Source: a virus. Taken from it: a stretch of DNA of 33,472 nt. The stretch lies in IMG/VR virus record IMGVR_UViG_3300009163_000106, positions 1-33,472 of that record. The stretch is one strand, 5' to 3'. Both the position numbers and the translations under genes were made by a program. Shown here one piece after another: positions 1-33,472 of the stretch (position 1 is the stretch's first letter; the number at the start of each line of letters is the position of its first letter). The notes below the pieces were generated by a model that ran no database searches, was not told the DNA's origin, and worked only from the letters and a program-made list of their open reading frames with translations.

Positions 1-189
1 AAAGGAATCCCTGATTTACTTGTAGCTTATGAAGGCCATACTATTTTAATTGAAGTAAAAGATGGCGCACATAAAGTATTTACCCCCGAACAAATAAAGT
101 TTATTACGGGCTGGAAAGGTGGATATTTATACAGGGTAAATTCAAGCGAAGAAGCCATAGATGTTTTAAAATCATTGAAAATGGAGTAA
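1..189 (+). CDS. PD-(D/E)XK / VRR-NUC-like nuclease, C-terminal part
   Basis: The reading frame is open at the left edge, so only the last 62 residues are visible and the start lies outside the window. It reads GIPDLLVAYEG, then TILIEVKDG, then FTPEQIKFI. The Asp of PDLL followed about 13 residues later by E-V-K is the (D)...ExK active-site arrangement of VRR-NUC and Holliday-junction-resolvase-like nucleases, in which these acids bind the metal ion. Such proteins are common in phage genomes as DNA repair, junction-processing or packaging-associated nucleases. The last codons carry the ribosome-binding GGAG for the next gene, so the two are probably coupled. The family assignment rests on the motif only. 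Confidence 0.7.
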   Translation, partial: KGIPDLLVAYEGHTILIEVKDGAHKVFTPEQIKFITGWKGGYLYRVNSSEEAIDVLKSLKME

Positions 190-192
190 TTT

Positions 193-552
193 ATGAACGA
201 TAATGTTGCAATGTTTGCCGCCACCTTGTTGCACAGCGCAACAAATACGCACTTTTTCCATTGGTCTACAGACTCTTTCAGCAAACACATGGCTTTGGGC
301 GAATATTATGACGGCATTGTAGAACTTACCGATGCTTATGTAGAAGCCTATATGGGTTGTTATGACAAGATTACGACTTTCCCAAGCGTATATCACCAGC
401 CAAAAGACCCTGTTAAATACCTCCAAAGCCTACAAAAGTTTGTAAAAGAGGCACGCCAAGATTTGCCGCAAGAAGAACAATTATGCAATTTGGTAGACGC
501 CATTGCAGATTTAATAGACTCAACCACCTACAAACTACGCTTTTTGAAATAG
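193..552 (+). CDS. Helical DUF5856-like (ferritin-like fold?) phage protein
   Basis: The 119-residue protein is predicted to be almost entirely helical. It begins with a run of aliphatic and aromatic residues (LLHSATNTHFFHW) and continues LGEYYDGIVELTDAYVEAY. This spacing of His, Trp, Tyr and acidic residues recalls the DUF5856 family of phage proteins, which resembles the Dps/ferritin helical bundle. I recognise the pattern but cannot confirm metal binding. The ATG follows a GGAG inside the preceding stop region by about 7 nt, which supports this start. It sits at the head of a cluster of small genes leading to the terminase. Its function is unknown. Confidence 0.65.
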   Translation: MNDNVAMFAATLLHSATNTHFFHWSTDSFSKHMALGEYYDGIVELTDAYVEAYMGCYDKITTFPSVYHQPKDPVKYLQSLQKFVKEARQDLPQEEQLCNLVDAIADLIDSTTYKLRFLK

Positions 553-561
553 GAATACATC

Positions 562-747
562 ATGCCAATGGACAAATCAGGGTCAGCCCAAAGCGTAGGT
601 AAAAACTACAAAACTGAGGTAGCTGCGGGAAAACCAAAGAAACAAGCATTGGCAATAGCATTGTCCGAAGAACGCACCCATGCTAAAGGTAAGCGTAAAG
701 CTAAGTTAGAAGAAGCCTACAGCAAATATGTAGCTGAAAACGCATAA
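562..747 (+). CDS. Small basic phage protein (DUF6496-like)
   Basis: A 61-residue protein rich in Lys, Ala and Glu. The centre reads GKPKKQALAIALSEE, resembling the KQAIAIALSEA signature of DUF6496-type proteins that recur in phage genomes near packaging genes. The start at 562 follows AGGAA by 6 nt; a second Met two codons on is also possible. The stop overlaps the next start as TAATG, so translation is coupled. No catalytic motif is visible. A nucleic-acid-binding or virion-associated role would suit the composition, but that is inference. Confidence 0.65.
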   Translation: MPMDKSGSAQSVGKNYKTEVAAGKPKKQALAIALSEERTHAKGKRKAKLEEAYSKYVAENA

Positions 748-1049
748 TGAGTCGTCAAGACCAAATCCGTAGTGCAATGGATACGCATGATAAGCCTATC
801 CCGCATAAAACTACGGGTAAAGGTAAGACTTACAACCCTACAGACAAGGGCGCTGGAATGACCGCCAAAGGTCGTGCAGAATACAACGCTAAGAACAACA
901 GCAATTTAAAACCACCTGCACCACATCCTAAATCAGACGCAGACAAAGGCAGAAAAGCCTCATTTTGCGCTAGAATGAAGGGTGTAGTAGCCCATGCTAA
1001 AGGCCCTGCTGAACGGGCTAAAGCATCACTTAGAAATTGGAATTGCTAA
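747..1049 (+). CDS. Small basic phage protein (DUF6321-like)
   Basis: A 100-residue, strongly basic protein. The middle reads GAGMTAKGRAEYNAKNNSNL followed by KPPAPHP, and the C-terminus has KASFCARMKGVVAHA and ends LRNWNC. The 'TAKGRAKYN ... NLKPP ... SFCARM ... LRKWNC' pattern is characteristic of the DUF6321 family, widespread in phages and of unknown function. Two Cys and several His could bind metal, but no clear zinc motif is present. The start overlaps the upstream stop (TAATG) and its own stop overlaps the next start in the same way. Confidence 0.75.
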   Translation: MSRQDQIRSAMDTHDKPIPHKTTGKGKTYNPTDKGAGMTAKGRAEYNAKNNSNLKPPAPHPKSDADKGRKASFCARMKGVVAHAKGPAERAKASLRNWNC

Positions 1050-1219
1050 TGAAACCTGGTTTGTACGCTAATATTCATGCTAAACAAAAACGCATAGCTG
1101 CGGGTTCGGGCGAGAAAATGCGTAAGCCTGGCAGTAAAGGCGCACCAACAGCCAAAGACTTTAAAGAATCAGCCAAAACAAGAAAAGAAGTCATTACTGA
1201 CAAAATGAAGGATATGTAA
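1049..1219 (+). CDS. Small basic conserved phage protein
   Basis: A 56-residue Lys-rich protein beginning MKPGLYANIHAKQKRIAAG and containing MRKPGSKGAPTAKDFKESA. I recognise this as a conserved short protein found beside DUF6321-like genes in many phages; its function is unknown. An upstream in-frame TTG at 1037 exists, but the ATG at 1049 overlaps the preceding stop (TAATG) exactly as its neighbours do, and the protein then starts with the conserved MKPGLY. The stop overlaps the next ATG. Confidence 0.7.
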   Translation: MKPGLYANIHAKQKRIAAGSGEKMRKPGSKGAPTAKDFKESAKTRKEVITDKMKDM

Positions 1220-1440
1220 TGAAACACATGACAAGAAGCTATCCGCCAGAAAACGCTATGTTGCGCCCGCACAAAGAGTCAACGCTTGAGAAACAACAAA
1301 AGAAGCGTCAAGACCATAATCCTCCATTAGAGTTAGACGACAGCAACATTCTGAACAAGAAAGCTAACCAACGCATGAAGCGTAAAGAGGCATTGTCCAA
1401 GGCTATGAACAAGTACCACGATGTAGACATTGTAGGATAA
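1219..1440 (+). CDS. Small charged hypothetical protein
   Basis: A 73-residue protein of very high charge, with the Lys/Arg runs KQQKKRQ and RMKRKEALSKAMNKY. No family is recognised. It is the last of four small coupled genes (TAATG at its start) before a 45-nt gap and the small terminase gene. The composition is consistent with nucleic-acid binding or with an unstructured virion component, but nothing in the sequence decides this. Confidence 0.55.
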   Translation: MKHMTRSYPPENAMLRPHKESTLEKQQKKRQDHNPPLELDDSNILNKKANQRMKRKEALSKAMNKYHDVDIVG

Positions 1441-1485
1441 ACTGTTGTAGAATTAAACCCTTACAAATCAATTACTTGAGAATGT

Positions 1486-1815
1486 ATGGAAAATAAACTG
1501 TCGAAGTCTGTTGAAAAGAACTTAAATAGGGCTGGTCGTAAGGCTGGAGTGCCTAATAAAGCCACTACAGAAGCCCGTGAGGCGATTAAAGCATTGCTTG
1601 ATGCTAATATACCTTTTATTCAATCGTGGATACAAAGCACCGCAGAAGGCATATTTGACGATAAGACAGGAAAGTTTATTGTTCAGCCTAATCCAGCAAA
1701 GGCTTGTGAGATTGTTCAAAACCTAGTTGAATACTCAGTACCTAAGTTAGCAAGGACTGAAGTAGTAGGTGACGAGAAAGCCCCACAACGCATGGTGGTG
1801 TCTTGGAAGAAGTAA
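1486..1815 (+). CDS. terS: Terminase small subunit (putative)
   Basis: A 109-residue protein beginning with a basic segment and GRKAGVPNKATTEAREAI, which resembles the 'GRPKGVPNKTT' N-terminal DNA-binding motif of phage small-terminase or DUF5681-like proteins. It is followed by helices (IKALLDANIPFIQSWIQ) that would form the oligomerisation core. It ends RMVVSWKK, overlapping the large terminase gene by 13 nt. Position directly upstream of the large terminase and the N-terminal motif support the call. The protein would recognise concatemeric DNA and recruit the large subunit for packaging. Confidence 0.7.
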   Translation: MENKLSKSVEKNLNRAGRKAGVPNKATTEAREAIKALLDANIPFIQSWIQSTAEGIFDDKTGKFIVQPNPAKACEIVQNLVEYSVPKLARTEVVGDEKAPQRMVVSWKK

Positions 1816-3146
1816 TAGATGTTGAACTAGACTATAAGCCTAGGGATGTATTCTTAGACTTCCATGAAAGAGAACAGCGTTGGGCAGTCATCGTAGCCCA
1901 TAGACGATGCGGTAAGACAGTCAGTTGTATTAACGAACTAATATATAAAGCCCTTGTTGAAAACAAAGAAGATGGCAGATATGCGTATTTAGCGCCATAT
2001 TATGCCCAGGCTAAGAGTATTGCTTTCGATTACCTTATGCGCTTTTCTGAACCTGTAAGGGCTAATCACAATGTTTCAGAACTATGGGTGGAGTTAATAA
2101 ATGGCGCAAGGATTCGTTTGTTTGGTGCTGATAACGCTGACAGTTTGCGTGGTTTGTACCTTGATGGCGTAGTATTAGACGAATACGCTGATATGAAGCC
2201 CTCTTTATGGGGTGCAGTATTAAGGCCATTGCTATCTGACCGCAGAGGATGGGCTGTGTTTATTGGTACACCCAAAGGACATAACCAATTCTGGGAGATA
2301 TACAACAACGCCACTAAAGACCCTAATTGGTATTGCAAAACACTTAGGGCTAGTCAAACTGGGCTTATTCCGCAAGAAGAATTAGATGATGCTAGGAAGA
2401 TGCAAACCCAAGACCAATACTTAGCTGAGTGGGAATGCGACTTTGAGTCTGCAATACTTGGGGCGTATTACGGCAAAGAGATGCGTCAGCTTACTGACCA
2501 AGGCAGAATTACCGATATTGAGTATGACCCTATGTTCCCTGTGCATACTGCATGGGACTTGGGCTATTCAGACGATACGGCTATATGGTGGTTTCAAGTG
2601 GTGCATGGTGAGATTCGTATGCTTGATTACCATTCATCCAATGGTCAGCCGGTAGCTTTCTATTCTGGAATTATTCAGTCAAGAGAGAAAGAGAGAGGCT
2701 ATGTTTATGGCACTCATTATTTGCCTCACGATGCAAGGGCAAAGACACTTGCGTCAAATAGAAGCATAATTGAACAACTTTCAGACAAAATTGCGTTAAA
2801 ATCAATGAAAATTGTACCAATGTTGTCACTTCAAGATGGAATACAAGCAACAAGACTAGCATTAACTAGGGCTTGGTTTGACCATAAATGTGAGGATGGC
2901 ATTGAATGTTTAAGGCAGTACCAGCGTGAATACGATGAGGATAAGAAAGTCTTTAGGGATAAACCTAGGCACGATTGGACTTCTCACGGTGCAGACGCAT
3001 TTAGGATGCTAAGTATTGCCTGGAAAGAAGAAGCTAAGTTGCCCCATAAGGATGACTCCATTAAAGGGCTATTTGTAGGTAAAACCGAAGTAAGTTTGAA
3101 TGACTTGTGGAAACAACCACAATCCACTTCAAGAGGAAGAATTTGA
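1803..3146 (+). CDS. terL: Terminase large subunit (packaging ATPase/nuclease)
   Basis: A 447-residue packaging motor protein. The N-terminal ATPase shows Walker A AHRRCGKT (residues 32-39), Walker B VVLDEYAD (123-130) with the catalytic Glu, and coupling motif FIGTPKG (153-159). The C-terminal RNase H-like nuclease shows WDLGYSDDTAIWW (from 251), YLPHDA (307-312) and HDWTSHGADAFRM (390-402), which supply the acidic metal ligands. The protein pumps DNA into the prohead through the portal encoded next. No ATG occurs early in this frame; TTG at 1803 is the only plausible start, 13 nt inside the small-subunit gene. The stop overlaps the portal ATG. Confidence 0.95.
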   Translation: MEEVIDVELDYKPRDVFLDFHEREQRWAVIVAHRRCGKTVSCINELIYKALVENKEDGRYAYLAPYYAQAKSIAFDYLMRFSEPVRANHNVSELWVELINGARIRLFGADNADSLRGLYLDGVVLDEYADMKPSLWGAVLRPLLSDRRGWAVFIGTPKGHNQFWEIYNNATKDPNWYCKTLRASQTGLIPQEELDDARKMQTQDQYLAEWECDFESAILGAYYGKEMRQLTDQGRITDIEYDPMFPVHTAWDLGYSDDTAIWWFQVVHGEIRMLDYHSSNGQPVAFYSGIIQSREKERGYVYGTHYLPHDARAKTLASNRSIIEQLSDKIALKSMKIVPMLSLQDGIQATRLALTRAWFDHKCEDGIECLRQYQREYDEDKKVFRDKPRHDWTSHGADAFRMLSIAWKEEAKLPHKDDSIKGLFVGKTEVSLNDLWKQPQSTSRGRI

Positions 3147-5422
3147 TGGCAAACGATAAAGCTACAGTTAATCATACCTACGAAGATTGGTATAAAACCA
3201 TTATGGGGTACGAACGCAGCTACAAGCGTTGGGAAGCCAGAGTTGACCGCATAGTTAAAAAGTACAAAGATGATAGCCGCTACGACAGAAACCCTAATGC
3301 ACGATTTAACATCCTTTGGAGCAATGTTCAGACTATTCAGCCAGCTATCTTTGCAAGACTGCCTAGACCTGATGTTAGTCGTAGGTTTAGAGATAATGAC
3401 CCAATAGGTCGTGTAGCCTCAATGATGCTTGAAAGGGCATTAGAGTTTGAGATTGAACACTATGGTGACTACAAGTCAGCCATGAATAACGCAGTCCTAG
3501 ACCGTCTATTAGGTGGTCGAGGCGTTGCTTGGGTGCGTTACGAACCGCATATTGTTGGCGAAGAAGCAGATATGACCGATGGTGCGCCTGATGACGGCTA
3601 TAGCGTTACTGAAGATTCGGACGAAGCTGAAACTCCTGAAGGTATGGAGAATGAATCACAGGAAAGAATTGAATACGAATGCTGCCCAGTTGACTATGTT
3701 CATTGGCGGGATTTCGGACATACTATTGCCCGTACATGGGAAGAAGTAACCGCAGTCTGGCGCAGAGTATATATGTCGCGCCCAGCATTGGTTGAACGAT
3801 TTGGCGAAGAAATGGGCTACAAAATCCCATTGGACACTAAACCTGACGATTTAAAGCAATCCTACAAGTCTGATGATGGCGTATACGAAGCCGTTATCTA
3901 TGAAGTTTGGGACAAAGAAACAGGTAAGGTATTGTGGATTTCTAAGTCACTAGGCAAGATTGTTGACGAAAGAGATGACCCATTACAGTTAGAGAACTTT
4001 TGGCCTTGTCCAAAGCCACTCTATGCAACTTTGACTACAGACTCACTAGAACCAATCCCTGATTTCACTATTTACCAAGACCAAGCCCGTGAATTAGATG
4101 TTCTGTGTGACAGAATTGACGGCTTAATTAACGCCCTTAAAGTGCGCGGTGTATACGATGCCTCGGCTTCTGAGTTGCAGCGCCTATTCTCTGAAGGCGA
4201 AAACAACACTATGATTCCAGTAAGCAACTGGATGGCGTTTGCTGAGAAACAAGGCATGAAAGGTGCTATTGACCTTGTAGACTTAACCCCATTTGCAAGT
4301 GCATTGATGTCTTGCTATCAAGCAATGGAACAAGTCAAGGGTCAAATCTATGAATTAATGGGTATTGCTGACATTCAGCGTGGTCAAACTGACCCAAGCG
4401 AAACCCTTGGCGCACAGATTATCAAGTCAAACAACGCTGCCGGACGCCTAAAGACTCAACAACACGCAGTAGTAGACTTTGCTACAAGCCTTTTGTGCAT
4501 TAAAGCGCAGATTATTTGCAATCATTTTACCGATGACACGCTTGTTAAGATTTCTGGTGCAATGCAATTATCGCCACAAGACCAACAATTGATTCCGCAA
4601 GCTATTGCACTCCTAAGAGATGAAGCAAGTAAGAATTTCCGCATTGAAGTCACTTCTGACTCAATGATTTACCAAGATGAACAGCAAGAAAAGCAAGACA
4701 GAATGCAATTTTTGGCTGCCGTTGGTGGGTTCTTTCAATCAGCAGTACCTTTGGTGCAATCTCAGCCTGAATTAGCCCCTATGGCTATTGAAATGCTGAA
4801 ATTTGGTGTAACTGCTTTTAAAGCCGGTAAGCAATTAGAGGGAATTATTGACGAAACTGCTGATAAATTGCGCCAACAAGCAAAACAAGCAGAAGGTCAA
4901 CCTAAACCACCTAGCCCAGAGATGCAAAAAGCACAAATGGACAATCAATCTAAAATGCAACAAATTCAAATGCAGGCACAGATTGAACAAGCTAAGTTAC
5001 AAGGCCAAATGCAGCTTGAAAAAGCTAAACAAGAGTACCAGGCTCAAGAAAACCAACTTAAATTCCAACTTGAAGAACAACGCAATATGATGGACAGAGA
5101 AATGGAAATGAAAGTTGCCCAAATGAAGATGATGACTGAGAGAAATACTCAAGTTCTGTTAGCCCACATAAACAATGGTGCAAAGATTGAAGTAGCCCGT
5201 ATTGGTTCAGATGATTCAGATGGCACACAAGCCTATATGACTGAACAAGACATGGCTAAGTCAATGGAATCGCCAATGCAACCTATTGCAGATGCTATTG
5301 GTAGCGGAAATATGCAAATGGCACAAGCTATTAGCGCTTTGGTAGATACCATTAACGCACAGCACAATCGCCCTAAAACGGTGGTTAGAGGTCAAGACGG
5401 CAAAATCATTGGAGTTCAATAA
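3146..5422 (+). CDS. Portal protein (podovirus-type, long)
   Basis: A 758-residue portal protein that would form the dodecameric DNA channel at the capsid vertex. The N-terminal part (DWYKTIMGYERSYKRWEAR, then NARFNILWSNVQTIQPAIF) is the opening seen in large podoviral portals. Acidic loops sit around residues 145-175. From about residue 586 to 662 lies a Gln/Met/Lys-rich coiled coil (repeats of QMQAQIEQAKLQ type), fitting the barrel extension of long portals. An in-frame TTG exists 39 nt upstream, but the ATG at 3146 has AGAGGAAGA just before it and overlaps the terminase stop, so it is preferred. It is followed directly by the tail fibre gene, which is not the usual portal-scaffold-capsid order. 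Confidence 0.92.
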   Translation: MANDKATVNHTYEDWYKTIMGYERSYKRWEARVDRIVKKYKDDSRYDRNPNARFNILWSNVQTIQPAIFARLPRPDVSRRFRDNDPIGRVASMMLERALEFEIEHYGDYKSAMNNAVLDRLLGGRGVAWVRYEPHIVGEEADMTDGAPDDGYSVTEDSDEAETPEGMENESQERIEYECCPVDYVHWRDFGHTIARTWEEVTAVWRRVYMSRPALVERFGEEMGYKIPLDTKPDDLKQSYKSDDGVYEAVIYEVWDKETGKVLWISKSLGKIVDERDDPLQLENFWPCPKPLYATLTTDSLEPIPDFTIYQDQARELDVLCDRIDGLINALKVRGVYDASASELQRLFSEGENNTMIPVSNWMAFAEKQGMKGAIDLVDLTPFASALMSCYQAMEQVKGQIYELMGIADIQRGQTDPSETLGAQIIKSNNAAGRLKTQQHAVVDFATSLLCIKAQIICNHFTDDTLVKISGAMQLSPQDQQLIPQAIALLRDEASKNFRIEVTSDSMIYQDEQQEKQDRMQFLAAVGGFFQSAVPLVQSQPELAPMAIEMLKFGVTAFKAGKQLEGIIDETADKLRQQAKQAEGQPKPPSPEMQKAQMDNQSKMQQIQMQAQIEQAKLQGQMQLEKAKQEYQAQENQLKFQLEEQRNMMDREMEMKVAQMKMMTERNTQVLLAHINNGAKIEVARIGSDDSDGTQAYMTEQDMAKSMESPMQPIADAIGSGNMQMAQAISALVDTINAQHNRPKTVVRGQDGKIIGVQ

Positions 5423-8157
5423 TGGCTATTACAGTCAAGCATAGTAAGGTTTCAACGATACCTGACGGTACAGACACATCCGTTGTACGCCCTAGTGATT
5501 GGAACGCTGACCATACTCTGACAGGTACTATTCCTGTAGACAATGGTGGTACTGGTGCATCAACCCTTACAGGTTATGTAAAGGGTAACGGCACAGCCGC
5601 AATGACTGCTAGTGCAACTATTCCTAATACCGATGTAACAGGTCTAGGTACGATGTCCACACAGAACAGTAATAACATATCTGTTACTGGTGGTTCAATG
5701 TCAAGCGTTACTATCAGCGATTATGTTGCAACTGCAACAAAAGGTGTAGCTAATGGCGTTGCAAGTTTAGATGGTAGCGGTACAGTACCTGTAAGCCAAT
5801 TACCAGCCGCAGTCTTAGGCGCTTTAAGTTATCAAGGAACATGGAATGCCAGCACAAATACCCCTACTCTTACTTCGTCTGTTGGTACTAAGGGTTACTA
5901 CTATGTGGTATCTGTTGCTGGTAGCACTAATCTTAACGGGATTACAGATTGGCAAGTGGGTGACTGGGCTGTTTACAATGGTACTGCCTGGCAAAAAATA
6001 GACAATACAGACGCTGTAACAAGCGTAAACGGCTATACAGGTACAGTCGTATTAACTACTACTGATGTAGCTGAAGGCACAAACCAATACTTTACAACTG
6101 CTAGGGCTAGGACTTCTGTAAGTGCTGGTACAGGCATTAGTTATGATAGTGGTACAGGCGTAATTACCAATTCAAGCCCATCTTTAGGTGGCGATGTAGT
6201 TGGCCCTGCATCAAGCACAGACAATGCAATAGCCCGTTTTGACACCACTACAGGCAAATTACTGCAAAACAGCGTAGTTACTGTAGGTGATACAGGTGCA
6301 GTTACAGGCGTTACAACATTTTCGGCTTCTACTAGCGTTACTACACCAATAGTACAAGCATCAAATTCAGGTGGTTTATCCCTTAAAAACTCCGCAGGAA
6401 CAACCCAAATTAGCATGGGTGCAGGCGGTGGTGATAATGCGTCAATCAATGTTTCTACCAATATTAACGGTGTAAACGCACAAATAGACATTAGTCCTAC
6501 TGGTACTGGTCATGTCCACATGAAACCTACTGGTACGGGTTCTATTGAAATTGCCCCTACCAATGTAGGAACAATGGACAATATGACTATTGGCGCTACA
6601 ACCGCTAGGGCCATTACAGGTACAACTGTAACCGCTACTAGCTTTGTAGGTTCAGGCGCAAGTCTGACCAATGTGGTCAATTCTTTGGCTGCAAGCACAG
6701 GAATTAGCGTATCAGGCTCAACTGGTGCTGTTACAGTAACAAATACTGCGCCTGACCAAACCGTATCTTTAACTGGCGGTACAGGAATATCTACCAGCGG
6801 TACATACCCTAACTTCACTATTACCAATACTGCACCGTCTGGCAGTAATACTTACACAAGAACATCATTTACAGCCACGGCTAGTCAAACAACCTTTACT
6901 GTAAGTTATGTCGTTGGTTTAATTCAAGTTTATGTTAATGGTGTATTGTTAAATGGTGCTGATTACACAGCATCTAATGGTACAAGCGTAGTTTTAGCAG
7001 TAGCTTGTAATGCTGGCGATATTGTTGAAACATTAGCCTTTGATTCGTTTTCAGTAGCAAGCACAGTTAGTTCATTTAGTGCAGGAACTACAGGGTTAAC
7101 ACCTAATACAGGAACAACAGGAAATGTAACTTTAGGCGGTACGCTTGCTGTAGCAAACGGTGGTACTGGAGTAACTACAAAAACAGGCACAGGTAATGTT
7201 GTTTTATCTACAAGTCCTTCTTTAACAACCCCTGCAATAGCAGGTGCAACTTCAGGAAGTATTACTTTAGCTGTACCTGCGGTTGCTGGTACTAATACCA
7301 TTACATTTCCAGCTTCTACAGGAACAGTATTTTTAGGTTATCCAGTAAATTATTTAATGGCTGCAGGCGGTGGCGGTGGTGGCGGTTCGATTGCGGCTGG
7401 CGGTGGTGCGGCTGGCGGTGGTGCTGGTGGATTAATTTCAAATATATTAATTGCAAGTAGTGGTACTGTTTACACTATTACTGTTGGTGCAGGCGGTGCA
7501 GGCGGTATTGGTAGTGCATCTCCAACTGCCGCAACAAATTCATCTATTACAGGATTAATAGAGGCAGTAGCTGGCGGTGCTGGCGGTTACAACAACACTA
7601 CTACAACATCTATAGCTGGTGCTTCAGGCGGTTCAGGTGGTGGTGGAGCTTATAGAAGTGTTGGTGGTAGTGGAACTTCAGGGCAAGGAAATGCTGGCGG
7701 TAATGGATTAAATTCTGCCACAAATTATCCTGGTGGTGGTGGTGGTGGCTCAGGTACTGCTGGAGTTACTGCACCTTCAGGCACAGTTGGTGGTGCTGGT
7801 GGAGCAGGAACATCAAGTTCAATAACTGGTTCTGCTGTTATTTATGCCGCAGGTGGCGGTGGTGGAACTTATCTTGGTGGTACTGCTGGCGCTGGAGGTT
7901 CATCAGGAGTAGGTGGTGCAGGCGGTGTAGCTAACGCTACTGGTAGTGCAGGAACAGTTAATACGGGTTCAGGTGGTGGTGGTAGCGGTTGTACTGCACT
8001 TTTAGCAGGAACAGGTGGTGCAGGTGGCTCAGGAGTTGTTATTTTATCTATTCCAACTGCTTATTATTCAGGAACAACAACAGGTTCACCAACCGTTACA
8101 ACTTCAGGTTCAAATACTATCCTTAAATATACATCTTCAGGGACATACACAGCATGA
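5422..8157 (+). CDS. Large tail fibre / receptor-binding protein with glycine-rich tip
   Basis: A 911-residue protein of low complexity dominated by Thr, Ser, Gly, Ala and Val, typical of trimeric beta-structured fibres. Recognisable fibre linkers are VDNGGTGASTLTGYVKG near the N-terminus, TDVAEGTNQYFTTARAR near residue 215, and GTGNVVLSTSPSLTTP near 590. From about residue 645 to 880 the chain is extremely glycine-rich (repeats such as AAGGGGGGGS and GGAGGAG), resembling the polyglycine-II sandwich of phage adhesins, which exposes variable loops for host recognition. The start overlaps the portal stop (TAATG). The stop overlaps the next start, so it heads a fibre sub-operon. The exact receptor is unknown. 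Confidence 0.85.
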   Translation: MAITVKHSKVSTIPDGTDTSVVRPSDWNADHTLTGTIPVDNGGTGASTLTGYVKGNGTAAMTASATIPNTDVTGLGTMSTQNSNNISVTGGSMSSVTISDYVATATKGVANGVASLDGSGTVPVSQLPAAVLGALSYQGTWNASTNTPTLTSSVGTKGYYYVVSVAGSTNLNGITDWQVGDWAVYNGTAWQKIDNTDAVTSVNGYTGTVVLTTTDVAEGTNQYFTTARARTSVSAGTGISYDSGTGVITNSSPSLGGDVVGPASSTDNAIARFDTTTGKLLQNSVVTVGDTGAVTGVTTFSASTSVTTPIVQASNSGGLSLKNSAGTTQISMGAGGGDNASINVSTNINGVNAQIDISPTGTGHVHMKPTGTGSIEIAPTNVGTMDNMTIGATTARAITGTTVTATSFVGSGASLTNVVNSLAASTGISVSGSTGAVTVTNTAPDQTVSLTGGTGISTSGTYPNFTITNTAPSGSNTYTRTSFTATASQTTFTVSYVVGLIQVYVNGVLLNGADYTASNGTSVVLAVACNAGDIVETLAFDSFSVASTVSSFSAGTTGLTPNTGTTGNVTLGGTLAVANGGTGVTTKTGTGNVVLSTSPSLTTPAIAGATSGSITLAVPAVAGTNTITFPASTGTVFLGYPVNYLMAAGGGGGGGSIAAGGGAAGGGAGGLISNILIASSGTVYTITVGAGGAGGIGSASPTAATNSSITGLIEAVAGGAGGYNNTTTTSIAGASGGSGGGGAYRSVGGSGTSGQGNAGGNGLNSATNYPGGGGGGSGTAGVTAPSGTVGGAGGAGTSSSITGSAVIYAAGGGGGTYLGGTAGAGGSSGVGGAGGVANATGSAGTVNTGSGGGGSGCTALLAGTGGAGGSGVVILSIPTAYYSGTTTGSPTVTTSGSNTILKYTSSGTYTA
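7069..7176 (+). repeat. Fibre linker module, copy 1
   Basis: This part of the first fibre gene encodes SSFSAGTTGLTPNTGTTGNV followed by TLGGTLAVANGGTG. It is almost identical at the protein level to a segment of the second fibre gene at 22033-22137. The two loci are 15 kb apart, so the copies arose by duplication, recombination or parallel acquisition of a common fibre module. Confidence 0.8.
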
Positions 8158-8516
8158 GTTATTACGCTAAAGTTTGTAATGGAACGGTTACTCAAGTGAT
8201 TTCTGCCGAAGCAGACTTTTTTACACATTTTGTAGATACAAGTCCTGGCGAGTGGATTCAAACTTCTTACAATACAAGGGGTGGAATTCATTATGGCCAA
8301 GATGGTCAACCTGATAATGGTATAGCTTTGCGTGGTAACTATGCAGGAATAGGTTACACATACGATAAAACAAACGATGTTTTTTATCCTCCGCAACCAT
8401 ATCCTAGTTGGACTATAGAATCTCCCACATGGATTTGGACACCCCCAACACCTTATCCTACAGATGAAAATAAATACAACTGGGATGAAACAACTAAAAC
8501 TTGGGTAGCTATATGA
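8154..8516 (+). CDS. Fibre-associated virion protein / possible fibre chaperone
   Basis: A 120-residue protein. It starts MSYYAKVCNGTVTQVISAE and contains GEWIQTSYNTRGGIHYG and LRGNYAGIGYTYDKTNDVF, then a Pro/Trp-rich end (PPQPYPSWTI, WIWTPPTPYP). The 'TRGGVHYG ... LRGNYAGIGYTYD ... PPKPYPSW' pattern is one I recognise from many phages, especially marine and freshwater ones, where it lies beside tail fibres and is annotated as structural or fibre-assembly protein. Its ATG overlaps the fibre stop (ATGA), as does the next gene's start with its own stop. The role is inferred from context. Confidence 0.7.
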   Translation: MSYYAKVCNGTVTQVISAEADFFTHFVDTSPGEWIQTSYNTRGGIHYGQDGQPDNGIALRGNYAGIGYTYDKTNDVFYPPQPYPSWTIESPTWIWTPPTPYPTDENKYNWDETTKTWVAI

Positions 8517-8743
8517 CAATTCCACGCAATTTATCGTTTTTAGCAGATGGTGCAAGTTCTACTGGTGTTCTTAGTGTTCCTTTTGGTGGAACAGGATTAA
8601 CAACCCTTACTGCTGGTTATGTACCCTATGGCGCTGGTACAAGTGCTTTAGGGTCTAGTGCTAACCTTTCATTTAACTCTAGCACTAGCGTATTGACTGT
8701 AGGGACAGGAGTTACAGGCGGTATTGCTGGCGGCACATTCTAA
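8513..8743 (+). CDS. Small fibre-type protein
   Basis: A 76-residue protein with typical fibre linker composition: RNLSFLADGASSTGVLSVPF at the N-terminus, then FGGTGLTTLTAGYVPYG and LSFNSSTSVLTVG. It looks like a free-standing fibre shaft or tip segment. The ATG at 8513 overlaps the upstream stop (ATGA) and is preferred to a TTG at 8501. The stop overlaps the next ATG (TAATG). It may be an accessory fibre subunit or a remnant of a larger fibre gene. Confidence 0.65.
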   Translation: MTIPRNLSFLADGASSTGVLSVPFGGTGLTTLTAGYVPYGAGTSALGSSANLSFNSSTSVLTVGTGVTGGIAGGTF

Positions 8744-9222
8744 TGTTTCAAACTGCTTTTCAAGTCAATGCGTTTCAAAATGACGCATTTCAGATTGTCA
8801 TTACCCCAGTTGAACCTACAAAGTTTGGCGGGGATGACGCACCTTATACAAGGGAAGAATTAAAGCGACTTAAAGGCATTCAGAAAAAATTACGCCAGGC
8901 AGAAGAAAAGCGTATTGCTGCATTAAAAGCTGATGCAGAAAATCGTAAGCAAACTATTGCTGATTTAGTAGACCCAAAACCAGTTGCACAGAAACAACAA
9001 AGTAATATACAATCCAATCAAGTAGTTAGCGTTGATATACCGTCAAACCTAGCAAACATTGACCGATACATCGCTAATCTTGTAACACAACAACAAGACC
9101 TGCAAAACGCTGTATTAATAAGGGCTGCAAAACTCAGGCTAGAACAAGAGTTAGCAATCTTAGAAGTTAAGCGCCAAGCAGAATTAGACGATGAGGAAGC
9201 ACTATTAGCACTCTTACTTTAA
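8743..9222 (+). CDS. Coiled-coil virion-associated protein
   Basis: A 159-residue protein with a repetitive N-terminus (FQTAFQVNAFQNDAFQ, an AFQ-N repeat seen in several phage structural proteins). The rest is long charged helices (REELKRLKGIQKKLRQAEEK and RAAKLRLEQELAILEVKRQA) that should form coiled coils. It ends in an acidic and Leu-rich tail. It belongs to the fibre sub-operon by coupling. GAGGAAG within its last codons is the likely ribosome-binding site of the next gene. Function unknown; a fibre-attachment or baseplate role is possible. Confidence 0.6.
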   Translation: MFQTAFQVNAFQNDAFQIVITPVEPTKFGGDDAPYTREELKRLKGIQKKLRQAEEKRIAALKADAENRKQTIADLVDPKPVAQKQQSNIQSNQVVSVDIPSNLANIDRYIANLVTQQQDLQNAVLIRAAKLRLEQELAILEVKRQAELDDEEALLALLL

Positions 9223-10112
9223 ACCCGCACACGGAATATAAGAAAGCCTACGAACACCTCCATGCTGGTCGATTAGACGCTGGATTTAGGCTTTTTGAAT
9301 ATAGATGGCATCCTGAGATTATTGCTAATCAAGCACAGCCATATCATCAGAAGTTAAAAATGCCTGTATGGCGTGGGGAAAGCCTATTAGGGAAAACCAT
9401 TACTGTTCAAGCAGAACAAGGCTTTGGCGACATTATTCAATATGCACGCTTTTTACCTTTTTTAAAGGTCATGGGTGCTAAAAGTGTTGTTTTATTACAA
9501 CATGGTTCATTACATACTTTATTTGGGCAAATGGAGTGTATTGATACATTTACTAATATGCCAGAAGAAGGTATTGCCACAGAATCAGACTATTGGATTG
9601 GCATTATTTCTTTGCCTTATTACATAAGCCTAGCCCCAGCGTATGCAAGGTCATTATTTCCTGTTACATGTAACAAAATTGTAGGGTCTGAAGGCTATTT
9701 AGACGCTATTCCTAGCAATATCCCTAAAAAACTAGCAGTCAACTGGTCTACATCTAAAGGCCTTTTGCACTATGTGCGGACTATGCGCCCAGAAACCATG
9801 CTTGAATTAGTAGGCGATGACGCTTATTCATTTTGCCCCGAAGAAGATAGATTTTGGTCGCCACTTCCTAATGATGGTTGGAAACAAGATTGGAATAAGA
9901 CTGCAAGCCATTTAAAAGCCTGTAAAGGTCTTGTAACGGTTGATACAGGGATAGCCCACCTAGCAGGCGCTTTGGGCGTTAAAACTATTGTAATCATGCC
10001 TAGAAAAGAGTTTAAATGCTGGCGTTGGAAGCATGGAACTTGGTACAACTCTGTTTGTACGGTTGAAGAAGATGAATTAGACAAAATACCCGAAATCATA
10101 AGGAGAATGTAA
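9204..10112 (+). CDS. TPR-capped GT9-like glycosyltransferase
   Basis: The frame gives about 302 residues. The visible start reads LNPHTEYKKAYEHLHAGRLD then AGFRLFEYRW, a TPR-like cap found in many bacterial and phage sugar-transferase proteins. EQGFGDIIQYARFLPFL follows, and a C-terminal GT9/heptosyltransferase-like nucleotide-sugar site (VDTGIAHLAGALGVKTIVIM, then WRWKHGTWYNS). The cap lies upstream of the first ATG (9360), and there is no ATG, GTG or TTG in frame back to the stop at 9192-9194. ATT at 9204, with GAGGAAG 4-5 nt before it, is the best candidate start. It could glycosylate a virion protein or host surface sugar. Which one is not shown. Confidence 0.75.
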   Translation: MSTLTLNPHTEYKKAYEHLHAGRLDAGFRLFEYRWHPEIIANQAQPYHQKLKMPVWRGESLLGKTITVQAEQGFGDIIQYARFLPFLKVMGAKSVVLLQHGSLHTLFGQMECIDTFTNMPEEGIATESDYWIGIISLPYYISLAPAYARSLFPVTCNKIVGSEGYLDAIPSNIPKKLAVNWSTSKGLLHYVRTMRPETMLELVGDDAYSFCPEEDRFWSPLPNDGWKQDWNKTASHLKACKGLVTVDTGIAHLAGALGVKTIVIMPRKEFKCWRWKHGTWYNSVCTVEEDELDKIPEIIRRM

Positions 10113-10489
10113 TGCTTTGCCCAAAATGCGGATATTTCGAAGGAAACCATATTGAAGCCCAAAAGACGGATGAGGAGTTCTTTATTGAATGGTGGACTCC
10201 CACTATTGGCAAAGAAGCTGCCAAAGCCTCATGGCAAGATAAGCTAGAAATGAAAACTAGAGAAGCCCCTACAGTTATGTCTGACATACCAGGTCATATA
10301 TCTATGGCTGATGGTACATGGGTAGATAGCCGGTCTAAGCATCGTGAAAACCTAAAACGCAACGGATGTATTGAATTAGGTAACGATGTGCCTATGCAGC
10401 AAAAATCACCAGAAATGAGTAGACAGTCACAAGAAGCACGAAAACGCCAAATTGCTGAATTAACTTACGCAAAACTTAATTACCGATAG
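10112..10489 (+). CDS. Conserved phage protein with CxxC knuckle
   Basis: A 125-residue protein. It opens with MLCPKCGYFEGNH, half of a zinc-ribbon, with no second Cys pair evident. The middle (MSDIPGHISMADGTWVDSRS then KHRENLKRNGCIELGND) matches the 'ISPITGKWVDSRSKHRENLKR' motif of a widespread, functionally unknown phage protein family usually encoded next to scaffold and capsid genes. It is coupled to the glycosyltransferase by TAATG and followed by the scaffold gene after 8 nt. Probably a minor structural or assembly factor. Confidence 0.65.
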   Translation: MLCPKCGYFEGNHIEAQKTDEEFFIEWWTPTIGKEAAKASWQDKLEMKTREAPTVMSDIPGHISMADGTWVDSRSKHRENLKRNGCIELGNDVPMQQKSPEMSRQSQEARKRQIAELTYAKLNYR

Positions 10490-10497
10490 GAAAAACC

Positions 10498-11547
10498 ATG
10501 TCAGAAGAACAATTAGACCGTAGAGATTTATTAGAAGCTGCTTTAGAAGCGGCAGAGGAAGGCACTCTTGAAGCACCCATCGAAAAAGACATTGAAATGG
10601 CTGAAAAGGACGACATTTCCGAGGAGTCCGCTAAAGTTGAAACTAGCACGCAGGATAACGAAGAAACTGCCGAGGATGTTGAACCTATTGAATTTGAGGG
10701 CAAGAATGAGGAGAAGGAGGAGAAAGTAACCCGCCCATCTACCTGGAAAAAAGAATATGTCACTATTTGGGACAAGATGGAGTCTGGCGAACAGATTAGC
10801 AAAGAAGATTTTACTAAGTTTGCCGAATATGCCAACCAGCGTGAGTCTGAATACAAGAAAGGTGTAAGCACTTATAAGGCTGAAGCTGACAGGGCTAAGT
10901 CCTATGAAAACGCTATTGCCCCCTATGCCCAAGACTTACAACGCAGAGGAATACAGCCAACTCAATATATTGAAAACCTAGTTCGTGCGGAACAAATATT
11001 GTCCAATGCTGGTTACGAACAAAAAGTTCAAGTATTTCAGAAACTTGCGTCAGATTATGGTATACAATTAAATGGAAATGGACAAGTAACACAACTTGAC
11101 CCATATACGCAACAACTGATGAACCAATTAAATATGGTAAATCAGGAAGTTTCAAGCATTAAAGGTCGATTTGCCCAAGAGGAAAATCAACGCTTAATGG
11201 GTGAAATTGAAAGAGTAAGAAGTGATGTGGAGAAGTTTCCGCATTTTGATGTGGTAAGGGAAGAAATGGCTCAATTACTTGAGTTAGGGAAAGCCCAAGA
11301 CCTAGAAACGGCCTACAAGAAAGCCGTGCGTATGAATGATGATGTTTGGGCATTAGAACAAGATAGACTCTTGAAGGATGCTAAACAATCAGCACTCAAA
11401 GCACAGCAAGTAGCGAAGGCTAAGGCTGCTGCGGTTAGTCCAAAGTCCACTACACCTAGTGGAAAAGTGAGTAATCCAGAAGATAAAAAGGATAGACGGT
11501 CATTGATAGCCGAAGGATTAGGCGAAGCAATGAGTCGTAGGGTTTAA
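10498..11547 (+). CDS. Capsid scaffolding protein
   Basis: A 349-residue protein located immediately upstream of the major capsid gene, the standard place for a scaffold. The first ~80 residues are highly acidic and probably unfolded (EEAALEAAEEG, EENEEKEEK-type runs). The centre has helical and coiled segments (FTKFAEYANQRESEYKK, LMNQLNMVNQEVSSIKG). The C-terminal third is basic and ends KKDRRSLIAEGLGEAMSRRV, consistent with the helix-turn-helix-like capsid-binding tail of P22-type scaffolds. It would direct prohead assembly and then leave or be degraded. SD AGGAAAAACC precedes the ATG. Confidence 0.85.
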   Translation: MSEEQLDRRDLLEAALEAAEEGTLEAPIEKDIEMAEKDDISEESAKVETSTQDNEETAEDVEPIEFEGKNEEKEEKVTRPSTWKKEYVTIWDKMESGEQISKEDFTKFAEYANQRESEYKKGVSTYKAEADRAKSYENAIAPYAQDLQRRGIQPTQYIENLVRAEQILSNAGYEQKVQVFQKLASDYGIQLNGNGQVTQLDPYTQQLMNQLNMVNQEVSSIKGRFAQEENQRLMGEIERVRSDVEKFPHFDVVREEMAQLLELGKAQDLETAYKKAVRMNDDVWALEQDRLLKDAKQSALKAQQVAKAKAAAVSPKSTTPSGKVSNPEDKKDRRSLIAEGLGEAMSRRV

Positions 11548-11550
11548 CTA

Positions 11551-11572
11551 GCCAATTTTGGCACATTTTTTT
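11551..11572 (+). terminator. Weak hairpin with T tract between scaffold and capsid genes
   Basis: GCCA-ATTT-TGGC forms a short stem directly after the scaffold stop and is followed by ACA and seven T. The stem is only 4 bp (plus an A-T), so at most it would attenuate transcription or mark a processing point. Confidence 0.35.
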
Positions 11573-11583
11573 AAGGATATATC

Positions 11584-12558
11584 ATGGCATTCGCTAACTC
11601 AGCAATTACCGATATTATCGCTACCACTATTCAAAGTCGTAGCGGTGAACTCGCAGACAACTTAACACAAAACAACGCAATTCTTCAGCGCTTGAACCAA
11701 AAAGGGAATGTTCGACCCTTTTCAGGCGGAAATGTCATACTCGAGGAGTTGTTTTATGACGATTCGGCAACTAATAATGCCAATAGTTATAGCGGATATG
11801 AAGTATTAAACATTGCACCAGATAGCCCTATTTCTGCTGCCCAGTTCAAAATCTCACAATACGCAGACTCAGTAACAATGTCTGGTTTAGAGATGTTACA
11901 AAACAGTTCTAAAGAAGCAATTATTGACCTGTTAGATGGTCGTATGCAAGTTTCTGAAGCCCGCTTGTTAAACCGTATTTCTGGTGACTTGTATGGTGAT
12001 GGTACTGGTAACGGTGGTAAGAACTTGGATGGTCTAGGCGCTGCTGTTGCAGTTTCACCTACATCTGGTACTTACGGTGGTATTAACCGTGCTACTTGGA
12101 CTTTTTGGCGTAACCAAATTACTACAGGTGCTACATCTGTAAACATCTTGTCAAAAATGACTGACGCTGCTATCAAACAGATTCGTGGCACAGACAAAGC
12201 TGACTTGATTGTTGCTGGTAACACAATGTACTCTTACTATGTAGGCGCATTGCAGTCTATTCAGCGTATTGCTGCTGAAGAATCAGGCGCTGCTGGTTTT
12301 GCATCATTGAAGTTCTACGGTGGTGGTACATCTGCTGATGTGGTACTTGGTGGTGGTTATGGTTCACAAGAAACAGCTACATATATGTATATGTTGAACA
12401 CTAACTACATCTTCCTACGCCCACATAAGGAACGCAACTTTGTACCTATCGGTGGCGAAAGACAGTCAATTAACCAAGATGCAATCGTGAAGTTATACGG
12501 TTGGGCTGGTAACTTGACAGCTTCTAACAGCTTCCTACAAGGCTTGTTGACAACCTAA
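11584..12558 (+). CDS. Major capsid protein
   Basis: A 324-residue protein that builds the icosahedral shell. The N-terminal sequence ITDIIATTIQSRSGELADN then LQRLNQKGNVRPFSGGNVIL, and the later segments SVTMSGLEMLQNSSKEAIID, YGDGTGNGGKNLDGL and INRATWTFWRNQ, match a capsid family common in podoviruses and assumed to have the HK97 fold. The C-terminal region (IFLRPHKERNFVPIGGER) is also typical. Position between scaffold and a small probable decoration gene supports it. The start has an AAGGA sequence 8 nt upstream. The gene is bracketed by hairpins that may help raise its transcript level. Confidence 0.92.
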   Translation: MAFANSAITDIIATTIQSRSGELADNLTQNNAILQRLNQKGNVRPFSGGNVILEELFYDDSATNNANSYSGYEVLNIAPDSPISAAQFKISQYADSVTMSGLEMLQNSSKEAIIDLLDGRMQVSEARLLNRISGDLYGDGTGNGGKNLDGLGAAVAVSPTSGTYGGINRATWTFWRNQITTGATSVNILSKMTDAAIKQIRGTDKADLIVAGNTMYSYYVGALQSIQRIAAEESGAAGFASLKFYGGGTSADVVLGGGYGSQETATYMYMLNTNYIFLRPHKERNFVPIGGERQSINQDAIVKLYGWAGNLTASNSFLQGLLTT

Positions 12559-12564
12559 TAGATT

Positions 12565-12579
12565 GGGCGAAAGCCCTTT
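12565..12579 (+). other. GNRA-capped mini hairpin after the capsid gene
   Basis: GGGC-GAAA-GCCC is followed by TTT, just after the capsid stop. A 4-bp GC stem with a GAAA tetraloop is stable for its size. It may be a weak attenuator or protect the 3' end of a processed capsid mRNA. Confidence 0.35.
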
Positions 12580-12608
12580 CTAATACCACATTATTTAAGG
12601 AAAATATC

Positions 12609-12908
12609 ATGGCATATACCATTACCCCCCTCGCAGGGATTGATTTAGTAGACATTCAAACTGTTGCTGAACAAGCATTGAACGGTGGCACAACTCCTAC
12701 ATTTGGCCCATTAGGTGCAGAAGTATTTGCATCAGATGGTCGCCGTTATGTTTGGGCAGTTGCTGGTGCAGCAATTACAGCTTCAACTACTACCTGTTCT
12801 ATTAACGCATCAACCTTTGTAGCTACCGCTTCTGCTGGTACTTACTTAGCACCAACAACCGCAATGGCTTCTGGCGATTATGGTTGGTTCTCAGCAGCTT
12901 CCGTTTAA
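12609..12908 (+). CDS. Probable head decoration / small structural protein
   Basis: A 99-residue protein rich in Ala, Thr and Gly. It opens MAYTITPLAGIDLVDIQ and contains ASDGRRYVWAVAGAAI, with a predicted beta-rich fold and almost no Lys. A short Ala/Thr-rich gene directly behind the major capsid gene and in front of a strong terminator is characteristic of capsid decoration or cement proteins, which bind the outside of the mature shell. No specific family is recognised. The SD is TTAAGGAAAATATC before the ATG. Confidence 0.6.
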   Translation: MAYTITPLAGIDLVDIQTVAEQALNGGTTPTFGPLGAEVFASDGRRYVWAVAGAAITASTTTCSINASTFVATASAGTYLAPTTAMASGDYGWFSAASV

Positions 12909-12945
12909 TAGGTTATTCCTCTTAAATTGAATATGTAGTAAAACT

Positions 12946-12982
12946 GGGACTCTCTCAAAAGGGGAGTCCCTTTTATTTTTTT
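12946..12982 (+). terminator. Strong intrinsic terminator after capsid block
   Basis: GGGACTC pairs with GAGTCCC (12946-12952 with 12964-12970). The stem extends by T-G and C-G pairs inward to a TCAAAA-type loop and is followed by TTTTATTTTTTT (12971-12982). This is a textbook rho-independent terminator on the + strand, 37 nt after the decoration gene stop. No obvious promoter follows before the next gene at 13014, so downstream genes probably depend on read-through or antitermination. Confidence 0.9.
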
Positions 12983-13013
12983 ATAACCCCCTAACCACTT
13001 AGGAGTATTAAAA

Positions 13014-13637
13014 ATGGCAATAGAGTCCGATACACAAGGCGCAGATTCACGGTTAGCAGTCCAATTCTATAAAAAAAGCGTTAAGCAAGAAGATGCTTCA
13101 AATGAAGCAAATAGACCGATTTTTAAAGAATTTGATTTTGTAAAAATTATGATTCCTGGCGATAATTTGACAGAAATTGATACTTACGCACAAGATTCCC
13201 ATAAACAGCGTTTTCCTCGTCAATGGGCACATTACCAAAACCAAGTAGCAAATCATCAAGATATTGTTGGTACACCTTTAGACCAATGGCCTCAAGTTAC
13301 CCGTAGCCAAGCTGATGAATTGCGTGGACTTAAATTCCACACAGTAGAGTCTATTGCTGACTGTTCTGACCAACAGCTACAGCGTATTGGCATGGTAGCC
13401 GGTATGTCACCGCATAATTTCCGCATAAAAGCCAAGGCTTTCTTAAATTTAGCTAATGATTCTGCTGAAGTAGCACATAGAGAGGCAGAATTGCAAGCAC
13501 TTAAAGAAGAAAATGCTAAAATAACAGCAGAAACCGAGGCGAAGCTATCCAAAATGCAGGAACAAATGGATGCACTACTTGTTGCGGTTGCGGAAAAGAC
13601 CCCAAAAACCCGTAAACCGAAAGTAGTAGAGGCTTAA
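13014..13637 (+). CDS. Conserved phage protein with C-terminal coiled coil
   Basis: A 207-residue protein. It begins MAIESDTQGADSRLAVQFYK and carries FDFVKIMIPGDNLTEIDTY and FPRQWAHYQNQ. Residues ~105-145 (LKFHTVESIADCSDQQLQRI then GMVAGMSPHNFRIKA) resemble a helix-hairpin-helix-like segment. A charged coiled coil (AELQALKEENAKITAE) and a basic tail follow. I recognise this as a widely conserved phage protein lying between capsid and neck genes, usually unnamed. Possible roles are head completion or an internal scaffold-like function. SD TAGGAG lies 9 nt before the ATG. Confidence 0.65.
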   Translation: MAIESDTQGADSRLAVQFYKKSVKQEDASNEANRPIFKEFDFVKIMIPGDNLTEIDTYAQDSHKQRFPRQWAHYQNQVANHQDIVGTPLDQWPQVTRSQADELRGLKFHTVESIADCSDQQLQRIGMVAGMSPHNFRIKAKAFLNLANDSAEVAHREAELQALKEENAKITAETEAKLSKMQEQMDALLVAVAEKTPKTRKPKVVEA

Positions 13638-13638
13638 T

Positions 13639-14550
13639 ATGTCCCAAACGATGCTTCAAATGGTGCAACAGACCGCAGCCGAGTTAAACTTGGCTGTACC
13701 GTCTTTTGTAGTCGGCAATACATCTCAAGATGTACAACAAATCTTGGCTTTGATGAATGGTGCTGGCTATGACTTGCTAAAAGAATATGATTGGCAAGCA
13801 CTCCAAGTGCAGTATCGTTTTTACACACAAGCAATAACCGCCAATGCCACAACTGTTAATGGTTCTACTACATTAACTTTTGAGGCAGGCACAGATTTAA
13901 GCGGTGTTACAAGCCAATGGCAGTTAACTGGTTATAACATCCCTCAAGACACTTATGTTGTAAGTGCAAATAACACTACTAAAGTAGTAGTAATGAGTCA
14001 ATATGCTACAGGCGATGGAGTGCAATCAGTAGTATGCGCCCAAACTGCTTATGACCTTCCTGCTGACTTTGAAACAATTACTAACAGAACCCATTGGGAC
14101 AAATCTAAGCATTGGGAAATGTTAGGGCCAGAAGATGCACAACAATGGCAATGGCTAAAGTCTGGTTACATTTCAACAGGCCCAAGAGTGCGCTGGAGAA
14201 TACTAGATAATCAATTCCAAATATGGCCTGTTATGAATACCCAAGAGTATTTGGGTTGGGAATACAGGTCAAAAGGTTGGGCAAGAAGTGCTGCTGGCGC
14301 AGTTAAAAATAGCTTTACTGCTGACTCAGATACAACTGTTTTTGATGACCGCTTAATGGTTTTGTTTACCAAAATGAAGTATTGGGGCATTAAAGGCTTT
14401 GATACTACCGTTGTTTCTCAAGACTATCAGCGTGTATTGACTATTGCTAAAGCTAACGACAAAGGCGCACCTAACCTATCATTTGCACCATATCCAAGCA
14501 AAGTGCTTATTGGCTACGCTAATATTCCAGACACAGGTTATGGTTCATAA
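13639..14550 (+). CDS. Head-to-tail adaptor (P22 gp4 / tail tubular A-like)
   Basis: A 303-residue protein. Its N-terminal helices (QMVQQTAAELNLAVPS, LALMNGAGYDLLKEYDWQAL) and later YDLPADFETITNRTHWD and RVRWRILDNQFQIWP match the podoviral adaptor that attaches under the portal and begins the tail. Residues ~62-130 (VNGSTTLTFEAGTDLSGV, WQLTGYNIPQDTYVV) look like a beta-domain inserted into the helical framework, as in other decorated neck proteins. It ends at a TAATG overlap with the next tail-machine gene. The exact family is inferred from pattern and position after the head genes. Confidence 0.75.
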   Translation: MSQTMLQMVQQTAAELNLAVPSFVVGNTSQDVQQILALMNGAGYDLLKEYDWQALQVQYRFYTQAITANATTVNGSTTLTFEAGTDLSGVTSQWQLTGYNIPQDTYVVSANNTTKVVVMSQYATGDGVQSVVCAQTAYDLPADFETITNRTHWDKSKHWEMLGPEDAQQWQWLKSGYISTGPRVRWRILDNQFQIWPVMNTQEYLGWEYRSKGWARSAAGAVKNSFTADSDTTVFDDRLMVLFTKMKYWGIKGFDTTVVSQDYQRVLTIAKANDKGAPNLSFAPYPSKVLIGYANIPDTGYGS

Positions 14551-16565
14551 TGCTATTACAGCGCCCTAAACAAAACACAGCTAAAACGGCTTCTGTACCT
14601 GCGCCTATTGGTGGTTGGAACGCTAGGGATTCCCTTGCAAATATGCAACCAATGGATGCTGTACAGCTAGTCAACTGGTTTCCTACGCCTACAGATGTCA
14701 CTATGCGTAAGGGTTATACCGTATCGTCTATTTTGACTACTTCTACAGGCGTTAAAACAATTAGCAGTATTACTTATGTAAGTACAAAAGCTACTTTAAC
14801 AACCGCTACAGCACATGGCTTAACTACAGGTGCTTATGTGTCTATTAGTGGCACAACACCTGCGGCATATAGTGGTGTATTTAAAATTACTGTTACTAGC
14901 ACTACTACCTTTACTTACACAATGGCAAGCACCCCCGCTAACAATGCTACTGTAGTAGGAACATATTTAAACCAAGCTACTACCCCTATAAACACTTTAA
15001 TGAATTACACCGAAACCAGCAGCTATAAGCTATTTGGGGCGGCAGGGACAGACATTTGGGAAACTAAAGCTAACCCTGCTGTTAAGGTATTTAGCGGTAT
15101 TACTAGCGATAAATTGCAATCAGTCAATATAACTAACACCGCAGGTAAGTTTTTAGTAGCCTGTAATGGTGTAGACCCTGTAATGATTTATGACGGTACT
15201 GCATGGTTTTATGTGGCTACAACCACTACTGCACAAACAATTTCAAGTATTACAAGGGGTGGAACAGGCAATTTAACTGCCACCCTTACTACCGCTTCTG
15301 CACATGGATTAATAACGGGTAATCGAGTTACTATTTCTGGTGCTACTGAAGCCAATTACAACGGCACTTATGTTATTACAGTTACTGGGGCAACTACTTT
15401 TACCTACACAATGGCTACTGCACCTGCCGCTAATGCAACTGTTGTAGGAACTTATACAACTATTGGTATAACTGGCGTAAACAGTAATACATTTATTGGT
15501 GTTAATTTATTTAAAAATAGACTTTATTTCACACAAAAAGATAGTTTAAGTTGTTGGTATTTGCCAGTAGATTCTATTGGCGGTGCAGCTTCACCTCTTT
15601 ATTTTGGTTCTATTGCCCGTAATTCTGGTTATTTACAAGCTATGGGTACATGGACATTAGATGCTGGACAAGGCGCAGATGACTATGCTGTGTTTGTAAC
15701 CAGTATGGGTGAAGTTATCGTTTATAACGGCACAGACCCTAGTACGGCTGCAACTTGGGCTTTAAAAGGTGTATGGCAATTAGGTCAAACTTTTAGCCGT
15801 AGATGCTTCTTTAAATGGGCTGGCGACCTTCTTTTGCTTACCCAAGACGGTTTAGTGCCTCTTGCTTCAGCGTTGCAATCTAGTCGTTTAGACCCTAGAA
15901 TTAACCTTACAGATAAGATTTACTTTGCAGTTTCTCAAGCAGCAAGTTCATATTATGCTGAATTTGGCTGGCAGATTAACTATTTTGCTGGCGAAAATAT
16001 GTTGATTTTAAACATTCCAATTCCCAACGGAATAGAACAATATGTAATGCACACTATTACAAAGGCTTGGGCTAGATTTACCAATATTCAAGGGTATTGT
16101 TGGGAAGTGTCAGGAGATGCCGATATGCACTTTGGAAGCAATGGATTTGTAGGTATTTTCTATTCAGCTACATCTGATGATGAAAACAATATTACCGCAA
16201 CTGCACAACAAGCCTATAGCTATTTTGACTCGCCTGGGCAGTTAAAACGATTCACTATGGTAAGACCAATCCTACAGTCTACAGGTGGCGTACCAAGCGT
16301 TTTATGCGGTATTAGCGTGGATTTTGACACTCAATCCCAATTAGGCGCTGTTTCATTTAACCCAAACGCCCAATCAGAAAGTGCTTGGGATAAAGCAAAA
16401 TGGGATGGAAATGTATGGGCTGGCGGTCTTATTACTACAAAGATTTGGCAAGGCGTTACAGGAATAGGTTATACAGGCTCTGTAAACCTTAATGCCGCTA
16501 GTCAAGGAATTGAATTGCATTGGGCTTCTACTGATTATGTAATGGAGGCTGGAGGCGTTGTTTGA
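14550..16565 (+). CDS. Tail-machine / DNA stabilisation protein (P22 gp10-like) with duplicated beta-domain
   Basis: A 671-residue protein. The N-terminal motif APIGGWNARDSLANM followed by DAVQLVNWFPTPTDVTMRKG is the signature of a podoviral neck or stopper protein related to P22 gp10, which closes the DNA channel after packaging. Residues 70-139 and 230-302 are two copies of a beta-rich module containing TASAHGL, a TISG turn, GTYVITVTG and FTYTMA. The rest is beta-propeller-like (RLYFTQKDSLSCWYLPVDSI, YNGTDPSTAATWALKGVW). The two modules are probably surface decorations. The gene is coupled to the adaptor upstream (TAATG) and to the GNAT-like gene downstream. Confidence 0.75.
   Translation: MLLQRPKQNTAKTASVPAPIGGWNARDSLANMQPMDAVQLVNWFPTPTDVTMRKGYTVSSILTTSTGVKTISSITYVSTKATLTTATAHGLTTGAYVSISGTTPAAYSGVFKITVTSTTTFTYTMASTPANNATVVGTYLNQATTPINTLMNYTETSSYKLFGAAGTDIWETKANPAVKVFSGITSDKLQSVNITNTAGKFLVACNGVDPVMIYDGTAWFYVATTTTAQTISSITRGGTGNLTATLTTASAHGLITGNRVTISGATEANYNGTYVITVTGATTFTYTMATAPAANATVVGTYTTIGITGVNSNTFIGVNLFKNRLYFTQKDSLSCWYLPVDSIGGAASPLYFGSIARNSGYLQAMGTWTLDAGQGADDYAVFVTSMGEVIVYNGTDPSTAATWALKGVWQLGQTFSRRCFFKWAGDLLLLTQDGLVPLASALQSSRLDPRINLTDKIYFAVSQAASSYYAEFGWQINYFAGENMLILNIPIPNGIEQYVMHTITKAWARFTNIQGYCWEVSGDADMHFGSNGFVGIFYSATSDDENNITATAQQAYSYFDSPGQLKRFTMVRPILQSTGGVPSVLCGISVDFDTQSQLGAVSFNPNAQSESAWDKAKWDGNVWAGGLITTKIWQGVTGIGYTGSVNLNAASQGIELHWASTDYVMEAGGVV
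14757..14966 (+). repeat. Beta-domain module, copy 1 in tail-machine gene
   Basis: Encodes residues 70-139: TISSITYV..., ATLTTATAHGLTTGAYVSIS, YSGVFKITVTSTTTFTYTM, NNATVVGTY. Copy 2 at 15237-15455 has the same order of motifs with about half or more of positions identical. The spacer between copies is about 90 codons. Confidence 0.85.
15237..15455 (+). repeat. Beta-domain module, copy 2 in tail-machine gene
   Basis: Encodes residues 230-302: TISSITRGGTG, ATLTTASAHGLITGNRVTIS, YNGTYVITVTGATTFTYTM, ANATVVGTY. Matches copy 1 motif for motif, showing an internal domain duplication. Confidence 0.85.
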
Positions 16566-16954
16566 TATTACTTAATCAGCAAAGTCTTAAAGATTGGGCT
16601 ATTGAACATAAAATGCCCGTTCCGCAAGATGCACATTATTTAGGTCAAGTATTAGATGGACAGATTAGGGCAGTAGTAGTTTATTGTGGTTTTTACGGCA
16701 AATCTTGCATGATTCATGTAGGGTCAGAAGGGCAGCATTGGGCAACTAAAGACTTTCTCAAAGAAGTTTTTAATTACCCGTTTAACACCTTGAAATTAAA
16801 GGTTATAATTGGCACAGTTGCAGGGAGTAACACAAAAGCCCTAAAACTAGACCGACACCTTGGTTTCAAAGATGTTGCTACTATCCCTGACGCACATGAC
16901 GATGGGGATTTGGTCATTTTAGAGATGCGCCCAGAATATTGTAAATGGGCATGA
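16562..16954 (+). CDS. GNAT-like acetyltransferase-fold phage protein
   Basis: A 130-residue protein. AVVVYCGFYGKSCMIHVGSE, LKVIIGTVAGSNTKALKLDR and HLGFKDVATIPD reproduce the beta4-alpha3-alpha4 core of GNAT enzymes, including an 'N-x-K-A-L' and 'H-LGF' pattern where the 'LGF' precedes the last strands. Similar proteins sit in podoviral structural operons; T7 gp13 is one example. Whether acetyl-CoA is bound is uncertain. The start is TTG at 16562, which overlaps the previous stop (TTGA) and has a strong GGAGG at 16551-16555; no ATG follows until residue 18. Confidence 0.7.
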   Translation: MILLNQQSLKDWAIEHKMPVPQDAHYLGQVLDGQIRAVVVYCGFYGKSCMIHVGSEGQHWATKDFLKEVFNYPFNTLKLKVIIGTVAGSNTKALKLDRHLGFKDVATIPDAHDDGDLVILEMRPEYCKWA

Positions 16955-16964
16955 GGAGATAGTA

Positions 16965-17780
16965 ATGGGTGCAGGTTCAACATTTACGCAAGGTGCTAAT
17001 CCTAATACGGTTAATCCGTATGGCGGAACTACTAGTCCTTATTTTGGCGCTGCACAAGCCCAAACTTTAGGCAATCTTGCTGGCGCACAACAAGCAGTTC
17101 AAGCTAATCGTGTAAATCAAGTTACCCCTTACGGAAACCTTAATTACACCCAACAAACTGACCAATACGGCAATCCTACATGGACAGCCACACAGTCTTT
17201 AAGCCCAGAATTACAAGCCCTTACACAATCTTCATTACAAAATTTACAGTCTAGTCAAGCTAAACCTATGTATGGCATTAATCCTGGAGAAACATACAGC
17301 GATGCCATTATGCGTAGATTACAGCCACAAATGGCACAATCCGCAGAATCAAATACGGCTGCATTAGCTAATCAAGGTATTGTCCCTGGCACACAGGCTT
17401 ATAACAATGCTATGCGTACATTCCAACAAGGTCAAAACGATTTGCTGACAAGCGCACAAATTGGTGGCATGAATACAGGATTACAAGCACAACAGTTACA
17501 AGGTACACAAGCTGGACAAATTAAGTCTTTAGCTACGCCTAGCTTTATTAACGCACCTAGTCAAGCTGCCGTTTCAGGCCCTGATTACATGGGTGCTTTA
17601 GCTACTCAAACTAACGCTAATATTGCAGCGCAAAATGCTGCATTAGGTCAAGCTACAGCTAATACTGCTGGATTGTATGGTTTAGGCTCTGCTGGTATTT
17701 TAGGTCTTGCTGCTAACCCTGGATTAATTTCTAGCGCTGGCACAGGAATTAAAGATTTTTATAATTATTTAACTGCCTAA
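16965..17780 (+). CDS. Internal virion / ejection-type protein
   Basis: A 271-residue protein rich in Gln, Ala, Asn and Gly. The N-terminal half has VNQVTPYGNLNYTQQTDQYG, WTATQSLSPELQAL, and later GIVPGTQAYNNAMRTF. 'TPYGNLTW...LSPEQQ' followed by 'GI.PGS.AY' is a pattern I recognise from internal virion or injection proteins of podoviruses. The C-terminal end has a hydrophobic Gly/Ala segment (GLYGLGSAGILGLAANPGLI) that could insert into membrane. It is the first of four consecutive proteins of this kind. SD GAGGAG precedes it. Confidence 0.65.
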   Translation: MGAGSTFTQGANPNTVNPYGGTTSPYFGAAQAQTLGNLAGAQQAVQANRVNQVTPYGNLNYTQQTDQYGNPTWTATQSLSPELQALTQSSLQNLQSSQAKPMYGINPGETYSDAIMRRLQPQMAQSAESNTAALANQGIVPGTQAYNNAMRTFQQGQNDLLTSAQIGGMNTGLQAQQLQGTQAGQIKSLATPSFINAPSQAAVSGPDYMGALATQTNANIAAQNAALGQATANTAGLYGLGSAGILGLAANPGLISSAGTGIKDFYNYLTA

Positions 17781-17781
17781 T

Positions 17782-18579
17782 ATGTTTAAAAGCAAACATT
17801 CTGGTTGGACTTATGACTTAAAGCGCACACCCTTTGGTGGTGGCGGTGGTATTGGCAACGCTTTTGGATTAGGCGATGCTTTAGCTTCTATTGACCCAGG
17901 ACCTGCTATTGGTAGTGGTTTAGCTGAAGTAGATAAAGGCGTAAATCAAATACCTGGTGGTTGGTACACAGTAGGTGGTCTTGCTGCTGGTGGTACTGCA
18001 TTAGCTTTTGCCCCTGAGTTGGCTGCTGCTGCTGGCCTTGGAGAGGGTGCAACAATTTCTTCTGCTGCTGGTCAACAAGCATTTTTTGATGCTTTGGCAA
18101 GCGGGGCTACAAGCACAGAGGCTATTAGCGCTGGCGCTGCTGTTGATGCTGCTGCTGGTGGTGCTATTGGCGCAGGCACTAACGCTGCATTGCAAGGCCC
18201 TACTTATGGTGAATTAGGAATAACAGGCGTAGAAGGTGGCATGGCAGGCCCTACTTATGCTGAAATGGGCTACACAGGATTAAATAGTAATGAAGCTATT
18301 GCTGCTGCTGATGCTGCTTCTAAATCTAGATTACTTAGTGATGCACTTGGCAATGTTAAAGATGCAAGTAAATTATCAAATTTATTAAAACAAGGTGCTG
18401 GTTCTGGACTTACAAGTTCTTTAGGGAAATTAGCACAAGGCGCAAACCCACAAGGTCAAGAATTAGGCGCAGCAGTTCGTGGCAATCCAAATCCTTTTAC
18501 TTTTTCACCACAGCAACCTATTCAAGATGCTAAGCCATTAGATTTGGCTTCATTAGCTAATTTACTAAAGCAGGGATAA
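17782..18579 (+). CDS. Ala/Gly-rich internal virion protein
   Basis: A 265-residue protein. The N-terminal GGGGGIGNAFGLGDAL and IPGGWYTVGGLAAGGTALAF form a glycine-rich stretch with one hydrophobic segment at about residues 62-85. The middle is extremely Ala-rich (AISAGAAVDAAAGGAIGAG). Small repeats GPTYGELG and GPTYAEMGYTG lie near residues 138-165. The composition and the place between two other ejection-type genes suggest a protein stored in the capsid and injected with DNA. No enzymatic motif is visible. It begins 2 nt after the previous stop. Confidence 0.6.
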   Translation: MFKSKHSGWTYDLKRTPFGGGGGIGNAFGLGDALASIDPGPAIGSGLAEVDKGVNQIPGGWYTVGGLAAGGTALAFAPELAAAAGLGEGATISSAAGQQAFFDALASGATSTEAISAGAAVDAAAGGAIGAGTNAALQGPTYGELGITGVEGGMAGPTYAEMGYTGLNSNEAIAAADAASKSRLLSDALGNVKDASKLSNLLKQGAGSGLTSSLGKLAQGANPQGQELGAAVRGNPNPFTFSPQQPIQDAKPLDLASLANLLKQG

Positions 18580-18581
18580 TC

Positions 18582-19751
18582 ATGGCAGATATAACAACAG
18601 ACCAACAATTTTTAGGGCAAGACCCTGAAGTATTAGGTTTACAGCGTCAAAGGGCGTTAGCTAACCTATTGACAGGACAGGCTTTTAATCAACCACAAGG
18701 TCAAATGATTAGTGGTCATTATGTTCGCCCATCTGCATTACAACAAGCATTGCCTATGATTAATGCTGCTATTGGTGGCTTAACTAATGCTAATTTAGAC
18801 ACAAAACAAACTGAATTGGCTGCTGCTTTGCGTGGACAAAAAGCTGAAGCGTATACAAAATTCCAAGAATTAATGTCTAATCCTGCAACTCGTGGCGATG
18901 CCATGAAATATGCTGCCGGAAATCAATATTTGCAACCATTAGCCCAAGAGTTAATGAAAGGCATGAAATTAGGAGAAGGCGAAAAATTTGTAATGCCTAA
19001 TCTTGGTGGTGGTGCGCCTGTTGAATTGGCTACTGGTGGTGCTAAATATCGTGCCCCAATTCAAATTGATACAGGCACAATGATTGAACTCCGTGACCCA
19101 TTAGACCCAACTAAAGTATTGCAAAGACTTCCTAAGTCACAAATGCCAACTGCCGGTCAAGTATTAGAAACAGAAAATGGCCCTATGCTTGTAAACACTC
19201 GTACAGGTCAAGCAACCCCAGTTATGGCTGGTGGACAACCTGTTGTTGGTGGAAAGCCTTTGACTGAAACTCAAGGTAATGCTACTGCTTTTGGTATTCG
19301 CATGAAAGAATCAAATAACATTATTAATGATTTAGAGAAAAAAGGCGTAACTAATACTGGAGTTGTTAGGTCTACCATAGGTGGAATTGCAGGAATGACC
19401 CCTTTTATTGGTGAAAAATTGCAACAAGGTGTTCAATCAAGTATGAATGTGTTGCCAGGCGCATTGGGTGGCCCAAGTTCAGAACAACAACAAGTAGATG
19501 CTGCCCGTAAAAACTTTATTACTGCTGTATTGCGTAAAGAATCTGGCGCAGCAATTAGTCCTACTGAATTTTATACAGAAGCACAAAAATATTTTCCACA
19601 ACCTGGCGATTCAAATGAGGTTATGGCACAAAAACGCAATGCTAGAGATACCGCTATTCGTGCTATGGAAATTCAAGCAGGCCCAGGTAAACGCCAAATT
19701 GAACAAGCAAATGCGCCTAAAAAAGTGGTTAACTTTAATGATTTGCCATAA
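18582..19751 (+). CDS. DNA ejection / transfer-type internal protein
   Basis: A 389-residue protein. The C-terminal part, LTETQGNATAFGIRMKESNN, then AARKNFITAVLRKESGAAIS and YFPQPGDSNEVMAQKR, matches a conserved domain of podoviral DNA-transfer or ejection proteins. The first half is Gln/Ala-rich with helices (QKAEAYTKFQELMSNPATRG). It would leave the capsid ahead of the DNA and help form the trans-envelope channel. SD CAGGGATAATC precedes the ATG. It is followed by the larger ejection protein after 9 nt. Confidence 0.7.
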   Translation: MADITTDQQFLGQDPEVLGLQRQRALANLLTGQAFNQPQGQMISGHYVRPSALQQALPMINAAIGGLTNANLDTKQTELAAALRGQKAEAYTKFQELMSNPATRGDAMKYAAGNQYLQPLAQELMKGMKLGEGEKFVMPNLGGGAPVELATGGAKYRAPIQIDTGTMIELRDPLDPTKVLQRLPKSQMPTAGQVLETENGPMLVNTRTGQATPVMAGGQPVVGGKPLTETQGNATAFGIRMKESNNIINDLEKKGVTNTGVVRSTIGGIAGMTPFIGEKLQQGVQSSMNVLPGALGGPSSEQQQVDAARKNFITAVLRKESGAAISPTEFYTEAQKYFPQPGDSNEVMAQKRNARDTAIRAMEIQAGPGKRQIEQANAPKKVVNFNDLP

Positions 19752-19760
19752 GGATAAGAC

Positions 19761-21611
19761 ATGGATGTTTTAATGCCAGATGGCACTCTTGTAAAAGATG
19801 TCCCAGAAGGAACAACCAAAGCACAATTAGAAGCTAAATTAGCTGGTTCTGTTGCGCCTAAAACAACGCCAATTACTTCTGATGTGCCATTGGTAGCTAG
19901 TCAGATGCCTAAACAAGTGCCTGTTGCAGAACCTAAAACTACAATGGCTGACAAGTTAAAAGCGCTTTATGAAGTGCCTGCAACTATTGGTAGTGCAATG
20001 GTTTCTCAGCCTGCATCAATGATTTATGGTCTTGGCAGAGGTGCTGTACAAGATATTAGCCAAGGTAGAATGCCTACTGCTGAATCTAGGGATATTAACT
20101 ACAGACAAGCTAGAGAAGCTACTCAATTCCAACCTACTTCACCTGCGTCTGTAGGTGCTTTAGAGTCTATTGGTGGTGCTTTACAAGAAGCAAGAATACC
20201 TCCTTATCTTGGCAACATTGGCATGATTCCATCTGCTATGCAAAGCGCTGGTGCAGTTAGACCAATGGTTAATCAAGCCATTCAAAATATTACTCCTGAA
20301 GTAAGAACAATGGCACAAGCGTTACGCAAAGAAGCCCCTACAATGGCTGGCGTAGGTGCAGCAGAAGTTCCTGAAGCAGTTGTAAGGGCGCAAATGGCGC
20401 AGCAATTAAGAGTTCCTGTAGAGTTAAGCAAGGGTCAAGCAATGCGTGATTTAGGTCAGCAAAAGTTTGAAATTGAAACTCCTAAAAATTTCCCAGAATT
20501 AGGTAAACCTTTGATAGAAGCCCAAGCCAAGCGCAATGACGCTATCTTGCAAAACTTTGATGCTTTTGTAGATGCCACCGGCAAAGAAACCTATGGTTTG
20601 CGTGAAACTGGTCGAGTAGTAGATAAAGCGTTGGTAAATTCTGCAAACAAAGCTAAAGCAGACATTAATAAAGCATATATTGCAGCTAAAGAAGCTGGTG
20701 AAACTCAGCAACCAGTATCTTATGCCCCATTAAAGGCTTATATTGATGAACAGACTCCTACTGTTAAGCGTAAATTAGCCCCAATTATTAGCGCAGTTGA
20801 AGAAGAAATAGCTAAAAATGACCCTAAAAACAAAACAGGTCAAATTTCTATTAATAATTTAGAAGATATTTACCAGTTTATTAATAAAAACTACGAACCT
20901 GGCACAGTAGGCGAAGGTCATGCTAAAACCATGAAAAACCTTATCAATCAAATGACTGAGGGTCAAGGTGGTGAGTTGTACCAAGAGGCACGCAAGTTGC
21001 GTACAAAGTATGGTCGTGAGTTTGAGAATGTAGGCTATGTAGATAAGTTGTTACGCACTAAGCCCGGCACTACCGATAGGTCAGTAGCATTTGAAGATGT
21101 ATTTGACCATAGCATTTTAAATGGTTCTTTAGACGATGTTCGTGCTATTGGCATGACTTTAAAGAAATCAGGCCCAGAAGGACAACAGGCTTGGAAAGAA
21201 TTACAAGGTCAAACTGTTGAATATATTAAGAAAAAAGCTACAAATACCACAGATAAAGATATTTACGGCAATCCTGTAGTAATGCCTAGACAACTTAAAA
21301 CTGTAGTAGACACGCTAGACCAAGACGGAAAATTAGATTATGTATTTGGTAAAACAGGCGCACAGGAAATTCGTGATTTGGCTGCCGTTACTGAAACAGT
21401 AAATGCTCCATTAAAAGGTGCTGCAAACTACTCTAATACTTCTAGTGCAATTATCACCGCACTTGATAAAATAGGGGGTATTCGTATACCTGGCGTTAGT
21501 AATATAGCCGGATATGCTGCCAAAAAAGGCAAAGAAAGCGCTTTAAACAAGCAAATACAAGAGTCAATTAATTACAATCCTATGGCAGAAGCATTGAGGA
21601 AAACAAAATGA
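19761..21611 (+). CDS. Large internal virion / ejection protein
   Basis: A 616-residue, mostly helical protein. It opens with LMPDGTLVKDVPEGTTKAQL, a short beta-turn motif that heads many phage and host internal proteins ('MPDGTVIEGVPEGTTK'). It then has hydrophobic Ala/Gly/Pro segments (residues ~70-170) and long charged helices (INKAYIAAKEAGETQQ, LYQEARKLRTKYGREFENVG). No lysozyme or transglycosylase motif is seen. As the last and largest of four ejection-type proteins it probably forms part of the DNA-delivery conduit. The stop overlaps the second fibre set (ATGA). Confidence 0.65.
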   Translation: MDVLMPDGTLVKDVPEGTTKAQLEAKLAGSVAPKTTPITSDVPLVASQMPKQVPVAEPKTTMADKLKALYEVPATIGSAMVSQPASMIYGLGRGAVQDISQGRMPTAESRDINYRQAREATQFQPTSPASVGALESIGGALQEARIPPYLGNIGMIPSAMQSAGAVRPMVNQAIQNITPEVRTMAQALRKEAPTMAGVGAAEVPEAVVRAQMAQQLRVPVELSKGQAMRDLGQQKFEIETPKNFPELGKPLIEAQAKRNDAILQNFDAFVDATGKETYGLRETGRVVDKALVNSANKAKADINKAYIAAKEAGETQQPVSYAPLKAYIDEQTPTVKRKLAPIISAVEEEIAKNDPKNKTGQISINNLEDIYQFINKNYEPGTVGEGHAKTMKNLINQMTEGQGGELYQEARKLRTKYGREFENVGYVDKLLRTKPGTTDRSVAFEDVFDHSILNGSLDDVRAIGMTLKKSGPEGQQAWKELQGQTVEYIKKKATNTTDKDIYGNPVVMPRQLKTVVDTLDQDGKLDYVFGKTGAQEIRDLAAVTETVNAPLKGAANYSNTSSAIITALDKIGGIRIPGVSNIAGYAAKKGKESALNKQIQESINYNPMAEALRKTK

Positions 21612-21847
21612 GTAGAAACGGTAGCGGTACATACAACCTTCCTGCGGGTAATCCCGTAGTAACAGGCACAACTATTACAAGTAGTTGGGCTAATACTACT
21701 ATGCAAAACATAGCTGACGGACTTACTCAATCAGTAGCTTCAGATGGTCAAACACCTATGTCTGGCGCTTTAAACATGGCAACAAACGATATTAATAATG
21801 TTGGTACACTAACAGCCTTAACAGGCATATTTGGCGGGACATACTAA
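21608..21847 (+). CDS. Short tail-fibre N-terminal-type protein
   Basis: A 79-residue protein. MSRNGSGTYNLPAGNPVVTG, then TSSWANTTMQNIADGLTQSV and DGQTPMSGALNMATNDINNV, is the standard N-terminal sequence of many podoviral tail fibres that continue into long shafts. Here it stops after 79 residues and a second fibre-type gene starts immediately. It may be an independent small tail subunit, or the split remains of a longer fibre. GAGGAAAA before the ATG and the ATGA overlap support the start. Confidence 0.75.
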   Translation: MSRNGSGTYNLPAGNPVVTGTTITSSWANTTMQNIADGLTQSVASDGQTPMSGALNMATNDINNVGTLTALTGIFGGTY

Positions 21848-21848
21848 A

Positions 21849-22595
21849 ATGGCACAGACAGGATTTACACCCATATCGAATTACTATTCAGCTACGGCTA
21901 CTAATGTACCTACGGCAGGTAATCTAGTTGCTGGCGAACTTGCTATTAATACTGCTGACGGCAAATTGTTTTATAAAGATTCCTCTGGCGTAGTGCAAAC
22001 TATAGCTTCTAAAGCAGGAAATGTAAATGTTTCTTCATTTAGCGGTGGCTCAACTGGTTTAACCCCAAATACAGCTACTACAGGAGTGGTTACTCTTGCT
22101 GGCACTCTTGCAGTTGCCAATGGAGGAACAGGATTAACTTCAACTCCTGCTAATGGCTCTTTAGATATTGGTAATGGCACAGGATTTACTAGAACAACTT
22201 TAACTGCTGGTACAGGAATATCTGTTACCAATGCTTCAGGCTCTATTACGATTGCCAATACTTCATCTGTAAATTCTAATCAATTAGCTAAAGCATGGGT
22301 AAGTTTTGCTGGTTCTACTGGAACAATATCTTCATCTTATAATGTTTCTTCTGTAACTAGAGTTTCAACAGGAATATATTTAATTAGTTTTACAAGTGCT
22401 TTGGCTAATGCTAATTACGCATATACAGCAACAGTTAGTCGTGGTTCTTCTTGGGCATTAGTAAGTGCTAATACAACTTCAGGTGCGGCATCTTTAGCAC
22501 CAACAACCGCAGCATTTAGCATAGCAACTCCTTTATATGATTCAAGTGCTTATACTGACCCAACCTATGTATATGCTGTAGTGTTTAGTTCATAA
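21849..22595 (+). CDS. Second tail fibre / receptor-binding protein
   Basis: A 248-residue protein. The N-terminal MAQTGFTPISNYYSATATNV then LVAGELAINTADGKLFYKDS is a typical phage fibre opening. A linker almost identical to one in the first fibre follows (GGSTGLTPNTATTGVVTLAG). The last ~100 residues (AKAWVSFAGSTGTISSSYNV, YAYTATVSRGSSWAL) form a beta-rich tip resembling fibre head domains. The ATG at 21849 lies one base after the previous stop; an in-frame TTG at 21831 is less likely. This set is the second receptor-binding candidate in the genome. Confidence 0.8.
   Translation: MAQTGFTPISNYYSATATNVPTAGNLVAGELAINTADGKLFYKDSSGVVQTIASKAGNVNVSSFSGGSTGLTPNTATTGVVTLAGTLAVANGGTGLTSTPANGSLDIGNGTGFTRTTLTAGTGISVTNASGSITIANTSSVNSNQLAKAWVSFAGSTGTISSSYNVSSVTRVSTGIYLISFTSALANANYAYTATVSRGSSWALVSANTTSGAASLAPTTAAFSIATPLYDSSAYTDPTYVYAVVFSS
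22033..22137 (+). repeat. Fibre linker module, copy 2
   Basis: Encodes SSFSGGSTGLTPNTATTGVV then TLAGTLAVANGGTG, matching the segment at 7069-7176 in the first fibre gene. Confidence 0.8.
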
Positions 22596-22604
22596 GGATA
22601 AATC

Positions 22605-22928
22605 ATGTCAAAAGTAATTATTTATACAAATTCTAATGGTGGTGTATCTATTACCATTCCTACTGGCGAATTGTCAATTCAAGAAGTATTAACAAAAGAT
22701 TGCCCAGAAGGTGCAATTATTGTTGATGAATCAGAATTACCACAAGGTGATGATGCCAATTATTTTGATGCTTGGGTATTAAACAATGGTGTTGTAACTG
22801 TTGATTCTAATAAAAAATTAAATATTATTAATAAAAAACAATCTGCTATTGATACAAAGGCTTCTGCACTAGCAAAACTAACCGCATTAGGTTTAACCCA
22901 AGATGAAATAAAAGCGTTGGTAGGATAA
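22605..22928 (+). CDS. Fibre-associated small protein (tail-fibre-assembly-like)
   Basis: A 107-residue protein with IIYTNSNGGVSITIPTGELS, then YFDAWVLNNGVVTVD, and a C-terminal helix (KASALAKLTALGLTQDEIKA). The 'FFDAW.L.NG.V..D..KA' pattern is shared with small phage proteins located behind fibre genes, some described as fibre assembly or structural proteins. The C-terminal helical hairpin (ALAKLTALGLTQDEIKALVG) is common in these. AAGGA precedes the ATG at normal distance. Function is inferred from position. Confidence 0.6.
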   Translation: MSKVIIYTNSNGGVSITIPTGELSIQEVLTKDCPEGAIIVDESELPQGDDANYFDAWVLNNGVVTVDSNKKLNIINKKQSAIDTKASALAKLTALGLTQDEIKALVG

Positions 22929-22929
22929 T

Positions 22930-23070
22930 ATGAATTTTACATTTACCTGGATATTGGATAAGTTTGGTTTACAGCCAAAGATTACCTTTACTGAAGCACC
23001 AAAGCCTGTTGTTAAAAAACCTGCCGCCAAAAAACCAGCACCTAAGAAAACTGTACGAAAGAAAACATAA
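22930..23070 (+). CDS. Small Lys/Pro/Ala-tailed protein
   Basis: A 46-residue protein: a short hydrophobic start (MNFTFTWILDKFGLQPKITF) followed by a low-complexity basic tail of KKPAAKKPAPKK type. It begins one base after the preceding stop, and its own stop overlaps the next ATG (TAATG), so it is embedded in a chain of coupled genes, which is the main evidence that it is real. KPAAKK tails resemble those of histone-like proteins and would bind nucleic acid or acidic surfaces. No function can be assigned. Confidence 0.6.
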   Translation: MNFTFTWILDKFGLQPKITFTEAPKPVVKKPAAKKPAPKKTVRKKT

Positions 23071-23252
23071 TGCCTAGCCTAACCGACAAAGAAATAGAAG
23101 ATATTGTTGAGAAAGTAACTGAAAGAGTTATTGAGAATGTCTACACCTCTGTCGGTAGGTCTGTAGTTACTAAATTCTTTTGGTTTATAGGTGTTGCAGC
23201 AATAGGCGTTGTAACTTATTTAGCTGGCGTAGGCCATATAAAGGTGGGCTAA
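23070..23252 (+). CDS. Small single-span membrane protein of the lysis region
   Basis: A 60-residue protein. The N-terminal half is a charged helix (LTDKEIEDIVEKVTERVIEN). The C-terminal half has one membrane span (FFWFIGVAAIGVVTYLAGVG, residues ~37-56). It sits at the start of the lysis cassette, ahead of another membrane protein, a holin and an endolysin. It may be a second holin or antiholin, but a single span does not prove it. The start overlaps the upstream stop as TAATG. Confidence 0.65.
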   Translation: MPSLTDKEIEDIVEKVTERVIENVYTSVGRSVVTKFFWFIGVAAIGVVTYLAGVGHIKVG

Positions 23253-23256
23253 CAAT

Positions 23257-23706
23257 GTGGACTACGGAATATCAGAAGGCATTAAAGGACTTTCAAACAG
23301 TCTTGACGCAAGCAGAGATGCAAGTAAAAGCCTATCTAAGTCTATTGAAAACATACAGCAAGATGGATTGGATGTCGCCCAAAAGCAAGCCAACGAAAGA
23401 CTCAGACTAAGGCGAGAAGCTGAAGTAAAGAAGGAACGGGCATTAATTAAGGCTTTAGACTCTTGGAAGCACAAAAAACAAATAAGTGACGAAGAAGCAA
23501 AGTTAAAGATTGATTTTGTAAAGAAGTACGGTGCTAAAGAGTGGGAAGCGGTGCTAAAGATAAAGTTAGATATAGAAAATATGCAACGCAAAGACAATGA
23601 AGAATTCCAGCATGATTTAAAAGCAGTTAGACGGGTTCAAGTATGGTGTTTTGTTGCTGCATTAATTGTTACTTTGTGGCTTAAATTTGTTTTAGGAGCT
23701 TTTTAA
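23257..23706 (+). CDS. Coiled-coil protein with C-terminal membrane anchor, lysis region
   Basis: A 149-residue protein. MDYGISEGIKGLSNSLDASR is followed by long charged helices (RLRLRREAEVKKERALIKA, KNEEFQHDLKAVRR-type) and one C-terminal span (VWCFVAALIVTLWLKFVLGA, residues ~128-147). The start is GTG at 23257, overlapping an ATG at 23255 that would open a different 51-codon frame. The GTG frame fills the whole interval and ends directly before the holin ATG. The C-terminal anchor does not fit a classical i-spanin, which is anchored N-terminally. Its role is unknown; a lysis regulator is possible. Confidence 0.65.
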   Translation: MDYGISEGIKGLSNSLDASRDASKSLSKSIENIQQDGLDVAQKQANERLRLRREAEVKKERALIKALDSWKHKKQISDEEAKLKIDFVKKYGAKEWEAVLKIKLDIENMQRKDNEEFQHDLKAVRRVQVWCFVAALIVTLWLKFVLGAF

Positions 23707-24105
23707 ATGTTTCCATTAGGCGCATTACTAGATATTGGCGGCAAGCTAATTGATAAATTCTTTCCTGACCCAGAACAAAAAGCTAAAGCACAGCTAGAAT
23801 TGTTGCAGATGCAGCAAAATGGCGAATTAGCGCAAATCAACGCTGATATTGCAGAACAACAAGAATTAACCAAGCGCCAACAAGCAGATATGGCTAGTGA
23901 TAGCTGGTTATCTAAAAACATTCGCCCATTGACTTTAATATTTATTTTAGTGTTTTATGTGGTATTTGCCATGATGAGTGCTGGTGGCATTGACACAAAT
24001 CAAAAATATGTAGAATTGCTAGGCCAATGGGGGATGCTAATTATGTCGTTTTATTTCGGCGGTCGTACCTTAGAAAAAATTATGGATATGAAGAATGGCA
24101 AGTAA
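23707..24105 (+). CDS. Holin (GTA-type 3TM superfamily)
   Basis: A 132-residue protein. It opens GALLDIGGKLIDKFFPDPEQ then KAKAQLELLQMQQ, and has a conserved SDSWLSKNIRPLTLIFILVF segment that enters the membrane at ~73-93. A second hydrophobic segment (WGMLIMSFYFGGRTLEK) follows. The 'GGKLIDR.FPDPAQK ... D.WLSK.IRP' pattern is that of the PF11351 holin family. It would accumulate in the inner membrane and open at a set time to release the endolysin. The endolysin gene overlaps its last 11 nt. Confidence 0.88.
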   Translation: MFPLGALLDIGGKLIDKFFPDPEQKAKAQLELLQMQQNGELAQINADIAEQQELTKRQQADMASDSWLSKNIRPLTLIFILVFYVVFAMMSAGGIDTNQKYVELLGQWGMLIMSFYFGGRTLEKIMDMKNGK

Positions 24106-24607
24106 TTTTCAAGAATGTTTAGATTTAGTATTAAAGTCTGAAGGTGGCTGGGTAAATCACAAAGATGACCCAGGCGGTGAAACAAATCTAGGGGTCACCA
24201 AGGCTGTTTGGGAGGAGTATGTAGGTCATCCTGTAAAGACCATGAAAGACCTCACCAAGGACGATGTAGCCCCTATGTACGAACTTAAATACTGGAGGCC
24301 TTGTTATTGTGAAGTATTACCTAGAGGACTCGATTTTGTTGTCTTTTCAATGGGTGTTAACGCAGGGCCAGGAAGAAGCGTTAAATTGCTTCAGCAGTCT
24401 ATTGGCTGCGTACCTGACGGAGTTATCGGCCCAAGAACAAGAGAACTTATTTCCGCCAGTAATAGTGCAAATCTTATCTCAAAATTCTCTGAAACTAGAA
24501 GGGAATACTACCGTTCATTAAAGACTTTTCCTATCTTTGGTCGGGGATGGCTCTCAAGGGTTGATAAAGAGGAACAAGAAGCCTTAGATATGACAAAGAA
24601 TGGCTAA
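24095..24607 (+). CDS. Endolysin, GH108 N-acetylmuramidase with C-terminal PG-binding domain
   Basis: A 170-residue protein. The N-terminal SEGGWVNHKDDPGGETNLGV with catalytic Glu16 is the GH108 signature, which cleaves the glycan strands of peptidoglycan. YWRPCYCEVLPRGLDFVVFS and VNAGPGRSVKLLQQ, followed by PDGVIGPRTRELI, fit the PG_binding_3 domain usually found behind it. No signal peptide is present, so release depends on the holin. It ends 1-4 nt into the convergent - strand gene, with no intergenic terminator between them. Confidence 0.93.
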   Translation: MASNFQECLDLVLKSEGGWVNHKDDPGGETNLGVTKAVWEEYVGHPVKTMKDLTKDDVAPMYELKYWRPCYCEVLPRGLDFVVFSMGVNAGPGRSVKLLQQSIGCVPDGVIGPRTRELISASNSANLISKFSETRREYYRSLKTFPIFGRGWLSRVDKEEQEALDMTKNG

Positions 24608-24810
24608 CGAATACGCATTACTTTAGCTTTTTTCATTACCATTTCGTATTCTTTTCTAGCATTGTCATCTAGTTTGCGTAGTGGTAATTCTTGGTAATAC
24701 TTCCATTTAGTTAAATACTCTGGCAATTCAGAAGGAGGAATCCAACCTGCTAGTTTCCATCGTACCGTTATGTCTGTACCTACAGGGGTATAAATGTAAT
24801 CGTTATCCAT
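24604..24810 (-). CDS. Conserved small phage protein
   Basis: A 68-residue protein, the last gene of the leftward operon. The centre (TDITVRWKLAGWIPPSELPE then YLTKWKYYQELPLRKLDD) is one I recognise as a conserved phage early-region protein of unknown function. The C-terminus is basic (MVMKKAKVMRIR). The ATG overlaps the stop of the upstream mini-gene (TAATG). The stop codon TAG overlaps the endolysin stop on the opposite strand. Confidence 0.65.
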   Translation of the reverse strand: MDNDYIYTPVGTDITVRWKLAGWIPPSELPEYLTKWKYYQELPLRKLDDNARKEYEMVMKKAKVMRIR

Positions 24811-24905
24811 TATTTATTTTCCATGTGAATTAAAACCACAATCACAATCATTATTGACCAAGCTATTATTCCGCTTAATGCCATAGCACTTATAAAAATA
24901 GTCAT
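24810..24905 (-). CDS. 31-residue single-span membrane peptide
   Basis: A short frame beginning MTIFISAMALSGIIAWSIMI, then VIVVLIHMENK: almost all one transmembrane helix with a tiny charged tail. Its ATG overlaps the upstream stop (ATGA at 24902-24905) and its stop overlaps the next ATG (TAATG). Coupling at both ends and perfect hydrophobicity make it likely to be real despite its size. Function unknown; short phage membrane peptides often act on host membrane proteins. Confidence 0.6.
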   Translation of the reverse strand: MTIFISAMALSGIIAWSIMIVIVVLIHMENK

Positions 24906-25084
24906 TTTTTACCCCTTTTTTTAACAGGCGTATCTATTGTGGTTTTATAGTTATTCACAGCTTGTTTAAGCATTTCTAAAATGCCGTACTGCACCAAAAT
25001 AGCTAGGCCATCTTTATCAAAATGCACCATTGCGTCTGCTGACCCATCTTCGTGTTCTTTTACAATTTCAACTTGGATTTGCAT
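24902..25084 (-). CDS. Small conserved phage protein
   Basis: A 60-residue protein: MQIQVEIVKEHEDGSADAMV then HFDKDGLAILVQYGILEMLK and a basic tail ending KKRGKK. The 'DGSA...V.FD.e....L...G....L..A' pattern is shared by short phage proteins of unknown function. GAGGAATTT precedes the ATG. The gene lies inside the tail end of the frame at 25060-25218, sharing 25 nt. Confidence 0.6.
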   Translation of the reverse strand: MQIQVEIVKEHEDGSADAMVHFDKDGLAILVQYGILEMLKQAVNNYKTTIDTPVKKRGKK

Positions 25085-25218
25085 AAATTCCTCACATCTG
25101 CTGGTGCATTACTGGGAAGGTCGGTACAAGCAAAAACCTCTGTAGAAGGTACGGTATGCGACCACATTAAAAACATAATTGCTATAAACCAAAATACCGC
25201 TATGAATAACTTAAACAT
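25060..25218 (-). CDS. Small exported or membrane-anchored protein
   Basis: A 52-residue protein: MFKLFIAVFWFIAIMFLMW as an N-terminal membrane or signal segment, then HTVPSTEVFACTDLPSNAPA and DVRNLCKSKLKL. The Cys-containing C-terminal part would be periplasmic. I recognise the 'ACTDLPSNAPADVR..C' type of sequence from other phages. GAGGAAAGAT precedes the ATG at ideal distance, and it overlaps the upstream gene's last codons. Function unknown. Confidence 0.65.
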   Translation of the reverse strand: MFKLFIAVFWFIAIMFLMWSHTVPSTEVFACTDLPSNAPADVRNLCKSKLKL

Positions 25219-25393
25219 ATCTTTCCTCATAAGTCAGCCAAGGCTTTTGCTGCAATTCATAGCCAAATATGTAAAACAATGGATTAAAGTTAAGCACAAT
25301 GCGTCTTTTGGCTTCTAAAGAAGTGCCACTAATTTTTAGTATGCTATCAATTTGACTAGACAGCTTAAACATATCATTCTTCAAAGAGGTCAT
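25211..25393 (-). CDS. Small hypothetical phage protein
   Basis: A 60-residue protein (from the 25393 start) or 53 residues if it starts at the Met at 25372. It contains KLSSQIDSILKISGTSLEAK and LNFNPLFYIFGYELQQKPW. No family is recognised. It lies in the coupled leftward operon, overlapping the end of the gene before it by 20 nt and the start of the next by 8 nt. Both possible starts have weak ribosome-binding sites, so the start is uncertain. Confidence 0.55.
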   Translation of the reverse strand: MTSLKNDMFKLSSQIDSILKISGTSLEAKRRIVLNFNPLFYIFGYELQQKPWLTYEERYV

Positions 25394-25634
25394 GTATTCC
25401 CATTTCTTCTTTAGATTTAATAGATTTTAAGTAGTTTTTGAGTGCCTTGTCATCTTCTTTAAATATCTTGTTAAACATGCCCCTGGTTGGGTGTCTGACT
25501 GTATGTTCTTCAAATCTGCCATGTAGGACATAAAAAGAAAACGCCCTACAAGCCCATTCATACTCCTTACAGTCTAACGCCTGGTCGCACTTGTCGCATG
25601 GGGCTTCCCCCTCAAAAACTCGCCTAATATCCAT
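25374..25634 (-). CDS. Four-cysteine conserved phage protein
   Basis: An 86-residue protein. CDKCDQALDCKEYEWACRAF gives Cys at spacing 2, 5 and 6, a plausible zinc or iron-sulfur knuckle. It is followed by SFYVLHGRFEE and PTRGMFNKIFKEDDKALKNY. The 'P.R.MYNKIF' pattern recurs in phage early-region proteins of unknown function. The ATG at 25634 overlaps the upstream stop (TAATG) and is preferred over an upstream TTG. Confidence 0.65.
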   Translation of the reverse strand: MDIRRVFEGEAPCDKCDQALDCKEYEWACRAFSFYVLHGRFEEHTVRHPTRGMFNKIFKEDDKALKNYLKSIKSKEEMGIHDLFEE

Positions 25635-25819
25635 TATGACCAAGGCTTTTCGTTATCAGCCAATTCTTCAACTTGAGGCCAAACATTAAGGTGATGCAAC
25701 ATTTCTGTTATGTTTTCATCGCCAATGTAAGCGTATTCTATTTCTTGGTTATACCCATACAAGTCAACTGAAGTATTGCCAATAAAAACGCTACAAATGT
25801 GATACCCGTCTTTTTCCAT
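25634..25819 (-). CDS. Small hypothetical phage protein
   Basis: A 61-residue acidic protein: MEKDGYHICSVFIGNTSVDL then YGYNQEIEYAYIGDENITEM. No family is recognised. It is the first gene after the 320-nt structured intergenic tract and has the operon's clearest ribosome-binding site, AAAGGGGA, 6 nt before the ATG. It therefore probably heads a leftward transcript of seven small genes. Confidence 0.6.
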   Translation of the reverse strand: MEKDGYHICSVFIGNTSVDLYGYNQEIEYAYIGDENITEMLHHLNVWPQVEELADNEKPWS

Positions 25820-25873
25820 GATATTCCCCTTTAAAAATTCAGTTTCTTAAAGTTTCATGCACTTTAATATAGG

Positions 25874-25902
25874 TATAAACCCTAAGTGTTGTATTTGTGC
25901 AA
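25874..25902 (-). promoter_or_regulatory. Possible leftward promoter
   Basis: On the - strand TTGCAC (25902-25897) and TTTATA (25879-25874) are separated by 17 nt, 50-80 nt upstream of the gene at 25634-25819. The -35 is close to consensus; the -10 is weak. A perfect AT palindrome sits just upstream. Confidence 0.35.
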
Positions 25903-25903
25903 A

Positions 25904-25921
25904 TATATAAATATTTATATA
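25904..25921. repeat. Perfect 18-bp AT palindrome
   Basis: TATATAAATATTTATATA is fully self-complementary. It may be a regulator-binding site just upstream of the putative leftward promoter, or an easily melted element. Confidence 0.7.
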
Positions 25922-25942
25922 AATGGGCTGTATTTGGCAGTT

Positions 25943-26037
25943 GCTGTCAATGGGCGAGAAAGCCGCAAAATTACCCAATTACTGCATCCTACATTGACGG
26001 CTTAACGCCCAAAATAAGAATGGGCGGTTTATAAACC
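25943..26037. other. Structured non-coding tract with several inverted repeats
   Basis: GCTGTCAATG (25943-25952) pairs with CATTGACGGC (25992-26001) with one wobble on the + strand. GGC/GCC closes a GAGAAA loop inside it (25953-25964). CGCCC (26006-26010) pairs with GGGCG (26022-26026), followed by palindrome GGTTTATAAACC (26026-26037). No reading frame of interest occurs. It is part of the same 320-nt gene-free interval (25820-26140) as the three-way junction. Confidence 0.55.
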
Positions 26038-26073
26038 TTTAACTGGCAGAAAATGCACAGACCCGAATAAGGT

Positions 26074-26136
26074 GAGGCGACAGAACACTCCGTGATGTGT
26101 TTGGTTTGGCAAAGGGGATAGCCAATCTGCCGCCTC
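26074..26136 (-). ncRNA. Compact three-way-junction RNA element
   Basis: A 10-bp closing stem joins 26074-26083 to 26127-26136. It encloses hairpin AACAC/GTGTT (26084-26088 with 26097-26101, loop of 8) and hairpin TTGGC/GCCAA (26106-26110 with 26121-26125, loop of 10). Linkers are 0, 4 and 1 nt. On the - strand the one non-Watson-Crick pair of the closing stem is G-U; on the + strand it is A-C, so the - strand RNA is favoured. It lies between two leftward genes. It could be a stand-alone RNA, a 3' UTR element of the exonuclease mRNA, or a leader element for the genes below. No known family is recognised. Confidence 0.6.
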
Positions 26137-26140
26137 TTGA

Positions 26141-26887
26141 TTAGTTTAACCCAGTTTTAAGTTTGTATATTTTTAGTAAAGCCAAGAACATTTCATACCC
26201 ATCCCTAATGTCTTGTTCTTTGTGTTCGTAGATTGCAACTTCATTGGTAGTACCGTTAATGTAGACATTGGCGCATCGTGCAGAAGGGGCTAAAACCTCT
26301 CTATAAGCTGCTAATTGTAGGGTATGCTCTAGGTAGGGTGTTAAGTCACCAGGGGATTTCTCCGTAGTTTTGAAGTCAATTACAACCCCATTAAAGTCAT
26401 GGCGTGGCTTGCAATACAAATCGCATTTACCGCCATACCCTTCTTGGTTAACTAAAGACTGTTCAGGAATCCACATCTGAACCCCAAAATGGGCTGTTAT
26501 GGCGTCATCTACCTTTCGGACATACGCTGGCATTTCCGGCATATATTCTTGGTTGTAGAAGGCTTCTATAAAGTCATGTATAAGAGTACCCCTAGTCATG
26601 GCTTCTTGGGACTTTTGCTTGGCTAAATCTAATATTCTGGCAATGTAATCTTTTTCTTCTTCTTGCAGACCCCTTGGGTTTTCTGCGGCAGCTTTTATAG
26701 CTTCAGATTGCAACCATGTATTAAGGCCATTTTTTGATAATTGGCTATTAATTGTAGATACGCTTGCGACAAGTGTACCTGGGTTGGCTTTGGCATCTCT
26801 GAGTGTAGTGTTTCTTTCTTTACCGTTTTTGCCAATGGTTGTATAGCGTGGCGCACCTGTTTTGGCGCAATACCAATGTTCTGACAT
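26141..26887 (-). CDS. RecB-like PD-(D/E)XK exonuclease
   Basis: A 248-residue nuclease. Motifs in order: RGTLIHDFIEAF with His104; PEQSL near 141; GGKCDLY with Asp155; VIDFKTTE with Asp171 and Lys173; and QLAAY with Gln191 and Tyr195. Together these are the RecB-family active site (His, Asp, DxK, QxxxY), which uses a divalent metal to digest DNA ends. It lies in an operon with an ERF annealing protein and an SSB-like protein, so it probably generates single strands for annealing during phage recombination and replication. SD AAGGGGA is 6 nt before the ATG. Confidence 0.88.
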   Translation of the reverse strand: MSEHWYCAKTGAPRYTTIGKNGKERNTTLRDAKANPGTLVASVSTINSQLSKNGLNTWLQSEAIKAAAENPRGLQEEEKDYIARILDLAKQKSQEAMTRGTLIHDFIEAFYNQEYMPEMPAYVRKVDDAITAHFGVQMWIPEQSLVNQEGYGGKCDLYCKPRHDFNGVVIDFKTTEKSPGDLTPYLEHTLQLAAYREVLAPSARCANVYINGTTNEVAIYEHKEQDIRDGYEMFLALLKIYKLKTGLN

Positions 26888-26908
26888 AAAATTCCCCTTA
26901 TTTGCATC

Positions 26909-27106
26909 TTAATTAAGTAACTCTAAAATTGAATCTCTATCTGTTGTATTTAAACAACAGTCAGCACAAGTTTGTATTACATCCCTAATAATGGCAGCTA
27001 AGTCATTAACCTCAAATGATATTAACTGCCTTTCTTCATCTACCCCAAAAGGTTCTGTAGAAATGGTAGCTTTATCTTTAATAACATCTTTGATATGACT
27101 TAGCAT
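26909..27106 (-). CDS. Small hypothetical protein in recombination operon
   Basis: A 65-residue protein: MLSHIKDVIKDKATISTEPF, then FEVNDLAAIIRDVIQTCADC and CLNTTDRDSILELLN. There are three Cys in the second half. No family is recognised. TAGGAG, overlapping the stop of the SSB-like gene, supplies its ribosome-binding site 6 nt from the ATG. It sits between the SSB-like gene and the exonuclease and is likely co-transcribed with both. Confidence 0.55.
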   Translation of the reverse strand: MLSHIKDVIKDKATISTEPFGVDEERQLISFEVNDLAAIIRDVIQTCADCCLNTTDRDSILELLN

Positions 27107-27115
27107 GGCTATCTC

Positions 27116-27373
27116 CTAAAAAGGTAGGTCTGAATCTTCAATAGTGTTGCGCGGCAACTCATCACTACCTTTAGCAGTAAATCCTTTAGGTTGTTTTTCT
27201 TTGCCAATAGATACGCTAAAAAACTTGCCTTTAGGGCCTTCCTTAACCCACGCAGATAGATAGTGTTCACGGTTATTGACCATAATACTGCCTGTATAAT
27301 CTGGGTGATTTTGGGTTTCTTTTCTGTCATTTTTGAATAGCGAACCGCTACCCTCTTTTGGAATGTAAGCCAT
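27116..27373 (-). CDS. SSB-like single-stranded DNA-binding protein
   Basis: An 85-residue, beta-rich protein: GSLFKNDRKETQNHPDYTGS then REHYLSAWVKEGPKGKFFSV. This pattern is that of a small DUF736-like/OB-fold phage protein. The chain ends in E-D-S-D-L-P-F, the acidic tip that in bacterial SSBs (ending DDLPF or DDIPF) recruits partner enzymes. Its place between ERF and the exonuclease fits single-strand protection during recombination. The ATG overlaps the ERF stop (TAATG). Confidence 0.72.
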   Translation of the reverse strand: MAYIPKEGSGSLFKNDRKETQNHPDYTGSIMVNNREHYLSAWVKEGPKGKFFSVSIGKEKQPKGFTAKGSDELPRNTIEDSDLPF

Positions 27374-27795
27374 TAAATTTCCTTTGCTTTTACTACAGGT
27401 TTAGGTGACGAAGCGGCATTACCATCATCGTCTGCTTGTACTACTCCTACTACTGCTGCTAATGCGTATCTACGCATATAAGTTAAAGCTGACCCAGCGC
27501 CTTGTGCGTCAGGCTTTGTAACAGGTACAGACATCTCTTGACCAATCCATTCACCAGATGAATGGGAAAGTATGGTGTTTAATGACATACATCCTTCAAA
27601 AAACTCGCCAGGGAATTGCATAACACAGAGGCCGTTTTCAGCCAATAAACTGCGACAAGCATCCCACACAGACTCCAAATCAGCGTACTTACTTTTGAAA
27701 AAAGGATTAGCAGAGTCTTTAACAGCATAGGTTAGTTTCCCTTGTACGATTGATAATGCTTTTGCTAAGTTAGCAATGCTTTCTGATTGCATCAT
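27373..27795 (-). CDS. erf: ERF-family single-strand annealing protein
   Basis: A 140-residue protein. LAKALSIVQGKLTYAVKDSA followed by NPFFKSKYADLESVWDA is the ERF signature. The later GAGSALTYMRRYALAAVVGV and DDDGNAA are equally characteristic. ERF proteins form rings that anneal complementary single strands, letting phage genomes recombine or circularise. At 140 residues it is shorter than P22 Erf (about 200) and lacks its C-terminal extension. GGAGG sits 6 nt before the ATG; the upstream gene's stop overlaps as ATGATG. Confidence 0.88.
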   Translation of the reverse strand: MMQSESIANLAKALSIVQGKLTYAVKDSANPFFKSKYADLESVWDACRSLLAENGLCVMQFPGEFFEGCMSLNTILSHSSGEWIGQEMSVPVTKPDAQGAGSALTYMRRYALAAVVGVVQADDDGNAASSPKPVVKAKEI

Positions 27796-28013
27796 TTTGC
27801 ACCTCCAAAGATTGCGCCAAAGTCATTAATAACATCACGCAACAACGGGTTTACATGGTCATTGCGTTGTTTCCAGCGATTAGGTTTGCCACACGCTTGA
27901 CGAATACAATCTACTTGCGCTTGTGTAAGTAGTTCGCCACCATATTCCATGCAGTCAAGTGCTTCTTCTAAAAATTCTTCGTGTTCTAACATTAGTTGGT
28001 TTAGTTCACCCAT
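27792..28013 (-). CDS. Small hypothetical protein, first gene of leftward operon
   Basis: A 73-residue protein: an acidic helical start (LEHEEFLEEALDCMEYGGEL) and LTQAQVDCIRQACGKPNRW near the middle. No family is recognised. It is the promoter-proximal gene of the recombination operon, with SD AAGGGGA 7 nt before the ATG, and a good leftward promoter and palindromic operator upstream. This suggests early expression. Confidence 0.6.
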   Translation of the reverse strand: MGELNQLMLEHEEFLEEALDCMEYGGELLTQAQVDCIRQACGKPNRWKQRNDHVNPLLRDVINDFGAIFGGAK

Positions 28014-28032
28014 TTAAATCCCCTTGAATGGC

Positions 28033-28048
28033 ATAGCAAAATTGCTAT
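28033..28048. promoter_or_regulatory. Candidate operator, inverted repeat
   Basis: ATAGCAA-AA-TTGCTAT is a perfect inverted repeat with 7-bp arms. It lies just downstream of the leftward -10 (28055-28060), where a bound repressor would block initiation. The HTH protein encoded at 28124 is the obvious candidate ligand. Confidence 0.6.
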
Positions 28049-28054
28049 ATAAGA

Positions 28055-28083
28055 ATATTAACATAAGAAAATAAAAAAAGCAA
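28055..28083 (-). promoter_or_regulatory. Leftward sigma70-like promoter
   Basis: On the - strand TTGCTT (28083-28078) and TAATAT (28060-28055) are 17 nt apart. Transcription would start near the candidate operator and drive the recombination operon beginning at 28013. The remaining sequence to 28123 is AT-rich and includes a small inverted repeat AAGTT-A-AACTT at 28108-28118; no convincing rightward promoter was identified. Confidence 0.6.
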
Positions 28084-28123
28084 AGTCTATGCAAATAAAC
28101 AACATTTAAGTTAAACTTCGTGA

Positions 28124-28393
28124 ATGGACAAACATTTAAAACTTTCAGACACAGCAATTATTGACCTGTTAGGTGGTACGGCAAAAGTAGCTAAAATGTG
28201 CAAAGTAGACCCAGCAGCCGTTTCCAACTGGCGTATTAGAGGTATACCTGGCGACAAATTTATGCTTTTAGGCGCAAGAATAGAAGAAGCTAGTCATGGG
28301 TTAGTTACCAGACAAGACATCTTTCCTACTAATTTTTGGCTAATATGGCCTGAGTTGCTTAAAAACAACGCCTTTGGAAAACAAGATGAATAG
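28124..28393 (+). CDS. YdaS/Cro-like HTH regulator
   Basis: An 89-residue protein. IIDLLGGTAKVAKMCKVDPA then AVSNWRIRGIPGDKFMLL is a helix-turn-helix of the YdaS/Cro-like type: 'LGG..KVA....V...AVSNWR.RGIP'. Its C-terminus (PTNFWLIWPELLK) is typical of the same family. It is transcribed away from the leftward recombination operon, and a palindromic operator lies in the shared 110-nt intergenic region, so it probably sets the early transcription balance. Only a weak GTGA lies before the ATG, so translation may be inefficient or leaderless. Confidence 0.78.
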   Translation: MDKHLKLSDTAIIDLLGGTAKVAKMCKVDPAAVSNWRIRGIPGDKFMLLGARIEEASHGLVTRQDIFPTNFWLIWPELLKNNAFGKQDE

Positions 28394-29114
28394 AGTTGTT
28401 TGTTGGTTTAGTTGCGGTGCTGCTAGTGCCGTAGCTACAAAATTAGCTATAAGTCAATTTGGGGGGGGGAATTACGAAATTGTAATTGCCTATACAGAGG
28501 TAATTGAAGAACACCAAGACAACAAGCGTTTTCTTGCCGATTGCGAAAAATGGTTTGGTCAAAAGATATTAATTTTAGGTAATGACCGCTATGAAAGGTC
28601 TATTTATAAGACTTTTGAAAAGTCAGCTATGAATATTAAAGGTGCAAGCCCATGCACCCGCAAGCTAAAAAAGGATGTTAGGTTAAAGTTTGAAAAGCCT
28701 ACAGATATACAAGTATTTGGATATACGATGGAAGAACAAGACCGCTATGACCGCTTTCTTGACGCTAACAATATTGACGCTATAGCCCCGTTGATTGATA
28801 AAGGCCTTGGTAAGGTAGACTGCTTGGCAATGCTTCAAAACGCTGGCATAGAACTGCCTACAATGTATAAGTTGGGTTATCACAACAATAACTGTATTGG
28901 CTGCGTAAAAGGCGGTAAAGGCTATTGGAATAAGATTAAAGTAGACTTTCCAGTACAGTTTGACCGAATGGCTAAATTAGAACGGTTTAAAAAGCAAACA
29001 GTCTTAAAAGATGTGTATTTGGATGAATTACCGCCGGAAGCTGGTAATTACCCCCAAGAACAAGACATCCAATGCGGTATTTTCTGTCATTTGGCAGAAG
29101 AAGATATAAAGTAG
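28386..29114 (+). CDS. PAPS-reductase / PP-loop family enzyme
   Basis: A 242-residue protein of the adenine-nucleotide alpha-hydrolase (PP-loop) superfamily. VVCWFSCGAASAVATKLA is the phage form of the ATP-pyrophosphatase loop (SGGxDS degenerated to SCGAAS). KGASPCTRKLKKDV, FGYTMEEQDRYDRF and NNNCIGCVKGGKGYWNKI follow, giving Cys residues that could hold an Fe-S cluster or thiol chemistry. Related proteins include PAPS reductase and DndC. A role in nucleic-acid modification is possible but unproven. The ATG overlaps the regulator by 8 nt; a TTG at 28374 is less likely. Nine consecutive G (28461-28469) encode three Gly near residue 27. Confidence 0.8.
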   Translation: MNRVVCWFSCGAASAVATKLAISQFGGGNYEIVIAYTEVIEEHQDNKRFLADCEKWFGQKILILGNDRYERSIYKTFEKSAMNIKGASPCTRKLKKDVRLKFEKPTDIQVFGYTMEEQDRYDRFLDANNIDAIAPLIDKGLGKVDCLAMLQNAGIELPTMYKLGYHNNNCIGCVKGGKGYWNKIKVDFPVQFDRMAKLERFKKQTVLKDVYLDELPPEAGNYPQEQDIQCGIFCHLAEEDIK

Positions 29115-29120
29115 TACAAT
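29091..29120 (+). promoter_or_regulatory. Sigma70-like promoter for the structured RNA
   Basis: TTGGCA (29091-29096) and TACAAT (29115-29120) each match the consensus at five of six positions and are 18 nt apart. The -35 lies in the last codons of the PP-loop gene. The predicted start is near G29127, at the 5' edge of the structured region. Confidence 0.72.
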
Positions 29121-29126
29121 TTAATT

Positions 29127-29590
29127 GCAGAGTGACTTCTGTAGTAAAAAAATCGGCTAAACCCTTTAGGGTTGTTCTGAGCATTTAGTAAAAGCTACCG
29201 ATTCTTTTATTAAGTGAGTCACCTTAGAACAACCTTAAGGGGTTTTGCTATTTCTGCCGCACTCCAGGCGTACTAAGCACCTAAATCGGTGGCGTGGAAG
29301 AAAAGATAGGCTGGTGATAACCCCATTGCAAGCCTCGTAGCGTTAAATGGCGACTACACAAGACGGAGAGGTCATGGGTGATACAAACTCTCCATCGAAT
29401 GAACATTAACCTCGGTAGGACTAGGTGTTGGTATTTCTAAGACATTGGGTCAGTTGATAGTTGCCTATCACCCTTGGTCAAGCTATGCCTAAATGTCTCA
29501 TATTTGCAACTAAGGGTTTGTCATAGGTGACTTTTGTTGAAAATCCTAAGAAACTGTAATCACTCAATAACGAGTAGACATTTAAGGGGA
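29127..29590 (+). ncRNA. Large, highly structured non-coding RNA or giant leader
   Basis: About 464 gene-free nucleotides with dense base pairing. A 23-bp arm joins 29159-29181 to 29223-29245, with three G-U pairs and no mismatch. It carries an inner 9-bp hairpin (29186-29194 with 29204-29212). Other helices: 29128-29131/29138-29141; AGGCT/AGCCT 29308-29312/29331-29335; 29337-29342 with 29351-29357; GGAGAG/CTCTCC 29365-29370/29388-29393; 29440-29446/29492-29498; and 29455-29460/29465-29470. Loop-mediated pairings include GGGTGATA (29376-29383) with TATCACCC (29466-29473). All wobbles in these helices are G-U on the + strand. Size, complexity and phage context recall GOLLD, ROOL and HEARO RNAs, but I cannot identify it as any of them. 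No terminator is seen before 29596. Confidence 0.75.
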
Positions 29591-29595
29591 ATTAA

Positions 29596-29823
29596 ATGAG
29601 AACAATAAAAAAAGCAGTTTTAACTAAAGCATACGCAATTGGCAGCACAACAAACAATGATGTTTGCTATCGCACATCAGCTTACTGGCCCATTGGCACA
29701 GTTGTAGAAGTTGTGTCAAGCGGTAGAGGCAAGGGCAGTATTGTTAAATTGCCAACAAATGAATATGACCCATTTTTTTCTACAACAGCTAGAAAAAATC
29801 AAATTTCAATCAAATTAATTTAA
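29596..29823 (+). CDS. Small basic hypothetical protein
   Basis: A 75-residue basic protein: MRTIKKAVLTKAYAIGSTTN then VCYRTSAYWPIGTVVEVVSS and a C-terminal SIKLI. A beta-rich, SH3-like fold is possible from the pattern. No family is recognised. It is the first frame behind the large structured RNA, with SD AAGGGGA (29584-29590) 5 nt from the ATG. A helix that could sequester this SD is described in the findings. Confidence 0.6.
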   Translation: MRTIKKAVLTKAYAIGSTTNNDVCYRTSAYWPIGTVVEVVSSGRGKGSIVKLPTNEYDPFFSTTARKNQISIKLI

Positions 29824-29833
29824 GGGGAATCAA

Positions 29834-30151
29834 ATGACTACATGGAAAGATTTTTTAGGCGCTTGTTTATTAGGCGCGATATTAGGTGCTTTATTTGCAT
29901 ATAGCATACCGGCAGAGGCTCAACAAATACAGATGACCAACTCTGCTGGCTACAGCATGGGTACAGTCCAAATAAACGGGAACACAGCACAGTTTGTAAA
30001 TCCTATGGGATACACTACACAAACGGCTACGATTTACCCAAACCAAGTTGTAATAACAAATTCTAGTAATCGTTCAATTACAGTTGGACAGCCTAGCTAT
30101 ACAGTACCACCAAGCCCACTAACACCAATGACACCTAGAGTATTGCAATAG
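29834..30151 (+). CDS. Secreted or periplasmic small protein
   Basis: A 105-residue protein with a clear export signal: positive start, hydrophobic core (FLGACLLGAILGALFAYSIP) and an AEA-QQ cleavage site near residue 29. The mature part (MTNSAGYSMGTVQINGNTAQ then FVNPMGYTTQTATIYPNQVV) is beta-rich with two similar MGT/MGYT motifs and a Pro-rich tail. It would lie in the periplasm or envelope of the host. No family is recognised. A role in superinfection exclusion or envelope modification is possible but not shown. SD AAGGGGA precedes the ATG. Confidence 0.62.
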   Translation: MTTWKDFLGACLLGAILGALFAYSIPAEAQQIQMTNSAGYSMGTVQINGNTAQFVNPMGYTTQTATIYPNQVVITNSSNRSITVGQPSYTVPPSPLTPMTPRVLQ

Positions 30152-30160
30152 GAGAGGAGA

Positions 30161-30532
30161 ATGTTTGATGAATTCTGGTCTTTATATCCACGAAAAATTG
30201 CTAAAGCAACTGCAAGAAAAGCCTGGGCAAAACTTTCCGCAGAACAACAACTTATGGCTGCAAAAGCTATTGACACACATTGCCAATACTGGCGAACAAA
30301 AGAAACTGAGTTAGAATTTATTCCCCATCCTTCTACATGGTTAAATGCGGAAAGATGGGAAGATGAATTGGTAATAGAACCTAAGAAAGAAAAGATTGAC
30401 AAAAAGTGGATGTTTTCTAACGAAGGTATTGAAGCTAAAGCAAGGGAGTTGGGTGTCTTGGGTACTGGTTACGACTCTTATGACAGCTTAAAACAAAAAT
30501 GTATGAGGAAGCTAAACATCGCTGCGCTGTAA
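30161..30532 (+). CDS. DnaT-like / phage replication protein C-terminal domain
   Basis: A 123-residue protein. FDEFWSLYPRKIAKATARKA then WAKLSAEQQ, and later EFIPHPSTWLNAERWEDEL, are the signature of the C-terminal domain of phage replication proteins of the lambda O/DnaT-related group. This domain helps load host replicative helicase. Here it stands alone, without an N-terminal origin-binding HTH. It would link the phage to host DNA replication, consistent with the absence of a phage polymerase. SD GGAGAGGAG lies directly before the ATG; its end overlaps the next gene by 34 nt. Confidence 0.78.
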   Translation: MFDEFWSLYPRKIAKATARKAWAKLSAEQQLMAAKAIDTHCQYWRTKETELEFIPHPSTWLNAERWEDELVIEPKKEKIDKKWMFSNEGIEAKARELGVLGTGYDSYDSLKQKCMRKLNIAAL

Positions 30533-30717
30533 GATTTTTGTGTAATTTACGACACAAAAAAGGTTTGAAGTGGTTTAGAGAATACATTATTGGTAAACAA
30601 GTTTTACACCAATATTTTGCGGATTATCAACAGCAATATGCTTTAGGAAACAGGGGAGAATGGGGAAAGTGGATATTGAAAGATACATTGTCGCAGCAAC
30701 AGGGCTTGGGTATTTAG
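30499..30717 (+). CDS. Conserved basic phage protein
   Basis: A 72-residue protein: YEEAKHRCAVRFLCNLRHKK then WFREYIIGKQVLHQYFADYQ and GNRGEWGKWI. The 'A..RC..R.L...R....AREYL.......ADYR.QY..GNRG..G.W' layout is a pattern I recognise from a recurring phage protein of unknown function that follows replication genes. The start lies 34 nt inside the DnaT-like gene, with weak SD. The next membrane gene overlaps its end. Confidence 0.6.
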   Translation: MYEEAKHRCAVRFLCNLRHKKGLKWFREYIIGKQVLHQYFADYQQQYALGNRGEWGKWILKDTLSQQQGLGI

Positions 30718-30818
30718 TAGTAGGCCTTGCACAATACTTTAAAGGGTCGCCATCTAACGCATTTATATGGTTAGGTTACGCAGCAGCCCAAATCGGTCTA
30801 TGGATGAACCTCAAATGA
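30660..30818 (+). CDS. Small two-segment membrane protein
   Basis: A 52-residue protein: IERYIVAATGLGYLVVGLAQ as one span, YFKGSPSN as a short loop, and AFIWLGYAAAQIGLWMN as a second span. GGGGAGA overlaps its start and its stop overlaps the next ATG (ATGA). This coupling and the hydrophobic pattern make it credible. A GTG three codons downstream is an alternative start. Function unknown; it is too far from the lysis genes to be assumed a holin. Confidence 0.6.
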   Translation: MGKVDIERYIVAATGLGYLVVGLAQYFKGSPSNAFIWLGYAAAQIGLWMNLK

Positions 30819-31411
30819 AAGTTCTTATTGCGTGTGAATTTAGTGGAACTGTGCGTGATGCGTTCATTAGGGGGGGGCATGAGGCTATGAGTTGTGATTT
30901 AGAACCTTGTGATATACCTGGGCCTCATTATCAAGGTGATATGTTTGACATTATTAATGATAATTGGGATTTAATGATTGCCCATCCACCATGTACGCAT
31001 TTAGCGGTAAGTGGTGCTAGGCATTTTGCCAAAAAACAATCTGACGGCAGACAACAACAAGGTATTGATTTTTTTATGCGTGTAATTAATGCAAAGATAC
31101 CAAAATATGCTGTTGAAAATCCTATTGGAATTATGTCGTCAATTTACAGAAAACCTGACCAAATAATTCAACCTTGGCACTATGGACATAAAACAACAAA
31201 ATCTACTTGTCTTTGGCTTAAAGGGCTGCCATTGCTAAATCCAACAAACATAGTGGACAAAGGAGAATTTGTAACTTTTCCAAGTGGAAAAAGAATGTCT
31301 AAATGGTATTCTGATTCTTCAAAACTTTCCCCAAAAGAAAGGGAAAAAGTTCGCAACAAAACATTCCAAGGTATTGCTGACGCTATGGCAGACCAATGGG
31401 GAAAACTATGA
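30815..31411 (+). CDS. DNA cytosine-methyltransferase-like protein
   Basis: A 198-residue protein with the fold elements of C5-methyltransferases: KVLIACEFSGTVRDAF as the SAM-binding loop, HPPCTHLAVSGARHF with the PPC catalytic motif, and ENPIGIMSSIYRKPDQIIQP with the ENP motif. KSTCLWLKGLP follows. This compact form is common in phages and is usually annotated as DNA (cytosine-5)-methyltransferase; target recognition is not evident. It could protect phage DNA from host restriction. Start ATGA overlap at 30815. Eight consecutive G (30870-30877) occur around residues 19-21. Confidence 0.75.
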   Translation: MKVLIACEFSGTVRDAFIRGGHEAMSCDLEPCDIPGPHYQGDMFDIINDNWDLMIAHPPCTHLAVSGARHFAKKQSDGRQQQGIDFFMRVINAKIPKYAVENPIGIMSSIYRKPDQIIQPWHYGHKTTKSTCLWLKGLPLLNPTNIVDKGEFVTFPSGKRMSKWYSDSSKLSPKEREKVRNKTFQGIADAMADQWGKL

Positions 31412-31737
31412 AAGACTATGACCCAAATGATGCAATCGACTTCATTTTCAAGAAAGCGCCAGATTATGCAAAGGCAAAGGGAAACCTCGCACAATTCGAG
31501 GCATTTAAACATAGCCTTAAAGCTATTGAAATGTCTAAGTCAGAAGCAACAACGATTGGGGGCAAAGAGATGGATGCGTATAAATCGCAGGCTTATCAGG
31601 AGTTATGTGAGGCCATTGGTTTGGCGACTGAAGAGACAGAAGCGCTTAGGTGGCAGTTAGAAGCAGCCAAGATGAGATTTGAAGCATGGCGTACAGAATC
31701 AGCAACAAACCGTAACATTGATAGGATGACTAAATGA
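31408..31737 (+). CDS. Conserved phage early-region protein
   Basis: A 109-residue helical protein: NDAIDFIFKKAPDYAKAKGN, a middle helix (FKHSLKAIEMSKSEA), then EALRWQLEAAKMRFEAWRTE and SATNRNIDR. The 'A..Y..AKA....E.RKSLKA ... RW.L.AAQ.R.EVWRT.SA.NR.IDR' pattern is one of the most common unnamed phage proteins. It is usually found near recombination or replication genes. The ATG at 31408 overlaps the upstream stop (ATGA) and is preferred over 31396. Function unknown. Confidence 0.72.
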   Translation: MKDYDPNDAIDFIFKKAPDYAKAKGNLAQFEAFKHSLKAIEMSKSEATTIGGKEMDAYKSQAYQELCEAIGLATEETEALRWQLEAAKMRFEAWRTESATNRNIDRMTK

Positions 31738-31982
31738 CCAATAAATTAGTAGACGAAGCGCCTTATCACCCAGGTTATGAAGATGTTGGATTTAAACCAA
31801 CACCTACAAACGATTATTCTGAAAACTACCTGCGTATACAAAAGCTACTTAAATGCTATCACAACGCTACTCTTAAAAACAAATATGAAACAGCTACCAA
31901 GATAGCCCATGATTTAGCAGAAGAAACCATTAAACTAGAGTTTGCTACTTATGACCAGGTGAGGAAAACTTGGTTAAGCTAA
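31734..31982 (+). CDS. Small hypothetical protein
   Basis: An 82-residue protein: DEAPYHPGYEDVGFKPTPTN, then NYLRIQKLLKCYHNATLKNK and YETATKIAHDLAEETIKLE. The last two segments form amphipathic helices. No family is recognised. It is translationally coupled to both neighbours (ATGA at the start, TAATG at the end). The genes around it encode DNA-handling proteins, so a minor role there is plausible. Confidence 0.6.
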   Translation: MTNKLVDEAPYHPGYEDVGFKPTPTNDYSENYLRIQKLLKCYHNATLKNKYETATKIAHDLAEETIKLEFATYDQVRKTWLS

Positions 31983-32347
31983 TGCGTAATATGTTTGCTA
32001 CGCATACAGACTATGCGGAGTTTAAAGGGTTAATTACCGCAAATCCTGCATTTGTACCTAGTAATGTAGATGGTATTGCAGAACGCAATGGTTACTTTTT
32101 AATTATGGAATGGAAGCGACCTGGAGAAAAAGTAAGTGAAGGCCAAAAGCGCTTATTACAAGCATTGGCAGCTACCCCTAAATTTATGGTTGTTGTTATC
32201 ATTGGAGATACAGATAATGGCACTAACATACAAGAATTTTGGCAATACACCACAGACGGAAAACCATTTAAATCTGGAATAGGGTTTGGGTCTTTCAAGG
32301 AATGGTATAAATTATGGTACGAAATAGCTGATGGCCACAAAACATGA
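31982..32347 (+). CDS. PD-(D/E)XK-type nuclease (putative)
   Basis: A 121-residue protein. PSNVDGIAERNGYFLIMEWK followed by RPGEKVSEGQKRLLQAL gives an Asp in 'NVDGI' and 'E-W-K', matching the D...ExK core of PD-(D/E)XK nucleases. GDTDNGTNIQEFWQY then follows. Such small proteins occur in phages as Holliday-junction or VRR-NUC-like nucleases. The ATG at 31982 overlaps the upstream stop (TAATG); an upstream TTG is less likely. It is adjacent to an HNH-type nuclease. Confidence 0.7.
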   Translation: MRNMFATHTDYAEFKGLITANPAFVPSNVDGIAERNGYFLIMEWKRPGEKVSEGQKRLLQALAATPKFMVVVIIGDTDNGTNIQEFWQYTTDGKPFKSGIGFGSFKEWYKLWYEIADGHKT

Positions 32348-32618
32348 AAAGAAGTCATTCGATAAGATTGCAAACCTCGGATGTATTTTATGCTCCGAAG
32401 TCCTTGGGTTTGAAGGCAGCCAGGCAGAACTCCATCATGTACGCAGATATGGAAATGTTCGGTCTGCATCCCCTGTGCTTGCATTATGCCCTGAACATCA
32501 TCGGAACGGAAACGATAGTCTTCACCGAATGGGTGTCAAAGGTTTTGAAAAAAAATGGGGAATATCCTGTGAGGAGTTGCTGGAACGACAAAGTAAGAAA
32601 CTTGGAGAGGATATTTAG
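32331..32618 (+). CDS. Ref-like HNH nuclease
   Basis: A 95-residue protein. LGCILCSEVLG supplies a CxxC; AELHHVRRYG and LCPEHHRNGNDSLHRMG supply the HNH metal and catalytic His residues. This is the layout of the P1 Ref family of RecA-dependent nucleases, in which cleavage occurs at RecA-bound D-loops. KGFEKKWGISCEELLER matches the family's C-terminal part. It overlaps the preceding nuclease by 17 nt. It may process recombination intermediates. Confidence 0.82.
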   Translation: MATKHEKKSFDKIANLGCILCSEVLGFEGSQAELHHVRRYGNVRSASPVLALCPEHHRNGNDSLHRMGVKGFEKKWGISCEELLERQSKKLGEDI

Positions 32619-32620
32619 CG

Positions 32621-32821
32621 ATGACGACATTCACTACGGCAGACCGATTGGCAGTTGAAGCTACAATTCCAGAGGGTCAAACCCCAATTCAGACGAGATA
32701 CGGAAGGCTCTATTACGAAACTCCTTATCGTGGTGCGTCCACTTGTTTGTTTTGTGACGGCTCATGTGTATACATTCGTGGCATAAAACACGAATCACCG
32801 TATCTAGATGACCACATTTAG
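32621..32821 (+). CDS. Short protein overlapping a gene on the opposite strand (doubtful)
   Basis: A 66-residue frame opening MTTFTTADRLAVEATIPEGQ, which resembles the N-terminus 'MTTFTTEDR..AE' of conserved phage proteins. GGAGAGG lies about 10 nt before the ATG. However, 161 nt of it (32661-32821) are antisense to the C-terminal part of the SprT-like gene, and the last part contains no recognisable sequence. It may be the truncated remnant of a longer gene. Treat as possible only. Confidence 0.35.
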   Translation: MTTFTTADRLAVEATIPEGQTPIQTRYGRLYYETPYRGASTCLFCDGSCVYIRGIKHESPYLDDHI

Positions 32822-33008
32822 CAGAAGAAATAGTAATGGTGTGTTCGTAATCTTCACCTGTATCGTATAAATAAGTACCCATCACTTCTTTATCTTTATC
32901 CACAATAAAATCAATTTCTTCAGGTAATGGCATAGCCCACCTGTCAAATGGTTTCATGCAATAAATTGCCGAATACAAATTGCGAATAATTGCAGGCGTT
33001 AGTTTCAT
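32661..33008 (-). CDS. SprT-like zinc metalloprotein
   Basis: A 115-residue protein. IRVLCHECIHMSRH contains HExxH (H-E-C-I-H) with the zinc ligands and catalytic Glu. THHDKEFRNRAFRISSELGF then DPLEL supplies the following His and the conserved SprT-like tail. Short SprT-like phage proteins are thought to be metallopeptidases, but the substrate here is unknown. The ATG at 33008 overlaps the stop of the metallophosphoesterase (ATGA), showing that the two are co-transcribed leftward. Confidence 0.75.
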   Translation of the reverse strand: MKLTPAIIRNLYSAIYCMKPFDRWAMPLPEEIDFIVDKDKEVMGTYLYDTGEDYEHTITISSAKCGHLDTVIRVLCHECIHMSRHKTNKWTHHDKEFRNRAFRISSELGFDPLEL

Positions 33009-33472
33009 ACCCTGTTTATACAACCCCTAAATTCAAAAGCATCTTCACCGCATACTTGAATTAACTCTGGAAGCATTAAACGGCCTTCCTCAAAAGACAA
33101 TAATGCAAAGCCAGAACGCCAATCTTTAGGGTTGTCCTCTGTATAAGCCATGAACTGTTCACCATTAGGGTCAGCAAGGCAGCCTGTCTGTATGCCATAC
33201 CTTGTGCCGTTGTAGTCTGTAAAGGGCTGTACGGCTAAATGGTGGGTATGACCTGTAATCATATTGACCCCAGCGTTGACAGTATTGGCACGACCCGCAC
33301 CAAATCCACCTTTCCAGCGATGTTTAATACAAGTATCATCATTTACCCAAAATGACCAGCATGGTTTCCATAATGGAAAATGGTCTTTAAGGGTAAACCC
33401 TTTGACGCCCTCATACATACCTGTTTGTGCTGATAAGAATGTTTCAAATCTAGCATCATGGTTGCCAAGCGT
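33005..33472 (-). CDS. Calcineurin-like metallophosphoesterase, partial
   Basis: The frame is open at the right edge; 155 residues are visible. It reads TLGNHDARFETF at the edge, where GNHD is the central metal-binding motif of calcineurin-like phosphoesterases. Later come AGRANTVNAGVNMITGHTHH, with the GHTH motif that completes the dimetal site, and GIQTGCLADPNGEQF. It may act on nucleotides or DNA ends, as in phage NinI or Mre11-like enzymes. The N-terminal motif (D-H, GD) lies outside the window. Confidence 0.85.
   Translation of the reverse strand, partial: TLGNHDARFETFLSAQTGMYEGVKGFTLKDHFPLWKPCWSFWVNDDTCIKHRWKGGFGAGRANTVNAGVNMITGHTHHLAVQPFTDYNGTRYGIQTGCLADPNGEQFMAYTEDNPKDWRSGFALLSFEEGRLMLPELIQVCGEDAFEFRGCINRV

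Follow-up and report, generated by a model that had tools for sequence, protein, structure and literature searches.

The interval at positions 29115-29595 of this phage DNA raises a simple question: what does it encode, if not a protein? The window (the whole stretch of DNA that was analyzed, 33,472 bases) is a virus record whose genes include a terminase, a major head protein, and an Erf-like annealing protein; the capsids closest to its own share ~50% identity with it and belong to phages whose hosts are unrelated. A reading of the sequence alone had proposed that the interval is free of genes and holds a large, ornate structured RNA with its own promoter. The absence of a gene is borne out: no ORF fills the interval, the sole ORF of at least 60 amino acids reaching into it is antisense (28987-29184), and only 3 of the 306 frames of 51 homologues are open across the core of the RNA. 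The structured RNA stands as well, on the + strand, but its limits do not: the RNA proper spans about 29127-29493, ~370 nt, and has two parts, a 5' arm and a core. It is placed between a PAPS-reductase-like gene and two small ORFs of no known function, neither of which has a match in PHROG or Pfam.

28124-28393: Cro/YdaS-like regulator
28374-29114: PAPS-reductase-like gene, upstream neighbor of the RNA
29115-29120 (+): -10 element TACAAT, without a clear -35 element
29127-29257 (+): 5' arm, with a 23-bp perfect stem and two long-range pairings
29258-29493 (+): conserved class A core of the RNA; hit of covariance model R1 at 29255-29492, 250.4 bits in the window
30161-30532: replication initiation protein, rightwards of the RNA

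To call this RNA ornate was correct but understated it, since it is built of two modules, and in related phages unrelated RNAs take the place of the second. The RNA is under selection as such, it starts at its own -10 element, and its 5' arm is a common module that precedes unrelated 3' domains at the same locus.

Distribution of the RNA

The structured RNA is conserved in more than 140 IMG/VR contigs of freshwater phages. An exact 25-mer search of IMG/VR returned 4 contigs, two short patterns returned 68 and 118, and an iterated nhmmer profile gave 144 matching loci, two of them copies of the window; most matches run the full length. A 17-mer match in L007 (loci are designated L and a number) was discarded as due to chance, being absent among the profile matches. 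In L003 and L004 the core is 97-98% identical to that of the window and long stretches of the flanking genes are 80-87% identical; in 1,334 of 1,500 random pairs the core is better conserved than the neighboring replication gene. Among GenBank phages there is one core relative only, MW202674.1, an uncultured podovirus from Manatee Spring (L154), and a search for the arm alone found none. Two antisense CDSs for hypothetical proteins are drawn over the RNA in this record (5130-5377) and are probably spurious gene calls. Two exact-pattern scans of ~85,000 GTDB bacterial and archaeal species genomes, which diverged copies could escape, gave no core, and the plasmid search gave no match.

The RNA is present in a single copy per genome, apart from variants at contig ends. 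Apparent second copies were seen in two genomes, at or near the ends of the contigs. Two copies of arm plus core per contig are found as L243/L244, on the contig of L102, and as L165/L170, on one 44-kb contig. The L243/L244 copies lie at contig ends and differ like strain variants, with diverged arms and similar cores. Doubled copies could come from true duplication or from mixed strains whose circular genomes were assembled together; we treated them as assembly effects, because of their position at or near contig ends and because in genome G017 the two copies represent a single region in divergent strain versions.

Covariation supports the core fold

We aligned 51 representatives sharing less than 95% identity, built a covariance model (R1), and used it for realignment; all 51 sequences are matched by it. 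Over 46 pairs in 10 helices, 95.8% of the cells are paired, 38 pairs change on both sides, and the covariation score is 0.586; shuffles give 0.186, with 0 of 500 reaching 0.586, and sliding the partners gives no more than 0.075. Fitting the alignment to the nested pairs favors those pairs, but PK1 lay outside the model and is still paired in 99.5% of its cells. Selection as an RNA, which had been argued from the single sequence, is thus supported by strong covariation. We examined two ways in which that reading could fail, and found that the homologues covary and that no reading frame is kept among them. The elements of the core are as follows.

29258-60/29268-70 (+): P1, 100% paired
29278-81/29288-91 (+): P2, 100% paired
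29263-66/29295-98 (+): pseudoknot PK1, from the P1 loop, 99.5% paired, changes on both sides in 4 of 4 pairs
29308-11/29332-35 (+): P3, 100% paired, compensatory changes
29313-16/29324-27 (+): P3a, 95% paired, compensatory changes
29337-42/29351-57 (+): P4, 100% paired, compensatory changes
29362-29396 (+): P5 hairpin, 93% paired, all 8 pairs changed on both sides
29376-29383 (+): P5 loop GGGUGAUA, the 5' strand of pseudoknot PK2
29419-21/29449-51 (+): P6, 100% paired, changes on both sides in every pair
29425-29/29441-45 (+): P6a, variable, 93% paired, changes on both sides in every pair
29456-60/29465-69 (+): P7 hairpin (region 29456-29473)
29466-29473 (+): P7 3' strand UAUCACCC, also the PK2 partner of the P5 loop

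When read in register, PK2 (GGUGN/N'CACC) is paired in 51 of 51 sequences, with A-U replaced by G-C in five of them and by C-G in one. The local hairpin P7 can form on the same strand in nearly all sequences; of all the helices it has the weakest support (83% of cells). P7 and PK2 compete for this strand, which suggests a conformational switch, or else each of them uses part of the strand. GGGUGAU (29376-29383) and AUCACC (29466-29473) resemble an extended Shine-Dalgarno sequence and the 3' end of 16S rRNA; the variants GGUGG and GGUGC disfavor a ribosome-related role for the PK2 strands. The crossing pairings read from the single sequence do exist, as PK1 and PK2 in the core and as PK3 and PK4 in the arm (see below).

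Folding energy tells the two modules apart. Judged against 100 dinucleotide shuffles, the whole interval has a z score of -4.52 and the arm (29125-29254) one of -8.85, whereas the core alone is no stabler than chance (-0.38). Thermodynamic stability was for this reason dropped as evidence for the core; the claim that it is structured comes from comparison, and energy alone would not justify such a claim. RNAalifold used alone missed P5 and both pseudoknots.

The 5' arm and its variable contacts

The mismatch-free 23-bp stem proposed from the sequence is exact, and it is the outer part of a long hairpin whose bulge and apical loop each hold one strand of a long-range pairing.

29127-29142 (+): 5'-terminal hairpin GCAG-AGUGACUU-CUGU with strand a in its loop, the predicted 5' end of the RNA
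29132-29137 (+): PK3 strand a, GUGACU, complement of a' (AGUCAC, 29217-29222)
29151-29156 (+): PK4 strand b, AAUCGG, complement of b' (CCGAUU, 29198-29203) at the arm apex
29159-29245 (+): arm hairpin in the minimum free energy (MFE) fold, with a' (29217-29222) as a bulge and a 9-nt apical loop containing b'
29159-29181/29223-29245 (+): outer stem, 23 bp, in the MFE fold
29182-29194/29204-29216 (+): inner stem, 13 bp, in the MFE fold
29253-29257 (+): UCUGC, which can pair with GCAGA (29127-29131) and close the arm domain beside P1

The same 5'-terminal hairpin, with a variable loop, occurs in other loci, and arms of the same design are found in L002, L108, L154, and others. Strands a and a' (PK3) match without a flaw for 6 nt or more in 110 of 111 loci, where 16 loci are expected with partners shuffled, and the pairing takes 21 distinct sequences. 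Arms of unrelated sequence (L108, L105, L153, L077, L076, and L154) also have a complementary a/a' pair when inspected by eye. The evidence for PK4 is weaker: at least 5 Watson-Crick pairs are possible in 35 of 62 distinct pairs, against a mean of 11.6 and a maximum of 19 after shuffling. The outer stem of ~23 bp matches in length the inner stem of 13 bp plus an apex contact of 6-8 bp, so that a single molecule could make both contacts if its arm folds back at the bulge. Variable matching loop pairs such as PK3 and PK4 would also fit contacts between molecules. The UCUGC/GCAGA pairing, a rival of the local hairpin, shows compensating variants in L136 (AUCGCAGA/UCUGUGAU) and in L244, which were not formally counted.

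The arm's 3' strand enters a U-tract (GGGG-UUUUU), and in many clades the arm resembles an intrinsic terminator; the U-tract is missing from the L086/L106 type of arm. The arm is not universal. In about 40 of the 143 core-bearing contigs (e.g., L003 and L004), an upstream ORF, usually cro-like, stops at most 45 nt from the core, so there is no room for an arm.

The core is an exchangeable cassette

Does the arm always precede this core? A pattern from the 3' strand of the arm retrieved at least 120 contigs from IMG/VR. Among the matches listed, 88 are new places, of which 23 have the window's core and 65 have other domains. Directly after the arm these places have at least four further kinds of domain, classes B, C, D, and E. 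Whatever the class, a gene of the same cro-like families precedes the RNA, and a gene of one and the same replication family follows it.

Class B: L158 1917-2230 and about 20 other loci; CUAGCCCGUACUCAUUGGUGUUGCUACGGUAAAGGCUGUAAAUACCCCUAGAAACUACUAG; no Rfam match
Class C: L157 2913-3130, L160 6698-6900, and about 10 loci; GAUGGGCUAGAGGCC...GGAGCGAGGGUCGACACCUG; no Rfam match
Class D: RF02932 (Betaproteobacteria-1) in L165, L166, L163, L199, L240, and L241; 88-104 bits, cut-off 49.4
Class E: L168, L171, L188, and L200; long pyrimidine-rich hairpin GAGAAAACACCAGUUUUCUU...UUUUCUUUUUCUUCUUUG after the arm; no Rfam match at the arm
Chimera: L181 (reverse strand) and L198 1124-1500; arm plus P1-P2-PK1 of class A, then unrelated sequence from AAAAGAUAAAGGCAAAGACGG

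Class B is a candidate for a separate RNA class. Class C stops, in L160, just before the replication gene, and L202 has yet another domain. Since the same arm precedes unrelated domains at the same place, the core behaves as an exchangeable cassette. One contig has divergent copies of the same region at its two ends, in which the cores agree and the arms differ. Together with the chimeras L181 and L198, this indicates that arms and cores recombine independently.

The common sequence is not confined to the 5' side. Near-identical 3' flanks (AACAACACTWAGGGTAWATCCCTA) follow the unrelated cores of L155 (class A) and L158 (class B). Both loci have the palindrome AAACAACACTWAGGGTAWATCCCTATAAAATAACT, and such a palindrome is present in 21 of 90 places, against 1 expected. 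An operator-like palindrome after the cassette, TTAGGGTAAATCCCTA, overlaps a TATAAAAT-like site and is common to several classes (for example in L158, L155, and L163); in the window it is degenerate, at about 29503-29520. Between this palindrome and the next gene there is often ACTCAATAACGAGT.

Is the RNA a gene of its own?

The promoter announced at the 5' edge is confirmed. In 81 of 86 distinct homologous loci, the arm hairpin is preceded at 12-13 nt by TATACT, TATAAT, or TACAAT, while shuffles give a mean of 7.3 and a maximum of 14. The position of the -10 element places the transcription start at 29127, which is the first base of the structure. An own -10 element with a start at the first structured base would be, as far as sequence can tell, the anatomy of an autonomous RNA gene. 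Counted against a stand-alone RNA, a downstream promoter-like site is present in 12 of 81 loci only.

The 3' end is less uniform. In most clades no consistent terminator was found within 700 nt downstream, and the RNA, which mostly lacks a terminator of its own, is nearly always on the same strand as the genes that follow. Terminators both before the RNA and after the core plus a small ORF occur in the L135/L112 clade only, where they suggest that the RNA heads its own unit. In L135, L112, L089, L140, and L146, a 45-codon ORF (MFDFEKQYKDALEKFE...) directly follows the core and is itself followed by a perfect terminator hairpin (AAGGGGCGAAAGCCCCTTTTTT in L112), making one unit of RNA, small protein, and terminator.

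What could the RNA do?

Our best explanation, to which we would give about half of our confidence, is that this is a phage noncoding RNA of ~370 nt that would be expressed early in infection and most likely act in trans, its 5' scaffold being constant and its effector exchangeable. Transcription would start from 29127 and the loop of the 5' hairpin would dock on the bulge of the arm; in many members the linker would dock on the arm apex, the arm folding back into a compact scaffold that could protect the 5' end. The pseudoknotted core would show its invariant loops (UUAAAUGG, CACAAG, GAACAUUA, and CACCCUUGG) to a conserved partner and may switch state between P7 and PK2. The least certain step is the last one: the effector may be under diversifying selection, for host takeover, counter-defense, or phage exclusion. 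Diversifying selection is suggested by the way entire cores are swapped while the 5' arm stays constant and the 3' flank is shared, and the exchange of unrelated effectors would, by analogy, be typical of conflict functions such as counter-defense and exclusion.

Several observations point to action in trans: the RNA has its own promoter, its loops are invariant beyond the needs of pairing, the genes downstream vary, a class of the small RNA (sRNA) type is one of the alternative 3' domains, and terminators flank the L135/L112 unit. The differences in downstream genes between clades also disfavor the control of one particular gene. However, some of the data do not fit easily. In about 40 contigs the core would be the tail of an upstream, usually cro-like, mRNA, as it begins at most 45 nt from the stop codon. 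In many clades the terminator-like arm would stop most transcripts before the core. Moreover, an RNA in the same direction as the next genes and mostly without its own terminator could be a leader.

This last point leads to the main rival, which we judge rather unlikely: a cis-acting leader, or an antitermination or attenuation element, of the early rightward operon. The arm would then be a regulated terminator and the core would target RNA polymerase or the genes that follow, at the site where lambda has nutR. The locus fits, as in most clades the RNA comes just after a cro-like gene and before replication genes on the same strand. In most clades, too, no terminator was found between the core and the next gene. 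The GGGG-UUUUU end of the arm also has the look of an intrinsic terminator, which the long-range a/a' and b/b' pairings, crossing the arm stem, could oppose. Yet a cis antiterminator belongs ahead of the terminator that it overrides, and here the core comes after the terminator-like arm, on which it cannot act in this way; in most clades no consistent terminator of the sort required was found just downstream. The L086/L106-type arms lack a U-tract, the downstream genes vary, and the next large gene converges on the RNA in the L135 clade.

The proximity to replication genes could also indicate a replication RNA, either primer- or origin-linked like ColE1 RNA II or a copy-control RNA. In most clades the RNA adjoins a replication gene (family 0), and it is present in a single copy per genome except for the contig-end variants. 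We find this improbable, as in other clades the RNA lies beside an HNH gene, away from family 0, and the mutual replacement of unrelated cores is hard to square with a primer. Least probable of all is a mobile or selfish RNA element, intron-like or containing a ribozyme, inserted between genes: it would explain the sharp module borders, the core exchange, the elaborate pseudoknotted fold, and the chimeras that keep P1-P2-PK1 only (L181, L198), but no intron model (group I or II) and no ribozyme family matches, there is no split gene at the borders and no associated endonuclease or transposase, and the genomic locus is constant.

Returning to the trans-acting RNA, a more general and more tentative proposal is that the locus might combine a constant, promoter-driven 5' scaffold, carrying hypervariable self-matching contacts, with interchangeable unrelated effectors (at least classes A to E and the chimera). 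It would thus be an RNA counterpart of anti-defense or immunity cassettes, of which Betaproteobacteria-1 would be one piece. To our knowledge, an organization with a constant arm and exchangeable cores has not been described, as far as our tools go. If true, phages would have a new route of evolution, in which RNA effector domains are swapped as modules while the early locus stays fixed. Betaproteobacteria-1, an orphan Rfam class, is recast as one among several 3' domains that are exchanged behind a common 5' module. The modularity also makes function testable, by keeping the arm and swapping the core. A single loop-loop pairing, solved in more than 20 ways on a near-constant frame, provides a data set for the study of RNA tertiary structure and possibly of self-assembly.

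Comparison with known RNAs

The sequence-only reading had offered two identities, a divergent member of the GOLLD, ROOL, HEARO, or group I intron classes or a new class. We scanned 28900-29800 with cmscan under permissive filters, and the first suggestion did not hold, with no model of these classes matching at E values up to 10. Rfam 15 gave no known family for the window or for 15 divergent relatives of the core (the latter at the gathering score), which favors the second; the scan of class B, C, and E loci gave no known family either.

Like GOLLD and ROOL, the RNA is phage-encoded, elaborate, and pseudoknotted, and its function is not known. Contacts between molecules occur in both of these classes, of which one ROOL example has 659 nt and GOLLD often exceeds 800 nt (PMC12286853). 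Self-assembly into homo-oligomeric cages characterizes GOLLD. The RNA described here differs in its ~370 nt, in having no covariance-model match to them and no tRNA in the window, and in that its 5' part is common and its 3' part is exchanged between classes. HEARO and group I introns are also large folded RNAs of phages and bacteria. Unlike HEARO, which again gave no model match, our RNA has no adjacent nuclease gene, its upstream neighbor being PAPS-reductase-like. Unlike group I introns, equally without a model match, it lies between complete ORFs and interrupts no gene. The motif GGACUAGG...UUGGGUC resembles the P7 region of group I introns; it was rejected as such, given the wrong spacing and the lack of a model match.

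The put elements of phage HK022 and the nut elements of lambda are well under 100 nt and lie after cro in the early rightward operon. Our RNA shares with them the position after cro-like genes, but no downstream terminator target was found for it, and it has ~370 nt and its own promoter.

The closest link is with RF02932, typed by Rfam as an sRNA gene; Betaproteobacteria-1 was reportedly defined in a 2017 paper by Weinberg. In sister loci it shares with the window RNA the 5' arm, the promoter element, and the cro/replication locus. Its sequence and fold are nevertheless different, the window core giving no match to it at E values up to 10. RF02932 matches begin after the arm, which is outside its 120-position model. 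The literature search, which did not cover the original Betaproteobacteria-1 paper, where the arm may be mentioned, found the RNA undescribed. By Rfam 15 and the literature searched, the core is a new structured RNA class, belonging to a known kind, the phage structured RNAs of unknown function, and it adds to them a large and strongly supported class that was missing from Rfam 15.
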